A stretch of DNA of 64,000 nucleotides from Notoacmeibacter ruber (GTDB lineage Bacteria; Pseudomonadota; Alphaproteobacteria; Rhizobiales; Rhizobiaceae): the NCBI RefSeq assembly GCF_003668555.1, contig NZ_RCWN01000001.1:2641501-2705500 (forward strand). The letters run 5' to 3'. A program made the translations under genes and the position numbers. This document shows positions 1-64,000 of this stretch, piece after piece. The notes under the pieces were generated by a model that saw only the letters and a program-made list of their open reading frames with translations, was not told the origin of the DNA and searched no databases. The first letter of the stretch is position 1. Each line of letters begins with the position of its first letter.

Positions 1-1037
1 GCGGCGGGGCAGAGAGGGCGATCACCCGTTATTCCAAGATTTTGCACGATGCTGGCTACGAGATCGTCGTTATCACGCTGTCGGACCGTAAGAATTTCGT
101 CGTTCCGGACTTTATCCGGCATATCGTTCTGCCACAGATCGAGTCCGGTCTTTTTCAGCGTCGGAGAAGGGTCCAGGCGCTCTGGGACACCATCACCGAA
201 CTTGGCGGGCCGGAGAGTTTCTCCATCAAGGTCTCCTGCCTTCTGCCTGCCGACAAGGTCGTCGCCAGACTGCCCGAATGTGGGTTCATTTACCGCATTG
301 CCGGCAATCATTTCACCGAGCTTCTCGAGGGCGGGCGGATTCGCCATTTGCCGAGACGCAGACGCATTCAGCGTCTCTATGGCGACAAGCCGCTACTCTG
401 TGTATCCAGTGCGATGGAAGAGTCCGCGCGCCGCCTGTTCAAAAGAAGCGACCGCCAGATCCGTACGATCTACAATCCGTTCGACTTCGAGGCGATCCGG
501 ACTTTATCGACCCAGCCGGATCCGGACATTCCGGGCGAAGACTATATCATCCATGTGGGCCGCAGCGCCGAGCCGAAGCGCCACGACATTCTGCTGAGGG
601 CTTACAAGGCGAGCGGCGTTGACCGCAAACTCGTTCTCCTTGGCAAGGTAAAGGATCATGTCAGGGATGATATCCGAGCCCTCGGGCTTGAAAACGATGT
701 CATCTGCATACCCTACCGGGACAACCCCTACCCTCTGATCCGTGGCGCCGACGCACTTATTCTCTCGTCCGATCGCGAGGGCCTGCCGGGTGTTCTGATC
801 GAGGCGCTTATCGTTGGAACATCCGTCGTGAGCACGGACTGTCCCTTCGGCCCATCGGAGATATTGCAGGGCGAGCAGCGCGCCTTTCTGGTTCCCAACA
901 AGGATATTGATGCGCTCGCAAACGGAATCCGGCAGATTATCGCCGAACCGCCGCATCTTCGGGGCGATGAAATAGCCAAATTCAGAGACGATCGCTTTCT
1001 GACAGAGATAGTGAGTTTCGTCGGCGATCTCTCCTGA
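1..1037 (+). CDS. Glycosyltransferase family 4, 5'-truncated by the window edge
   Basis: The open frame already runs from base 3 and reads GGAERAITRYSKIL, the N-terminal GGAER motif of GT-B glycosyltransferases, so the true start lies left of the window. Further along are the GT4 hallmarks HVGRSAEPKRHDILL (start of the C-terminal Rossmann domain) and SSDREGLPGVLIEAL with the EX7E-type acidic pair that binds the nucleotide-sugar donor. The enzyme would transfer a sugar onto a lipid-linked or nascent polysaccharide at the cytoplasmic face of the membrane. The GT2 gene follows 26 bp downstream on the same strand, so this is one operon of surface polysaccharide synthesis. Donor and acceptor cannot be told from sequence. 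Confidence 0.88.
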   Translation, partial: GGAERAITRYSKILHDAGYEIVVITLSDRKNFVVPDFIRHIVLPQIESGLFQRRRRVQALWDTITELGGPESFSIKVSCLLPADKVVARLPECGFIYRIAGNHFTELLEGGRIRHLPRRRRIQRLYGDKPLLCVSSAMEESARRLFKRSDRQIRTIYNPFDFEAIRTLSTQPDPDIPGEDYIIHVGRSAEPKRHDILLRAYKASGVDRKLVLLGKVKDHVRDDIRALGLENDVICIPYRDNPYPLIRGADALILSSDREGLPGVLIEALIVGTSVVSTDCPFGPSEILQGEQRAFLVPNKDIDALANGIRQIIAEPPHLRGDEIAKFRDDRFLTEIVSFVGDLS

Positions 1038-1063
1038 GGCGTCACCGAGTTCCGAGAGGGAGT

Positions 1064-2008
1064 ATGAGTGGATCAGAAGAAATGACGGTTGCAGTCACGC
1101 TCTGCACCCGCAGGCGGCCCCAGATGCTGAAACGCTGTCTGGAGAGTCTTCTTCCCCAGTTGAGTTCCCGACCGGGGAACTCCGTTCTGGTGGTCGAGAA
1201 CGATGATGCCGAAAAAGTCCGGCCTCTTGTTGAAGGAATCGCCGGCCAGTATCCGGATGTCGCAGTCCGATATCTGTTCGAGCCCCGTCTGGGCATCCCC
1301 CATGCGCGCAATTGCGCCCTCGAAAATGCGTTGGGGACGGATGTCGACTGGATCGGCTTTATCGATGACGACGAGACAATTGAACCGGGCTGGTATGACG
1401 CGATGGTATCAGCAGCCGCGGCGCTACCCGAAGCCGACGTGCTGAACGGTCCCGTGCTCTACAAGGCAAACGACCCCATGCCGCCGTGGAAACCGAAGCG
1501 ACGAGCGAACGGCCGGCAGACGGGAGATGTCATCAAGGGCTTCGTCGCGACCAACAACACACTTCTCCGCCGTCAATGGATCGTTCAGAACGCCCCCGAG
1601 CTCCGCTTCGACGAGCGATTGAAATTCAGTGGCAGTGAGGACAAAGCGTTCTTCATGACGGCCACATCAATGGGCTGTAAGATACGCTATGTGGCCGAGG
1701 CTTGTGTTACAGAATGGGTCCTGAGCGATAGGCTGACACTCGAATGGCTTCTTGCCGACAAGTCGCGGGTGGCTTCAAACGACGTTATGCGCCATCGGCT
1801 TGCGCATGGCTGGGGGTCGGCCGCGTTCCGCTTCGGTCCGAAAGCTGCGGGCCTCTATGCGGAGGGTCTCTGGCACGGCATGCTTGGCACCGAAAAGAAT
1901 GGCGTTAAGGGCCTCAAGGGAAAGATACGGCGCGCTCGGGCGGCCGGCTTCGCTCGCTCGCTATTCGGTCTTCCGGAAGAATTTTATAAGAACATCTCCG
2001 GTCACTAA
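1064..2008 (+). CDS. Glycosyltransferase family 2
   Basis: 314 aa, ATG preceded by GAGAGGGAG at a good distance. The N-terminal half is a GT-A fold: VAVTLCTRRRP at residues 9-19, a central FEPRLGIPHARN motif (72-83) and the metal/nucleotide-binding acidic cluster IDDDE (100-104). The C-terminal third is variable, with no clear membrane segment. This arrangement is typical of glycosyltransferases in exopolysaccharide and O-antigen loci. It lies between a GT4 gene and a polysaccharide pyruvyl transferase, which fits stepwise assembly of a decorated repeat unit. Substrate not determinable. Confidence 0.88.
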   Translation: MSGSEEMTVAVTLCTRRRPQMLKRCLESLLPQLSSRPGNSVLVVENDDAEKVRPLVEGIAGQYPDVAVRYLFEPRLGIPHARNCALENALGTDVDWIGFIDDDETIEPGWYDAMVSAAAALPEADVLNGPVLYKANDPMPPWKPKRRANGRQTGDVIKGFVATNNTLLRRQWIVQNAPELRFDERLKFSGSEDKAFFMTATSMGCKIRYVAEACVTEWVLSDRLTLEWLLADKSRVASNDVMRHRLAHGWGSAAFRFGPKAAGLYAEGLWHGMLGTEKNGVKGLKGKIRRARAAGFARSLFGLPEEFYKNISGH

Positions 2009-2012
2009 GTTG

Positions 2013-2084
2013 GGCACCTCGTGATGAGGGCCGCCATGATGCGCACGGCGATTGAAAGACCATTTATCATCGTCAGGAGGTGCC
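2013..2084. repeat. Imperfect inverted repeat between two polysaccharide genes
   Basis: GGCACCTC at 2013-2020 is matched by GAGGTGCC at 2077-2084, with an inner GATGA/TCATC pair at 2023-2027 and 2067-2071. It lies in the 143-bp gap between the GT2 and pyruvyl transferase genes. It could be an mRNA stem-loop that attenuates the downstream gene or a small element remnant. No U-tract follows, so it is not an intrinsic terminator. Confidence 0.4.
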
Positions 2085-2151
2085 GCCGCGCGCAAAGTTG
2101 TTTCGTGGCTAGAACAGAACAGTGCCGACGGCGTGCGGCAAGGAGTTGCGG

Positions 2152-3021
2152 TTGAAACTGATCCACTGGATATCGAAGCGCGGCAATTTCGGCGACGATC
2201 TCAACCCTTGGCTGTGGGATCGGATTTTGCCGGGCTGGCGTACGATCTCGCCCGAGACGATTTTCTTCGGTGTGGGTACGCTGCTCCATGAACGAAGGAT
2301 GAGCGGCTTTCGGGTACAGAAAACACTGATTCTTGGATCAGGTGTTGGTTACGGCGACGTTCCCACCATACCTCCGAATTTGAATTGGGACATTCGAGCG
2401 CTGCGCGGCCCTGTAAGCGCTTCGCTGCTCGGGCTGGATGAGTCTCTCGGCATGATCGACCCTGCCTATTTGATAGGCGATTTTGACGAATATCGGTTAC
2501 AACGGTCTCGTCAGAGAAACGTGTGCTTTGTTCCTCATTATTCGACGATCCAGGACTACGGCTTGGAGGATCAGTTCGCAGCGAGCGATATACGTTTGGT
2601 CAGCCCTTCCGACGATTTCTTGAATGTTATTGAAAACATATATAGCGCATCACTTGTCGTGACCGAATCTCTTCACGGAGCGATAGTAGCTGATTGTTTT
2701 TCAATACCATGGATTCCGGTGCAGATACATGAGCGATTCAATGCATCGAAATGGAATGACTTCACATCATATTGCGAAGAAAAGAATATCATTAAGTTCG
2801 AGACCTTTATTCGTCATCTTCCGCGACGTTTAGGGCCTGTCTCAACACGGAAATTTCGACATCGCGCCATTGTCGGACATGAAAGAAGATTGATCCGACC
2901 TTTCATAGAAGAATGTGCGAAACTCGACGGACGATTGGCTGAGAGAAAAGTGATAGACGAAAAAAAGAGACGATTTGAAGAAACCGTCAGAAAAGTGAAA
3001 TTGGATTACAGAATTAATTGA
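2152..3021 (+). CDS. Polysaccharide pyruvyl transferase family protein (TTG start)
   Basis: About 289 aa. A GTG at 2122 is in frame, but the TTG at 2152 has AAGGAG six bases upstream and gives a start KLIHWISKRGNFGDDLNPWL, so it is preferred. The GNFGDDL motif near the N-terminus, GVGTLLHE, the IRALRGPVSASLLG segment and TESLHGAIVADCFSIPW near residue 185 are characteristic of the PF04230 (ExoV/WcaK) family, which transfers pyruvate from phosphoenolpyruvate to sugars of exopolysaccharides. The last 400 bp are visibly more AT-rich than the neighbours, as is common for horizontally exchanged polysaccharide genes. It is the last polysaccharide gene in the window. Confidence 0.85.
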   Translation: MKLIHWISKRGNFGDDLNPWLWDRILPGWRTISPETIFFGVGTLLHERRMSGFRVQKTLILGSGVGYGDVPTIPPNLNWDIRALRGPVSASLLGLDESLGMIDPAYLIGDFDEYRLQRSRQRNVCFVPHYSTIQDYGLEDQFAASDIRLVSPSDDFLNVIENIYSASLVVTESLHGAIVADCFSIPWIPVQIHERFNASKWNDFTSYCEEKNIIKFETFIRHLPRRLGPVSTRKFRHRAIVGHERRLIRPFIEECAKLDGRLAERKVIDEKKRRFEETVRKVKLDYRIN

Positions 3022-3095
3022 CATGGTTGATGGTCGCCAAACCCGCCCTGTCCGTCTGGCCAGGCTGAAGAAAATCACGAAGAAAGCCCCGACAC

Positions 3096-3995
3096 TTGAT
3101 CCTCGCCGCCCTCTGGCCCGTCTTTGCCCTGATTGCCATCGGCTTCGTCCTGCGCCGCGCCGGTTTTCCCGATCCGGCATTCTGGCCGGCAGCCGAGAAA
3201 TTGAACTACTTCATTCTTTTTCCGGCCCTTTTGATCCGGAGCCTTTCGCGCGCGCCTCTGGATGATCCGGCCATTTTGAGCCTCGGCGGTGCCATTCTAG
3301 CCGTCATCGTGATCGTGACGGTGCTACTGGCCGGAATGTCTCGCCTGAGGGGATGGGAGGCCAGCCGGCACGGCCCGCTTCTTCAGGGATTGATCCGGTT
3401 CAACACCTATCTCGGCCTCGCCGTGGTGGGATCGATAGGCGGCGCGGATGCCGTGGCCCGCGCCGCCGTTCTCCTCGCCATCGCGGTGCCGACCGTCAAT
3501 ATTTTCTCGGTTCTCGCCCTGGCGGGTGGGCGTGACGTCGGACTGGCCATGCTTCTTCGCCCGGTCCTCTCAAACCCGCTCATCATAGCGTGCATTATCG
3601 GCATCGTGCTCTCCCTCACGGGAATAGGGCTACCGCCCGGCAGTGCGGAGATCATAGGATTTCTGGCGCAGGCAAGCCTGCCGCTCGGCCTGCTTTGCGT
3701 CGGGGCTGCCTTGAAGCCCAGCATGGCACGGGGGGAATCGGCCACCCTTCTGACCAATTGCGCAGGCCGGCTGCTGGCGATGCCGTGCCTGGCCTTTGTG
3801 ATCGGCTACCTCTGGGGGCTCGGCCAGACGGAGATGCTCGTTCTGATCACCTTTACCGCCATCCCGACCGCGCCGACGGCCTATGTTCTGACCACGCAGA
3901 TGAAAGGTGATGGCCCGCTCATGGCCGGTCTCACGACAGCGCAGACCGCGCTCGCGGCGCTGACGCTGCCGCTGGTTCTCTATATGATTCAGTGA
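3096..3995 (+). CDS. AEC (auxin efflux carrier) family permease
   Basis: 299 aa, almost entirely hydrophobic with about ten membrane segments; the N-terminus LAALWPVFALIAIGFVLRR and the following FPDPAFWPAAEKLNYFILFP are typical of PF03547 members such as malonate-type permeases. Such proteins export or exchange small organic anions across the inner membrane; the substrate is unknown. The start used is TTG at 3096 with only a weak GAAGAAAG upstream, so the exact start is uncertain. It is convergent with lptE, 25 bp apart. Confidence 0.8.
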   Translation: MILAALWPVFALIAIGFVLRRAGFPDPAFWPAAEKLNYFILFPALLIRSLSRAPLDDPAILSLGGAILAVIVIVTVLLAGMSRLRGWEASRHGPLLQGLIRFNTYLGLAVVGSIGGADAVARAAVLLAIAVPTVNIFSVLALAGGRDVGLAMLLRPVLSNPLIIACIIGIVLSLTGIGLPPGSAEIIGFLAQASLPLGLLCVGAALKPSMARGESATLLTNCAGRLLAMPCLAFVIGYLWGLGQTEMLVLITFTAIPTAPTAYVLTTQMKGDGPLMAGLTTAQTALAALTLPLVLYMIQ

Positions 3996-4020
3996 CGGCA
4001 AGCGCCTGGGCAGACTTGTT

Positions 4021-4581
4021 TTACTTTACGACGATCTGAGGCGCCACATAAGTCTTCAGCTTGCCATTGATCGCCAATACAACAATGCGCGCCAGTTCGC
4101 GGGCTGCATCCTCCTCGGCATCTTCCTGGGCTGCCCGAAGGGCATAGAGCTGCGTCGACCGGTCATACTGCGCGAAAGCCCGCCGTCGACCGGAAGTGAT
4201 GACCTCATCGGTTTCGACATTGACGAGTTCGTAGTTCGCCCGCAGTTCGACTTGCCCGGCAAAGGTGCGGTTGATTTCGCCATCGGCCACCGGTGCGGTG
4301 TTCGAGACCCGGTTTTTCCTCTCCAGCACGATATCGAGGCGGAACGGAGCGCCGACAGGCTGGCTTCGACCACCATTGATGAGGAAGACCAGTTCGTCGC
4401 GCAGCATGAAGGCAGGGCGATCGGGACCGGAAACGTCAGCGACCTCGATCGGCAGACGATTCATCGTCGCACTGCCCGACGTTCCATAGAGCGGCTGAAC
4501 CGAGCATGCGGCAAGTGTCAGAAGCGCACAGATTCCGGCCAGTCTGGAAAGAACGGAGCTCGCGCGATCAGACAACCACAT
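4021..4581 (-). CDS. lptE: LPS-assembly lipoprotein LptE
   Basis: 186 aa. Signal peptide with lipobox LTLAAC around residue 25, followed by SVQPLYG, the conserved start of mature alphaproteobacterial LptE. LptE plugs the LptD barrel and helps deliver lipopolysaccharide to the outer leaflet of the outer membrane. The reading frame overlaps the 3' end of leuS by 14 bp on the same strand, the usual leuS-lptE order in this group, so the two are cotranscribed and probably translationally coupled. Confidence 0.88.
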
Positions 4582-7177
4582 TGACGATTCTCCCCGGCAC
4601 CACGATCACCTTCTTCGGCGCGCCACCATCCAGCATCTTCTGAACGGCGTCGAGACCCAAGGCGGCCGCTTCCACGTCCGCCTTGTCCGCATTTTTGGCG
4701 ACTGTGACATCCGCGCGCTTTTTGCCGTTCACCTGAACCGGCAGCGTGATGGTATCATCCTCGATCAGCGCTTCATCGTAATCGGGCCAGTCGGTTTCGG
4801 CCACCATCGTGTCATGGCCCAGCATCTGCCAGCACTCTTCGGCCAGATGCGGCATCATGGGCGCGAGCATGGCGATGAGCTTGTCCGCCGCATCGGCAAG
4901 GGCCGCGACGGTCGGCTCGTCCGCCTCACCCTTGGCCGCTGCCTGCAGCGGATTCGACAGAATATTGACCAGTTCGTAGAGACGAGCGACAGCCTTGTTG
5001 AAGGCGAGCTTCTCGATATCCTCGCCGACAGCCTTCACGGTGCGGTGCGTCGCCTTGGAGATCGCGGCGGCGTCTCCCTCATTGGCGGCCGCTCCGGCCA
5101 CCGGCTTAAGCACCGGGGCCGCTTCCGACAGGAGGCGCCAGACGCGCTGCACAAAGCGATGCGCGCCTTCCACGCCGCCTTCGGTCCAGATGACGTCGCG
5201 CTCCGGCGGGCTGTCCGAAAGCATGAAAAAGCGCGCCGTATCGGCACCATATGACGCCAGTATCTCGTCAGGATCCACCACGTTCTTCTTCGACTTCGAC
5301 ATCTTCTCGATGCCGCCGATGGTTACTTCCTCGCCAGAAGACAGGAGAACGGCCCGGCGTTGCTCCGCCTCGCCCTCGATGCGCACCTCTGCGGGCGTCA
5401 CATATCCGCCGGCCGACTTGTACGTCTCGTGCACGACCATGCCCTGCGTGAAAAGGCCCCTGAAGGGCTCCTTCAGATCGAGATGGCCCGTCAATTTCAT
5501 GGCGCGCGTGAAGAAGCGCGAATAGAGCAGATGCAGGATCGCGTGCTCGATCCCGCCAATATACTGGTCGACAGGCAGCCAGCGATTGGCCACATCGGGT
5601 TCGGTCGGTGCATCGGCATGCGGCGCGGTGAAACGGGCGAAATACCACGATGAGTCCACGAACGTATCCATCGTGTCGGTTTCGCGCTGAGCCGGCCCGC
5701 CGCATTTCGGGCAGGCGACCGCGCGCCATGTCGCATGACGGTCAAGCGGGTTGCCCGGCTTGTCGAAAGAAACGTCGTCCGGAAGTTTGACCGGCAGATC
5801 TTCCTTCTTCAGCGCCACCGTGCCGCAGCTCTCGCAATGGACGACCGGGATCGGGCAGCCCCAATAGCGCTGGCGCGAAATGCCCCAGTCGCGCAGCCGG
5901 AACTGGGTCTTCGCTTCGCCCCAGCCCTTCTCGACATAGAGCGCAAGCGTCTTCTCCATCGCCTGCTCGCAACTCTGCACCGTTCCAGGCTCGCCGTGCC
6001 AATGCACATAGCGAACCGTTTCGGTTTTCGCTGGCGTGTACGCTTCTGTTCCGATCTCGAAATCATCCGCCTCGACCGGTTGAAAGACGATCGTGACCGG
6101 CAGGTCATATTTGCGCGCAAAATCAAGATCGCGCTGATCGTGCGCAGGGCAGCCGATAACGGCGCCCGTGCCGTAATCCATCAGGACGAAATTGGCGATC
6201 CAGAGCGGAAGCGTGAAATTCGGATCGGCAGGATGGGTGACGCGAAGACCGGTATCGTAGCCGAGTTTTTCTGCTGTCTCGATCGCTTCCGCCGATGTTC
6301 CGATCTGGCGGCATTTCGCAGTGAAGGCCGCCACCTTCGGATCGTCCTGCTCCATTGCTTTTGCCAGCGGATGGTCGGGCGAGATCGCGGCGAAGGTCGG
6401 TCCCCACATCGTATCCGCGCGAGTGGTGAAAACAGGCAGGCTTGGAAACCCGTAGGGCGAATCCGGCAGACCGAATTCGAACGACAGCCCCTCGGACTTG
6501 CCAATCCAGTTCTTCTGCATCGTCCGGACTTTTTCGGGCCAGTTGGGCAATTCATCGAGCGACGCCAGCAGGTCGTCCGAGAAATCGGAAATCTTGAAGA
6601 ACCACTGCACCAGTTCGCGCTGTTCGACCTCGGCGCCCGAGCGCCAGCCCTTGCCGTCGATCACCTGTTCGTTGGCCAGAACCGTCATGTCGACCGGGTC
6701 CCAGTTGACCCGGCTTTTCTTGCGGGTGACGAGCCCGGCTTCCAGCATGTCGAGGAACAGCATCTGCTGGCGATGGTAGTAATCGACGTCACAGGTTGCG
6801 AATTCGCGGGACCAGTCTAGCGACAGGCCCATGCTTTTCAGCTGGCTGCGCATCGTGTCGATATTGGCGTAGGTCCACGTTCCCGGATGTGTCTTGTTGG
6901 CCATGGCCGCGTTTTCCGCCGGCATGCCGAACGCATCCCACCCCATCGGATGAAGCACTGCAAACCCTTTGGCCCGCTTGTAGCGCGCCACGACATCACC
7001 CATCGTGTAGTTGCGCACATGGCCCATATGGATGCGGCCGGAGGGATAGGGAAACATCTCCAGCACGTAGTAGGTTTCGCGCGGATCGTTCTTGTCGGTC
7101 TCGAAGAGCTTGTTCTCGTCCCAGGCGGTCTGCCATTTCGGCTCGACGGTACGGGGATTGTAGCGCTCGGTTGCCAT
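4568..7177 (-). CDS. leuS: Leucyl-tRNA synthetase
   Basis: 869 aa, full length for bacterial LeuRS. Class I signatures are present: [12 protein letters not shown] (HIGH motif) near residue 51 and KMSKSKKN near residue 627. Between them lie the CP1 editing domain ([12 protein letters not shown]) and zinc-ribbon cysteines (CESCG, CPKCGG). It charges tRNA-Leu and hydrolyses mischarged products. Divergent from the YggS-type gene across about 110 bp, which must carry promoters for both. Confidence 0.97.
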
Positions 7178-7286
7178 GGTCAGGGCTTTTCTATCTGTTC
7201 ATTGCGGGCGGATAATCGGCGGATGCTTGACCATGCTTTGCGAAAAGGGTCAACCGCCGCGTCAAGGTTGAGCGGAAGGAAGCGCA

Positions 7287-7964
7287 ATGGACGGCAGTCT
7301 GGAAAATTTCAACGAGGTTGTACGCTCCATCCAGCAGGCGGCAGAAGAAGCTGGCCGCCCCGCCTCCGATATCACGCTGATTGCCGTATCGAAAACGCAT
7401 GATGCGGACACCATCCGCCCGGTGGTCGAAGCTGGCCAGCGCGTCTTCGGCGAAAACCGGGTGCAGGAAGCGCAGGGCAAATGGCCAGCACTTCGCCAGG
7501 ACTACCCCGACATCGAACTGCACCTGATCGGACCGCTGCAAAGCAACAAGGCTGCCGACGCCGTTGCCTTGTTCGACGTCATCGAGACCGTCGACCGCGA
7601 AAAGATCGCCAGGGAACTGGCGAAGGAGATCGAAAAACAGGGCAAGGCCCCTCGCCTGCTCGTGCAGGTCAATACGGGCAAGGAAGAGCAGAAAGCCGGC
7701 ATCATGCCTGAGGATGCAGTCGCCTTTGTCGCCCGATGTCGCGATGAGTACGGGCTGGTGATCGACGGGCTGATGTGCATCCCGCCCGTCGATGAAAATC
7801 CCGGCCCGCATTTCGCCCTTCTGGAAAAGCTGGCAGGAGAAGCCGGCGTCTCGACGCTTTCCATGGGCATGAGCTCCGACTACCAGACCGCGATCGCATT
7901 CGGCGCGACCCATATCCGCGTAGGCTCCGCCATCTTCGGCGCGCGGGACGACGGACAGAAATAA
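7287..7964 (+). CDS. YggS/PLPBP-type pyridoxal phosphate homeostasis protein
   Basis: 225 aa, the normal length. The fold-type III PLP barrel is recognised from ITLIAVSKTH (PLP-linking lysine near residue 36), FGENRVQEA, LHLIGPLQSNKA, LVQVNTGKEEQK and the C-terminal LSMGMSSDYQTAIAFGATHIRVGSAIFG segments. The family has no known enzymatic turnover and buffers PLP and amino-acid/keto-acid pools. ATG preceded by GGAAGGAAG. Monocistronic, divergent from leuS. Confidence 0.93.
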   Translation: MDGSLENFNEVVRSIQQAAEEAGRPASDITLIAVSKTHDADTIRPVVEAGQRVFGENRVQEAQGKWPALRQDYPDIELHLIGPLQSNKAADAVALFDVIETVDREKIARELAKEIEKQGKAPRLLVQVNTGKEEQKAGIMPEDAVAFVARCRDEYGLVIDGLMCIPPVDENPGPHFALLEKLAGEAGVSTLSMGMSSDYQTAIAFGATHIRVGSAIFGARDDGQK

Positions 7965-8095
7965 TCCCCTGCGGTTTGTGGTGAACCGCAACACGCGGAT
8001 AAGAAGGCCGTCGACCTTTTTTCAGCGCCCGCACGATATTTCCCAAATCACTTTCCCCCTTGACCAAGATTGGGCGCACAGCTACAGCCATAATT

Positions 8096-8113
8096 GTTAT
8101 GTTATAACATAAC
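8096..8113. promoter_or_regulatory. Zur-type operator (perfect 18-bp palindrome)
   Basis: GTTATGTTATAACATAAC is an exact palindrome, 19 bp before the zinT-like start codon. It contains the ATGTTATAACAT core seen in Zur boxes of Gram-negative bacteria. Its position over the likely promoter suggests repression of the downstream gene by zinc-loaded Zur. Confidence 0.72.
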
Positions 8114-8132
8114 TATTGAATGGAGCGTAGGA

Positions 8133-8810
8133 ATGAATAGCAATTCATGGAAACACACGGCACTCGTGGCCATCGCGGCACTGCTTCTTGGCGGACCGGC
8201 GCAGGCGGAAGACAGGAAAGGCGATAACTCGTCAGCCCATGCGCATGGCCACTCCCATAGCGACGCTGAGCCGAAGAACGATATTGGCAAAGGCTATTTC
8301 GAAGACAGCCAGATCAAGGACCGGACACTGGCCGACTGGCAGGGCGACTGGCAGTCCGTATACCCCTATCTGCAGGCCGGCACGCTTGACCCCGTCATGG
8401 CGCACAAGGCCGAGGCGGGCGAGAAGACCGCCTATGAATACAAAGCCTATTACGAGACCGGGTACCGGACGGATGTGAACCGCATCGTGATCGATGGCGA
8501 CAGCTTCACCTTCTATAAGGATGGAGAGACGTTGGCGGGCCGATATGCCGATGATGGCCACGAGACCCTGACCTACAAGAAGGGCAATCGCGGTGTGCGA
8601 TACATCTTCAAGAAGGTCTCGGGCGACGATGGCGCTCCCCGGTTCGTCCAGTTCAGCGACCACGCCATCGCGCCGGTCGATGCCGGTCACTTCCATCTCT
8701 ACTGGGGCGACGACCGAGCCGCTCTGCTGGAAGAAGTGACCAACTGGCCGACCTACTATCCCGCCTCATTAAGCGGCGCACAGATCGTCGACGAGATGAT
8801 GGCGCATTGA
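8133..8810 (+). CDS. ZinT-like periplasmic zinc-binding protein
   Basis: About 225 aa from the ATG at 8133, which has GGAGCG upstream; an in-frame ATT at 8094 lies inside the operator and is not the start. A signal peptide ends at GGPAQAED. Next comes a His-rich stretch (HAHGHSHSD) and the ZinT/AdcA C-terminal domain: LADWQGDWQSVYPYL, KAYYETGYRTDV, RFVQFSDHAIAP, HFHLYWGDD and NWPTYYP, which supply the histidine zinc ligands. ZinT hands zinc to the ZnuABC importer under starvation. No znu genes are in the window, so it is a separate Zur target. Confidence 0.9.
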   Translation: MNSNSWKHTALVAIAALLLGGPAQAEDRKGDNSSAHAHGHSHSDAEPKNDIGKGYFEDSQIKDRTLADWQGDWQSVYPYLQAGTLDPVMAHKAEAGEKTAYEYKAYYETGYRTDVNRIVIDGDSFTFYKDGETLAGRYADDGHETLTYKKGNRGVRYIFKKVSGDDGAPRFVQFSDHAIAPVDAGHFHLYWGDDRAALLEEVTNWPTYYPASLSGAQIVDEMMAH

Positions 8811-9020
8811 TCGGGCCCTGACTGCATTTGGCGATGCAACGGCTGGCGGCTTCACAGAACTGCCAGTCGTTTCTCATGGCTCATTCAATAGCGGCTGAGA
8901 CACATTCCACGCCTCACTTGTCGTGCGAGCGACCGGCACTCACCGAATGTCGAATTGGAGAGTCCTTCCGTCCGCGCTAAGTGTGGTGCCGGAAAGAGGG
9001 CGCCATGCGCCTGTCAGATC

Positions 9021-9046
9021 ATGCGTGGCGGCCCCCGCCACCGCAT
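9021..9046 (+). promoter_or_regulatory. 5'-leader hairpin before acs
   Basis: ATGC-GTGGCGG, loop CCC, then CCGCCAC-c-GCAT can form an 11-bp stem with one bulged C. It ends only a few bases before the strong GGAGGGAGG ribosome-binding sequence (9049-9057) of acs. It could influence initiation or mRNA stability; no known riboswitch is recognised. Confidence 0.35.
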
Positions 9047-9064
9047 ATGGAGGGAGGATGAATC

Positions 9065-11020
9065 ATGAGTGACGTACAATTGCATCCGGTTCAGGACGCG
9101 TGGAAGGAGCGCGCACTGATCGACAAGGCCCAGTACGATGAAATGTACAAGCGGTCGATCGACGATCCGGAGGGTTTCTGGAAAGAGCACATGCAGCGGC
9201 TCGACTGGATCAAGGAACCCACCCGGATCAAGGCGGTCAATTTCGAATATCCCGACATTTCGATCAAATGGTTCGAGGATGGCGAACTGAACGTCAGTGC
9301 CAATTGCATCGACCGCCATTTAAAGGACAAGGGCGAGCAGACGGCGATCATCTGGGAGGCCGACAGCCCCGACGATGAAGCGCAGCATATCAGCTACCAA
9401 CAGCTTCACGCTCATGTCTGCAAATTCGCAAATGTGCTGAAGGAGATGGGCGTCTCCAAGGGTGATCGGGTCGTGATCTATCTGCCGATGATCCCGCAGG
9501 CCGCCTATGCGATGCTGGCCTGTGCACGGATCGGCGCGGTTCACTCCATCGTTTTCGCGGGCTTTTCGCCCGATGCCCTCGCCGACCGCATCAACGATTG
9601 CGACGCGAAAGTCCTCATTACGGCCGATCATGCGCCGCGCGGCGGCAAGAAGACGCCGCTCAAGGCCAATGCCGACAAGGCTCTGAAGAAATGCGGCGAT
9701 GACGTCAAATGCCTCACCGTCAAGCGTGTCGGCGATGATGTCGACATGCAGGACGGGCGCGATTTCTGGCTGCACGAAATGGAAGAGACGGTCGGAAACG
9801 ACTGCGATCCCGTGGCGATGAATGCCGAGGATCCGCTCTTCATCCTCTACACATCCGGCTCGACCGGAAAGCCGAAGGGCGTCGTCCATACGTCGGGCGG
9901 CTATCTGGTCTGGACCTCGATGACCCATGAGCTGGTCTTCGATTATCATCCCGGCGACATCTACTGGTGCGGCGCCGATATCGGCTGGGTCACCGGCCAC
10001 AGCTACATCGTCTACGGCCCGCTTGCGAACGGCGCGACGACGCTGATGTTCGAGGGCGTGCCGACCTATCCGGACGCGTCACGCTTCTGGAAGGTGATCG
10101 AAAAGCACAAGGTCAACCAGTTCTATACGGCGCCGACTGCCATTCGCGCGCTGATGGGCAAAGGCGACAGCTTCGTCGAGGGTCATGACCTGTCTTCGTT
10201 GAAAGTGCTTGGCACCGTGGGCGAGCCCATCAATCCTGAAGCCTGGGAGTGGTATTTCCACAAAATCGGCAAGGGCAAGACGCCGATTGTCGACACATGG
10301 TGGCAGACCGAGACCGGCGGCCATCTCATCACCCCGCTTCCAGGCGCGACCGACCTGAAACCCGGCTCGGCCACCAATCCGTTCTTTGGCGTCAAACCGG
10401 TCATGCTGGAGGCGGAAAGCGGCAAGGTGATCGAAGCGACGGAAGCGGAGGGCGTCCTTGCCATTGCCGATAGCTGGCCGGGGCAGATGCGGACTGTCTA
10501 TGGCGATCACGAGCGCTTCGCCAACACCTATTTCCAGCAATATCAGGGCTATTACTTCTCCGGCGACGGCGCGCGCCGCGATGCCGATGGCTATTACTGG
10601 ATCACCGGACGTGTCGATGACGTCATCAACGTCTCCGGCCACCGCATGGGCACGGCCGAGGTCGAAAGCGCCCTTGTCTCCCACCCCAAGGTCTCAGAGG
10701 CAGCGGTTGTCGGTTACCCGCACGATGTGAAGGGTCAGGGCATCTACTGCTATGTGACCCTGATGGCCGGAGAGGAGCCCTCGGAGGAACTGCGCAACGA
10801 ACTTCGCAACCATGTTCGCGAGGAGATCGGGCCGATCGCCTCACCCGATCTGATCCAGTTCGCGCCGGGTCTGCCGAAAACCCGGTCGGGCAAGATCATG
10901 CGCCGCATCCTGCGCAAGATCGCCGAGGACCAGTATGACAGTCTGGGCGACACCTCGACCCTGGCCGAACCGGAGGTAGTCGACGATCTGATCGTCAACC
11001 ACAAAGACCTCAAGGGCTGA
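9065..11020 (+). CDS. acs: Acetyl-CoA synthetase
   Basis: 651 aa, full length for the AMP-forming ANL-superfamily enzyme. Visible motifs are [18 protein letters not shown] (P-loop, about residues 261-278), WWQTETGGH (adenylate binding), [11 protein letters not shown] and the C-terminal [16 protein letters not shown], whose lysine is the site of regulatory acetylation in this family. It activates acetate to acetyl-CoA through acetyl-AMP. Strong Shine-Dalgarno GGAGGGAGG; a clear intrinsic terminator follows, so it is transcribed alone. A sodium:solute symporter that might import acetate is 11 kb away. Confidence 0.96.
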
Positions 11021-11040
11021 CCGGTCACACCTATGAAATA

Positions 11041-11071
11041 AAGGAGGCGGGCTACGGCCCGCCTTTCTTTT
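11041..11071 (+). terminator. Rho-independent terminator after acs
   Basis: AGGCGGGC / TACG / GCCCGCCT stem-loop (11045-11064) followed by TTCTTTT, 20-30 bp after the acs stop. On the minus strand the same stem is followed by CCTTTATTTC, so it may also stop transcription of the convergent membrane protein gene. Confidence 0.85.
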
Positions 11072-11088
11072 GTCTGCCAACGGATCGA

Positions 11089-11541
11089 TCAGGCGGCACG
11101 GCGTTTGAGGTTTCGCCCGCCCATACGACCCGTCAGCCGCAATCCGTCCCGCATATTAAGGCTGAGCAGTGCGATATTAAGAGCGCCTGCCAGCAATTCG
11201 ATGGCTTGAACCGCATAGAAGACAGCGTCCAGCTGACCACCTCCCGCTTTCCACGCCAGAAAAAACGCCGAGGGCACGAGAACCAGGACGCCATTCGGCG
11301 CGATGATGCGCATTCGTTTCACTTTGGCATGGGCCAGCCCGAATGTATTCAGTGCCCGCCCCGATCCACCGGCCACGGCAAGGGCGGGAATCAACACGAG
11401 AAATCCCCAGGGTATCGCCTCCTTGACGAATACGGTCATCTCCGTCGATCCGAACAGCTCGACAAAGACGGTGGAGAGCCAGAAAGTGAGAATCGTCAGC
11501 AATGCCAGAGTGCCAGCGATCGGATGGACAATGCGGGTCAT
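11089..11541 (-). CDS. Small four-helix integral membrane protein, unknown function
   Basis: 150 aa from the ATG at 11541; longer in-frame extensions run through the operator region and are not credible. About four membrane segments: GTLALLTILTFWLSTVFVEL, IPWGFLVLIPALAVAGG, APNGVLVLVPSAFFLAW and a C-terminal AIELLAGALNIALL. The C-terminus is basic (GRMGGRNLKRR). No catalytic motif is visible. It is divergent from a MarR-type regulator with two palindromic sites between them, so it is very likely that regulator's target. Function not recognised. Confidence 0.7.
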   Translation of the reverse strand: MTRIVHPIAGTLALLTILTFWLSTVFVELFGSTEMTVFVKEAIPWGFLVLIPALAVAGGSGRALNTFGLAHAKVKRMRIIAPNGVLVLVPSAFFLAWKAGGGQLDAVFYAVQAIELLAGALNIALLSLNMRDGLRLTGRMGGRNLKRRAA

Positions 11542-11558
11542 AACGACTACCTCATTAA

Positions 11559-11595
11559 ATAGCTTGCTATCTATAATATTTAATAGCGTGCTATT
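11559..11595. promoter_or_regulatory. Two palindromic operators for the MarR-type regulator
   Basis: ATAGCTTGCTAT (11559-11570) and AATAGCGTGCTATT (11582-11595) share the ATAGC-N2-GCTAT core. Their centres are 24 bp apart, so both lie close to the same face of the helix. A TATAAT (11572-11577) sits between them in the divergent gap. This is what autoregulated MarR-family promoters look like. Confidence 0.65.
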
Positions 11596-11612
11596 CAATA
11601 AGAAAGAGACGC

Positions 11613-12050
11613 ATGTTCGATAAGAGATTTTCCGCAGGCTATCTCGCGAACCACATGGCGCGCCTTTTCTTTCATGCGCTGCAACGCAATATCGCGGCAC
11701 TGGATCTGGCCCCGGCGCAGTTCATGACCCTTCTCGAACTATGGGAAGAAGACGGTCTGACGCAGGCCGAGCTGGTCGAACGCCTCGATGTCGAACAGGC
11801 GACGATGGCCAACACGCTCAAAAGGATGGAACGTGACGGCCTGATTGAGCGAAAGCCCCATCCTGTCGATCGCCGATCACGGAAAAACTGCCTCACGGAA
11901 CGCGGTCGGAACCTGCAAAAGCCGGCCACCGAAGCAGCGACCTCTGTCAATGAGATTGCCCTTCAGGGATTGAACCCTTGGGAGCGCACCGCCCTGATCG
12001 AACTCATGCGCAACACGATCTCCAATCTGCAGAAAGCGGAGCGATTTTGA
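11613..12050 (+). CDS. MarR-family transcriptional regulator
   Basis: 145 aa, the usual MarR length. The winged helix-turn-helix spans residues about 35-100: LDLAPAQFMTLLELWEEDGLT, QAELVERLDVEQATMANTLK (recognition helix) and DGLIERKPHPVDRRSRK (wing with the DxRS/K pattern). N- and C-terminal helices form the dimer interface. Probably controls itself and the divergent membrane protein through the twin palindromes upstream; the ligand is unknown. The following gene overlaps its stop codon. Confidence 0.88.
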   Translation: MFDKRFSAGYLANHMARLFFHALQRNIAALDLAPAQFMTLLELWEEDGLTQAELVERLDVEQATMANTLKRMERDGLIERKPHPVDRRSRKNCLTERGRNLQKPATEAATSVNEIALQGLNPWERTALIELMRNTISNLQKAERF

Positions 12051-12388
12051 GCGCCCGCTATCCCGAAACGCCCGATGGCCGCTATTTCGTCGCCAAAGGC
12101 CGGCTGTGGCGAAAGAGCGATCCATCGCTTTCCGATAATGAACGTCAGGATACCGTAGACGATTTGATGGCGGCGCGCCGTGAGGTTCGCGATGCACCGG
12201 ACGACGAATCCAGAAAGGCCGCCCGGAGACGCGTCGACGCCGCAAAAAAGCGCCTTGGCGAGCGCGGGCCGGTCTGGTGGACCGATGGCGCACCGGACGA
12301 GACGCGCAAGGCGCCCTGGAACACCCGCTACGCCGATTGGTGGGCCGGCCTCGGCGACGAAGAGAAAGCGCGTGGAAATCCGGACTAG
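12047..12388 (+). CDS. Conserved hypothetical protein coupled to the MarR gene
   Basis: About 113 aa if started at the TTG that overlaps the MarR stop codon (TTGA, 4-bp overlap), with CGGAGCG upstream. The N-terminus [20 protein letters not shown], a charged helical middle (about residues 30-70) rich in Arg/Asp/Ala, and a C-terminal GPVWWTDG / [13 protein letters not shown] tryptophan-rich end look like one small soluble protein. No catalytic motif is recognised. Tail-to-tail with purH, overlapping it by 4 bp. The overlap suggests cotranslation with the regulator. Confidence 0.65.
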
Positions 12389-14001
12389 TGACGGAAGTGG
12401 CGCATGCCCGTCATCACCATGGCGATCCCGTGCTCATCCGCCGCGGCGATCACCTCATCGTCGCGCATTGAACCGCCCGGCTGGATCACCGCCGTCGCAC
12501 CAGCTTCCACCGCTGAAAGCAGGCCGTCCGCAAAGGGGAAGAAGGCGTCGGAAGCCACGACGGAGCCTTTCGACAAGGGTTCGGAGATACCTGCTGCTTC
12601 GGCAGCATCGGCGCTTTTGCGCGCTGCGATACGGGCGCTGTCGACACGGCTCATCTGTCCAGCGCCAACGCCGACGGTCGCGCCTTCCTTGACGTAGACG
12701 ATGGCATTGCTCTTCACATGCTTGGCGACCCGGAAGGCGAAACGCAGATCGGCCATCTCCTGATCGCTGGGCGCGCGCTTGGTCACAACCTTCAGATCGA
12801 GATCGTCGATCCGACCGAAATCGCGATCCTGCACGAGAAGGCCGCCGGCAACGCTCTTGACGGTCGCGCCCCGCGCCGCCGGGTCGGGCAGTCCGCCCGT
12901 CAGCAGCAGCCGCAGGTTCTTCTTGGCAGCGATAATCGCCTTGGCTTCATCGCTGGCATCCGGCGCAATGATAACCTCCGTGAAGACCTTGACGATCTCC
13001 TCGGCCGCTTCCGCATCCAGTGCGCGGTTGAGAGCGACGATCCCGCCGAATGCCGAAACCGGATCGCAGCGGAGAGCCTTGCGGTACGCATCGACGAGCG
13101 ACGCGCCCTCGGCGACGCCGCAGGGGTTGGCGTGCTTGATGATGGCGACGGCGGCCGTCCGCTCCGGATCGAATTCGGCCGCCAGTTCGAAGGCGGCGTC
13201 GGTATCGTTGATATTGTTGTAGGACAGCGTCTTGCCCTGCACCTGCGTCGCGGTCGCGACGCCAGGCCGATTCGTGCCATCGGTGTAGAAGCCGGCGCTC
13301 TGATGCGGGTTTTCCCCATAACGCATCACCGCCGCCAGCTTACCGCCAAAAGCACGGTAATCCGGCGCTTCGACATCCAGCGTTTCGGCGAACCAGTTCG
13401 AGATGGCGGCATCATAGGCGGCCGTGCGGGCAAAGGCTTTCGCGGAAAGCCGCTGGCGGAACGCATAATTGGTCCCGCCATCGTTTTCAGCGATCTGCGC
13501 CAGAAGCGGCGCATAATCGGACGGGTCTACGATCGTCGCGACATAGGCGTGATTTTTCGCCGAGGCGCGCACCATGGCAGGCCCGCCAATATCGATATTT
13601 TCGACGGTCAGTGCGTATTCACCACCCGCGGCGCGCACCTCTTCGAACGGGTAGAGATTGATGACCGCCAGATCGATGGCGCCGATGTCATGCTCTTCCA
13701 TCGCGGCCTTGTGGTCGGCATCGTCGCGGATCGACAGAAGGCCGCCATGGACTTTCGGATGAAGTGTCTTGACGCGTCCATCCATGATCTCGGGAAAGCC
13801 GGTAATGTCTGACACGTCCTTGACGGCCAACCCGGCTTCGCGGATCGCCTTCGCAGTGCCGCCGGTCGAAAGCAGCTCCACGTCGCGTTCGGCCAGGGCG
13901 CGCGCCAGATCGATAAGACCGGTCTTGTCGGAAACGGAGAGGAGTGCGCGCCGGATCGTGATGCGGTCGGGCGGAGTGATGGATTTTGCGGCAACGGCCA
14001 T
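12385..14001 (-). CDS. purH: Bifunctional AICAR transformylase / IMP cyclohydrolase
   Basis: 538 aa from the ATG at 14001, the normal family length; a frame extension to 14112 adds unrelated residues and is rejected. N-terminal MGS-like IMP cyclohydrolase domain ([27 protein letters not shown]), then the AICAR transformylase domain with the catalytic [11 protein letters not shown] motif and a C-terminal [15 protein letters not shown] / [11 protein letters not shown]. Catalyses the last two steps of IMP synthesis. It follows the heparinase-like gene on the same strand after about 136 bp. Confidence 0.97.
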
Positions 14002-14027
14002 GGATCGGATCCTGTCTCGGGGAGCAT

Positions 14028-14045
14028 CCGCCCTCTGTCGGGCGG
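14028..14045 (-). promoter_or_regulatory. Hairpin in the purH leader
   Basis: CCGCCC, a 6-nt loop, GGGCGG: a compact 6-bp GC stem 27 bases upstream of the purH start. Not followed by a U-tract. I could not match the leader to the ZTP or THF riboswitch consensus. Confidence 0.3.
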
Positions 14046-14137
14046 TCATGGGAGTTAGCAGGCCCCTAGCACGATGATTCGTCCATGGCGAGATTGCGGC
14101 GCCTGCCGTCACCAGTTTCCGCGCCCTGCCATACCTA

Positions 14138-15859
14138 TTAGTCCTCTGCGACCAGGCCCCATTCGATCGTCAGCGGCGCGTTCGATATCGGCGGCGTGAT
14201 CTCGATCTGCCGTGTCGCGGCAGGTTCGCCAGCCCGACCGAGATAGAGACTGTCGGTCATCGCCGCACGGTGACCATCGACGACGAAGCGCCAACGCCGC
14301 CCACCCTTCGTCGTCAACCTGATCGAGCCGTCGCGCTCACGCCAGCAATCGATCGTTGGATGGAGATGAAACCGGAGCGTCACCGGCATGTCTATCACGA
14401 TCTCCCGATCGTCCGGCTCGGCATAGAGCCGGTCGATACCGGCAAGGGATTGACCGTTTTCGGCAAGAATCAGCGTCCGCTCGTGGCGCAATCCGAAAGG
14501 CTCGACATAGCCATCATGAGCCGCCGTCGCCGCGTGTGTTCCGTCGCGCCGCAGCGCCACGTGAACCGGGCCGATCAGCGGTCGCCCCAGCCATTTCATC
14601 AAGCGCCCGGCCCGTGCAAATTGCGCGGAAGAGCGATCGGCCACAGCCAGTGTGGAATGCGCGGCAGTCACACGGGAGAGTCCGAACACCGTCGATTTCG
14701 GATCGCGGGCAGCGCCGCAATTGACGACAATCGGCTCGCCGCCCGACGAGAACTCGAACGACAGCATGCCGGCATGCGCATGGCCGGCGAAGGAAAGCGG
14801 AGGCGGTCCGCCCACATCCGCAATGGCCACGCTATCGCCGGCCTCCAATCGCAGATAATGGGAAGCCGCCGCCAAGCCAGCCGGCCGACCCTCCGTTTCA
14901 TCGCGGGCCAGAAGCGTCTGGATCAGGAGTGGATCGACCCAACCGCCACCGTTGAAACGCGCCAGACGGCCCGCTCCGAGATCGAAGAAGCGGAGCAGAA
15001 CGAAAAGCCGGTCGATGGCCTCGGTAAAGGGTTGGGGTGGCGCACGACCGAGATGGCCATAGGCCTGGCGAAGCAGCAGCAGGTCTTCCAGAATGGTCGG
15101 CAGCACCGACGGATCGCGGCTGGCGTGACCGCCATCGGCGAGCAATTGCCGGTCAAGTTCGCTCAGGAGGTTCTTCTCGGCCTTCTCCACGCGCTTTTGT
15201 CCGTCGGATAGGCAGAGCGCCAGTCCGAGCAGCGCAACCCTTCCGCGAAGGCGGTCGAGTGGCTCGGGCGAGGCCGGAATCGCGCGGCGAAGCCACCGAC
15301 AATGGCGCACGAAGGCGCGGCCCAGCATCGGGCCGAAATGCGAATCGGCATTGCGGAGCAAAAGCGGCGAGGCCTTGAGCCATTGCAATACCCGCTCCGT
15401 CGCAATTCCGACATTGGCGCTCGTCCTGGTCGCAAGGACAGGCCGCGAGAGATAATCCTCGACCAGATACCGCGCTTGCGCAGCGGCAAGATCGCTCTGG
15501 GCGGCCTGAAAGTCGGCCAGCCAGACGAACCGCTCCAGCTCCCTGCACCAACTTTCCGGCACATCGTTCTGGGCGAACGGACCACCTGGCCCGACCGAAA
15601 CGGTATGCCCCGCGAGGCGCCATTCACCGGAGTAATAGGCTCTGGCCCGTTCAGGGTCGCCTTCCATGAGGCGCTGCGGCGCAAAGACGATATGCGGCGG
15701 ATTGGAAACGAGGCGCAGCGCACGAAGCCGGGCCAGCCGTCCGGTTTGAAAGGGACGAACCAGTTGCCGCTTGGCGGCTTCGACAAGAAGGCGAAACAAT
15801 GCGCTCGGATATTCGCCTATCGTGATGGCCCCGGTTGGAGTGTTCTTCTTATCCGACAA
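14138..15859 (-). CDS. Heparinase II/III-like protein
   Basis: 573 aa. The N-terminal two thirds are an alpha-helical toroid-type region ([36 protein letters not shown]). The C-terminal beta domain carries the PF07940 signature [24 protein letters not shown] with the conserved His near residue 360, and [20 protein letters not shown]. No signal peptide is obvious. Family members are polysaccharide lyases, but in alphaproteobacteria this gene between rsmB and purH is widespread and its substrate is not established. A role in cell-surface or periplasmic glycan turnover is an inference. Confidence 0.8.
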
Positions 15860-15910
15860 CTCTATGCGTGAGTGTTGCCGCGCATCAAACGCTATCGGTG
15901 GATAAGTCGT

Positions 15911-17293
15911 TCAAATCCGCCGAAATCGCGCGGCAAAAAAACCGTCGACGCCGCCGATCTCGGCCCAGTTCGCCGGCGTGGTTCGAACCCAGCCCTCTCC
16001 GGTGATCGCAGTTTCGAAGCCGGGTATCTCGGCCTGGCTGACCGGAAGCGGCTCGATCGCCTCCAGCGCCTCGAACGCCCTGGCCACCGCTTCACCCTCA
16101 CGCCGGTCCAGCGAACAGTTTGCAAATACGATCGTTCCACCCGGCCTGACAAGATCAACGCAACGCTGAAGAAGGACCGCCTGTAGGGCCGCCATCCGTT
16201 CCACCACGGCATCCGATTTCGTCCACAGCACGTCCGGATGGCGACGTGCGGTGCCTGTGGACGAGCACGGCGCGTCGAGAAGAACGGCATCGAAGGCTTC
16301 GTCCGGCGCCCATTTCCGAAGGTCAGCGGCGACCGTCTTTGCGGAAAGGTCAAGCCGGCGAAGATTGTCCTCAAGCCGGCGGAGGCGGGAAGCCGAAAGG
16401 TCGAGCGCCGTCACGGCCGCGCCCGACAAGGCGATTTGCGCGGTCTTGCCCCCTGGCGCAGCGCAGAGGTCCGCAACCTTCATCGAGGGCGTCGCACCGA
16501 TCAGCCGAGCCGGGATCGTCGCGGCGGCATCCTGCACCCACCAGGCGCCTTCCTCGAATCCCGGGAGAGCCGGGATAGGCGGCGTCGAAGCGGGAAGGCG
16601 CAACGAGCCATTCGGCAGAATGCGCGCACCAAGCTCTTCTGCCCAGCGCTCCGCGTTCGCCTTTACGGTCAGGTCGACGGAGGCCTCCATCTGATGCGCC
16701 TGAAGGATGGCGGCAGCGCTCTCCTCGCCATAATCGCGCGTCAGGGCTGCCGCGAACCATTGCGGCGCATTGAGCGCCTTCTGCGCGACCGCCTCGCGCT
16801 TTTCATCCGACATGCGAGTGAGCCCGCGAAGCACGGCATTCACGAGCGAGGCAAACCGCGAAAGTCGCGGATCGCCTTGCGCAGCGGTCACCGCAAGATC
16901 CACCGCGGCGCTATCTGGCACCGAAAGATGCACGATTTGCGCCGCGCCCACATGAAGAAGATGTTCCAACGCCCGCGCATTCGGCGGCAGCGGCCGATCC
17001 AGGCGATCGGCGATCAGCGCTTCCAGGCTGCCGCGATGGCGAAGAGCCGTGAGCAGAATGGCGCGGCATAGCCCACGGTCGCGCGGCTCAAGCGCGATAT
17101 AGGCCGGATTGCCGTTTTCATCGTCGGTCAGCGCATCCAGCGGTGTCGCCTTGTCGATCACGGCGGCAAGGAGGCGAGCGGCGGCTAGGCGAGGCGCAAG
17201 CCCCGTCTTTGTGGAAGAGTGATCTGTGTGCGTCGCCGCGGTTTTCCCGGCTGGGCGCGCGGACTTTCTTGCGGAAGTAGCCCTCACGCCCAA
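15911..17293 (-). CDS. rsmB: 16S rRNA m5C967 methyltransferase-like protein
   Basis: 460 aa. N-terminal NusB-like helical domain ([17 protein letters not shown] to about residue 165) followed by a Rossmann methyltransferase domain: [14 protein letters not shown] (SAM binding), [20 protein letters not shown] with the motif IV Cys, and [14 protein letters not shown] with the catalytic Cys of motif VI. The residue before that Cys is Asn where Thr is commonly seen. It methylates C967 of 16S rRNA. The first 10 bp overlap the end of htpX on the same strand. Confidence 0.9.
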
Positions 17294-18228
17294 GGGCCTC
17301 GACGCCCGGCACCGGTCGGCACACGAGCCCCACCCTTATGGATACTGTCCTGAGCGGCCCGTCCGGAGGACAAACCCGAGCCGCCCCCCATACCAGACGC
17401 CATCTCCTTGAGCGCGGCAATGCGGTTCGCGGTCGCCGGATGCGTCGAGAAAAGGCTATCCATGCGCTGACCATTGAGCGGATTGATGATGAACATGTGC
17501 GCCGTCGCGGGGTTACGTTCCGCATTGTCGTTGGGTATGGCCTCCGCCCCGCGCGCAATCCGCTGGAGGGCGCTCGCCAGGGCCAGCGGATCGCCGGATA
17601 TTTCCGCGCCGCGCCGGTCGGCGGCATATTCACGCGTCCGGCTGATCGCCATCTGCACGATCATCGCGGCCAGCGGAGCAACGATCATCGCCGCCAGCAT
17701 CCCTATGATGCCGAGAGGGTTGTTGCCGCGATTGCCGCCGAAAAAGAACGCAAAATTGGCGAGCATCGAAATGGCACCGGCCAACGTCGCCGTGATCGTC
17801 ATGATTAACGTGTCGCGATTTTGGACGTGCGCCAGTTCATGCGCCATGACGCCGGCCAGTTCCCGCTCATCCAGTTGCCGAAGAAGGCCCGTTGTCGCTG
17901 CAACCGCGGCATTCTCCGGGTTTCGGCCAGTGGCAAAAGCATTCGGCTGGTCGTTTTCCATGATGTAGACCTTGGGCATGGGCAGGCCTGCGTTCTGCGA
18001 AAGCTGCTCTACCATGCGGTAGAAACCGGGAGCGCTTTGCGCGTCGACCTGCCGCGCACCGTGCATCTTCAACACGAGCTTGTCCGCGTTCCAGTAGGAG
18101 AACAGGTTCATGACAACAGCGACACCGAACGCGATCAGCATGCCGCCGCGTCCGCCGATCAGAAAGCCGACGCCCATGAAGAGGGCTGTCATGAAGGCGA
18201 TCAGCATTGCCGTCTTAACGTAATTCAT
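17284..18228 (-). CDS. htpX: HtpX-family membrane zinc metalloprotease
   Basis: 314 aa from the ATG at 18228; the frame extends to 18390 but that segment runs through the promoter and the divergent gene. Two N-terminal membrane helices ([38 protein letters not shown]), the zinc site [12 protein letters not shown] (HExxH) near residue 130, two further hydrophobic segments, and a downstream [11 protein letters not shown] supplying the third ligand (Glu). Degrades damaged inner-membrane proteins. Cotranscribed with rsmB (10-bp overlap). Confidence 0.94.
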
Positions 18229-18274
18229 CGTCTCCGCTCGTCCTTTCCGAAGGATGCAGACTGTTGAGTTGCGC

Positions 18275-18305
18275 CTTATATGGGAGGTTGTGCACGACGG
18301 ATCAA
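18275..18305 (-). promoter_or_regulatory. Candidate htpX promoter
   Basis: On the minus strand TTGATC (18300-18305), a 17-bp spacer and CATATA (18277-18282), about 50 bp before the htpX ATG. The -10 region also reads CCCATATA, which resembles the sigma-32 -10 element, although no good CTTGAA -35 is seen. Heat-shock control is therefore only a possibility. Confidence 0.4.
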
Positions 18306-18319
18306 TTCGGGAGAAATCG

Positions 18320-18658
18320 ATGACGGAAAAGTCACGCAAGGACGACGCGAAGGACGCCATCAAGCAGGCGACAAGCGGACTGGGCGCCAAGGAGAACGAA
18401 GCAACGCCCGATAAGGCCCGACTGAAAGACGAGCCAAAAGGCGATGAAAACGAGGAAGACGGACGATCGGCCTCGCCTCAACGTCGGCTCGAAGATCTTC
18501 CCGCCGCTGCTCGCCGCGCCCTGCAGGAAGCGGAGGAACGCCGTGCGAAGATCGATGCCTTCGAGGACGAGATGCCGCGTGAAATCGACGGTCGCGGCGG
18601 ACGCGAACCAGTGCGCTATGGCGACTGGGAAAAGAAGGGCATCGCCATCGATTTCTGA
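18320..18658 (+). CDS. DUF1674 / SDHAF4-like succinate dehydrogenase assembly factor
   Basis: 112 aa from the ATG at 18320 with GGGAGAAA upstream. The first 70 residues are charged and probably disordered. The C-terminus carries the family signature [20 protein letters not shown] followed by DF, shared with the mitochondrial SDHAF4/Sdh8 factor that protects the flavinated SdhA subunit before complex II assembly. Divergent from htpX. No sdh genes are nearby. Confidence 0.85.
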
Positions 18659-18662
18659 GTCG

Positions 18663-18797
18663 GCAACATTCGATTTCGCTGCGTGGCCAGCCTATTACGA
18701 TTTCGAGGATGAAGGTTTCGAGGTCGAAGCCGGCAACATCATCGACACCGATCTCGACATGCACACCGTCCGCTTCGGTGTCGCCTACAAATTCTGA
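18663..18797 (+). pseudogene. 3' remnant of an Omp25/Omp31-type outer-membrane protein gene
   Basis: Directly after the SDHAF4-like stop codon, 44 codons in another frame encode a peptide ending TDLDMHTVRFGVAYKF and a stop. An alternating pattern with a terminal Phe is the final beta-strand and C-terminal insertion signal of outer-membrane barrels, and D-hTVR-G--YKF is typical of rhizobial Omp25-like proteins. No start codon or ribosome-binding site precedes it, and the rest of the barrel is missing. I read it as the tail of a deleted gene. Confidence 0.6.
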
Positions 18798-18809
18798 TCG
18801 TCTCCGCGC

Positions 18810-19997
18810 CTATTCGGCCGGCGCGCCGAAGATAGCCATGGCCAGGCCGGTCACGGCCAGCAGGCTGTAAAAGATGCCAAGGCCGCCGCGGCGCTCGCAG
18901 CGGGCTCCCTGCGCCGCGATTGCGGATTGAATGGCGTAGTAGAGCGCGAATCCACGCGACGCATAGGCGATGATCTCGAAAATATCGAACGCCCAGGTAA
19001 AAATGAAACCGAAGGCCACCAGCAGGGCATAGGCCGTGCGGGTCGCGATGCGGCCACCCGTCAGCTCAGTGACCAGTCCACCCGACCCACCCGTATCGGC
19101 GACAGCGGCGCTGAACTGCGCCGCAAGCGCAGCCGCGGTGAGGAGGATGGGCAGGATCGGCGCGACCAGAGCCATGAGCTGGATGATGGCGGTCTCGCTC
19201 AGCGGCACGGCATCGGGCCGGAACACATAGGCAATCAGCAAGATATAGATCAGATAGATGACCGTTGAGAGGATTTGAGCAAGCCGCATCGAGCGGATGC
19301 GCGTTGCCGCATCGTACTCAGCGCCGAGATATCGCGATGTTTCGAACCCCTGCACCGTGACGATCAGACCGAAGATCAGTGCGATAGCGGGCCAGCCGGA
19401 AAGGGACGGCGCGCTGGCAACAAGCTCACCGCTCGTCGCCTTACCGGCGAAGAACCAGGCAAGGCCGGCCAGAAGACCGGCAATCATCGCCAGCTTCAAC
19501 GAAACCGAGAGGGTTTCCAGACGCTCGAGCGCCCGAAAGCCCCAGAACCAGCCCACAAAGATGATGACCAGCAGCATCGCGCTTGTCAGAAGCCGCGCGT
19601 GATAGGGCGAACGCCATGGCGTCAGCTCGGTGCCGAATGCGCCGAAGAGGTTCAGATAATAGGCTACCGAGATGAAATAGGCGAAGGCAAGCGTCCATGA
19701 GGCGGCGGTTTCCAGCCATTCTTCCGTGACGCTGCGTTCGCCGGCGGCGCGTCGTGCGATGTTGAAGCGGATTGCGCTGCCAAATGCCCACGCGCCGGCG
19801 CACAGCACCCCCATGATCAACGGCGCATACCAGCCGAAGGACACGTGCAGGATGGGGCCAAGCACCAGAAAGCCGCTTCCGATGATCGATGCGAGCGGTG
19901 TGACGGTGGCACGCCAAAGCGGCGCAGAAGCGACGCGCGGCCATAACAGGAGGGCGGCGCTGGCGAGAACGGCGATGAGAATGACGCTGGTGATCAT
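18810..19997 (-). CDS. APC-superfamily-like permease
   Basis: 395 aa from the ATG at 19997 (20 more residues are possible upstream). About 11-12 membrane helices. The early PLASIIGSGFLVLGPIL segment resembles the glycine-rich helix 1 substrate site of amino-acid/polyamine/organocation transporters, and VQGFETSRYLGAEY resembles the FxGFE helix 6 motif. It would be an inner-membrane transporter; substrate unknown. Convergent with the outer-membrane protein remnant. Confidence 0.7.
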   Translation of the reverse strand: MITSVILIAVLASAALLLWPRVASAPLWRATVTPLASIIGSGFLVLGPILHVSFGWYAPLIMGVLCAGAWAFGSAIRFNIARRAAGERSVTEEWLETAASWTLAFAYFISVAYYLNLFGAFGTELTPWRSPYHARLLTSAMLLVIIFVGWFWGFRALERLETLSVSLKLAMIAGLLAGLAWFFAGKATSGELVASAPSLSGWPAIALIFGLIVTVQGFETSRYLGAEYDAATRIRSMRLAQILSTVIYLIYILLIAYVFRPDAVPLSETAIIQLMALVAPILPILLTAAALAAQFSAAVADTGGSGGLVTELTGGRIATRTAYALLVAFGFIFTWAFDIFEIIAYASRGFALYYAIQSAIAAQGARCERRGGLGIFYSLLAVTGLAMAIFGAPAE

Positions 19998-20155
19998 GCC
20001 TCGTCGCTTATGCCCTTGTGAGCGAAAGGAAAAGCGCTGCGCGAACGTTTTGCGCAACTCCGCGCAGCCCGTTTCTTCCCCTTCGTCAACGCCTTGGCTC
20101 GTCGAAAATCCGAAAACGGATTCACGCTCCCTGCAATCAGGAATAGAATCGTGCG

Positions 20156-20641
20156 ATGCGATTCGCCTGCCTGATGCTTGGTTCTTTGCTGCTGCCTGCT
20201 GCCGCGACGGCGGGAGACATTGTCTCCGGCCCGGTCGCCGCTTCAGTGGTGAACGTGATCGATGGCGACAGCTTTACCGCCGATGCGCTGGTATGGCCCG
20301 GCATGCGTCTGCGCTACACGGTCCGGGTCAAAGGCATCGACACCCCCGAAACCCGGCGTGCCGGCTGCAAGGCCTAGAAAGTGGCAGGTCAGTCGGCGAA
20401 GCGGCGTGCCGAAACGCTCCTGCGCTCAGGTCCCGTTACGCTTCTCGACGTCGAGGCCGACAAATATTTCGGCCGCGTTCTGGCGAAAGTTCATATTGGC
20501 GGAACAGTCAGCATGACCGAGGTCATGATCGGCGAAAACTATGCCCTCCCCTACCATGGCGGACGGCGGATCGACTGGTGCGATGGCAGTGCGCAGGCCG
20601 GTCGTGTGATCGACCGGACAACGGTCGGCGCAACGCGATAG
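20156..20641 (+). pseudogene. Staphylococcal-nuclease-like protein interrupted by an in-frame amber codon
   Basis: The frame codes for a signal peptide (CLMLGSLLLPAAATAG), VNVIDGDSFTAD and VRVKGIDTPETRRAGC, matching the first half of secreted thermonucleases with the Asp/Arg/Asp/Glu active-site pattern. It stops at TAG 20375-20377 and continues without shift as KVAGQSAKRRAETLL, DKYFGRVLAKV (second catalytic Arg) and ALPYHGGRRIDWC to a stop at 20639. A single G-to-T change of a GAG codon explains the break. The 73-residue product lacks the second catalytic Arg, so activity would need suppression or reversion. Confidence 0.8.
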
Positions 20642-20642
20642 A

Positions 20643-21833
20643 TCAGGCTATCGTCTCTTCCGCCTTCGGGGCAGCGGCCGGGCGGGCAACGAGGGACCCC
20701 TTGCCCGCATTTGTCCGTCCGTCCGCTGGCCTTGCCGACGCCACCTTCAATGCTCCCGCAAATTCGAGCCAGTACACCAGCGCGAAAAGCAGGGCACAGC
20801 CGAGCAGCACAAGACCCGTATCGAGAAGGGGGGACGGCTCCGTCACCATCCGAAGCGGCTGGAGGACCATGGCGAACAATGTACCGGCGATGAAGACCGG
20901 AAGAGCGTGCCGGCCCATCACCGCGAGAGGGTTGTCGAGTCGGCAGCGAAACAGCCGCGACAAAGGGGCGATCGTCACGATCAGATAGGCCGCCGCCAGG
21001 ACGTGCAGCAGGCGAAAGGTCGAGAGAAACGTCTTGTTGAAGCCGGTAAGCACCTTCGGCAGCCCGAACGAGACATCGACGCCCCAAAGCGGAATTCGGA
21101 CCCACAACAGCGCCAGCAGGAGATAGCCGGCGGCGAGGACGATCAGCGCCGGGTGACGCGGAAGGGTCCCGCCCGCACGGATGTGCAGGACGGACGCGAC
21201 ACCAATGAAGAAGAGGAACTGCCAGGAAAGCGGATTGAGAAACCAGATGCCGCTCATCGGCCAGTTGGGCGGGCCGAACTGAAAGAGCCCGCATCCGAGC
21301 CAAAGCCCGAAACTGATCAGGAGCATCGCGGCGATGCTTCGCTTGCCGATCAGGATCATCGGCGGCAGCATCACAAGCATCAGGACATAGATCGACAGAA
21401 TATTGTTATAGCCGAGCTGGTGCGTCATCAGAATGATACCGGCGAACGCTTCCGCCGAGTGCTCCATCACCGGCCTGATGGCGATCTTCTCCATCAGATC
21501 GGGCCTCGACCAAAGCGCGGCGAAGAAGCCGAAGCTGCCCAGAGTGAAAAGCGTGGTGCAAAGCTGCGCGATGTAGAGAACACCAGCGCGTCGCCATGCC
21601 TTCACCGTGGCGGCCAGACGGGCTCCAGGGCAGAACTTCGAAGAATAGGCGAGTCCGGCCGACAGGCCGGAAATCAGGACGAACGCCTCCGCCGCATCCG
21701 AAAATCCGAAATTCTTGTGCGTGAGAAACTCTAGCGGGTTCTGCGGCACGTGATTGATGAAGATGGAGAGCAGGATCAGCGCGCGGATCACATCGATCCG
21801 TGTATCACGCGTGGAAGGAACGGGAGCGGTCAT
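20643..21833 (-). CDS. opgC: OpgC-family membrane acyltransferase-like protein
   Basis: 396 aa from the ATG at 21833; a GTG at 21854 is also in frame. About ten membrane helices. TRIDVIRALILLSIFINHVP with an early His, SDAAEAFVLISGLSAGLAYS and SWQFLFFIGVA match the OpgC/acyltransferase-3-like family (PF10129). OpgC adds succinyl groups to osmoregulated periplasmic glucans in proteobacteria, giving them negative charge. The last 25 residues are Ala/Lys-rich and cytoplasmic. No opgGH genes are in the window, so the substrate is inferred from the family. Confidence 0.82.
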   Translation of the reverse strand: MTAPVPSTRDTRIDVIRALILLSIFINHVPQNPLEFLTHKNFGFSDAAEAFVLISGLSAGLAYSSKFCPGARLAATVKAWRRAGVLYIAQLCTTLFTLGSFGFFAALWSRPDLMEKIAIRPVMEHSAEAFAGIILMTHQLGYNNILSIYVLMLVMLPPMILIGKRSIAAMLLISFGLWLGCGLFQFGPPNWPMSGIWFLNPLSWQFLFFIGVASVLHIRAGGTLPRHPALIVLAAGYLLLALLWVRIPLWGVDVSFGLPKVLTGFNKTFLSTFRLLHVLAAAYLIVTIAPLSRLFRCRLDNPLAVMGRHALPVFIAGTLFAMVLQPLRMVTEPSPLLDTGLVLLGCALLFALVYWLEFAGALKVASARPADGRTNAGKGSLVARPAAAPKAEETIA

Positions 21834-22012
21834 GTGCGTTCGTATCGGTCTCACAGGCGGGGCAATTTCGGTCCATCATCCGGTGGGAGCCGGAGGACCG
21901 CCGTTCCATTCGCCTGCCGTCCCTTGCATCAATGGTTCAATGGCTATGGCGCCATCATCGTGGCGTGACAATGGCCATAGATGCGAAAATACGCTCTCCG
22001 TAAAGTCCCGCC

Positions 22013-22044
22013 AAGAAAAAGGGCCCGCCTTGACAGGCGAGCCC
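22013..22044 (-). terminator. Intrinsic terminator after the 23-codon ORF
   Basis: Minus strand: GGGCTCGCCT, loop GTCA, AGGCGGGCCC (one C.A mismatch in the stem), then TTTTTCTT. It closes a short transcript that begins near 22203 and keeps it separate from opgC. Confidence 0.75.
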
Positions 22045-22114
22045 CGTGTTTCCGTTCATGGTGCGGTCGTCAGCCGGCCGATCAAACTCGGCTCCGGCCG
22101 CACATCATGCGCTA

Positions 22115-22186
22115 TCAGCGGGAAGACTGCTTCCCGTGAAGGCAATCCGCCGAGACCACATCACGGAACTGGTAAACACTCGACAT
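22115..22186 (-). CDS. 23-residue small ORF with a fully extended Shine-Dalgarno
   Basis: ATG at 22186 encodes MSSVYQFRDVVSADCLHGKQ plus three residues (SSR). It is preceded at seven-base spacing by GAAAGGAGGTGATC, complementary over 14 bases to the canonical 16S rRNA tail GATCACCUCCUUUC. Downstream sequence folds into a long GC hairpin (GTGCGG 22061-22066 with CCGCAC 22098-22103, plus inner pairs) and then a terminator. It lies after the symporter terminator, so it may be its own unit, though no strong promoter was found. Not recognised; it could be a small protein, a dual-function sRNA or a ribosome-binding decoy. Confidence 0.5.
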   Translation of the reverse strand: MSSVYQFRDVVSADCLHGKQSSR

Positions 22187-22263
22187 CAGATCACCTCCTT
22201 TCATTCGTTGAACACGATTCAGAGTGTGGGGATTTTCAGCGCTTTGCGCAAGAGGCGGGCGGC

Positions 22264-22299
22264 AAAAATGAACCCGCCCGGATCGCTCCGGGCGGGGTT
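22264..22299 (-). terminator. Intrinsic terminator after the symporter genes
   Basis: Minus strand stem CCCGCCCGGA / GCGA / TCCGGGCGGG (22273-22296) followed by TTCATTTTTG. It ends the two-gene symporter operon 24 bp after its last stop codon. Confidence 0.85.
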
Positions 22300-22322
22300 G
22301 CGCATGGTTGGCCAAGACCGTC

Positions 22323-24086
22323 TTAGTGGTCGGTCGCGACACCGGCGCCGCGGGGCGTCCGTACGCTCTCGACCAGATCCTTGATGTGTTCTGGCACATC
22401 GCTCGTCATCTTCGATATGATGATGGCGACCGCAAAATTGATCAGGGCGCCAACCGCACCGACAGAGGTCGGGGCGATACCGAATAGCCAGTTTTCCGGC
22501 ACATCGGCGAGCTGATTGGTCTCGGGAATGAAGAACCAGCCCTTGTAGATGAAGATGTAGATCACGGTCGACAGAAGCCCCGCCAGCATGCCGGCCACAG
22601 CCCCGGTCCGGTTCACCGTCTTGGAGAAGATGCCCATCATCAGCACCGGGAAGATCGACGCCGCCGCGAGACCGAAGGCCAGAGCCACGGTTTGCGCCGC
22701 AAATCCGGGCGGATTGAGCCCGAGATAGGTGGCCACCCCAATCGTCACCGCCATGGCAATCCGGGCCCACATCAGCTCTGCTCGCTCCGAGATCGTCGGA
22801 TTGATCGCCCCTTTGACGAGGTCGTGACTGACAGCCGACGCGATGGCGAGAAGAAGGCCCGCCGCCGTCGAAAGCGCTGCAGCGATACCGCCAGCGGCGA
22901 TCAGTGCGATTACCCAGCTCGGCAGTTGTGCGATCTCCGGATTGGCAAGCACCAGGATGTCGCGGTTGACGTCGAGTTCATTACCCTGCGGCGAGCCAGC
23001 CAGCGTGCCGGCCACCTCATCATTGGCGTCGTTGTAGTAATTGATCCGTCCGTCGCCATTCTTGTCGTCGAACGTCAGAAGACCGGTCACTTCCCAGTTC
23101 TTCATCCATTGCGGCCGCTCTTCATATTCCAGCGCTTCAGCCTGTGTGCCGTTCGGATAGACGGTGTCGATCAGGTTGAGCCGCGCCATCGCACCGACGG
23201 CCGGGGCGACGAGATAGAGAAGCGCGATGAAAACCAGCGCCCACCCGGCCGAATAGCGCGCATCGCGAACACGCGGCACGGTGAAGAAGCGGATGATGAC
23301 ATGGGGCAGGCCCGCCGTTCCGATCATCAGCGCCAGCGTGAACAGAACCATGTTGAACATGGAGGAATTCAGCGCGGTATATTCGGCAAAGCCAAGATCC
23401 GTTACCACCTGATCGAGCCTGACCAGAAGCGGCGTGCCGCCCTCGACATCGCCGAACAGCCCGAGAGGCGGCAGCGGATTGCCGGTCAGTTGCAGCGAGA
23501 TGAAGATCGCCGGCACCGTATAGGCAAAGATCAGCACCACATATTGCGCCACCTGCGTATAGGTGATGCCCTTCATGCCGCCGAAGACCGCGTAGAAGAA
23601 TACGATCGCCGCGCCGATGAAGAGGCCCGTTGCGTTGTCGACTTCGAGGAAGCGCGAGAAGGCGACGCCAACGCCGGTCATCTGGCCGATGACATAGGTC
23701 AGCGAAATGACGATCAGGCAGAACACGGCCACGAGACGCGCGGTTTTTGAATAGAACCGGTCTCCGATGAATTCCGGCACCGTGAACTTGCCGAACTTGC
23801 GCAGATAGGGTGCCAGCAGCATAGCCAGCAAGACGTATCCGCCGGTCCAGCCCATCAGATAGGACGAGTTGCCGTAGCCGGTGAAGGCGATCAGCCCCGC
23901 CATCGAAATGAACGAAGCGGCGCTCATCCAGTCGGCGGCGGTCGCCATACCGTTCACCACAGGGTGGACACCCCGGTTCGCGGCATAGAATTCCGACGTC
24001 GAGCCGGCGCGAGAGACCCAGGCGATCACGATGTAAAGAAGAAAGGAACCGCCGATGAACAGCAGATTGAGTGCGTACTGACTCAT
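22323..24086 (-). CDS. Sodium:solute symporter, large subunit (VC_2705-type)
   Basis: 587 aa from the ATG at 24086. SSSF-family transporter: ADWMSAASFISMAGLIAFTG near the N-terminus, FGGMKGITYTQVAQYVVLIF, and many membrane helices, with a long loop around residues 290-385 (DDKNGDGRINYYNDAND). The loop and the small partner gene 4 bp upstream fit the two-subunit subfamily. Related transporters move acetate, lactate or other short carboxylates with Na+; substrate not provable here. Confidence 0.88.
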   Translation of the reverse strand: MSQYALNLLFIGGSFLLYIVIAWVSRAGSTSEFYAANRGVHPVVNGMATAADWMSAASFISMAGLIAFTGYGNSSYLMGWTGGYVLLAMLLAPYLRKFGKFTVPEFIGDRFYSKTARLVAVFCLIVISLTYVIGQMTGVGVAFSRFLEVDNATGLFIGAAIVFFYAVFGGMKGITYTQVAQYVVLIFAYTVPAIFISLQLTGNPLPPLGLFGDVEGGTPLLVRLDQVVTDLGFAEYTALNSSMFNMVLFTLALMIGTAGLPHVIIRFFTVPRVRDARYSAGWALVFIALLYLVAPAVGAMARLNLIDTVYPNGTQAEALEYEERPQWMKNWEVTGLLTFDDKNGDGRINYYNDANDEVAGTLAGSPQGNELDVNRDILVLANPEIAQLPSWVIALIAAGGIAAALSTAAGLLLAIASAVSHDLVKGAINPTISERAELMWARIAMAVTIGVATYLGLNPPGFAAQTVALAFGLAAASIFPVLMMGIFSKTVNRTGAVAGMLAGLLSTVIYIFIYKGWFFIPETNQLADVPENWLFGIAPTSVGAVGALINFAVAIIISKMTSDVPEHIKDLVESVRTPRGAGVATDH

Positions 24087-24090
24087 CGAT

Positions 24091-24354
24091 TTACTCCTCG
24101 TCGAATTCGTATTTGCGGTCCAGCGCATTCATGCGCCAGGCATAGACGAAGATCAGCACAATGAATGTCAGGATGGATCCTTGCTGCGCAAACCAGAAAC
24201 CAAGATCGGTTCCGCCGACTGAAATTCCTGAAAGCAAGGGCCGCAGAATGATCCCGAAGCCGAAAGAAACCAGCGCCCAGATAATCAACAGGATCGCCAT
24301 AAGCCGCTTGTTGGCGGCCCAATAGGCATCCGCCTTGGATGTTTGATCGACCAT
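24091..24354 (-). CDS. DUF4212 small subunit of the sodium:solute symporter
   Basis: 87 aa from the ATG at 24354, preceded by GGGGAGGAATT. Two membrane helices (LMAILLIIWALVSFGFGIIL and QGSILTFIVLIFVYAWRM) with the conserved LGFWFAQQGS between them, the family signature. It is translated first in the operon and probably assembles with the large subunit. A C-terminal acidic tail EFDEE is typical. Confidence 0.9.
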   Translation of the reverse strand: MVDQTSKADAYWAANKRLMAILLIIWALVSFGFGIILRPLLSGISVGGTDLGFWFAQQGSILTFIVLIFVYAWRMNALDRKYEFDEE

Positions 24355-24646
24355 AATTCCTCCCCGGTCAGATGGCCGGCGGGACGGAGCCTCCCAAAAC
24401 ACCCCGACAACTAATCGCGGACCATCGGTGCCAATTAAACGATAGCCACACCGGGACGCCAGAGATATTCGCCCGGTTTAGACCATGTATTGAGACGGCC
24501 TGCTTAGACCTTCGACGTATTTCGCCGACGCGATCTCCTGTCTTTTCAGATGCTTTTCCACATTCGACGATTTTATCGGTCGTGGCGCAACGAAGGACCG
24601 CAACTCACGTTCTCACACCATGAAACGATGAAAGGATCGTGCCCCG

Positions 24647-24805
24647 ATGGATATCATCCGCATTCTGCTCGCCATCATCCTGCCGCCCGTTGGCGTGTTT
24701 CTCCAGGTCGGCATTGGCTTGCATTTCTGGCTCAATATTCTGCTGACGCTGCTCGGCTATGTACCCGGCATCATCCATGCTCTGTGGGTTATCTTGCGGA
24801 AGTAA
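24647..24805 (+). CDS. YqaE/Pmp3-family small membrane protein
   Basis: 52 aa: an N-terminal IRILLAIILPPVGVFLQVG helix, then FWLNILLTLLGYVPGIIHAL with the conserved LGYVPGIIHA motif of PF01679. These proteolipids sit in the inner membrane and are linked to salt stress and membrane potential. GAAAGGA lies about 11 bases upstream. The 292 bp before it (24355-24646), up to the divergent symporter operon, contain no other supported gene. Confidence 0.9.
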   Translation: MDIIRILLAIILPPVGVFLQVGIGLHFWLNILLTLLGYVPGIIHALWVILRK

Positions 24806-24888
24806 CAATGCTCTGCGGCACCGTCTGCCAGGTGACTTTCCCTTGGACCGACTGGCGGAAAAGGACGGTTCGTCAGGCCAGATCAGGC

Positions 24889-25815
24889 TTACTCAGCCGC
24901 GATCGACTGAGGTTTCCGGGCACTTTGGTGAAAGAAGGCGCGGAGATGACCTGCCATGGCGGTCGCCTGGCAGGTCGGATTGTCTTGGCTCAACAGGCTG
25001 ATCGAATAGTCGCCTAAGGGGGGCAACCCATCTTCCTCACTCAATATGCGCACACCAGCGCCGGCAAACGAGCGGGAAACGGGGGCGACGGCTATTCCTG
25101 CCTGCACCGCTGCACGCTGGCCCGATGTATGGGCGCAGAGATAGGCCACGCGATAGTCACGCTTCATCGCCTTCAGCGCCCTTTCGGCCTGCGTCCGCCA
25201 GACACACCCTTCTTCCCACATGGAGATCGGCAGCGGATCACGAAGATGCGCCGTTCCGCCGAGCGCTCCGATCCAGACCAGAGGCTCGCGGATCAGCACC
25301 TCGCCCTCGGTTTCGCAGCCCGGCAATTCATCGCATGAGACAAGCGCAAGATCGAGTTTGCCATCCTGAAAGAGAGGCCGAAGATCACGGCTCTCCTTCA
25401 TCACCACATCGACGACGACGCTGGGATGGCTTTCGGAGAACTTCTTGAGCACGTTCGGCAGAACGGTCTCGCCATAGTCGTCAGGCAGTCCCAGACAGAG
25501 CCGGCCTGCCATCTCGGGCCGCAAAATCGTATCGAGGGCCGCCCGGTTCAGTTCCAGCATCTGTCGCGCATAACGCAACAGGGTTTCACCGGCTACGGTC
25601 AGGCGCACATGGCGCGGCCCACGCTCCAGCACCGGCGTGCCAAGCTGTTCCTCGAGCCGTTTCATCTGCATCGAGACCGCTGAGGGCGTCCGTCCGACCG
25701 CATCCGCCGCCTTCGCGAAACTGCCCGTTTCGACAATGGCCACGAAGCTGCGCAGCACGTCCGCATCCAGCAAGGGGGCGCCGAACGGAGCATTGTCGTT
25801 ACTGATCAATTCCAT
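24889..25815 (-). CDS. LysR-family transcriptional regulator
   Basis: 308 aa. N-terminal winged HTH: LLDADVLRSFVAIVETGSFA, KAADAVGRTPSAVSMQMKRL and LERGPRHVRLTVAGETLL (residues about 15-80), then a periplasmic-binding-like effector domain (GRLCLGLPDDYGETVLPNVL). It is divergent from a DUF1127-like gene, the same arrangement as VtlR/LsrB-type regulators of Rhizobiales that control small DUF1127 proteins. Whether it is that orthologue cannot be decided from sequence alone. Confidence 0.9.
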   Translation of the reverse strand: MELISNDNAPFGAPLLDADVLRSFVAIVETGSFAKAADAVGRTPSAVSMQMKRLEEQLGTPVLERGPRHVRLTVAGETLLRYARQMLELNRAALDTILRPEMAGRLCLGLPDDYGETVLPNVLKKFSESHPSVVVDVVMKESRDLRPLFQDGKLDLALVSCDELPGCETEGEVLIREPLVWIGALGGTAHLRDPLPISMWEEGCVWRTQAERALKAMKRDYRVAYLCAHTSGQRAAVQAGIAVAPVSRSFAGAGVRILSEEDGLPPLGDYSISLLSQDNPTCQATAMAGHLRAFFHQSARKPQSIAAE

Positions 25816-25834
25816 TGATCATTACCTCAGAACA

Positions 25835-25850
25835 ATTCGTTTGATTGAAT
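25835..25850. promoter_or_regulatory. Possible LysR binding site
   Basis: ATTC-N8-GAAT in the 90-bp gap between the divergent LysR and DUF1127-like genes; it contains a T-N11-A pattern. Short and AT-rich, so weak evidence. Confidence 0.35.
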
Positions 25851-25905
25851 CATACCTCGCTCATAGCGTCTTCGCAAGCCTGACGGCCAACACGGAGACG
25901 AAACG

Positions 25906-26127
25906 ATGAGCTACAATCTGGAATGGGTAAGAGCTCGCGTCAGCAGGGCGCGCGACCAATCGAGGCGGAGGCGGCTGGAACGGCAGATTTCTTCCCTGCC
26001 CGACTGGCAGAGGAAGGATATCGGCTGGCCTGCCGAGCAGAGACTTCAAAATGATTCAGGCTGCCGCACCGATCACGGCGACAGCGCGGCGGCGGACCTG
26101 TCCACCCTCGACCAAAGGCTGCATTGA
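25906..26127 (+). CDS. DUF1127-like small basic protein
   Basis: 73 aa. The segment RRRRLERQISSLPDWQRKDI followed by GWP (residues about 20-42) matches the arginine-rich DUF1127 pattern in which a short helix ends in a D-IG box. The tail is polar and not conserved-looking. DUF1127 proteins of Rhizobiales bind RNA or regulate phosphate, carbon and stress responses, often under LysR control. CGGAGACG ribosome-binding site upstream. Confidence 0.65.
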   Translation: MSYNLEWVRARVSRARDQSRRRRLERQISSLPDWQRKDIGWPAEQRLQNDSGCRTDHGDSAAADLSTLDQRLH

Positions 26128-26134
26128 GGAGACC

Positions 26135-26168
26135 CCGACGCTGCGGCAGTGACTTGCCGGAGCGTCGG
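26135..26168. terminator. Strong hairpin after the DUF1127-like gene
   Basis: CCGACGCT-G-CGGCA, loop GTGACT, TGCCG-G-AGCGTCGG: 13 paired bases with one G.G mismatch, 7 bp after the DUF1127-like stop codon. No U-tract follows, so it may protect the 3' end rather than terminate alone. Confidence 0.4.
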
Positions 26169-26257
26169 CATCCTCGGCACGGGTGAATGACGACCCTGCC
26201 CTTGTCACGAGGTTCGCGGCTGCTAAACCTCTGGCAGATGCAGCAGGGAAGTTGATG

Positions 26258-27253
26258 ATGGAACACCGCACGCTGGGAGCCGACGGCCCTCTGGTTCTTT
26301 CCGTGGGCCTCGGAGCGATGAGCTTTGGCGGCATGTACGGCAAAACGACCGAAGAGGCGAGCCGCGCCACGATGGCCAAGGCGCTGGAGAGCGGCGTCAA
26401 TCACTGGGACGTTGCCAATATCTATGGCGGCGATGGATTGTGCGAAGAGATTATCGGCCGCTTTCTCCAAGACCACCCCGGCGCCCGGCAGAAAATCGCT
26501 CTGGCCACAAAAAGCGCCATCATTTCCGGCCCGCCCCGCAGGATCAGCAATGATCCGGACTATATGCGCGGCGAACTGGAGAAATCGCTGACACGGCTCA
26601 ATACCGATCACGTCGATCTCTATTACATCCACCGCCGCGATCCGGAGACCCCCATCGAAACGATCGTGGAAGCCATGGGCCGCTGGACCGAGGAAGGCCT
26701 GATCGGCGGGATCGGCCTGTCGGAATGTGCGCCGTCGACCCTGGAGCGGGCCGCCTCCGTCTTTCCCATTCGCGCTGTCCAAAGCGAATATTCGCTATGG
26801 AGCCGACAGCCAGAGCTCGGTCTGATCGATCTGTGCGCGAGGCTCGGAACGGCCTTTGTTGCCTTCTCATCCCTTGGACGCGGCATGTTCGGCGACGCAC
26901 CGCTTCGTCCCGAAACCTTCTCGGCCTCGGATTTCCGGGCGGCCAATCCGCGGTTTTCGCCGGATAATTTCCCGCGCAATGAACAGAAGATCGCGGCCTT
27001 CCGCGTGCTCGCGGACGAGATGGGACTGCCGGCACCGGTGCTGGCCAATGCCTGGGTTCTGGCGCGTGCGCCTCATATCCATGTCATACCGGGCACGCGT
27101 AGCACGACCCACCTTCAGCAGAATGCCGAAGCCGCTGCCGTGACGCTGACACATGAGCAGATGGCCGCAATCGAGGCAATCCTTCCCGCCGGCTTCGCTC
27201 ATGGCGCGCGTTATGCCCCGGCCCAGACGGCTGGGGTCGAGGATTATTGCTGA
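26258..27253 (+). CDS. Aldo/keto reductase
   Basis: About 331 aa from the second of two adjacent ATGs (26255 or 26258), with AGGGAAG upstream. The AKR tetrad is visible: Asp and Tyr in HWDVANIYGG, Lys in ALATKSA, His in LYYIHRRDPETP. The C-terminal IPGTRSTTHLQQNAEA binds NADPH. This looks like the YajO/Tas-like branch that reduces aldehydes or ketones. The stop codon overlaps the dxr start (TGATG), so the two are translationally coupled. Confidence 0.88.
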   Translation: MEHRTLGADGPLVLSVGLGAMSFGGMYGKTTEEASRATMAKALESGVNHWDVANIYGGDGLCEEIIGRFLQDHPGARQKIALATKSAIISGPPRRISNDPDYMRGELEKSLTRLNTDHVDLYYIHRRDPETPIETIVEAMGRWTEEGLIGGIGLSECAPSTLERAASVFPIRAVQSEYSLWSRQPELGLIDLCARLGTAFVAFSSLGRGMFGDAPLRPETFSASDFRAANPRFSPDNFPRNEQKIAAFRVLADEMGLPAPVLANAWVLARAPHIHVIPGTRSTTHLQQNAEAAAVTLTHEQMAAIEAILPAGFAHGARYAPAQTAGVEDYC

Positions 27254-28395
27254 TGGCTGACGGTCAGCGTTCCATAACCGTTCTTGGCGCAACAGGCTCC
27301 ATCGGGGTCTCGACACTCGACGTCCTCACCCATCTCGGCCCCGAAGCATTTCGGGTGGAGGCCCTGACCGGCGCATCCAACATCGCGCTCCTGGCTGAGC
27401 AGGCTCGGCGCGTCGGTGCCAGACTTGCAGTCACTGCCGACGAAAGCCGCTATGGTGAGCTGAAGGATGCTCTTTCTGGTACCGGGATCGAAGTCGCCGC
27501 CGGTAGAACGGCGCTGATCGAAGCCGCGAGCCGGCCTGTCGATGTCACGATGGCTGCCATCGTCGGCATTGCCGGCCTCGCTCCGACCCTCACTGCCATT
27601 CGCCACGGTGGTGTGATCGCCCTTGCCAACAAGGAGTGCCTCGTCTGCGCGGGCGCTTTTTTCCTTGCGGAATGCGAAAGACATGGCGCAACGCTTCTGC
27701 CCGTCGATTCCGAGCACAATGCTATATTCCAGGCCCTGATCGGCGAGGAGCGCGCCGCCGTCGAGACGATCGTTCTCACCGCTTCGGGGGGACCTTTTCG
27801 AACCTGGTCCCGCCAAGAGATGGCGTCTGTCACCGCTAAGACCGCGGCAGAACACCCGAACTGGTCGATGGGGCTGAAAATCTCCATCGACAGCGCGTCC
27901 ATGTTCAACAAGGCACTGGAAATGATCGAGGCGCAGCATCTGTTTGGCCTCACGGCTGAACAGGTCGAGGTGATCGTGCATCCACAATCGATCGTCCATT
28001 CGATGGTGCGCTATCGCGACGGATCCATCCTTGCGCAGCTCGGGCCGGCGGATATGCGTGTACCCATCGGCTACGCGCTCGCCTGGCCGGATCGCGCCAC
28101 GCTGCCTACCGAACGTCTGGATTTCGCCGCCTTGTCCTGTCTCGACTTCGAAGCGCCCGACGAGGGCAGATTTCCCGCTCTTCGGCTGGCGCGCCGGGCA
28201 CTCCTCCATGGCGGCGCATCCAGCGCCGTCCTGAATGGCGCGAAGGAAGCGGCACTCGACGCCTTTATCGCGGGAGAGATCGGCTTTCTCGACATGGCGG
28301 AACGGGTCGAAGTGGCCATGGACCGTCTCGGCGACCTGTCTGAACCAAGATCGCTCGATGAAATCGAAGAGATCGATCGCCAGGCCCGGATTTAA
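27253..28395 (+). CDS. dxr: 1-deoxy-D-xylulose 5-phosphate reductoisomerase
   Basis: 380 aa from the ATG at 27253. Canonical type I Dxr motifs: VLGATGSIGVSTL (NADPH), ANKECLVCAG, LPVDSEHNAIFQ, LTASGGPFRTW and HPNWSMGLKISIDSASMFNK, which hold the metal and substrate. It performs the committed step of the MEP isoprenoid pathway. In most relatives dxr lies with uppS/cdsA; here it follows an aldo/keto reductase with a one-base overlap. It might be the only Dxr or a second copy. Confidence 0.9.
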   Translation: MADGQRSITVLGATGSIGVSTLDVLTHLGPEAFRVEALTGASNIALLAEQARRVGARLAVTADESRYGELKDALSGTGIEVAAGRTALIEAASRPVDVTMAAIVGIAGLAPTLTAIRHGGVIALANKECLVCAGAFFLAECERHGATLLPVDSEHNAIFQALIGEERAAVETIVLTASGGPFRTWSRQEMASVTAKTAAEHPNWSMGLKISIDSASMFNKALEMIEAQHLFGLTAEQVEVIVHPQSIVHSMVRYRDGSILAQLGPADMRVPIGYALAWPDRATLPTERLDFAALSCLDFEAPDEGRFPALRLARRALLHGGASSAVLNGAKEAALDAFIAGEIGFLDMAERVEVAMDRLGDLSEPRSLDEIEEIDRQARI

Positions 28396-28413
28396 TAAAG
28401 CGCCGAAAAGTGC

Positions 28414-29694
28414 CTAACCGAGTGGATCAGCCTCTCCTGGCGCACCGGGCCTGACAAGCGCCACCACCGCCAGCACAACGAACAGGAAGGCGGAATACTG
28501 GAACCAGAGCCCCGGCGCGACGAGCGAGGAGGCCATGATCGCACAGGCAGAAAGCGCTGCCGCGGTAACGTACATGTCCGGTCTCGGGGCCCGCACGATT
28601 TTCAGGCTACGAAGAAGGAAGGAAGCGGCGAGAATGGCCATCGGGATCAACCCGGCCAATCCGACTTCGTAGAACACTTGGATAATGATGTTGTGGGCAT
28701 TGCTGAACTGACGGATCCGATCCGCGGTAAAGTCGGCCCCGCCCCAGCCGAAAGCGGGCCTCTGGAGTGCCAGTTCCAATATCGTCTCCCAGATCATAAC
28801 TCGGCCGCTGCTGCTATAGCGAAACACTTGAAGCGATTGGGACACCTTGCCGGGCTCCACATTCTCAGTTGAGGCGAGCAACTGAATGACGGTCGGCACC
28901 AAAGACGCCAATGCCAGTCCGATCGCGATCACCGCGACGGTGGCTGCGGCAATTCTCAGATAGCGAAACCGAGGTGACAACAGCGCGGCCAGTATGCTGA
29001 TCGAGACCAGTGCCATGATCGTGCTGCGCGAGCCGGTATACCCACTCAACATTGCCAGGATGAGCGCAGCCGCCAGAAAGAACCAGCGCCTTCTGCCTGC
29101 CGCCTCCGGCAGGGCAAATGCGACGATGGCGCACATCAAGGCAGGCACGAGAAGCCGGTTCGAAGCCCGCACATTCCCGAAACCGACCAGATTATTGCTA
29201 TTGAGTTCGCTGAGATTCCCCCACCCGAAATGATAGACGAGGGCGAAGACCGTATAGAGCGACGCCCCTGCTACAAAAGACGTGACCACACCGCGCGCGG
29301 TGATCGCAATCGTTCCGCCGGCAACGGCGCCGTAAAAGACCAGGGCAAAAAGGAAGATCAGTGTCCAGCGCCACAGCGCACGCGCATTGTCATCGTCCGG
29401 AAAAGCGAGACTATGCCCGACTAGAATGAAAAGCGGCACGACCATCAGAGCCGGAACCCGCCAGTCGAAAACACGCCAGCTCTTTATCGCCCCCCACAGG
29501 AGAAGAACGATCAGGATCACCTCGCAATAGCCGGTGAATTCCCGCCGGACGCGATAAGTCTGATAGTGCTTCAGATCGAGGAGAATATCAGCAATGGCGA
29601 AGGAAATCGGCAGCGCGAAGAGGACGAAATAAAGGAGATAACCGCACCATATCCCAAACGGCGCTCTGGCCGATTGTAACGTTCCGCTATGCAT
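28414..29694 (-). CDS. O-antigen ligase / polymerase-like membrane protein
   Basis: About 426 aa from the ATG at 29694 (GGAGGG upstream). About 11-12 membrane helices. A large periplasmic loop around residues 285-345 includes SSSGRVMIWETILELALQRP and FGWGGADF, resembling the Wzy_C (PF04932) loop where WaaL and Wzy carry their catalytic Arg and His. It would ligate or polymerise surface sugars at the periplasmic face. Isolated from the polysaccharide genes at the left edge. Confidence 0.78.
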   Translation of the reverse strand: MHSGTLQSARAPFGIWCGYLLYFVLFALPISFAIADILLDLKHYQTYRVRREFTGYCEVILIVLLLWGAIKSWRVFDWRVPALMVVPLFILVGHSLAFPDDDNARALWRWTLIFLFALVFYGAVAGGTIAITARGVVTSFVAGASLYTVFALVYHFGWGNLSELNSNNLVGFGNVRASNRLLVPALMCAIVAFALPEAAGRRRWFFLAAALILAMLSGYTGSRSTIMALVSISILAALLSPRFRYLRIAAATVAVIAIGLALASLVPTVIQLLASTENVEPGKVSQSLQVFRYSSSGRVMIWETILELALQRPAFGWGGADFTADRIRQFSNAHNIIIQVFYEVGLAGLIPMAILAASFLLRSLKIVRAPRPDMYVTAAALSACAIMASSLVAPGLWFQYSAFLFVVLAVVALVRPGAPGEADPLG

Positions 29695-29772
29695 GGGCCC
29701 TCCGCCGCGCCGACCTTTATGGCACATACAATTATAGCGTGAAGCAGAGAGGGCTTAAATCGTCAATTGGTC

Positions 29773-29794
29773 TGCCGGCTCAAAAGAGCCGGCA
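29773..29794. terminator. Perfect 9-bp hairpin downstream of the dienelactone hydrolase gene
   Basis: TGCCGGCTC-AAAA-GAGCCGGCA in the gap between two minus-strand genes. It has no run of T after it, so an intrinsic terminator is possible but not proven. Confidence 0.4.
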
Positions 29795-29852
29795 GCAGGG
29801 AGACCGACGGAGAGCGTCACAAAGCTCAGCCGAGGCTGGGCGGAGAAGGCCC

Positions 29853-30605
29853 TCAGCTATCGCCAAGATTGTTTTTCAGAAACGTCTGAAACGCATCCCA
29901 GCTCTTCTCGTCGGCGCGTTCCTGATAGCGGTCCGAGCCGAAGACCGTGAACGCGTGTGGCGCGCCGGAATAGACCTCCAGCTCATAGGTCACGCCCGCT
30001 TCTTCCAGCTGCGTGACGAGATCCGACGCCTCACTCATCGGTATAGACGTATCGGCGCCGCCATGGGCGATGAGTAGCGGCGGCGTGTCGGACGAGTACG
30101 ATTGCCCCTCTGGCGTTGCGAGCCCGCCATGGAAGGTTGCATAGCCGCTGACATTCTCCGCCTTGCCCGAACGTGCCAGCTCCAGCACGGCCGCACCGCC
30201 GAAGCAGTAGCCCATCACCACCGCCTCGCCATCGCTGTCGCTCTGGATCCGCGCTTCCTCCAGCCCGGCAAGAATTCGCGTGCGCATCGCATCGCGATCA
30301 TCATAAAGCTTGGCCGTCTCTTCTTTTCTAGCATCGACGGTGTCGGGCCGATTGCCCTTTCCGTACAGATCGACGGCGAAGGCGTTGTAGCCCATTTCCG
30401 CCAGCATGTCGGCACGTTTCATCTCGTAATCGTTCAGCCCGTCCCAATCATGGATCACGAGGACGAGCCCTTTCGAATCATCCGTCGCCGGCGCGTAATA
30501 GCCCTCATAATCGGAACCGGCCGCCTGATAGGTCACGGCCTCGCCGGCCATGGCCGCGGTTGCGCTGGCCGTCGCGAGCCCTGCCGCCAAGAATATCTGT
30601 CGCAT
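29853..30605 (-). CDS. Dienelactone hydrolase family protein, exported
   Basis: 250 aa. A signal peptide is predicted (FLAAGLATASATAAMAGEA). Alpha/beta hydrolase with VLVIHDWDGLNDYEMKRADM, the nucleophile elbow GYCFGGAAVLE (Cys in place of Ser, as in dienelactone hydrolases), Asp in the later strand and the His in GAPHAFTVFG. It cleaves esters or lactones; the periplasmic location and lack of aromatic pathway genes make the substrate unknown. Confidence 0.87.
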   Translation of the reverse strand: MRQIFLAAGLATASATAAMAGEAVTYQAAGSDYEGYYAPATDDSKGLVLVIHDWDGLNDYEMKRADMLAEMGYNAFAVDLYGKGNRPDTVDARKEETAKLYDDRDAMRTRILAGLEEARIQSDSDGEAVVMGYCFGGAAVLELARSGKAENVSGYATFHGGLATPEGQSYSSDTPPLLIAHGGADTSIPMSEASDLVTQLEEAGVTYELEVYSGAPHAFTVFGSDRYQERADEKSWDAFQTFLKNNLGDS

Positions 30606-30752
30606 GTTTCGTCCTTTCGATTCTGGACATATGAAATATAACTAGGCCACCGCGGGCACGCGGCCAGCGCAGCACTCTTTCGCTCTCGCCGCTTTGCGTC
30701 TATATGCGCGCCAACCTCTCCTTTCAGACGATCTTTCAGAAAGCGCGCCACC

Positions 30753-32570
30753 ATGGCCCTCCGCAATATCGCCATCATCGCTCACGTCGACCACGGCAAG
30801 ACCACCCTCGTCGACGAACTGCTGAAGCAGTCCGGCGCCTTCCGCGAAAACCAGCGCGTCGCCGAACGCGCAATGGACAGCAACGAGCTCGAACAGGAGC
30901 GTGGCATCACCATTCTCGCCAAGGCGACGTCGGTGGAGTGGAAGGGCACGCGCATCAACATCGTCGATACGCCCGGCCACGCCGATTTCGGCGGCGAGGT
31001 GGAGCGCATCCTCTCCATGGTCGATGGCGCGGTGCTGCTGGTCGACGCCGCCGAAGGGCCGATGCCGCAGACGAAATTCGTCGTCGGCAAGGCGCTCAAG
31101 GTCGGTCTGAAGCCGATCGTCGCGATCAACAAGATCGACCGGCCCGATGGCCGCCATGACGAGGTGCTGGACGAGATCTTCGATCTTTTCGCCAATCTCG
31201 ATGCCAATGAAGAGCAGCTCGACTTCCCGGTCCTCTACGGCTCCGGCCGCGATGGCTGGATGGCCGCCGAACCGGACGGCCCGAAAGAGGACCTGTCGCC
31301 GCTCTTCGACCTCGTCCTGAAGCATGTGCCGGAGCCGACCACCGAGGCCGGCCCCTTCCGCATGATCGGCACGATCCTCGAAGCCAACCCCTTTCTTGGC
31401 CGCATCATCACCGGGCGCATCGCCTCGGGCACGCTCAAGCCGAACCAGCCGGTCAAGGTGCTGCACCATGACGGCAAGCTGCTGGAAACGGGCCGCATCT
31501 CGAAAATCCTCGGCTTCCGCGGCCTGGAGCGCCAGCCGATCGACAGCGCCGAGGCGGGCGACATCGTCGCAATCGCCGGCCTTTCCGAGGGCACCGTCGC
31601 CGACACCTTCTGCGATCCGTCCGTCAGCGAGCCGCTGGAAGCCCAGCCCATCGATCCGCCGACCGTGACCATGAGCTTCATCGTCAACGATTCGCCGCTG
31701 GCCGGCACCGAGGGCGACAAGGTGACGAGCCGCGTCATCCGCGATCGCCTCTTCAAGGAGGCCGAAGGCAATGTCGCGCTGAAGATCGAGGAAGCGGAAG
31801 ACAAGGACAGTTTCTACGTCTCCGGCCGCGGCGAATTGCAGCTCGCCGTGCTCATCGAGACCATGCGCCGCGAAGGCTTCGAACTGGCCGTCTCCCGCCC
31901 GCGCGTCGTCATGCACAATGACGAGGCCGGCAATCTGATGGAGCCAATCGAAGAGGTCGTGATCGACGTCGACGAGGAATATGCCGGCACGGTCGTCCAG
32001 AAGATGAGCGAGCGGAAGGGCGACATGATCGAGCTGCGCCCCAGTGGCGGCGGGCGCCAGCGCCTCGTCTTCCACGCGCCGACGCGCGGCCTGATCGGCT
32101 ATCAGAGCGAACTGCTCACCGATACGCGCGGCACGGCCATCATGAACCGCCTGTTCCACGAATATGCGCCCCATCGCGGGCCGATCGGCGGGCGCGTGCA
32201 GGGCGTTCTCATCAGCAACGACAATGGCGAAGCCGCCGCCTACGCCCTCTTCAACCTGGAAGATCGCGGCCCGATGGTCATCGAGGCCGGCGAGAAGGTC
32301 TATCAGGGCATGATTATCGGCATCCACACCCGCGACAACGATCTCGAGGTGAATGTGCTGAAGGGCAAGAAGCTGACGAACATGCGCGCCTCCGGCAAGG
32401 ATGAGGCGGTCAAGCTGACCCCGCCCATCCGTATGACGCTGGAACGCGCCCTCTCATGGATTCAGGATGACGAGCTGGTCGAGGTGACGCCGAAGAATAT
32501 CCGCCTCAGAAAGCTCTATCTGGATAGCCACGAGCGCAAGCGCTTCGAAAAATCCGCCAAGGCGGGCTAA
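30753..32570 (+). CDS. typA: Ribosome-associated GTPase TypA/BipA
   Basis: 605 aa, full length. G1 [17 protein letters not shown], switch [12 protein letters not shown]3 [15 protein letters not shown] and G4 [10 protein letters not shown], followed by EF-G-like domains II, III and V ([20 protein letters not shown]) and the BipA C-terminal domain ([12 protein letters not shown]). It assists 50S assembly and stress adaptation. Codon use is strongly biased and GC-rich, as in highly expressed genes. Ends 4 bp inside the convergent DedA-like gene. Confidence 0.97.
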
Positions 32571-33025
32571 CCGGCAACGAGTGCCGCGCTGTCCACATAT
32601 TCCACGGTCAGCGCGGCCAGTAGCGCATAGCGCGCCAGTTTGCCGGCGGTCACAAGCACCAGAAAGAAGGTTAGCGGCGTCCGCGCCGCGCCGGCCAGCA
32701 CCGTCAGCGGATCGCCGATGATCGGCATCCAGCTCAGCAGCAGCGTCCAGATGCCATAGCGCCGGTAGAACCGGCTGTAGCGCGTCAGCGCCGCAGGCGA
32801 GACGGGGAACCACCGCCGGTCGGAAAAGTGCAGCAGAAATCGCCCGCACACAAAGTTCACGCACGAGCCCAGCACATTGCCGAGCGTCGCAACGCCGACC
32901 AGCATGGCAGCGCTCCCCTCGCCAGCCGCCAATAGCCCGACGAGCACCGCCTCCGACGCGCCCGGCAGCAGCGTCGCGCCCAAAAAGGCTGAGGCCAACA
33001 GGCCAAGCATAGCCGAAACTTCCAT
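32567..33025 (-). CDS. DedA/YqaA-like membrane protein
   Basis: 152 aa. Hydrophobic with four to five helices. LLPGASEAVLVGLL and GNVLGSCVNFVCGRFL carry the glycine-rich SNARE-associated/VTT pattern, followed by YSRFYRRYGIWTLLLSWMPIIGDPLTVLAG, matching the YqaA branch of the DedA superfamily. Relatives affect lipid scrambling and membrane homeostasis. Tail-to-tail overlap with typA. Confidence 0.8.
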   Translation of the reverse strand: MEVSAMLGLLASAFLGATLLPGASEAVLVGLLAAGEGSAAMLVGVATLGNVLGSCVNFVCGRFLLHFSDRRWFPVSPAALTRYSRFYRRYGIWTLLLSWMPIIGDPLTVLAGAARTPLTFFLVLVTAGKLARYALLAALTVEYVDSAALVAG

Positions 33026-33210
33026 GAGAATCTGGCGGTGAGGATGATGATCTGCCGGTTAGGTGAAATGGCGCGGAGTGTTAAGGGCGGCGGTCCGTTT
33101 TCGAACGAACAGACGGAATGACGGTCCACTCCGAAGCATGTCAGATTCGCGCGGCTTCCACCGCTCAGCCAGAAAAGGAAAGTCGAAAAGGTAGAAAAGA
33201 GGAAATAAAA

Positions 33211-33501
33211 CTAATAAATTTCGTATATGATCTCGACGATTGCTGGAGCGCCCAAGAAATCCGGGCGCGGCGCCCCTGAACGTCCGCCAATGGAAGAACA
33301 CTGCTCGATCTTCGACAAACGAAAATACCGCCAACCTAGATTCCCACTGCTAGAATTGCCCGCCACTTGCCAACCAAACAATATTAAATCGCCTGTGCGT
33401 GATCGGCCGATCACATGGATTTCGACGACTCTTTTTAAGCCATCATATTCGAATTCAACAGGCCTGCACTCCTTCGCCGCCGATAGAAGTTCTTCAAGCA
33501 T
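33211..33501 (-). CDS. Short WYL-like protein, partner of the OLD nuclease
   Basis: 96 aa. RPVEFEYDGLKRVVEIHVIG, then GWQVAG, SSSGNLGWRYFRLSKI and a final PRPDFLGAPAIVEIIYEI. The pattern (xxFxYxGxxRxVEPHxxG ... GxSSSGNxxGWxxFxLxxI ... PRPxY) is that of the short WYL-like proteins found near defence genes. WYL domains usually sense nucleic acid or nucleotides. No HTH is attached. Its start lies 8 bp inside the OLD gene, so the two form an operon. AT-rich like that gene. The family assignment is from motif memory. Confidence 0.6.
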   Translation of the reverse strand: MLEELLSAAKECRPVEFEYDGLKRVVEIHVIGRSRTGDLILFGWQVAGNSSSGNLGWRYFRLSKIEQCSSIGGRSGAPRPDFLGAPAIVEIIYEIY

Positions 33502-35397
33502 GCAAAAGTTTCCCGATACTTATTGCAATTTCGTCGAGCATGGAAAGCTCGGCGTCGCCGGCAGCAATCTCGTTAATAATCGCTCGAGCAACAACTGGGC
33601 TTTTACAGGCTTCCTTACTAGTTATATCAAATCCAGTACAATGACGATTCATAATTTCAGTATATTTGACTAAACCAACCTCCGACTGCAAATAGCTCTC
33701 GATGTGCCCTCTGAAGGCAGCGCCCCTTTCGAATACTCCGCTTGGAAAATCGTCTTCCTCCTCGCCTATCATCCGCATCAGTCGTCTGTTGCGCTTGATA
33801 GTCTGAGCTCGGTCATTTCCCTTCTCCGAGAAATCATTGTCCCACAAAACAAATGCAGGAATTCCCATTTTATCAAACGCAAAAAAAGGCTTATCTAGTT
33901 TTGATTTCCCCCCAACGCTGATTACTGAGAGTCCACTCAGATCTAGATCAGGTCGCCGTATTTCAAAATAAGCTCTGATCATCTCCGCGTCCGAGACGCC
34001 CTCGACAATCAACACAGTATCCGCAAAGAAGCCCTCCGATACTTCACGAGTAAAAATATGAAGCCCTGCGGCGAAAGCAATTTCAGATTTTGGATTAGGT
34101 GACTGCAAAAGACCGGCCATCCCCGCAGAAAAATCAGTCAAGGACAAAGAATTACAGTCAGTGGAGAAATGTCCGTCCTCGCATTTTCTTTTCGAAATAC
34201 GTCGGACATGGGCTATATCTGCCATATGAACGAATTTTTCACTGTGCGTCGTAAATATAATTTGAACTCGTATTCCTGTATGCCGGTTAAATGACTCAGT
34301 GATAGCCTTGAAGGCGCCGTAAAATGTTGACTGCTTCAGTGGATGCTGATATATTTCGGGCTCCTCAATAATAATTATTATATCACTCTGTGGCGAAGTA
34401 AATTCCTCTCCCTTCTCCTCCTCTAAGTCTCGACCTGTTAGAAATCTCACAATAGAAAAAAGCATAGCTCTCTGAAGGCCATGGCCTACATTCTCTACGT
34501 CAACTGCTATGTCGCGGTGCTTTATACTAAGGGTCGCTGAAGGATATTGAATGGGCATATCTTCGATCGGCAAAATGCTCGCTACAACTTCGGTATCTGA
34601 GTAGAAACCTGAGAGAATACTTGTCAGATTAGATCCGATACCAGCCAATTGGGGCACCGAATTAGGATCGGTCAAATCCTTCAAGCGATCTTTTGATTGC
34701 GAGATAAATTCTTTGAATTCAGTCTTGTTCTCAAATGTTTGACGGACGACGTCATTCAAAAGGCCCACCAGAGGCGATTTCGCTCCATCCGAAAATTTTG
34801 TCAGTTCCGTAGACGCGGGAATGAGCCTTATGGCGGTGCGCTTGCTGAGCTTTCCAGATGCTACGTTTACGGCCCCGAAGAAGCCCCGAATTTTACATTC
34901 TTTGAGCTTTTCGGAGTTTTCGCGCTCCCAATTTCGTAGAGCCTCCTCGGCCTTATCTGCACTCGCTACACTCGGAAGTTCGAATTTTTCTCTTATTCTG
35001 TCATAGGCGTTTTTTTATCACGCTTTCCGGATGTCTCATAAATCGGAATAAATTCATCTACTGATTTAGTCGTAACAAAAAATTCACCGCTGTGCTCGTT
35101 ACCGAAAATTCTCGAGACAGTCATCGTATCTTCGATTACTGCACTCCCAAATTCTTCTTTCTCGTCGCTTGTTAAATTGGAGAAAGTTACTGAGATATGG
35201 ATATCACGATCCCGATCATAGCCAATATGATCTTTTTCATCCATTTTTGGATTAGCAGAGAAAAAATTCTGGATGGCCAAGAGAATCGTACTCTTGCCAG
35301 CGTTATTCGCCCCAATAATTGTTGTCAGTCCATCCATCTTGACAGTAAGTTTTTCAATCGACCGAAAGTTTTCGATATGGACCGCTGATACTTGCAT
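33494..35397 (-). pseudogene. OLD-family ATP-dependent nuclease, frame broken at an A7 run
   Basis: The first frame (35397 to stop 34993) encodes Walker A IGANNAGKSTIL (residues about 32-43). One base shift at AAAAAAA (35010-35016) opens a frame that continues without stops to 33494, giving 634 aa in all. The second part has a signature-like VGHGLQRAMLFS, Walker B DIIIIIEEPEIYQHP, an H-loop FTTHSEKF, and a C-terminal TOPRIM domain with VLIVEGVSDAE and VLWDNDF. OLD proteins are ATP-regulated DNA nucleases in anti-phage systems (P2 Old, GajA). Strongly AT-rich, so recently acquired. It may be inactive, or expressed by slippage. Confidence 0.82.
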
Positions 35398-35923
35398 CGC
35401 AACTCTCCCGCTGATGTTATGCTACTCGATTCGCGCTCCGAAGTTAGGCTTAGCCGTCGCTTTCCACTCTTATTCACCCCTTCCAAACCTCCCCTATCCT
35501 CCTCCTACTGCCTTCCAGGAGCGACGGGATCGCGAACCGGAGATGTCGTGGGGGCGCGGGGCGAGCGTAGCGCGCCGGTGACGATCCGTGGTCATCGGCG
35601 GTGGGTGGAGAGATCCCTTTGGCTACGGACTTGCGGTGAGCCAAGACCGTTGAGCCTGCGGGCAAGGTTGCGGAGGCGGAAGCATTCACGGGCGGGTCTC
35701 CGCCGGGAAGGATGCTGCCGTCACAGAGACGTTCAGTCGATAATCGCCCGGATGGCGGTCGAAGGATCGCACCCGCACACACCAGATGACGCGCTTCTTT
35801 GGCCGCCATCCGCCGCTCTTTCTCTGTCACGCTGCCGGCTTATTGCCCGCGGCGCTTTCGGCATGGACGAGCCATAAGCCAGCGGGACTTGGTTTTTGCA
35901 AAAGGGCGACGCAAAGTGTCTGG
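35398..35923. other. 526-bp GC-rich stretch without a convincing gene
   Basis: It begins at the edge of the AT-rich island and ends at the YidH start. A 118-codon minus-strand frame (35474-35830) has low-complexity Pro/Arg/Ser composition and no domain. I saw no tRNA, terminator or insertion-sequence end. It may be decayed DNA or a repeat at the island border. Confidence 0.45.
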
Positions 35924-36304
35924 ATGACCAAGACGCCAGAGCACGACAACAAGACCGAATGGGCGCAGGAGAGGACCGACTGGGCCGAGGACCGCACGGT
36001 GCTCGCCAATGAGCGTACCTTTGCCGGCTGGATGCGCACCGGTCTTGCCGCTGTGGGTCTCGGCCTTGCAACGCAGGCCATTTTCCGCGCTGCCGAACCC
36101 ACCTGGGTCGCCAAGCTCGCAGCCAGCGGCTTCATTGCCGTCGGCATTCTGATCTTCTGGCTCGCCTGGAGAAATTGCTGCGGCGTTCTGAAACGGTTGA
36201 ACAGCCATGCCGCCGAGCCGGTTCCCCAGCGCCATATGGGCACCGTTGCAGGCCTTTTCGCCCTCGCCAGCATCATTGTAGCGGTGGTTCTATGGCTGAT
36301 CTGA
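35924..36304 (+). CDS. YidH/DUF202-family membrane protein
   Basis: 126 aa from the ATG at 35924. TVLANERTFAGWMRTGLAAV is the DUF202 signature, followed by three membrane helices in total (GLAAVGLGLATQAIFRAA, LAASGFIAVGILIFWLAW, AGLFALASIIVAVVLWL). Found widely in bacterial inner membranes; function unknown. An in-frame extension upstream to 35786 has no homology features and is rejected. Confidence 0.85.
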   Translation: MTKTPEHDNKTEWAQERTDWAEDRTVLANERTFAGWMRTGLAAVGLGLATQAIFRAAEPTWVAKLAASGFIAVGILIFWLAWRNCCGVLKRLNSHAAEPVPQRHMGTVAGLFALASIIVAVVLWLI

Positions 36305-36355
36305 CGCCGCTGAATCTGACTTGAAGAGAGCGCAGGATCATCGCAAAAGAGCGCC

Positions 36356-37003
36356 ATGCGCACTATCGATCTTGATGATTGGGACCACGCCGGCCCATTC
36401 CGCCTCTATTCGCAATATGAGCGCCCGCAATACGGGCTGACGGCGCGGCTCGATGTCACCCGTTTGATGACGGTTCTGAAGCCGGCTGGTCATCGGCCCT
36501 TCATCGTCATGCTTCACGCGCTGTGCCAGGCCGCCAATGTCGTTGCGCCCTTCCGCCAGCGCTTTCGCGGCGGAACGGATGGTGAGCCGCTCGGTGCAGT
36601 CGAACATGAATGGGTGGGCGTCTCGCCCACCGTGGCGCGGCCCGATGGCAGCTTCGGGTTTTCGGCCATCCCGCCTGCGGAGAATTACGCGGCCTTCGCG
36701 TCGAACGCGGCGCGCCTGATCGCTCAGGCGGCGGAAGGCACCGGCCTCGACGACCCGGCGGAGGGCGATCACTGGATTTACCTCAGCTGCACGCCGGCGG
36801 TCGATTTCACGGCCCTGACCAATGCGATGGAGGGGCCCCGCGATTGCGTGCCGCGAATCGTCTGGGGGAAATTCGTGGAGGATGGCGCAGGCCGCTGGTC
36901 CTGTGCCATTTCCATCGAGGTTCATCACTGCTTCATCGACGGCAGCCATATCGCGGCCTTCATCGCCGAGACGCAGAAGGTCATCGATACGCTACGGGCT
37001 TGA
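36356..37003 (+). CDS. Chloramphenicol acetyltransferase-like protein
   Basis: 215 aa, the normal CAT subunit length. The catalytic motif VHHCFIDGSHIAAFI near the C-terminus (HHxxxDG with the general-base His) and the SCTPAVDFTAL core match trimeric type A CATs. The N-terminus DDWDHAGPFRLYSQYERP replaces the usual W-R--F--Y pattern closely enough. It would use acetyl-CoA to acylate an alcohol; chloramphenicol as substrate cannot be assumed for a chromosomal homologue. GC content is like the host's. Confidence 0.82.
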   Translation: MRTIDLDDWDHAGPFRLYSQYERPQYGLTARLDVTRLMTVLKPAGHRPFIVMLHALCQAANVVAPFRQRFRGGTDGEPLGAVEHEWVGVSPTVARPDGSFGFSAIPPAENYAAFASNAARLIAQAAEGTGLDDPAEGDHWIYLSCTPAVDFTALTNAMEGPRDCVPRIVWGKFVEDGAGRWSCAISIEVHHCFIDGSHIAAFIAETQKVIDTLRA

Positions 37004-37007
37004 TGCC

Positions 37008-37643
37008 CTAGTCACGCGCCATGGCGTGATATTCCGGGTTGGGTGCCATCTCCGTGGCGCTCGCGAGCCGGTTGCTCATGGCATAGAAGCCGGCCACCGA
37101 CGCAATATCGAATATGTCGCGATCGGAAAATCCCGCATCGCGCAGAGCCTGCCGATCCGCTTCATCCATGGCCGCAGGGCGCAGGCTCAACTTCTCGACA
37201 AAGGCCAGCATGGCCCGCTGGCGCTCGGACAGGTCGGCGGCACGCCAGTTCTGGGTAATCGTCTCCGCCAACGCCGGATCGCCGGTTAACTGACGCAAGG
37301 CTGCGCCATGCGCCGTCAGGCAGTAATGGCAGCGATTGATCGCCGACACTGTCACCGCGATCATCTCTCTCTCGGCCTTGGTGAGGCCGGAGGGCGCCAG
37401 CATCAGCGAATTGTAAAACTTGGCAAAGGTGTCCAGCCGCTCGGCATCGAAAGCGTGCGCGACCAGAACATTCGGAACGATGCCGAGCTTCTCCTCGCAT
37501 TTGTCGAAATAGGTGGCAGCCCCCTCCGGCATCGGGTCTTCGGCTGGCAGGTTCAACGCCATCACCTTCGGTAGCCCCTCTTCCCGCCAGCGCGGCGCCG
37601 ACGCTTGTGTCGCGGCCGCTGGCTTCTGTGCCTTCTCATCCAT
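37008..37643 (-). CDS. AhpD-like peroxidase-related protein (carboxymuconolactone decarboxylase fold)
   Basis: 211 aa from the ATG at 37643 with GGGAGGATC upstream; a longer frame to 37895 covers the divergent MFS gene and is rejected. The CxxC redox motif lies in AINRCHYCLTAHGAALRQ, followed by LSERQRAMLAFVEKLSLRP, as in the peroxidase-related AhpD family. It probably reduces peroxides or acts as a thiol partner. Divergent from the UMF1-type transporter. Confidence 0.87.
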   Translation of the reverse strand: MDEKAQKPAAATQASAPRWREEGLPKVMALNLPAEDPMPEGAATYFDKCEEKLGIVPNVLVAHAFDAERLDTFAKFYNSLMLAPSGLTKAEREMIAVTVSAINRCHYCLTAHGAALRQLTGDPALAETITQNWRAADLSERQRAMLAFVEKLSLRPAAMDEADRQALRDAGFSDRDIFDIASVAGFYAMSNRLASATEMAPNPEYHAMARD

Positions 37644-37752
37644 CTCTGATCCTCCCTTGAGACAGTTCCATGCCATGGGCCTACCATCTCGCGATGCATC
37701 ATGGCAGAGGGTCATGGCAGAGTTTGCGCCCAACGCTTTCGAGGACGCCGCG

Positions 37753-39186
37753 ATGAATGAAGACATAGCGAAGAATCCCGAGCCTGAGCCTGCCGCCGAT
37801 GATCGGAAAGGCAGTGCCAGCCGCCGTGGACTCTGGGGCTGGATGTTCTTCGACTGGGCGGCCCAGCCCTTTTTCACTGTCGTGACCACCTTCATCTTCG
37901 GCCCCTATGTCGTCAACAGACTGGCAAGCGACCCGGCCGCAGGGCAATCGGCGTGGGCTTTCGGGGTCGCGATCGCGGGCCTCAGCATCGCAATTCTGTC
38001 GCCTATCCTCGGATCGATCGCCGATCAGGCCGGCCGCAAGAAACCGTGGATCGCAGGCTTTGCTGTCCTCAAGGTCATGATGCTGGCGGCGCTATGGTTT
38101 GCGGAGCCGGGCAGTTCACTTCTTCTGGTGATCGGTGCCTTCGTCCTCGCGACGATCGCGGCGGAATTTTCGATCGTCTTCAACGATTCAATGTTGCCGC
38201 GCATCGCCACACCCGAGCAGACCGGCCGTATCTCGAACATTGCCTGGGGTCTCGGTTATGCAGGGGGCCTCATCGTTCTGGCGCTGACCATCGCCCTACT
38301 CGCCGCCAATCCCGAGACCGGCCGAACGCTGATCGGTGTGGAGCCGCTTTTCGGACTGGATGCCAGTGCCGGAGAAGATGCTCGGATCACGGGACCGATC
38401 GCCGCTGTCTGGTATCTTCTTTTCATTCTTCCGATGTTTCTGTTCACGCCCGATGCCCGGCGCAGCACGATGGCACCCGGCAAGGCTGTCCGTTCGGGCG
38501 TGGCGGAGCTACGCTCCACATGGGCGGAAGTCCGGCGGCAACCGGGCCTCGCAAAATTTCTGGCAGCCCGGATGATCTATCAGGATGGCGTCAACGCGCT
38601 CGTCGCGCTGGGCGGAACCTTTGCCGCAGCCCTGTTCGGTTGGCCGATTATGGAGATCGGCATTTTCGGCATTCTGCTCAATCTGACAGCGATTCCGGCA
38701 TGTCTCGTAGCGGGCGGTCTGGACAAGCGCCTCGGCTCCAAAAACCTGGTGATCATCGCCGTGATCCTTTTGCTGGTCGCTACGGTGGGGATCGTTTCCA
38801 CGCAAGCGGACTCCACCCTGTTCGGGCTGATCGCTCTGCCGGTGGCGGATTCGGGCGGCCTGTTCGGCACGGCCGCAGAGAAGGTCTATATCCTCTATGG
38901 CCTTCTCATCGGGCTCGCCTTTGGCCCTGTGCAGGCCTCCTCGCGCGCGTGGATGGCGCGCAGCGTGCCGGCAGAGGAAGCCGGCCGCTGGTTCGGTTTC
39001 TATGCACTGTCCGGCAGGGCGACCAGTTTTCTCGCACCGCTTCTCGTCGGAACAGTGACAGCGGCAACGGGATCCGCGCCAATCGGGATGGCGGTCATCA
39101 CACTCTTCCTTTTGGTCGGCCTCGTCATAGCGCTGCGAACGCCCTACCCCGCAGCAGATCCCAAAACGCTTCTGCGTATCGACTGA
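37753..39186 (+). CDS. UMF1-type MFS transporter (Atg22-like)
   Basis: 477 aa from the ATG at 37753 (GAGGA upstream); an in-frame ATG at 37714 is an alternative. LWGWMFFDWAAQPFFTVVTT at the start and the MFS loop GSIADQAGRKKPWI between helices 2 and 3 identify the UMF1 group. About 12 membrane helices. The late ARSVPAEEAGRWFGFYALSG is also typical. These proteins export amino acids or related compounds; substrate unknown. Confidence 0.88.
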   Translation: MNEDIAKNPEPEPAADDRKGSASRRGLWGWMFFDWAAQPFFTVVTTFIFGPYVVNRLASDPAAGQSAWAFGVAIAGLSIAILSPILGSIADQAGRKKPWIAGFAVLKVMMLAALWFAEPGSSLLLVIGAFVLATIAAEFSIVFNDSMLPRIATPEQTGRISNIAWGLGYAGGLIVLALTIALLAANPETGRTLIGVEPLFGLDASAGEDARITGPIAAVWYLLFILPMFLFTPDARRSTMAPGKAVRSGVAELRSTWAEVRRQPGLAKFLAARMIYQDGVNALVALGGTFAAALFGWPIMEIGIFGILLNLTAIPACLVAGGLDKRLGSKNLVIIAVILLLVATVGIVSTQADSTLFGLIALPVADSGGLFGTAAEKVYILYGLLIGLAFGPVQASSRAWMARSVPAEEAGRWFGFYALSGRATSFLAPLLVGTVTAATGSAPIGMAVITLFLLVGLVIALRTPYPAADPKTLLRID

Positions 39187-39241
39187 CAATGAGGGAAAGG
39201 TGGTTACCGTACGAGCATCAAGAGCACCGGCCGCGTCAAGG

Positions 39242-39256
39242 TTAACAGGGGTTTAA
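39242..39256 (+). promoter_or_regulatory. CtrA-type binding site upstream of ftsK
   Basis: TTAA-CAGGGGT-TTAA is an exact TTAA-N7-TTAA match and is followed by C. It lies 69 bp before the ftsK ATG, inside a 138-bp intergenic region. CtrA is the cell-cycle master regulator of alphaproteobacteria and recognises this sequence. Confidence 0.6.
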
Positions 39257-39324
39257 CCCTTCGGCCCTAGGCTTGGCGCGACTCGGCGGGGTGGGCCCGT
39301 CTCTGACGCCACGGGAAGCTAGTG

Positions 39325-41985
39325 ATGAGCGACATTCACGACCGTTATGCCTTCGAACTGGAGGATGACAACGAGAGTGCCGTGCGTGCTTTTATACGTA
39401 ATGCCCTCAGCCGGCTCCTCGGTGTCGGCCTGCTGGCCTTCGTGGTTTTCGGAGCGATCTCGCTCGCCTCGTGGCATGTTGACGATCCTTCCTTCAGCCT
39501 GGCGACGGAGCGTTTGCCACAAAACGCCATGGGCTATCCTGGCGCAGCCTTTGCCGATCTTGCCGTCCAGTTCCTCGGCCTCGCCACTCTTGTTGCTCTC
39601 CTACCCGCAATTGCCTGGGGATGGTTGCTCGTGGCAGCCCGACCGATCGGCGCGCGGTGGATGCGTCTCGGCGCGTGGCTCGGATGCGTCATTTTTTCCA
39701 GCGTTGCGCTGGCCTGCCTTCCCATTCACGCGGCATGGCCGATTCCAACAGGTCATGGCGGCGTCATTGGTGATATGGTGCTGCGTCTGCCTGCAATGCT
39801 GATCGGTCAGCCGGTCGGTGGCCTCGTCGCCTTCGGGATCGGCCTGGTCAGCGCGGTTCTTGCAGTCTGGCTTTTCACCCGTTCGGCGGTCTGGTCGCTC
39901 CTGCCGGCCCTCAAGCCGAAGCTTCCCGAGCTGGAGGACGAGCCGGACCTCGAAGACGAGTGGGACCTTGATGAAAGCCGCGAGGAATCAATCTGGCGGC
40001 GCGCGTCGGTTGCCATGCTCGGCGCCGTTACGCATGGCTTCTATACACTCCGGGCGAATATGAAACGCAGCCGCGCCGCGCAAGTGGATCGGCGGCGCGT
40101 CGAGCCGCCGCGTCTGACGCCGGCCAATGATCGTCCGACACAGCGCCAGCCGGCAGTCGATTGGAACGATGATCGCGAAAAGGCCCTGCCGGAGACCGCG
40201 CCGGACGGTCTGATCATCGACGATGAAGATGCAGCCTATCTGGAAGAGGAGGAGGCGGACGAAGCGCACCTGGATGATACCGAGGATGCGCCCTGGGACG
40301 ACGAGGACGAGCCGGAAGATGATGCCGCGGCCATTGTGCCCGAAGAGCGGATCGTCCCCTTCCGTCCGCAGCTCGTTCACTCCGCCAGCGAACCCAAAAA
40401 AGCGGGCAAGTCCGACGAAGCGCCCGTCACCAAACGTGCACCGGCCAAGGCGGCCCGCTCTGGCAAATTCGACCTGCCTTCGATGCGCTTTCTGGCCGAA
40501 CCGAAAAAGCTCGGGAGCGGCGCACGCGTTACGGAAGCCCAGCTTGCCGACAATGCCCGTCAGCTCGAAGCGGTGCTCAACGATTTCGGCGTAAAGGGCG
40601 AGATCATGACCGTGCGGCCCGGTCCGGTCGTCACGCTCTACGAACTGGAACCGGCGCCCGGCGTCAAATCGTCCCGCGTCATCGGCCTTGCCGAGGATAT
40701 TGCCCGCTCGATGAGCGCCATTGCGGCACGCGTTGCCGTGGTGCCGGGCCGCAATGCCATCGGCATCGAACTCCCGAACGATCACCGCGAAACGGTGTAT
40801 TTGCGCGAGATCATTGGCAGCAAGGATTTCCAGCAGACGAAGAGCAAGCTCGGCCTTTCGCTCGGCAAGACGATCGGCGGTGAGGCCGTTATCGCCGACC
40901 TGGCGAAGATGCCGCATTTGCTGGTGGCCGGCACCACCGGGTCGGGTAAGTCGGTCGCGATCAATACGATGATCCTGTCGCTGCTCTACCGTATGACGCC
41001 GCAGCAATGCCGGCTCATCATGATCGATCCGAAAATGCTCGAACTGTCGGTCTATGACGGCATTCCACACCTTCTCTCGCCGGTCGTAACGGATCCGAAG
41101 AAAGCCGTCGTCGCGCTGAAATGGACCGTCCGCGAGATGGAAGAGCGCTACCGCAAGATGAGCAAGGTCGGCGTGCGCAATATCGACGGCTTCAACAGCC
41201 GCGTGAATGAAGCAAAGGCCAAGGGGGAAACCATCACCCGCACCGTGCAGACCGGCTTCGACCGCGAGACAGGCGAAGCGATCTACGAGCACGAGGAGAT
41301 GGACCTCGACCCGATGCCCTATATCGTCGTCATCATCGACGAGATGGCCGATCTGATGATGGTCGCGGGCAAGGAGATCGAAGGCGCCGTGCAGCGACTG
41401 GCGCAGATGGCCCGCGCCGCCGGTATTCACGTCATCATGGCCACGCAACGTCCCTCCGTCGACGTCATTACGGGCACGATCAAGGCGAACTTCCCCACCC
41501 GCATTTCCTTCCAGGTCACCAGCAAGATCGACAGCCGCACGATCCTTGGTGAGATGGGCGCCGAGCAACTGCTCGGCATGGGCGACATGCTTTATCAGGC
41601 CGCCGGCGGTCGCAGCCAGCGCGTTCACGGCCCCTTCGTCTCGGACGAAGAAGTGGAAACCGTTGTCAGCCATCTCAAGACCCAAGGGGTGCCGGAATAT
41701 CTGGACTCCGTGACGGAAGACACCGACGATGAAGAGGGTGAAGGTCCCGCAGCCGGTGGCGGTGGCGGACCGGAGAGCGATAGCGACGATCCCTACGATC
41801 AGGCGGTTGCCGTGGTGCTGCGCGACGGCAAGGCCTCGACATCCTATATTCAGCGGCGCCTGGGCATCGGCTACAATCGGGCCGCGACGATCATCGAAAA
41901 AATGGAAGAGGAAGGCGTCATCGGGCCAGCCGACCATGCCGGCAAACGCGAGATCCTCGTCCCGCGCGACGAATTCGACGACTGA
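39325..41985 (+). CDS. ftsK: DNA translocase FtsK
   Basis: 886 aa from the ATG at 39325 (a GTG one codon upstream is possible; GGGAAG precedes). Four N-terminal membrane helices (residues about 27-200), an acidic linker (about 200-380, rich in Asp/Glu), then the RecA-type motor with Walker [17 protein letters not shown] near residue 535 and Walker [15 protein letters not shown]. The gamma winged-helix domain [20 protein letters not shown] to the C-terminus reads KOPS sites. It pumps the terminus region through the closing septum and helps XerCD dimer resolution. Confidence 0.96.
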
Positions 41986-42102
41986 AGCCTCGCACTCTGG
42001 CGAGAAAGGTAGCGACCTCTCATATGGAAAGGTGCCTTTCTGTTGCCTATCTGTGACGCTATCGCTCCGGTGAAGAGGACGACTCAAATCACGAGGAATT
42101 TC

Positions 42103-42759
42103 ATGATCAAGACGATGCGCCCCTTCAAGGGTCTAGCGGTTCTGGCGGTCAGTGCGGGCCTGGCGCTTTCCGCGCTTGGTGGGTCCGCCCAGGCGGCCGC
42201 CAGCGCCAAGGTTCAGCAGATCGCCAATCACTTTGCCTCGGTTAAGACGATGAAGGGCGAATTCGTTCAGTTCGGCCCGCGCGGCGAACAGACCGGTGGC
42301 ACGTTCCAGATCGCCCGTCCCGGCAAGATCAGTTTCGATTACGAGCCTCCGGCGAAATTCCGGGTGATTTCCGACGGCCGAAATCTTCTCCTCAACAATC
42401 AGAAGCTGGATACGTTCGATCTCTATCCCTTGTCGAAGACACCGCTGAAGCTGTTGCTCAACAACAAGATCAACCTGTCAGGCCGGCAGGTGCAGAGCAT
42501 CAAGGAAGAGCCGGACCTCGTGACGGTGGTGATGGCGGACAAGAGCGTCTTCGGCAATTCGCGGATCACGATCATGTTCGACCCGAAGACGAATGCGCTT
42601 CGCCAATGGACGGTCACCGACAATCAGGGCAAGGACACGACCGTCATGCTGTTCAACGTTCAGGAAGGCGCCCGCGTCGACAGCTCGCAGTTTCGGATCG
42701 ACTACAGCAAATACAACTGGCAGTCCGGCAACGAAGCGGCGAGCAGCGCGAACCGCTGA
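42103..42759 (+). CDS. lolA: LolA-like outer-membrane lipoprotein carrier
   Basis: 218 aa from the ATG at 42103 (AGGA seven bases upstream). Signal peptide ends at GGSAQAA. The mature part starts VQQIANHFASVKTMKGEFVQ, then ARPGKISFDYEPPAKFRVIS and DLYPLSKTPLKLLL, matching alphaproteobacterial LolA. It ferries lipoproteins across the periplasm to the outer membrane. It follows ftsK by 117 bp and ends before a clear terminator. Confidence 0.9.
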   Translation: MIKTMRPFKGLAVLAVSAGLALSALGGSAQAAASAKVQQIANHFASVKTMKGEFVQFGPRGEQTGGTFQIARPGKISFDYEPPAKFRVISDGRNLLLNNQKLDTFDLYPLSKTPLKLLLNNKINLSGRQVQSIKEEPDLVTVVMADKSVFGNSRITIMFDPKTNALRQWTVTDNQGKDTTVMLFNVQEGARVDSSQFRIDYSKYNWQSGNEAASSANR

Positions 42760-42800
42760 GCGGCGAACCTTTCGACGTCGAAACCATTGGGAAAAGCCTC

Positions 42801-42827
42801 AAAGGCCCGCTTCAAGCGGGCCTTTTT
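42801..42827 (+). terminator. Rho-independent terminator after lolA
   Basis: AAGGCCCGC-TTCAA-GCGGGCC followed by TTTTTC, about 45 bp after the lolA stop. It separates lolA from xthA. Confidence 0.9.
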
Positions 42828-42889
42828 CGATTGCATGACCGAAAAGCCGCCGTCATTTTGCGCGCCTCAAGGAAAGGTTCAGCCCACCC

Positions 42890-43696
42890 ATGACATTGTC
42901 CATCGCCACCTGGAACATCAATTCGGTGCGCCTTCGCCTGCCGCTTGTAGAGAGTTTTCTGGAGACTTATGCTCCAGACGTCCTCTGCTTGCAGGAGACC
43001 AAATGCCCGGACGACAAGTTTCCGTTCGAAGCTCTGCGCGCGAAAGGCTATGAAGCGATCGAGGTGAACGGCCAGAAAGGCTATCATGGCGTTGCGACAC
43101 TTTCCCGGATACCGCTCACCCTTGTTGAAAAGCGCGAATACTGCGCCAAGGGTGATTGCCGCCACCTCTCGGTGACGTTCGAGAAGGACGGTCGGACGAT
43201 CCTCCTACACAATTTTTACGTGCCCGCCGGGGGAGACGAGCCGGACCCGGAAATCAATCCGAAATTCCGCCACAAGCTCGATTTTCTCGACGAGATGCAG
43301 ACCGTCCACGCCGAGGATGACCGCGCCGACGCTTCGGTGCTCGTCGGTGATCTGAATATCGCTCCGCTGGAAACCGATGTATGGAGCCACAAGCAGCTTC
43401 TGAAAGTCGTCAGCCATACGCCGGTCGAGACAGACACGCTGGAGCGCCTGCGTGTCGGTAATGGCTGGGCGGACCTCATGCGCACCGTCATACCGCCCGA
43501 GGAGAAGCTCTATACATGGTGGAGCTACCGCGCCCGTGACTGGGAAGCATCCGACCGCGGCCGAAGGCTCGATCACATCTGGGGCAGTCCGGCTCTCGTG
43601 CCCCATCTGAAAGGCATGGACGTGCTGCGCGAGGCGCGGGGCTGGGAGCGACCGAGCGATCATGTTCCCGTCATCGCCCGTTTCGATTTCGATTGA
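42890..43696 (+). CDS. xthA: Exodeoxyribonuclease III
   Basis: 268 aa, standard length. Active-site blocks: SIATWNINSVRLRLP, LCLQETKCPDDKFP (metal Glu), GYHGVATLSRIPL, LVGDLNIAPLETDVW, RGRRLDHIWGS and the final SDHVPVIARF. It cleaves DNA at abasic sites and removes 3'-blocks. Single gene. Confidence 0.95.
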   Translation: MTLSIATWNINSVRLRLPLVESFLETYAPDVLCLQETKCPDDKFPFEALRAKGYEAIEVNGQKGYHGVATLSRIPLTLVEKREYCAKGDCRHLSVTFEKDGRTILLHNFYVPAGGDEPDPEINPKFRHKLDFLDEMQTVHAEDDRADASVLVGDLNIAPLETDVWSHKQLLKVVSHTPVETDTLERLRVGNGWADLMRTVIPPEEKLYTWWSYRARDWEASDRGRRLDHIWGSPALVPHLKGMDVLREARGWERPSDHVPVIARFDFD

Positions 43697-43725
43697 ACGG
43701 AGGCACGCCTGAGCCTGATACCGGT

Positions 43726-44145
43726 TCAGCCGACAGGAACGACGGTGCCCTGCGCGACAGCCACCAGTGTTTCCGGTGCCTCTTCCACAAAGATATCGCA
43801 CCGGCATACCGCCTGACGGCGTCCGGACGAAAGCGTTTCGGCACGCGCCACCAGCACCGCCCCCTTCGCGGGACGCAGATAATTGATCTTGAACTCAGAG
43901 GTCAGGGCATCGCCGTTCAGCGCGATGCCACCTGCAAATGTTATGGCGTTATCGGCCAAGTATGAGAGCACACCGCCATGAGCATAGCCATGTTGTTGCA
44001 AGAGCTGCGGCTTGAGCGGCAGCCGGATCTCGATCTTCTCCTGGCTGATGTTCGCCAGTTCGCTTCCCAGAAACTGCGTAAATGGCTGCTCCGCGAAGAT
44101 GGCTCGCGCGAGGTTCAGAATATCACCGCCTTCGTGATCCACCAT
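43726..44145 (-). CDS. PaaI-family thioesterase
   Basis: 139 aa from the ATG at 44145, which has GAAGGGAAA upstream; the ATG at 44178 overlaps the preceding stop (ATGA) and adds 11 residues, so it is an alternative. The hotdog fold has the active-site loop GYAHGGVLSYLADNAITFAG and YLRPAKGAVLVARAE. It hydrolyses acyl-CoA thioesters. Third gene of the cenR operon. Confidence 0.85.
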   Translation of the reverse strand: MVDHEGGDILNLARAIFAEQPFTQFLGSELANISQEKIEIRLPLKPQLLQQHGYAHGGVLSYLADNAITFAGGIALNGDALTSEFKINYLRPAKGAVLVARAETLSSGRRQAVCRCDIFVEEAPETLVAVAQGTVVPVG

Positions 44146-44174
44146 CACTTTCCCTTCACGCTCTGAAGACGGCG

Positions 44175-44630
44175 TCATTCCCGATCTTCAAAACGGCTGC
44201 CAAGCGCACCGATCCGCGCCGTCATCACTTGAAGACGCTGGCGAATAATCTCGTGCATGGCCGCCGCCATGGGCGGATACTCTTCCAGCACCCGGCGCAA
44301 TGTGCTGCGGTTGAGACGCAAAACCGAAGCGGGGCCGTGCACGGCCTTTGCCGTGCCCGGCCGCGTGGTTGTAGCAATCAGCGATAGTTCTCCGAGGACG
44401 CTGTCGCAACCGAACCGCTCTGCCTGACGCATGGAGCGGGCCTCCACCGAGATCGTACCGGACTGCACGATGTAGGCACTGTCGGCATTCGCGCCTTCTC
44501 GGAAGAGTTCCTGGCCATCAGCGAGATCGATCCTCTCACTGGCAAATGCAAGGATCCGCAACTGCTCCTCATTCAACGGCGAAAGCAGGGGGATCTTTGC
44601 AAGCGCGCTGATATCGTCCTTGAGAGCCAT
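44175..44630 (-). CDS. Stand-alone cyclic-nucleotide-binding domain protein
   Basis: 151 aa. Residues about 10-130 are a Crp-type effector domain (LLSPLNEEQLRILAFASERI, ADGQELFREGANADSAYIVQ, CDSVLGELSLIATTTRPGTA) and there is no HTH after it; the C-terminus is a helix (MHEIIRQRLQVMTARIG). The glycine-glutamate-leucine phosphate-binding loop is present. In Brucella the otpR neighbour is annotated as a cAMP-dependent protein kinase regulatory-subunit-like protein; this matches. It lies 54 bp downstream of the response regulator. Confidence 0.85.
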   Translation of the reverse strand: MALKDDISALAKIPLLSPLNEEQLRILAFASERIDLADGQELFREGANADSAYIVQSGTISVEARSMRQAERFGCDSVLGELSLIATTTRPGTAKAVHGPASVLRLNRSTLRRVLEEYPPMAAAMHEIIRQRLQVMTARIGALGSRFEDRE

Positions 44631-44684
44631 GAATCTCCGTTCGGGCCAGAACTGTCTTTTCCGGCTCTACACGCTCGGGACGGA

Positions 44685-45368
44685 TCAGGGAACCAGCTTG
44701 TAGCCGCCGCCCTCGGTCACGATGATCTCGCAATTGGACGGATCGCGCTCGATCTTCTGCCGCAGGCGATAAACATGCGTCTCGAGCGTATGGGTGGAAA
44801 CACCGGAATTATAACCCCAGACCTCTTCCAGAAGCGTATCGCGCGTGACGACGCGCTGATCGGCGCGGATAAGGTAGCGAATAATGTTCGCCTCCTTTTC
44901 CGTCAGCTTGATCTTGGCGTCGTTGCTATCGAAAAGCGCTTTCTGCTTGGGCTTGAAAATATAGGGCCCGACCGTAAAGCTGGCATCTTCCGACTGGTCG
45001 AACTGGCGAAGTTGCGCCCGAATGCGCGCCAGAAGCACTGCGAAGCGGAACGGCTTGGTGATGTAGTCGTTTGCCCCCGCTTCGAGACCGAGAATAGTAT
45101 CGGAATCGGTATCTTGCGCGGTCAGCATGATGATCGGTGTCCGCAGCCCCGCCTTGCGAAGCATCTTGACCGCTTCCCTTCCGTCGAGGTCAGGCAGGTT
45201 GACATCCATGATGATCAGATCGACGACATTGGTGCGGGCCGCATTGATGCCATCCGTCGCCGAACTGGCCTCTATGATCTCGAATTCGTCGTAGAGTCCG
45301 AGCTGTTCGACAAGTGTCTGTCGAAGCGTATCGTCATCATCGACTACGAGTATGGTTCGCGTGGTCAT
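44685..45368 (-). CDS. cenR: CenR/OtpR-type OmpR-family response regulator
   Basis: 227 aa. Receiver domain with acidic pocket VVDDDD (residues about 8-13), phosphoacceptor Asp55 in LIIMDVNLPD, Thr in MLTAQD and Lys in YITKPFRF. The C-terminal winged helix has KLTEKEANIIRYLIRADQRV and THTLETHVYRLRQKIERDPS. The sequence fits the CenR/OtpR group, which controls envelope genes in alphaproteobacteria. No histidine kinase is adjacent. Divergent from an L,D-transpeptidase-like gene. Assignment to cenR is by resemblance and neighbourhood. Confidence 0.75.
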   Translation of the reverse strand: MTTRTILVVDDDDTLRQTLVEQLGLYDEFEIIEASSATDGINAARTNVVDLIIMDVNLPDLDGREAVKMLRKAGLRTPIIMLTAQDTDSDTILGLEAGANDYITKPFRFAVLLARIRAQLRQFDQSEDASFTVGPYIFKPKQKALFDSNDAKIKLTEKEANIIRYLIRADQRVVTRDTLLEEVWGYNSGVSTHTLETHVYRLRQKIERDPSNCEIIVTEGGGYKLVP

Positions 45369-45389
45369 GGGTGCCTCGGAGTATTACGC

Positions 45390-45992
45390 GTGGAAAACTA
45401 CTTTGAAAAAAGGAAGACACAAGCCCCCCGGACCAAACCGCCGCATGTTCCGACAAATCGGGCCCGGTCGGCAACCGCGCCGTTTGTCGTACGGGCGGTG
45501 CCGGGCGACCGCCATAGTGGCCGCCTGACCTTCGGACCGCTGAGTTTCCGCTGCGCCCTTGGCCGGTCCGGTATCGTTTCGCGCAAGCGTGAGGGCGATG
45601 GAGGAACTCCTCTCGGCTCGCACGCGATCCTCTGGGGCTACCGCCGCGCCGACAGGCGATGGCGCCAGAGCGGCCCGCTACCGCTTCGTCCGATCACCGT
45701 TGACGATGCCTGGTGCGATGCCCCGGGTCACCCCGCCTACAACCGACCCGTCCGCCTCCCCTTTTCGGCAAGTCATGAGCAGATGCAAAGGGCCGACCGT
45801 CTTTACGATTGCTGCATTGTGCTGGACTACAACTTCAACACCCGCATCCGCCAGGCGGGCAGCGCCATCTTCCTGCATCTGGCAAAGCCGGGCTATCCGC
45901 CGACGCAAGGATGCGTCGCACTTGCGCCCCGAGACATGGCGCGTCTTCTGCCCTATCTGCACACCGGCCGTCGCCTGATCGTGCGGCGCTAG
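45390..45992 (+). CDS. L,D-transpeptidase (YkuD-type) family protein
   Basis: About 200 aa from the GTG at 45390, preceded by CGGAG; no in-frame ATG is better placed. The catalytic region [20 protein letters not shown] has the YkuD His...GC pattern with the nucleophilic Cys. An earlier [19 protein letters not shown] fits the start of the domain. No signal peptide is evident with this start, so the N-terminus is uncertain. L,D-transpeptidases make 3-3 crosslinks or attach proteins to peptidoglycan. It shares a short promoter gap with cenR. Confidence 0.78.
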
Positions 45993-46005
45993 ATGGATTG
46001 AGCTT

Positions 46006-47244
46006 ATGGCACGTGTTTTTTTGATTGTTATGGACAGTTTCGGTGTTGGCGGGGCCCCCGACGCAGCCGATTATTTCAATGATGGCCGCAGCGACGAAGG
46101 AGCCGCGACGCTGCAACACATTGCCAAGGCATGCGCCGCTGGCGATTGCGACAATGACGAGCGCTCCGGCGCCCTCCATCTGCCCAATCTGGAACGGCTT
46201 GGCCTTGGCGTAGCCGCGTTTCAGGCAACTGGTGCGTGGCCCGTCGGATTTTCCGAGAACCCTGACCTGATCGGCAGGGCCTGCGCGGCGACGGAAGTTT
46301 CCAAGGGAAAGGACACGATCAGCGGCCATTGGGAAATCGGCGGCGTGCCGGTGCCTTTCGATTGGGGCTATCTACCCCGGAGAATCCCGATCCTTCCGGA
46401 CGATGTGCGTGAAGGAATGATCGAGGCCGGCAATCTGCCGGGCATTCTCGCCGACCGCCATGCCGAGGGCATCGGCGTGATCGAGACATTTGGCGAGGAA
46501 CACATCGCGACAGGCAAGCCCATCGTCTACACATCGGCTGATTCCGTCATCCAGATTGCCGCGCATGAAGACCATTTTGGCCTGCAGCGCCTGTATGATC
46601 TGTGCGAAGCCACCCGCAAACTGGCTGACAGATACAAGATCGGACGTGTCATCGCGCGGCCGTTCATCGGCGAGCGACCCGGCGAGTTTCAGCGGACCGG
46701 TAACCGCAAGGATTATTCCGTGCCACCTCCCGAGCCGACCGTTCTGGAGCGACTGACAGGGGCGGGTCATATCGTCCGGGCCATCGGAAAGGTATCGGAT
46801 ATCTTTGCCCATCAAGGCGTGACGGAAAGCCACAAGGTCTCCGGTCATCCCGCCCTGATGGAAGAAACGCTCAAGGCGCTGGATGAATTGCCGGATGGCG
46901 GTTTCGGGTTCGTCAATTTCGTCGACTTCGACCAGCTATACGGCCACCGCCGCAATCCCTCGGGCTATGCCGCCGCGCTGGAATGGTTCGATGCACGCCT
47001 TCCCGAAATTCTGGACAAGATGCGGCCGGACGATCTCCTCATCATCACGGCCGATCATGGCAACGATCCGACGTGGCACGGCACCGACCACACACGCGAA
47101 CGTGTGCCCGTCCTCATGGTCGGGGGCGATACGGCTCCCGGGCAGTCTCAGATGCGGGAAACCTTTGCCGATATCGGCGAGACGGTTGCCAGCCATCTGG
47201 GCATCGCCCCGGGCAGTCACGGTCAGGCGATAGGTCGCGCCTGA
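46006..47244 (+). CDS. deoB: Phosphopentomutase
   Basis: 412 aa, typical. Alkaline-phosphatase-superfamily metal sites: [16 protein letters not shown] at the N-terminus, [13 protein letters not shown] with the phosphoacceptor Thr, [12 protein letters not shown], and [18 protein letters not shown] near the end. It interconverts ribose-1- and ribose-5-phosphate for nucleoside salvage. Starts 13 bp after the L,D-transpeptidase stop, so the two may be cotranscribed. Confidence 0.95.
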
Positions 47245-47254
47245 CCGTTATTTC

Positions 47255-49399
47255 TCAATCTTCCGGTAGCGCGTAGACCACAAACTGGTCGGAGACCGCA
47301 GGCGACAGAATGGAATTGCCGCCTGCCACAAAGGCCACATATTGTCGTCCGTCGTGAATATAGACCGCCGGGTTGCTGACGGATGGCGCGGCCACGATAT
47401 CGCTCCATAACACATCCCCATTTTCCGGGTCGATTGCACGCACCCGCCCATCCATCGAGGCGCCGATGAAGATGACGCCGCCGGCTGTCAGGACCGGCGC
47501 GCCGATATTGGGCGAACCCCAGCTCTCCGGTCCGTAAAAGCCCCATTTCTTGGAGCGACCGAACGGAACTTCCCAGAGCTTTTCGCCGGAGTTCAGGTCG
47601 TAGGCGAGAAGCGTGCCGTAAGGCGGATCCCAGCACGGAAGTCCCATACTGTTCAGCCAGTTGATCAGCTTGAAACCGTACGGCGCGCCGGTCTGCGGAT
47701 AGTAGCCCTGCTCGTTACCGCTTCCGCCGGCGTCCTTCTCGTACTCATCGCGCGGCACCAGCGTCAGCGTCTGGACCACCTTTGACGTGTTGACATAGAA
47801 ATGGCCGGTCTCGGGGTCGACAGTGCCGCCGCCCCACTGCATGCCACCCGCCGTGCCTGGATAGACGATCGTTCCTTCCTCCGATGGCGGCGTGAAAAGA
47901 CCGTCATAGCGCATCCCGTCGATCATCTCCTTGCATTCGCCGAAGCTCAGCAAATTGGCCAATGTGTTCATCGGCGGGTAACGCGCGAAATCATGGCTCG
48001 GTGGCGGCTTCATCGCAAAGGGCTGGGTCGCCGAAACCTCTTCGCCTTCGGCATCGGAAGCCGGAACAGGCCGTTCGTCCATGCCGAAGACCGGCTCGCC
48101 GGTCTCGCGATTGAGCACATACAGCATCGACTGCTTTGTGGTCTGTACGAGGGCAGGGACCTTTTCGCCATCCACCGTGAGATCGACGAGCGTCGGCGCC
48201 GAATTGGTATCGTAATCCCAGACGTCGTGATGAATGAGCTGCCGCGACCAGAGAATCTTGCCGTTTTCCGTATCGACGGCCGTGACGGAGGTTGCCAGCG
48301 GAATGTCCTCGGTCCGGTTTCCACCCCAATAGTTCGGGCTGGGCGACGAGACAGGCAGATAGAGAATGCCCCTTTCCTCGTCGACGCTCATCGATGCCCA
48401 GACATTCGCCGTACCTGTCTTTTCCCGTATGTCGGCGGGCAGGAAATTGACCTGCCAGTCCAACTCTCCGGTCCGCGCGTCGACCGCGAACACGGATCCG
48501 GGAGGCGCGGACGCCCAGGCCCAGTCCTTTCCGGCCCAACCGATGAAGAGCTTGTCCTTGTAAGCGGTCGGCGGCTGCAGCAGAGACAGCGGCCAACGAT
48601 CATTCGTTTTGTTCCACTTGTTGACGTCAAGAACGCCGTTCTTGCCGAAATCCTCGCATGGCTTGCCGCTATCGGCATCGACCGCATGAAGCGTCGCGTC
48701 CATCGTGCCGATATAAACGCGCTTTTCGCAAGGCGTGTCAGGCTTCGGATTTTCGGCCTCCCAATAGGTCACACCGCGATTCTTCAGCGCCGGCTGGGTC
48801 AGGGCTTCCAGCGTACTCTTGGTATCGTAGGCCCACTTTTGCTCACCCGTGGCGGGATCGAGAGCAAGGATGCGATAGAAGGGCGTGCCGAGATAGATCG
48901 TGTCATTGGCGTAGATCGGCGTCGCGGACCAGACCGTCGCCGGCAGATCGCCGGACCCACCGGAAACGTCACCGGTATGGATCTCCCACACCTTTTCCAA
49001 CTGATCGACATTTTCCGGCGTGATCTGATCGGCAGGGGAGTATTTCTGTGCGGCCAGATCACCGTTGAATGTGGTCCAGTCGGTCGTTTTGGGAGCGATC
49101 GGGCCCTTAGGCTCGCGCTCCTCCTGTGCTTCCACGCTGTCCCGAGGCGACGTGATTTCTGACGAAACTTCGCCCTCTTGCACGGCCTGCGACGTCGTCG
49201 TGGTGCCAGGTTCCGCAGGGCTGGAACCCCCTTCCCCCTCCGGCGCCTCCGAACCTGCTGACGGGGCGGCGGACTGCAGATCCGTTTCCGCCTCCATCTG
49301 CGCAGGGCCCGTATCAGATGTTTCGGCACTGTCCTGCGAATAGACGGCGCTCGATGAGAGACATGTGATGAAAAGGAAAAGAAATCTCAAGCGGCTCAT
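47255..49399 (-). CDS. PQQ-dependent dehydrogenase of the glucose type, without fused membrane domain
   Basis: 714 aa. A signal peptide (FLFLFITCLSSSAVYS) is followed by an acidic Ser/Glu/Pro-rich linker (about residues 22-105), then the eight-bladed quinoprotein domain: TDWTTFNGDLAAQKYSPADQ, VWSATPIYANDTIYLGTPF, a VWDYDTNSAPTLVDLTVDG stretch, and AFVAGGNSILSPAVSDQFVV at the end. The domain resembles membrane-bound glucose/quinate dehydrogenase, which oxidises sugars or polyols and passes electrons to ubiquinone. The membrane domain is on the next gene upstream (4-bp overlap). No pqq genes are in the window. Confidence 0.86.
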   Translation of the reverse strand: MSRLRFLFLFITCLSSSAVYSQDSAETSDTGPAQMEAETDLQSAAPSAGSEAPEGEGGSSPAEPGTTTTSQAVQEGEVSSEITSPRDSVEAQEEREPKGPIAPKTTDWTTFNGDLAAQKYSPADQITPENVDQLEKVWEIHTGDVSGGSGDLPATVWSATPIYANDTIYLGTPFYRILALDPATGEQKWAYDTKSTLEALTQPALKNRGVTYWEAENPKPDTPCEKRVYIGTMDATLHAVDADSGKPCEDFGKNGVLDVNKWNKTNDRWPLSLLQPPTAYKDKLFIGWAGKDWAWASAPPGSVFAVDARTGELDWQVNFLPADIREKTGTANVWASMSVDEERGILYLPVSSPSPNYWGGNRTEDIPLATSVTAVDTENGKILWSRQLIHHDVWDYDTNSAPTLVDLTVDGEKVPALVQTTKQSMLYVLNRETGEPVFGMDERPVPASDAEGEEVSATQPFAMKPPPSHDFARYPPMNTLANLLSFGECKEMIDGMRYDGLFTPPSEEGTIVYPGTAGGMQWGGGTVDPETGHFYVNTSKVVQTLTLVPRDEYEKDAGGSGNEQGYYPQTGAPYGFKLINWLNSMGLPCWDPPYGTLLAYDLNSGEKLWEVPFGRSKKWGFYGPESWGSPNIGAPVLTAGGVIFIGASMDGRVRAIDPENGDVLWSDIVAAPSVSNPAVYIHDGRQYVAFVAGGNSILSPAVSDQFVVYALPED

Positions 49400-49740
49400 A
49401 GCGCGTCCTCGGGAAATGGGTCTGCGAAGGCGGCAATCAGCACGCCGAGAAGCGCGATCAGCGCGGCGAGAACAATGAAATAGTGAAGCAGGAACCAGCC
49501 GGCGACAGCCGTCAGAATCGCAGCGAGGATGACGATCGTGATCAGGAAGCCTCTGCCTCCGCCGCTATCCAGACCTGCCAGAACGACCGCTCCAAGCACG
49601 AGCGCGAGACCGCCCAGCGCTGCGAGCAGCGCACCGACGCTGCTTTCTATGCCGGTCAGGGGTACGAAATATCCCCAAAGAGCGAGACAGAGGACGGCAA
49701 GACCTCCGACCGCCAGCAGAAGAAGACCGATACGATGCAT
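49396..49740 (-). CDS. Separate membrane-anchor subunit of the PQQ dehydrogenase
   Basis: 114 aa with four membrane helices (GLLLLAVGGLAVLCLALWGY, LLAALGGLALVLGAVVLAGL, FLITIVILAAILTAVAGWFL and FIVLAALIALLGVLIAAFAD). This looks like the N-terminal quinone-binding helical bundle of Gcd-type dehydrogenases, split off as its own gene. Its stop overlaps the dehydrogenase start (ATGA), so both are made together. Functional link inferred from overlap and topology. Confidence 0.7.
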   Translation of the reverse strand: MHRIGLLLLAVGGLAVLCLALWGYFVPLTGIESSVGALLAALGGLALVLGAVVLAGLDSGGGRGFLITIVILAAILTAVAGWFLLHYFIVLAALIALLGVLIAAFADPFPEDAL

Positions 49741-49826
49741 GAAGCCCTTCCTTCCCGCGTCCTGCCAAAAGCGACATGGTCGCGTAGGAGTATGAGTAGG
49801 ACGGGCTGGCGTGGCTTCAACTGGCG

Positions 49827-50690
49827 TCAGGCAAATCTTCTGCGCAAATCGTGAAGGACCTCGCCGTCGATGCGGCCATCGTAGTGGATGCGATTGTCAT
49901 AATTGGCTTCGCCGAGAAAGCGGGCGAGGACGTCCGTATCGGCTTGTTTCCACTCCTGGCCCCCCGACACCGAATAGCCCTGCTTGGACAAAAGCTCCCG
50001 CAGAAAGGCTGCCGTCTCGCCTTCGATAGGTTCCATCTGCTCCGGATCGGAGGGAAAGTAGGACAGTTGATGCATGCGGAAACAGCGCGCCAGTTCGTCG
50101 ATCGGCTCCTCGTGATCATAGATCGTGATATCCACCATCCGGTCCGAGAGGCCGCCATAGCCACCCTCTTCCTTGACGACCAGAAGGCCGGCGGCCTGCT
50201 GACCCCGCAATTCGCCGCCCGCGTCCCGCCCTGCGCGCAACGCCGCGATCAGGCGTTCCGAAAGACTGAGTTCCGAGGTCGCCTCGAAAACCTCGATCAT
50301 CGCGGGCAGCACCCTCTCATTGCTCAGCGCATTGCCGCTGACAAGGCACTCCTTGCCGGGCTCGCAGGCCGATACGCCGTTCCATTGGTCCATCATTGCA
50401 CCGGTATGGCCGACGCCCTGCCCATGCATCGCCATCACCCCGAATTGTCGTTCGGAGACGCCATCAATATCGCGGACTGCGATGGTTATGGCCTCGTCTG
50501 CCCGCGCGCCCCGCTCCATGAGGTCGAGCATCTTCACCGCCGCTCTCGGGTCGGCGAACCCCTGAGTGGTGACGGCGCCGACGCCGCCCCGCCCGTGCAG
50601 CACGATCGAGGCGACACCCGGAAATTTCGATTGGACCGCGCAGCCGATTTCGCCGCGATTTCTGTCCCGCCCGATAATCGAATAAGTCAT
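49827..50690 (-). CDS. DUF1028 family protein (Ntn-hydrolase-like)
   Basis: 287 aa. TYSIIGRDRNRGEIGCAVQS, HGRGGVGAVTTQGFADPRA and GVGHTGAMMDQWNGVSA, GNALSNERVLPAM are the hallmarks of PF06267, predicted to share the Ntn-hydrolase fold. The last 80 residues form an extra domain with QLSYFPSDPEQMEPIEGETA. Biochemical role unknown. Starts 8 bp after the methyltransferase stop, so probably cotranscribed with it. Confidence 0.88.
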   Translation of the reverse strand: MTYSIIGRDRNRGEIGCAVQSKFPGVASIVLHGRGGVGAVTTQGFADPRAAVKMLDLMERGARADEAITIAVRDIDGVSERQFGVMAMHGQGVGHTGAMMDQWNGVSACEPGKECLVSGNALSNERVLPAMIEVFEATSELSLSERLIAALRAGRDAGGELRGQQAAGLLVVKEEGGYGGLSDRMVDITIYDHEEPIDELARCFRMHQLSYFPSDPEQMEPIEGETAAFLRELLSKQGYSVSGGQEWKQADTDVLARFLGEANYDNRIHYDGRIDGEVLHDLRRRFA

Positions 50691-50698
50691 GGATCAAT

Positions 50699-51355
50699 TC
50701 ATCCCTTCCAGCGCCAGACTGTGGTGCGCTTTATTTCAGCATCTTCCAGCGCGCGTGTGACCGGCACTTCATACCGTGCCAGTTCGTCGAGCTTTCCTTT
50801 CGGCAGGTAGGCCCTTCCCGGATCGCCGATAAGGATGGTGCCACCACGCCTTGCGAGACGGTCGAACCATTCTTCCAGCCGTGTCGCCATGGATTTGTCG
50901 TAGAAAACATCGCCGGCAAGGATAACGGGCCATCCCGCGTCGGACCCGACAGGGTCGTCTGCGGTAAAATCGACAGACGTTTCGTTGGCCGCCATGTTGA
51001 GCCGGATCGCCGCTCCGCAAAACGGATCGATGTCGGCAGCCAGCACGCGTGAGGCACCGGACTTCATGGCAGCAATAGCCACGATGCCGCTGCCGCTGGC
51101 AAAATCGAGCACCCACGAACCCGCAACATGTTGCGGATTATCGAGAATGTAGCGGGCGAGGCCCTGTCCACCCGCCCAGGCAAAGGCCCAGAAAGGTGGT
51201 GCGAGACCGATTTCATGCAATTCGTCTTCCGTCTTCTCCCAGAGATCGATCGCTTCGTCGGCGAGATGAAGACGAAGCTCCGGCACGTGCGGCGGGCTGA
51301 GAAGCGCAGTATTGGCCTTGATGAAAGCCTCCGCCCTGTCCGGATCGATTTTCAT
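50699..51355 (-). CDS. Class I SAM methyltransferase (ETFB-lysine-methyltransferase-like)
   Basis: 218 aa from the ATG at 51355. PPFWAFAWAGGQGLARYILD before the SAM site and VLDFASGSGIVAIAAMKSGA (motif I), then ILAGDVFYDKSM in place of the NPPY/DVxY motif, match the seven-beta-strand lysine methyltransferases related to PrmA and ETFBKMT. The substrate may be the electron-transfer flavoprotein beta subunit, by family only. The start overlaps the MFS stop by 4 bp. Confidence 0.82.
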   Translation of the reverse strand: MKIDPDRAEAFIKANTALLSPPHVPELRLHLADEAIDLWEKTEDELHEIGLAPPFWAFAWAGGQGLARYILDNPQHVAGSWVLDFASGSGIVAIAAMKSGASRVLAADIDPFCGAAIRLNMAANETSVDFTADDPVGSDAGWPVILAGDVFYDKSMATRLEEWFDRLARRGGTILIGDPGRAYLPKGKLDELARYEVPVTRALEDAEIKRTTVWRWKG

Positions 51356-52656
51356 TTCCGCTGTACCTCTTCCAGAGACCAACCGACCGGAAGGGCAGCC
51401 AGGGCGAACACAGCGAAGATAGCGAGAACGGCGGTCGTTCCAACCAGATCGGCAACCATGCCGAAGGCCCCCATAACGAGCAAAACAAGGCCGATAAAGG
51501 TGTTGGAAAAGGCAGTATAGACCGCCCGATCCTCAGGCGCGGCCATGTCTGTCAGATGAATCACCCGCCCTTGCCGGACGCCCTGATAGGCAAGTTGCAG
51601 AAAGAACAGGGCGAACGGAGCCAGAAATGGCCATGCACCGCCCAACGGGCGAAATGCGGAAAACGCGGCCGAAACGGCGAGGATGATCGTGGCGAAGAAC
51701 GCGCTCCAGAGGAGAACCTGGCGGCTCGATTGATCGGAGAGCCGGCCCCAGACATAGCTGCCGAGGATTGCTGCGAAAGCCGAGGCGAGAACGAAGCTGC
51801 CCAATTGTCCCAGCGCGCGTCCGCCTTCCTGACCGGCCGAGAGCAGCAGATAGGGAGGCGCCAGGGCCGTCACGGCCAATAGAGCCCGCGTCGTGCAAAA
51901 GAGCCGGAATTGCCGGTCCGACCAAAGCCAGCGTGCCGAACGAATGATTGCACGAAGATCCTCACCGCGGTCTTCACTCGTACCCGCCGGCTCATGAAGC
52001 ATTGTGAAAAGGACAGACGCCAGCGCCCAGAGAACGGCTGCCACAATCAGCGCTCCAACGAGCCAGAAGCGCTCCAGCGGCAGAATACCCAAAGCGATGG
52101 AAGCGCCGAAAGCCAAAGCCAGGGCAGCGGCGATCGAGCCGGCAAGGCCGGTCACCGCCCCCCGGTGCCCCTTGCTGATGGTGCGGCCAAGGACGTCTTT
52201 ATAGGTGACGGAAGCGAGGGACCGGCCGAGCGCGAAGACCGCGAGCGACAAGACCGTCAGCCAGCCCGCCCAGCCGCCTTCGAAAAGAAGGAGGACGGCG
52301 GCGATGGTCCCCACAGCCACAGCCTGCACGGCCGAGCCGAACACCCAGACCCATTTGCGTCGGGTAAGCTGTCTCACCCAGTGGCTTTCAAAGATTTGCG
52401 GCAGCAGGGCCAACGATTCGCGCAAGGGCACCAGCAGCCCGATCGCCGCAGCCGGGGCCCCCACCGTATTGAGGAGCCAGGGCAGGACGAGCTTCGGATC
52501 AATCAGCGCGTCGCCGGTCTTTGTGGCGGCGAGCGAAGCGATGTGCAGGCCCGCATTGCGCGGTTGTTCTGCGCATGCACTCTCCGGGATATCCTCACAG
52601 ACGCGATCCGCCTTATCGGCAAAGATGAGATGACCGAGATCGGCAAAGACGCCCAT
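51352..52656 (-). CDS. MFS transporter
   Basis: 434 aa, about 12 membrane helices. An unusual hydrophilic N-terminus of about 50 residues (ADKADRVCEDIPESACAEQP) precedes the first helix. SYVWGRLSDQSSRQVLLWSA carries the MFS loop of the second half. Substrate unknown. First gene of a likely MFS / methyltransferase / DUF1028 operon held together by short overlaps. Confidence 0.82.
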   Translation of the reverse strand: MGVFADLGHLIFADKADRVCEDIPESACAEQPRNAGLHIASLAATKTGDALIDPKLVLPWLLNTVGAPAAAIGLLVPLRESLALLPQIFESHWVRQLTRRKWVWVFGSAVQAVAVGTIAAVLLLFEGGWAGWLTVLSLAVFALGRSLASVTYKDVLGRTISKGHRGAVTGLAGSIAAALALAFGASIALGILPLERFWLVGALIVAAVLWALASVLFTMLHEPAGTSEDRGEDLRAIIRSARWLWSDRQFRLFCTTRALLAVTALAPPYLLLSAGQEGGRALGQLGSFVLASAFAAILGSYVWGRLSDQSSRQVLLWSAFFATIILAVSAAFSAFRPLGGAWPFLAPFALFFLQLAYQGVRQGRVIHLTDMAAPEDRAVYTAFSNTFIGLVLLVMGAFGMVADLVGTTAVLAIFAVFALAALPVGWSLEEVQRK

Positions 52657-52762
52657 GGCGTGACACTCTGATGGTCGAAGTCGAGAAAGGCAGGCGCTTA
52701 AGTGGAACCGGTCTCTGCCATTTCAACCTCAGTCAGAGATTGCGATCGGGTTGCAACCGTCG

Positions 52763-53200
52763 TCAGGCCGGTTCCAGCGTAAGGGGGTCGATCCCGCCCA
52801 TACGGCAAACCTCTTTCCACTCCTCTTCCTTTACCGGCTGCACGGACAGGCGCATGGAGTTCACCAGTGACATGTCGGAAAGGTTCTCGTTGGCCTTTAC
52901 GTCCTTGAGGGTCACCGGATGGGGCACAGGCGCAATCGCCCGGATATCGACGCAATCCCATCGCGGATCGTCTGCCGTGGAATCGGGGTGCGACAAAGCG
53001 CAAACCTCACAGATGCCGACGACCTCAAGTCCCTTGTTGGAATGATAGAAAAAGCCGCGATCACCGACCTTCATCGCCCGCATATTGTTGCGCGCCTGAT
53101 AGTTCCGAACGCCGTCCCATTCCTCGCCCGCTTTGCCCTTGGAGACGAGATCATCCCAAGAAAACTTGAACGGCTCTGACTTGAACAACCAGTACTGCAT
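52763..53200 (-). CDS. EVE domain-containing protein
   Basis: About 145 aa from the ATG at 53200. QYWLFKSEPFKFSWDDLVSK, WDGVRNYQARNNMRAMKVGD and GFFYHSNKGLEVVGICEV are the EVE (PUA-like, THYN1-type) signature. EVE domains read modified bases in DNA or RNA. The start overlaps the YciI stop by one base (TGATG). Part of the conserved gpsA/YciI/EVE group. Confidence 0.92.
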   Translation of the reverse strand: MQYWLFKSEPFKFSWDDLVSKGKAGEEWDGVRNYQARNNMRAMKVGDRGFFYHSNKGLEVVGICEVCALSHPDSTADDPRWDCVDIRAIAPVPHPVTLKDVKANENLSDMSLVNSMRLSVQPVKEEEWKEVCRMGGIDPLTLEPA

Positions 53201-53499
53201 CAATCCTTGTCCTCGGGCTTACCGATCACCCATTTCCATGCGCGGATATCGGTCGAGGCGAAGAGTCCCGCTTTGGCATAGGGGTCGGCGGCAGCCATCG
53301 CTTCCGCGGCCTGACGGTCGGGAACATCAACCAGCAGGAGCGAGCCGTTCATCTCACCTTCGTCACTCAGAAACGGGCCCGTGAAGAGTACCTTGCCTTC
53401 GGCCTGCTGTCCCTTCAGCCAGGCCAAATGGTCCTCGCGAGTGGCCATACGCAATGAGACACTGTTTGACTTGTCGATGCAGATAAGAGCGTAATGCAT
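53200..53499 (-). CDS. YciI family protein
   Basis: 99 aa with the ferredoxin-like YciI fold: ALICIDKSNSVSLRMATRED, then HLAWLKGQQAEGKVLFTGPF and AAADPYAKAGLFASTDIRAW. A conserved His and Asp form the putative active site. Substrate unknown. Lies between gpsA and the EVE gene, all on the same strand, 19 bp after gpsA. Confidence 0.9.
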   Translation of the reverse strand: MHYALICIDKSNSVSLRMATREDHLAWLKGQQAEGKVLFTGPFLSDEGEMNGSLLLVDVPDRQAAEAMAAADPYAKAGLFASTDIRAWKWVIGKPEDKD

Positions 53500-53518
53500 G
53501 AGTTCTCTCCTTGCTTGA

Positions 53519-54523
53519 TCAGATATGATCTTCGGGTTTGACCGGGCGCGCCATCAGGCTGGCGACGAGTTCGCGGACCGAGTGCTCTCCTTCCAGAAGA
53601 GAGACGGTGGCATCGATGATCGGCGTGTCGATATCGTAGCGGTCAGCCAACTCCGCCGCGATATTGGCCGTAGCGACACCTTCCGCCAGCTTAAGCCCTT
53701 CCGGCGACTGGCCGCGCCCGAGGGTCGCGCCATAGGTGAAATTGCGGGACTTCTCCGAACTGCATGTCAGAATAAGATCGCCCAGGCCGGAGAGTCCCAT
53801 CAGTGTGTCCGCATGCCCGCCAAGCGCGACACCCAGGCGGCGCAACTCGACAAAGCCGCGCGTCACCAGAGCAGCCCGCGCACTTGCACCAAGCTCGGCG
53901 CCGGCTGCGGCCCCCACGGCGATCGCGAGGACGTTTTTCAGTGCCCCGCCGGCTTCGACTCCGATCAGGTCGTCGGTCGAATAGCACCGGAAGGCGGGCG
54001 CACTCAGTCTCTCCGCCAGATCATGGGCCAGATCGCCGTCTTCTGACGCAACTGTCACGGCCGTCGGCAGACCCCGTGCCACATCTGCCGCAAAAGAGGG
54101 CCCCGAGAGGGCGGCTAGCGGCGTGTCGGGAAGCGTTTCGGCCGCCAATTGGCTGACAAGTTTGCCGGTCTTCTGTTCGATCCCCTTGGCGCAGAGAACC
54201 ACCGGGACGCCGTCGGGCATATCGCCTGCCGCTTCCGCGAGCACGGAACGCGTCGCTTGCGCCGGGACGACAGAGAGAACAATCGAAGCGTCGCGCAATG
54301 TTTCCGCCAGCGAGTCCGATGCCGCAATACCCTCTGGAAGCCTCACCTCCCCGAGATAGCGGCGATTTGTGCGGTGTTGTGAAATTTCATCGGCCAGGGC
54401 GCGGTCGCGCGCCCAGAGCTTGACCCGGTGGCCCCCACGAAGGGCGGAAACGGCCAGAGCCGTTCCCCATGCCCCGCCGCCCAGAACGGCAATCGTTTCT
54501 TCCACCGGCTTGGCCGTATTCAT
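53519..54523 (-). CDS. gpsA: Glycerol-3-phosphate dehydrogenase [NAD(P)+]
   Basis: 334 aa. NAD site [20 protein letters not shown] at the N-terminus, [32 protein letters not shown] and [19 protein letters not shown] with the catalytic Lys, all typical of GpsA. It supplies glycerol-3-phosphate for phospholipids. Its start overlaps the tsaD stop by 4 bp. Confidence 0.96.
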
Positions 54524-55695
54524 GCTTTTGCTCCTCGTTTGCCTGCTCCAACGAGAGGAGCAGCACCCTCATCCAGTGGCCATCGCGACCGAGGCGGTAA
54601 GGCGAAAACCTCATCCGGCAAAGGGACAAGACCTGCCAGCAGCCGCTCCAGCCCGGCATGGGCGATCATCGCGCCATTATCGGTGCACAGGGCAAGAGGC
54701 GGCGCGACAAAGCGCAGCCGGCGATCCTCGCATAGTGCCTCCAGACTTGTGCGCAGATAGGCGTTTGCGGCGACCCCGCCAGCAACGACCAGCGCAGAGG
54801 GCATCCCTGAGGGATGCTGGTCCGCAACACTTTCCAGCGCGCGGCGAAGCCGATCCTGAAGAGTATCTCCGACCGCCACCTGAAACGAGGCACAAAGGTC
54901 CGCCACATCCTGATCGCTCAAGGGAGCAAGGTTTTCTGCGGCTTGGCGGACGGCTGTCTTGAGACCCGAAAAGGAAAAATCGGGGCGCGGCTTGCTCTTC
55001 AACGGTCGCGGGAGCAAAAAGCGCGTTCCGTCGCCGGCTAGCGCGGCTTTTTCGACATTGGGTCCGCCCGGATAGGGCAGATCGAGAAGCTTCGCGGTCT
55101 TGTCGAAGGCTTCGCCCAGCGCATCGTCGATGGTGGTCCCCAGCCGCTCGTACTCTCCCACCGCCTTGACGAGTACGATCTGCGTATGCCCGCCGGACAC
55201 CAGCAGCAGAAGATAGGGGAAAGGAAGCCGGTCCGTCAGGCGTGCGGTCAGCGCGTGCCCTTCCAGGTGATTGACGGGAATGAGCGGCTTTTCGGCTCCG
55301 AAAGCCAGCGCCTTGGCGGTCATGAAGCCGACCATCAGCCCACCGATCAGGCCGGGCCCTGCTGTGACCGCGATGGCATCAAGGTCGGCAAGTCCGACTT
55401 GCGCATCGTCGAGTGCGGCGGCCACGATGCGATCGAGCGCAGAGACGTGGGCACGAGCCGCGATCTCCGGCACCACGCCGCCGAACGCGGCATGTTCCTC
55501 GATCTGACTGAAGACGACATTGGAAAGAATCCGGCTGTACGGGGCGGACGCCCCGGACTCAGCCGATGACGCTCCCTCGATCACCGAGGCGGCCGTCTCG
55601 TCGCAACTGGTCTCGATACCGAGGACAAGTCGAGAGGCCGTGGCCTGACGGTCGATAACATCTCGCTCTTCAAGGACGGTCGGGTTGTCGCGCAT
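54520..55695 (-). CDS. tsaD: tRNA N6-threonylcarbamoyladenosine transferase TsaD
   Basis: 391 aa from the ATG at 55695. An open frame runs on to 56586 but passes through hemC and is rejected. [19 protein letters not shown], the metal His pair in [26 protein letters not shown], and [14 protein letters not shown] identify TsaD/Kae1. It joins threonylcarbamoyl to A37 of ANN-decoding tRNAs with TsaB/TsaE. The N-terminal ~22 residues before the domain are longer than usual, so a later start is possible. Confidence 0.94.
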
Positions 55696-55758
55696 CTTCG
55701 CTCGGTTTATGGCAACGGCGGCGCGATAATGCGCCGAACGGCACCTAACACGGACGGC

Positions 55759-56694
55759 ATGACGATGGAAACGGACCTTATCCGTATCGGAACACGCGGG
55801 AGCGATCTGGCGCTTGCACAGGCCCGGGAAACACGGACACGGCTCATGTCTGCGCACGGCATGCCGCAGGACGCCTTCGAAATTGTCGTCATATCGACTG
55901 CCGGCGACCGCATCCAGGACCGGCCCCTTGCGGAAGTGGGCGGCAAGGGCCTCTTCACGATGGAGATCGAGGAACGCCTTGCCGACGGCCGTATCGATCT
56001 GGCGGTTCATTCCTCCAAGGATATGCCGACGGAACTGCCCGAGGGGCTTTACCTCTCCTGCTTCCTGCCGCGCGAAGATGCGCGTGATGCGTTTATCGGC
56101 CACCAGATCGAAAAGCTGCTGGATCTGCCACAGGGAGCGACGGTCGGCTCGTCCTCCTTGCGCCGCCAGGCCCTTCTGCGCCGGTTGCGACCGGACCTGA
56201 ACGTCGTCCTCTATCGCGGAAACGTGCCGACACGGCTGCGCAAGCTCGCAGAAGGAGAAGTTGACGGCACGCTCCTCGCCATGGCGGGACTGCGGCGCCT
56301 CAACCTGGCGGACCAGGTCACCGAAGCCCTGCCGATCAATATGTTTCCTCCGGCGCCCGGTCAGGGCGCAATCTGCATCGAAAGCCGGATGGGCGATGAG
56401 CGGATCGACAATCTCCTCGCGCCAATCAATGACGGCGAGACGGCTGCGGCACTGGCCTGCGAGCGCGCTTTTCTTGGCGCTCTCGACGGCTCGTGCAGGA
56501 CGCCGATCGCCGGGCATGCGCATCTCGCCAAGGGCCGCATCTATTTTTCCGGTATGATCCTCACACCGGACGGACGCGAGGCGCATGAGATCGAGATGGA
56601 CGGCACAATCGAAGACGCTACAGCGCTAGGCCGCCAGGCCGGCGAAGAGATACGCGGACGTGCCGGAGCGGATTTCTTCGCAAGTTGGACCTGA
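55759..56694 (+). CDS. hemC: Porphobilinogen deaminase
   Basis: 311 aa from the ATG at 55759 (starts at 55729 and 55765 are in frame). [34 protein letters not shown] with the catalytic Asp, [20 protein letters not shown] and [13 protein letters not shown], whose Cys carries the dipyrromethane cofactor. Polymerises four porphobilinogens. Divergent from tsaD and 3 bp before hemD. Confidence 0.95.
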
Positions 56695-56697
56695 TCC

Positions 56698-57399
56698 ATG
56701 GCCCGCCGACTGTCGGTCTTGGTCACGCGGCCCTCGCCCGGAGGCGAACGGACAGCGGCGACGATCCGGAAGGATGGTCACGAGCCATATCTTCTGCCCC
56801 TGACTGAGATCGTCGGACGTCCGGCCAAACTCGCCGGGACGGATGACTACGACGCGATCATCCTCACCAGCGGTAACGGCGTCCGGTATCTCACCGAGGA
56901 GCAGAAGGCGCGTCTTGCGCATCTTCGCGTTTGGACCGTCGGCGAAGCAACCGCCGAAACAGCACGGAAACACGGATTCCAACATGCCGAGGCCATTGGC
57001 GGCGATGCGGAAAAGATGGCCGAAACGCTCATAACAGAGCGGCCCGCAAAGCTTCTCTACCTCGCCGGGCGGGTTCGCCGCGACAATCTGGAAAAACGGC
57101 TTGCGGATGCCGGCATTTCCGCCGATGTCGTCGAAACCTATGATACGCAGCCACGGCGGCCGTCAAGAGAGGAACTCCAGGACCTTCTCGTCCGCCAGTT
57201 CGACGTGGTCTGGCTTACATCGGCCTTTAGCGCGGGCCTTTTTCGTGACCTTTCTGCAGAAACCGGCCTTGCACGCTCAGCAACGCGGCTTTGTTTTTCC
57301 AAACGAATCGCAGACGCAGCCGGAGGCTCCATTCGTCTCGCCGAACGGGCCGATGAAAGCGCCGCATTGACCCTTCTTCGACAGATCGCCGAGGAATGA
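56698..57399 (+). CDS. hemD: Uroporphyrinogen-III synthase
   Basis: 233 aa. HemD is poorly conserved, but LSVLVTRPSPGGERTAATIR at the start, the DAIILTSGNGVRYL segment and the VWLTSAFSAGLF motif near residue 175, together with its position after hemC, support the call. It closes hydroxymethylbilane to uroporphyrinogen III. Confidence 0.9.
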   Translation: MARRLSVLVTRPSPGGERTAATIRKDGHEPYLLPLTEIVGRPAKLAGTDDYDAIILTSGNGVRYLTEEQKARLAHLRVWTVGEATAETARKHGFQHAEAIGGDAEKMAETLITERPAKLLYLAGRVRRDNLEKRLADAGISADVVETYDTQPRRPSREELQDLLVRQFDVVWLTSAFSAGLFRDLSAETGLARSATRLCFSKRIADAAGGSIRLAERADESAALTLLRQIAEE

Positions 57400-57529
57400 A
57401 GAATGGAACCGCATCATGAAGCAGGCTGGCGAAAGAGGATTTTCGCGCTACGCTTATGGCTTGGCGGGGATTTTATGCCATCTTCAGCCAGCGTATATAT
57501 TTTAACCTCGTCTTTTCGGAGCCCAATGA

Positions 57530-59326
57530 ATGGCGAAGAAGCCCGGTGACCGTCATTCCGCCGTCAATCGTGATCCCGTGACAATCGACCTCGAAGGCGA
57601 CGACGTGAAGCGTCTGGACGACAACGAGACCGGTACGGATGGGGGCGCGCCCGCTGCGGCCGAACCGACACCCATGCAGCCGGAAGACGCCCCCGAATCC
57701 GGCGAAAGCAGCCTTTCGCCGAAAACGCCGCAAGAGGATCATGATGTCGTTGAGTCGTCTGGCTCGGAGGCCGATGACCCAGGCATAGCCGACGAGACTG
57801 CCGGCCTTGAGGCAGAGCGGACCGACCCGGACGAAACGATCGTTCCGCAAGATGAGAGCGACACCGAAATTGCCGATCAGACCGCGATGGTTGGAGACAC
57901 TTCGGCGCAATCAGAGGCTGGCAAGACCGGGACCGAGGAGGAAGAGCGGAACGAGCACGTCTCCGAAACAGCATATTCCTCCGACGAGGAGGACGAAACG
58001 GTCACGTCGAGCGCCCCGACATCTCGCGAGGAGAACGGACGCTCCGGCATCGGCGGCGTCACCGCCTTCCTTCTCGGGGCTCTTCTCGTCGCTCTCGGTC
58101 TCGGAACGGCTGTATGGCTTGGCTACGTTCCTCTGACCGATACCCAGCAGACCGCCGGCACGGAAGAACTTCAGCAGCAAATCGACGAGTTGAAGGCGGA
58201 GATTGCAGAGCAGCCTTCCGAGGCGGGCGAGGCGACAGGGATTTTCTCGGACGAATTCGAGGCGCTTCGAAACGAAGTCCAGGAAATCAGCGAAACGGTC
58301 TCCAGCGGGGGAGCAGGCGAAACGGCCGGACTTCAGACGCTTTCGGATCGAATAGCGGCACTCGAGGAGGCAGAAGGCGATTCGCCTGCCGGCGGTGACG
58401 AGGCCCGCCAGGCTCTCGACAATGCCAATCAGCAGGTCGCCGCGCTTGATGAACGCCTTGGTACGGTTCAGAACGAACTTGCCAGCCTTCGCGACAGCGT
58501 GAAGGAGGGTGGGAGTACAACGGAGCAAACCCGATCGACGCTTTCCAATCTCGATCAGCAGGTCGGTGATATCTCCGCACAGATCAGCCAGATATCAGCG
58601 AGTGTCAGCACGCTTGACGATCAGATTTCCGATTTGGGCGACCGGTTGGAAAAGGTTGAGCAGCTTGCCAATGCGAACCGCTCCCAGGAGAAGGTTGCGC
58701 GAGCAATCGCGGCCTCGTCCCTCCGAAGCGCCATCGAAAGCGGCCAACCCTTCGAAAACGAACTGGAAACGGCAAAGACGCTCGGCGCCGGCGGTTCGCC
58801 CGTGCAAACGCTGTCCCAATATGCCGCCCAAGGCGTAAAGACACCCCGCCAGCTTGCCGAAAACGTGTCTGAAATCGCCGACAGGATGCGTGAAGCCGCG
58901 GCGCCACCCCCGTCGGCCTCATCCTCGGATGGTATTTTCGACCGTATTACGTCCGGCGCCCGCTCTCTGGTGACCATCCGGCGAGTGGGAGATGCGCAGG
59001 ACGAAGGCGCGCAGAGCAGCGTGACCCGCTTCGAGCAGGCTGTCGAAGCCGGCGAATTGGAGACCGCGCTGTCGGAATATGAGTCGCTCCCGACCGAGGT
59101 GCAGGAGCCCGCTCGGTCCTTCGCCGACGATCTCCGTGCAACGATAGAGGCACGCAAAAACCTTCCGGATGTCATCGCCGCGATTGGGGCAGGTGGCAAT
59201 GCCAGCGCCTCGTCCGAAAGCGGCAGCGGTCCCGAAACAACAACGCCGCCGGAAGAGCCGTCTTCTTCCGAAGAGACGTCCGAAGCACCTCCCAATGATC
59301 CATCCACGACTGAGACGGAGCAGTAA
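57530..59326 (+). CDS. Mic60/mitofilin-like protein (COG4223)
   Basis: 598 aa. A long acidic, disordered cytoplasmic region (residues 1-165), one membrane helix (TAFLLGALLVALGLGTAVWL, about 178-197), a coiled-coil (about 205-390, repeated LxxLxxQ) and a C-terminal mitofilin-like domain with LETAKTLGAG and SALPTEV-like helices. Alphaproteobacterial relatives are proposed ancestors of the cristae-junction protein Mic60 and shape intracytoplasmic membrane. Sits with hemC/hemD upstream and the HemY-like gene 2 bp downstream, a conserved order. Confidence 0.85.
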   Translation: MAKKPGDRHSAVNRDPVTIDLEGDDVKRLDDNETGTDGGAPAAAEPTPMQPEDAPESGESSLSPKTPQEDHDVVESSGSEADDPGIADETAGLEAERTDPDETIVPQDESDTEIADQTAMVGDTSAQSEAGKTGTEEEERNEHVSETAYSSDEEDETVTSSAPTSREENGRSGIGGVTAFLLGALLVALGLGTAVWLGYVPLTDTQQTAGTEELQQQIDELKAEIAEQPSEAGEATGIFSDEFEALRNEVQEISETVSSGGAGETAGLQTLSDRIAALEEAEGDSPAGGDEARQALDNANQQVAALDERLGTVQNELASLRDSVKEGGSTTEQTRSTLSNLDQQVGDISAQISQISASVSTLDDQISDLGDRLEKVEQLANANRSQEKVARAIAASSLRSAIESGQPFENELETAKTLGAGGSPVQTLSQYAAQGVKTPRQLAENVSEIADRMREAAAPPPSASSSDGIFDRITSGARSLVTIRRVGDAQDEGAQSSVTRFEQAVEAGELETALSEYESLPTEVQEPARSFADDLRATIEARKNLPDVIAAIGAGGNASASSESGSGPETTTPPEEPSSSEETSEAPPNDPSTTETEQ

Positions 59327-59328
59327 CG

Positions 59329-60966
59329 ATGATCAAACTCATCCTTTTTTTCCTGCTCGTCCTCGCTCTTGCCGGCCTCTTTGCGTGGGTCGCGGATCTG
59401 CCGGCCACGGTCACGCTCAACCTGCCGGAAGCGCAGGCCGAGGTCTCTTTGCTGGTGGCGATGGTCGCAATCGTCGCGCTGATCGCAGCGGTCATGATCG
59501 TCTGGTGGTTTCTGAAGGGCATCATCCGCAGCCCGGAACAGCTGACGCGCCATTTCCGCTCCCGGAAGCGGGATCGGGGATACCAGGCCCTTTCGACCGG
59601 CATGATCGCCGTTGGCGCTGGCGATAGCGGGCTGGCACGCAAGATGAATTCGCGTGCGCTACAGAACCTTGATCCATCCACGGAGCCCCTGCTTTACCTT
59701 CTCGATGCGCAGACCTCTCTTCTGGAGGGTGACCACGCCAAGGCGCGGCGCAAATTCGAAGCGATGCTCGATGAGCCGGAAACACGCCCACTCGGTCTTC
59801 ACGGCCTCTATCTCGAAGCCCAGAAGCTCGGCGAGACGCGGGCAGCGCGGCACTTCGCGGAGCTTGCCGCGAAAGATGCTCCCCAGCTCGACTGGGCTTC
59901 GCGCGCAGCGATGGAAGCCCGAACCGCGGAAGCCGATTGGGATGGCGCCCTGAAGTTGCTCGACCGGCAATTGGCAACCAAACAGATCGCCAAGGAGTCC
60001 TACAAACGTCAGCGTGCCGTGCTGATGACGGCGAAATCGATGGAAATCGTCGACACCGACCCCTCGCAGGCCCGCTCGCTGGCCAGCGAAGCTGTCTCGT
60101 TGCAGCCCGACTTCGTACCGGCAACGCTCGCTCAGGCCCGCGCTGCGATACGCAAGGGCGACACGCGTGGCGCAGGCAAGGTGCTGGAGGCCGCCTGGAA
60201 GCGCGAGCCGCACGCTCAGATCGGCGGTCTTTATGTGCACCTGCGCCCTGGTGATCCGGTTCAGGATCGGCTGGAACGCGCCCGGAAGCTCGATCAGTGG
60301 AAGCCGCAGAACGGCATTGCAGCCCGTGCGCTTGCCCGCGCCCTCTACGAAGCGGGCGAGTATGCGGACGCCAGGAAGACGATCGAGCCCGTCATCCGGA
60401 CGGAACCGAGCGAGAGCGCATTCCTTCTGCTGGCCGATATCGAAGACGAACAGACCGGCGATCAGGGCCGCGTGCGGCACTGGCTCGCCCAGGCACTCAA
60501 GGCCCCGCGCGATCCGGCATGGACCGCAGACGGCTATGTTTCGGAAAACTGGGCGCCGATCAGCCCCGTAACCGGCAGGCTCGATGCTTTCGAATGGCGG
60601 GTCCCCGTCGAACAGGTCTTGCCCTTGGTCGATGGCAAGCCGGTCGGCGCATTCGAATATGATGCGACCGTTCCGGTCATTCCCCAGATCGAAGGCGACG
60701 ACGCCATTCCCGAAAGCCGCCCTCATATGCGGGTCGACGACGTGACGCTCTCCTCGGACGAGATTGAGCCGGAGGTCGTGACAGCCTCCGACGGTTCGAA
60801 AGACGCCGGGACAAGCGAACCGGCATCTGTCAAGGAGAAGCCCAAGGCGGCTTCTGCCGCAGAGATGGAGACGGCAGAAGACAAGCCCGACCGGCCCGGC
60901 CCTCCTGATGATCCCGGCCCCGTCGGCCCCCCACCGAAACAAGACAGCCCCTACCGCCTCTTCTGA
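59329..60966 (+). CDS. HemY-like TPR membrane protein
   Basis: 545 aa. Two N-terminal membrane helices (LILFFLLVLALAGLFAWVAD and VALIAAVMIVWWFLKGIIRS), the PF07219 (HemY N) region, then TPR-like helices with AEADWDGALKLLDRQLATKQ and ARALYEAGEYADARKTIEPV. The C-terminal 90 residues are charged and Pro-rich (PDRPGPPDDPGPVGPPPKQ). HemY-named proteins of this type have no known enzyme activity and act at the membrane near haem synthesis. Cotranscribed with the Mic60-like gene. Confidence 0.88.
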   Translation: MIKLILFFLLVLALAGLFAWVADLPATVTLNLPEAQAEVSLLVAMVAIVALIAAVMIVWWFLKGIIRSPEQLTRHFRSRKRDRGYQALSTGMIAVGAGDSGLARKMNSRALQNLDPSTEPLLYLLDAQTSLLEGDHAKARRKFEAMLDEPETRPLGLHGLYLEAQKLGETRAARHFAELAAKDAPQLDWASRAAMEARTAEADWDGALKLLDRQLATKQIAKESYKRQRAVLMTAKSMEIVDTDPSQARSLASEAVSLQPDFVPATLAQARAAIRKGDTRGAGKVLEAAWKREPHAQIGGLYVHLRPGDPVQDRLERARKLDQWKPQNGIAARALARALYEAGEYADARKTIEPVIRTEPSESAFLLLADIEDEQTGDQGRVRHWLAQALKAPRDPAWTADGYVSENWAPISPVTGRLDAFEWRVPVEQVLPLVDGKPVGAFEYDATVPVIPQIEGDDAIPESRPHMRVDDVTLSSDEIEPEVVTASDGSKDAGTSEPASVKEKPKAASAAEMETAEDKPDRPGPPDDPGPVGPPPKQDSPYRLF

Positions 60967-60978
60967 ACCTGGAATCTG

Positions 60979-61464
60979 ATGTTTGATCGATTGGCCGAGC
61001 TGTTCCGCAGCCCTGAAACCGAAACGCAGAATGATCGGGAAGCAGAGATCCGCCGTTCCGCGGCGGCGCTTCTCGTCATTCTCATGGACGCCGATGGTGT
61101 GCGGGAGCCGGAGGAAGAAGCCCGTCTGCGAAAAAACCTTGCCGGACGTTTCTCGCTCGCTGACGATGCTCTCGAAAAGCTCATTGGGGATGGCAAATCC
61201 GCGGCTGCGGAAAGCTCGGATTTCTATGCCTTCACCTCCGTGCTCAAGCGTGAACTCGAGATCGAGGAACGAAACAGCTTCATCGGCATGCTGTGGGAAA
61301 TGGCCTACGCCGATGGCACGGCAGATGAAATCGAGGACAATCTGGTCTGGCGTATCTCCGAACTGATGGGCGTCGCCGGTCGTGAGCGGGTCTTTCAGCG
61401 TCAGGAAGCGGTGGAGCGCCTTGGGGTGCCCCTTCGGCAACGTTCGGATGTCATGGAACGCTGA
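60979..61464 (+). CDS. TerB-family protein
   Basis: 161 aa. Helical TerB domain (PF05099) with metal-binding acidic motifs: LVILMDADGVREPEEEARLR and MAYADGTADEIEDNLVWRI, each Asp/Glu-rich as in TerB. The family is linked to tellurite resistance and stress, but this chromosomal form sits alone after HemY. Its stop overlaps the next gene by one base. Confidence 0.85.
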   Translation: MFDRLAELFRSPETETQNDREAEIRRSAAALLVILMDADGVREPEEEARLRKNLAGRFSLADDALEKLIGDGKSAAAESSDFYAFTSVLKRELEIEERNSFIGMLWEMAYADGTADEIEDNLVWRISELMGVAGRERVFQRQEAVERLGVPLRQRSDVMER

Positions 61465-62243
61465 TGATCGAAGCCCCGTTGACGTCGCCGCTGGCGGACC
61501 AGCCGGCCATGCGCCCCATCCTCGTTATCCTGCATCAGGCGACATCGTCCCCGGGCAGGGTAGGCATCATGCTGCGTCAGATGGGCTTTCCGCTCGACAT
61601 TCGCCGACCCGCTCTTGGCGATAACCTGCCCGGGTCGCTGGACGACCATGCCGGGGTGGTGGTGTTCGGCGGTCCGATGAGCGCCAATGACGATGAGGCC
61701 TTCATCCACCGCGAGACGGATTGGCTCACGGTGCCCCTGAGCGAGAACCGCCCGTTGCTGGGGCTCTGTCTCGGTGCGCAGATGATGGTCAACCATCTGG
61801 GCGGAAAGGTTCAAAAGCCCGCCGATGGGCGCGCCGAATATGGCTGGTATGATCTGGAGCCGACGGAGGCCGGGCGCGACCTTTTCGACCAGTGGCCTGC
61901 CAAGGTCCTGCAATTTCACAAGGAGGGTGTCACCCTTCCATCGGAAGCAGCGCTTCTGGCTCGCGGCGAAGAGAATTTTCCAAATCAGGCTTTTGCAATC
62001 GGCTCCAACGCCATCGGCGTTCAGTTCCACCCGGAATTGACGGCCCTCATGCTGCACCGGTGGGTCGTCAAGGCGCATGAACGGTTTAGCCTGCCCGGCG
62101 CGCAAAACGCAAAGGCATGCCTGGAAGGCCGGCTCATCTTCGATGAGCCGCTCCGCCGATGGGCCGTCAACCTTCTGGAGCATCTGTTTAACGGCAAGCC
62201 GGGCGGTCCGGAGCGCCGCACGCCTCTCGAGAGCGCCCGCTAG
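61464..62243 (+). CDS. Class I glutamine amidotransferase-like protein
   Basis: 259 aa. The GATase triad is seen: nucleophile Cys in LLGLCLGAQMMVNHLGG, and His-Glu in VQFHPELTALML. VVVFGGPMSANDDEAF gives the oxyanion strand. Similar to stand-alone GMP-synthase-like amidotransferases that act on amine or gamma-glutamyl substrates; the acceptor is unknown. The ATG overlaps the TerB stop (TGATG). Confidence 0.88.
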   Translation: MIEAPLTSPLADQPAMRPILVILHQATSSPGRVGIMLRQMGFPLDIRRPALGDNLPGSLDDHAGVVVFGGPMSANDDEAFIHRETDWLTVPLSENRPLLGLCLGAQMMVNHLGGKVQKPADGRAEYGWYDLEPTEAGRDLFDQWPAKVLQFHKEGVTLPSEAALLARGEENFPNQAFAIGSNAIGVQFHPELTALMLHRWVVKAHERFSLPGAQNAKACLEGRLIFDEPLRRWAVNLLEHLFNGKPGGPERRTPLESAR

Positions 62244-62273
62244 GCGGGGCTTCAGCCGAGCGACACCGAAGCC

Positions 62274-62807
62274 TTACTTGTGGCTCTTGGCGCGTTCGAT
62301 GGCCTCGGAGATTTTCTGGCGGGCATCCTCGGCACCGTGCCAATTTCCGATCTTCACCCATTTGCCGGGCTCCAGATCCTTGTAGTGCTCGAAAAAGTGC
62401 TCGACCTGCTGGCGGGTAATATCCGGCAGATCGGTGACGTCGTTGACCGAATCGTAGCGCTTGGTGAGCTTGTGATTGGGAACAGCGACAACCTTCTCGT
62501 CGACGCCGCCATCATCTTCCATCAGCAAGACGCCGACAGGGCGCACATTGATGATGCAGCCCGGCACAAGCGGCCGGGTGTTGAGCACCATCACGTCGAT
62601 CGGGTCGCCATCGTCGGAAAGCGTATGCGGCACGAAGCCGTAATTTCCGGGATAGGTCATCGGCGTATAGAGGAAACGGTCAACCACCAGGGCGCCGGCC
62701 TCCTTGTCCATTTCGTACTTGATCGGATGGCCGCCGACCGGCACTTCGATGATGACATTGACGTCTTCGGGGGGATTGTGTCCGATGGCGATGGCGTCGA
62801 TACGCAT
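62274..62807 (-). CDS. ppa: Inorganic pyrophosphatase
   Basis: 177 aa, standard for the family I hexameric enzyme. [40 protein letters not shown] with the catalytic Asp cluster, and [20 protein letters not shown] hold the Mg ions. Hydrolyses pyrophosphate to drive biosynthesis. Convergent with the amidotransferase gene. Confidence 0.97.
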
Positions 62808-62867
62808 GGAGGCTCCGGTCTTCTAGCAAGCAACTGGTGACGCCCTGATAGCGAAGGAGCAGAAGCC

Positions 62868-63485
62868 ATGCAATCTGTCCTTGTGCGCGCCATTGGTCGC
62901 AGACCAGGCAAAGGCACTCTTGTCGCCGCCATCTTTCTGGTTGCGGCAGCCTGCCCGAGCGAAGCCGCCGAGAGCCGCTATCAAACCATCGATACCGCCA
63001 CGGATTGCGAACTCCTCTCGGAACAATTGGAGGGCGGCTCCTCCAGTTTTCTTTGCGACGGACCGGCCGAAACGCCTTTTATCGAGGATCACGGCGATCT
63101 GCGCACCAGCGTCGCCTATGGCATCGACGAGACACAAGGCGAGCGTAACTGGGAAAGCTTCACCCCGTTCAACTTCCCACGCCCAACAATCGAATGGCGC
63201 TTTCGCGATGGCTCCAGCGAGCCCTTTGCGACAATCCGGCGCTGGTCCGTCGAGACCGGCTCGGAGGACGGTGCAAGAGATTGGTCGATTCTCGTCGTCA
63301 GCCGTATCGGCGAAACACCCCAGACCGCCTGCACTGTCGGTTATATCGATGCGCGCCGCATCGAAAATGCCAATGTCATGGCCCGGATCATTGCCGACGC
63401 GATCGCCGAGGACTTTCATTGCCGGGATTATCCGCCGATCTATCGACCTGACGACCGTCAGTTGCGCGCCATCGTGAGCCGCTAG
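62868..63485 (+). CDS. Secreted hypothetical protein
   Basis: 205 aa. A signal peptide with basic start (RAIGRRPGKG) and hydrophobic core TLVAAIFLVAAACPSEAAES. The mature protein has four cysteines (CELL, FLCDG, TACTVGY, FHCRD) that may pair in the periplasm, and the motif TIEWRFRDGSSEPFATIRRW. No enzymatic signature recognised; probably a conserved periplasmic protein of unknown role. Confidence 0.75.
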   Translation: MQSVLVRAIGRRPGKGTLVAAIFLVAAACPSEAAESRYQTIDTATDCELLSEQLEGGSSSFLCDGPAETPFIEDHGDLRTSVAYGIDETQGERNWESFTPFNFPRPTIEWRFRDGSSEPFATIRRWSVETGSEDGARDWSILVVSRIGETPQTACTVGYIDARRIENANVMARIIADAIAEDFHCRDYPPIYRPDDRQLRAIVSR

Positions 63486-63495
63486 ACGGTCAGGC

Positions 63496-64000
63496 TCAGG
63501 CCCAGACGAAGGCGATCTTCTTCAGAGGTGCGCCGCCGAGATTTTCGACGCCTTCCGCAATATCATGCCCGCCACGGCCAGCATAGAAATCCTGCGCAAT
63601 CAGATTATCCTCGAGCGCCCAGACAACCACACCCTTCAACTGCGCAGCCTCCAGTCTCTCGCGCGCCGCGGCAAAGAGCCGGCTGCCAATGCCGATCCCC
63701 TGATATTCCCGCCGAAGATAAAGCTCGTAGATCTCGCCTTTTTGCGGCAGTTCAGGCGTGCGGTTGCGCCCATAGGTCGCGTATCCGACAATCTCGTCGC
63801 CAAGCTCTGCAACGAGAACGGATGCCGTGGATGACAGGGCTCGCTGCCACCATTGTTCGCCCCGGTGTGCGATCATTCGTGTCAGCGCTAGATGCGGAAT
63901 CAAACCCGCGTAGGCACCCTGCCACGAATCGCGGTGGGTGGCCGCGATCCCGGCCGAATCGGAACTTGAAGCGTTCCTTATCTCGATCGACAGCGTAGTC
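63496..64000 (-). CDS. GNAT acetyltransferase, 5'-truncated by the window edge
   Basis: The frame is open from base 64000 to the stop at 63496 and reads SIEIRNASSSDSAGIAATHR then DSWQGAYAGLIP, the usual GNAT start, so an internal TTG at 63903 is not the true start. The acetyl-CoA site RREYQGIGIGSRLFAAARER matches Q/RxxGxG/A, and EDNLIAQDFYAGRGG follows. It would N-acetylate an amine; substrate unknown. The start codon is probably just beyond the right edge. Confidence 0.85.
   Translation of the reverse strand, partial: TTLSIEIRNASSSDSAGIAATHRDSWQGAYAGLIPHLALTRMIAHRGEQWWQRALSSTASVLVAELGDEIVGYATYGRNRTPELPQKGEIYELYLRREYQGIGIGSRLFAAARERLEAAQLKGVVVWALEDNLIAQDFYAGRGGHDIAEGVENLGGAPLKKIAFVWA

Follow-up and report, generated by a model that had tools for sequence, protein, structure and literature searches.

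We analysed a 64-kb stretch of Notoacmeibacter ruber DNA (hereafter the window) that contains an AT-rich island with two minus-strand genes, an OLD-family nuclease gene and a small gene that overlaps it. The features of the locus are as follows, with the evidence for each in parentheses.

33160..35460, no strand: AT-rich island of ~44% GC, limits approximate (GC scan, flanking genes)
33211..33501, minus strand: 96-aa stand-alone WYL-domain protein (P0001), the downstream partner (ORF, family, model, structural matches)
33494..34999, minus strand: C-terminal open frame of OLD, first listed start codon at 34768 (ORFs, AAA_15, PF20469)
33833..34030, minus strand: OLD-like TOPRIM domain (PF20469 at E 1.2e-15 on residues 247-312 of the 424-aa ORF)
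34993..35025, minus strand: site where the reading frame breaks; the minus strand has seven consecutive A here (sequence, ORFs, alignment of relatives)
34993..35397, minus strand: 134-aa N-terminal open frame of OLD; its Walker A motif, GANNAGKS, is at 35290-35313 (ORFs, Pfam)
35468..35810, no strand: repeat at the island border on the upstream side of OLD (shared by three genomes of the genus)

The low GC content of the island, pointed out in a first-pass annotation of the sequence, was confirmed: three 1-kb bins between 33501 and 35500 had a GC of 0.443-0.447, the minimum of the 64 kb, and the lowest 1-kb value away from the island and its margins was 0.496, with most bins at 0.58-0.65. The two flanking genes carry a VTT domain on one side and DUF202 on the other (Pfam); neither is a known defence gene. 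Two genomes of the same genus hold other cargo at the equivalent site, namely a 305-aa gene with no Pfam match in one (G001) and a SocA/Panacea antitoxin-like gene with a 128-aa neighbour lacking a Pfam match in the other (G002; L085 5400-6393), and we therefore regard this as a variable-cargo site that takes up accessory genes. The gene across the site from the DUF202 gene in these two genomes is presumably typA. Judging from its composition and from the variability of the site, the OLD/WYL locus was probably acquired horizontally. The ~340 bp repeat at the border (window 35468-35810; L086; L087) occurs in several places in three genomes of the genus and was absent from all 18 of the other relatives searched. 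Scans of the surroundings gave little else: no Rfam family scored above its gathering threshold in 33000-36400, repeat included; the search for flanking repeats that would mark an insertion at the island returned only weak short pairs; and promoter and terminator scores at the locus fell inside the range of shuffles.

The OLD gene had been described as encoding a single 634-residue ATPase-TOPRIM protein. The family assignment held, as AAA_15 matches both pieces (E 3.2e-17 and 1.1e-16) and PF20469 covers the TOPRIM domain, but the single frame did not: the reading frame breaks near 35,010, at or beside the seven-A run, so that the gene is not continuous and 634 is a read-through figure. From its listed start codon, the C-terminal piece spans 33494-34768 (424 aa), and this frame contains what we take to be the Walker B, H-loop and TOPRIM motifs. 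PADLOC ranked Old first on the longer piece (4.1e-34); on the shorter it ranked AriA first, with Old a close second. The closest relative shares 49% identity with the longer piece across 99% of its 501 residues; relatives P0005 and P0006, with 633-635 aa in a single frame and 48-49% identity over 99% of the longer piece, are of this kind, and the two pieces from the window align apart onto such one-frame relatives. With intact relatives as queries, the best solved relative by both sequence and structure was the OLD protein of T. scotoductus. The interrupted frame may mean that this copy is inactive, or it may reflect an assembly error at the homopolymer. Of 96 columns without variation among 15 relatives, the two pieces depart at only 4 (0-10 for the relatives themselves when each is left out in turn), and we therefore consider the break to be recent or an assembly error; the longer piece has no further stop across its 501 residues. 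A programmed frameshift found no support, as the aligned relatives have a single frame at that place, although slippage may still occur.

The small WYL-domain protein

The ORF at 33211-33501 encodes 96 aa and its start overlaps the end of OLD by 8 bp, exactly as first called. Its description as WYL-like was also upheld, though not by Pfam alone: the WYL family matched at E 0.051 with 14 bits, below the cut-off of 21.8, and among the members of its family 6 of 11 matched at E up to 1 (best 6.5e-5). The structure model had a pLDDT of 90, and its ten highest structural matches were PafBC, BrxR, DriD or CapW. No Foldseek match of the model reached E 0.001, and residues from about 1-86 to 1-90 of the 96 aligned structurally to WYL domains. 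Family alignment, predicted structure and structural alignment agree, and together they show a single WYL/Sm-like domain.

A search with the small protein by itself recovered nothing except itself among 4 candidates. Starting from an 11-sequence alignment, we recovered 142 proteins, itself included, a family that rules out a chance ORF; among the 120 listed of these, 119 were 89-123 aa long and one was 143 aa. R24 is invariant (69/69 members), and basic residues occur at position 58 in 33, at position 61 in 5 and at position 64 in 41 of the 69; the window protein keeps R58, R61 and K64. The match of these positions to the ssDNA arginines of PafB is an equivalence that we infer. The window protein is the most deviant of the 69: of 15 near-invariant columns it departs at 6, and the next most deviant, two proteins, at 5. 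A phage origin was considered and set aside: phage records held no match to the one small-family query used (from L137), and OLD itself hit one phage, KS5, in two records, plus a single distant viral contig.

Pairing of OLD genes with small partner genes

To follow OLD without regard to its neighbours, we took genome contigs fetched by OLD alone (53 loci). The small family adjoined OLD at six of them (L012, L017, L042, L045, L046 and L053), two of which, L045 and L046, are closely related, with OLD at 73% identity. All six small genes, found with a profile partly trained on members from these same loci, lay no more than 500 bp from OLD, and the other 590 kb of flanking sequence held no further one (p 2.3e-7 if evenly spread). 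The window protein used alone recovered the identical six and nothing more at E up to 1e-3 in the 53 loci. Because the same small family lies beside OLD at 6/53 loci that were fetched by OLD, the pairing is not chance. Label-free clustering of neighbours also placed the WYL family first, tied with KTSC at 6 loci each. At distances up to 700 bp from 65 OLD genes, some of them in loci retrieved through WYL, the WYL family led with 9 loci against 5 for KTSC.

Further pairs were found in G193, where the small gene is a weaker family member with no Pfam match; on the Deinococcus plasmid pDrdII, where the OLD partner matches PF20469 at E 1.5e-14; on a Rhodococcus qingshengii plasmid; and in G656, where a DUF2130 gene lies between OLD and WYL. 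Intact pairs include one from Rhizobiaceae (L012), one from Microbacterium (L042) and the pDrdII pair (L137). With the window, this amounts to 11 pair loci, five alphaproteobacterial, five actinomycetotal and one from Deinococcus; where paired genes overlap, they do so by 8 and 4 bp. Their arrangements were:

OLD then WYL, overlapping: window, G193
WYL then OLD, overlapping: pDrdII
OLD and WYL divergent: L012, L017, L042, L045, L046, L160
OLD and WYL convergent: L053
OLD and WYL divergent with DUF2130 between: L165 (G656)

The two-gene OLD/small-WYL module put forward in the first-pass annotation was thus borne out in part, in that it recurs without a helicase in three phyla, but the small gene mostly occurs without OLD. 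The absence of a helicase partner was confirmed for this genome as a whole, where the two UvrD matches (PF00580) lie about 0.98 Mb and 0.26 Mb from the locus. The OLD/WYL pair was unnamed in the profile libraries and literature searched, as was an OLD-KTSC pair in the literature, a scope that leaves subscription papers and preprints largely outside. The recurrent OLD/WYL pairing is probably a real two-part system.

Starting from the small gene gave a different picture, and one that the annotation had named as counting against the module. Outside the own genome, OLD stood beside the small gene in 0/7 genomes among 100 relatives, in 1/19 in a class sample of 385 and in 1/17 in a phylum sample of 398. 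Combined, these three overlapping samples gave 2/35 distinct genomes with OLD adjoining and 33/35 without, counts in which part of the genomes were inspected with a 1.5 kb flank, so that more distant partners could be missed, and several weaker matches sit in longer ORFs. On plasmids, OLD was beside the small gene in 2 of 9 records opened from 15. The small genes were otherwise found near housekeeping genes, transposases, DUF3800, SbcCD-like genes and DUF2130. The same holds from the side of OLD, with 47/53 OLD-led loci lacking the small gene. OLD of this kind occurred in 6 of the 385 genomes of the class sample, own included; one of the other five had WYL (G193) and one had KTSC (G243). On plasmids OLD was found in 11 records, with a WYL gene in one of the four opened.

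Across ten pairs, OLD and WYL showed no co-divergence (Spearman 0.13; 794/4002 permutations as high). The WYL label was not clustered on the OLD tree (9 changes for 10 carriers; 190/500 shuffles as low), where the branch to L137 is very long and three of the carriers had entered through WYL searches. Both results suit a repeated joining of two mobile parts and not a long-lived fixed pair.

Other small genes take up the same place. KTSC proteins (PF13619) were found at the OLD gene in L023, L026, L035, L048 and G243 (L130), and 1.3 kb from OLD in L049; one at 3.0 kb in L021 was left out of the adjacent count. The own genome has a second, intact OLD of 620 aa (L164 6926-9074; G000:C1 about 181.9-184.1 kb), the start of which is overlapped by a 101-aa KTSC-domain ORF. 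WYL and KTSC occurred together in none of the loci jointly scanned for both. A published comment, in the part used here, describes KTSC as a DNA-binding domain paired with HerA-like ATPases (PMC9503650), and a HerA-domain chain in PDB 8wiv has a KTSC-like end. Since KTSC stands in the same place at other OLD loci, the small subunit seems to be a sensor or adaptor that can be swapped. DUF2130 genes also adjoin OLD, in L014 (split), L036, L045, L046, L049 and L165; these loci are from Actinomycetota and Alphaproteobacteria, and three have WYL and one has KTSC.

In L023, L026, L035 and L130, the KTSC ORFs are ~70 aa long and lie directly upstream of OLD; the hosts are Acidobacteria, Bacteroidota, unclassified MAGs and an alphaproteobacterium.

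Known systems, proposed mechanism and rival explanations

The OLD protein is nearest the Class 1 OLD proteins (P2 Old, T. scotoductus OLD, E. coli YbjD), with which it shares an ABC-ATPase and a C-terminal TOPRIM and the lack of a helicase beside it, and the locus would work like a Class 1 OLD plus a partner. In the portion of a 2023 review drawn on here, Class 1 OLD proteins are described as single genes, and how they are regulated and whether they associate with other proteins are listed as unsettled (PMC10568477). Excerpts of a report on YbjD likewise describe anti-phage effects with no partner (PMC13261556). Here, by contrast, the WYL gene overlaps OLD, and related loci carry WYL, KTSC or DUF2130; because of this recurrent overlapping partner, we did not file the locus under Class 1.

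Other systems share parts of the arrangement. Gabija (Class 2, GajA-GajB) has the same OLD ATPase-TOPRIM effector, but it was ruled out as there is no adjacent UvrD/PcrA/Rep-like GajB. A retron with an OLD effector (Class 3), which calls for an adjacent reverse transcriptase and ncRNA, was rejected given that the two flanking genes are VTT and DUF202 genes and that 33000-36400 has no Rfam family above gathering score, and PARIS was rejected because none of the three locus ORFs matched DUF4435 (AriB) at E up to 1. OLD-nuclease dyads near BREX (e.g., HNH-OLD) also link an OLD-type ATPase to a second gene; there the partner is a nuclease, and in the parts of that study used here WYL comes up in the reference list alone and is not paired with OLD (PMC12839542). 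The BrxR/CapW regulators share the WYL domain and are often upstream of and divergent from a defence gene, whereas the window protein is a single 96-aa domain with neither helix-turn-helix nor WCX, and its family is not always upstream. Compared with the WYL ssDNA sensors PafBC and DriD, it is again a stand-alone domain, in which the ssDNA arginines other than R24 are partly conserved across the family. In HerA-KTSC pairs, as far as the same comment covers them, a small KTSC stands beside a nucleic-acid-handling ATPase (PMC9503650); that ATPase is HerA-like, while here KTSC stands beside OLD, and at loci other than the window.

We give roughly even weight to the reading that this is a horizontally acquired OLD/WYL module made of a Class-1-like OLD nuclease and an exchangeable nucleic-acid-sensing subunit, in which contact, ligand, gating and an anti-phage role are all presumed. 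The OLD protein is an ABC-ATPase with a TOPRIM nuclease. The small bare WYL barrel would be an accessory subunit and most likely not an ordinary promoter-binding regulator, because it comes without the helix-turn-helix and WCX of WYL transcription factors. The subunit might bind a nucleic-acid ligand, either ssDNA or oligonucleotides that arise when the cell is infected or damaged, and it could gate the OLD ATPase-nuclease by contact. Against this reading stand the many small genes and OLD loci that lack the other gene, the absence of co-divergence and of clustering on the tree, the variable positions matching PafB arginines, the lack of a Foldseek match at E 0.001, the interrupted OLD and deviant small protein of the window, and the partner-free anti-phage effects of YbjD. 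The wider proposal is more tentative and, in our judgement, somewhat short of even: an undescribed OLD class in which an interchangeable one-domain nucleic-acid sensor controls the enzyme, WYL or KTSC by lineage and sometimes with DUF2130 as a third component, with both versions present in this genome, each at its own locus. For the triggering of single OLD proteins, a separable WYL or KTSC partner would offer a direct handle, and if the mechanism is true, WYL domains extend from transcription factors to effector subunits.

Among the rival explanations for the family, we consider it unlikely, if less so than the other two, that the small protein regulates OLD expression like CapW/BrxR, either in concert with a DNA-binding protein of the host or by binding RNA in the manner of Hfq. 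Its Sm-like fold would suit this, as would the small gene being divergent to OLD in 6/11 loci and toward DUF2130-OLD in L165, and CapW lies upstream of CBASS on the opposite strand according to the part of the CapW paper used here (PMC9122588); however, a 96-aa chain is too short to hold a helix-turn-helix as well as the barrel, and neither codirectional overlap (window, G193, pDrdII) nor convergence (L053) is suited to promoter control. Overlapping tandem genes in both orders, together with the toxicity that OLD proteins can have, e.g., YbjD in the same excerpts (PMC13261556), fit an antitoxin-like inhibitor that keeps a toxic OLD off until infection. We find this improbable given how many OLD loci lack the small gene and how most small genes lack OLD, and in PARIS, by the portion of the report drawn on, loss of either part is non-toxic (PMC9122126). 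A shade more improbable still is coincidence, with two separately mobile accessory genes landing in the same sites and having no joint function: many small genes do stand alone beside housekeeping genes or transposases, and co-divergence is lacking, but the confinement of all six OLD-led pairs to within 500 bp and the gene overlaps speak against it.

The last rival concerns the copy in the window and not the family. That this copy has decayed to a remnant, or is an artefact of assembly, and is inactive here strikes us as plausible, though the less probable case; the break at a homopolymer and the deviant small protein point that way, while an OLD that stays inside its relatives' range at invariant columns and has no further stop points the other way.

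Two further arrangements involve the small family and other ATPases. On the Aliarcobacter plasmid L141 (4983-5276), a small WYL gene is codirectional with an SbcD-like, an SbcC-like and one further ABC-ATPase gene, which suggests WYL partners beyond OLD. In one genus (L170 6931-8098; L159 1429-2605), distant small-family matches in ORFs of 135-165 aa are divergent to short AAA_21/AAA_15 ATPase ORFs of 264-290 aa without TOPRIM. Three ORFs of 257-290 aa that lie near weak small-family matches in one genus (L170, L159 and L092) and weakly match the OLD profile were not counted as OLD, being AAA_21/AAA_15 proteins without TOPRIM.
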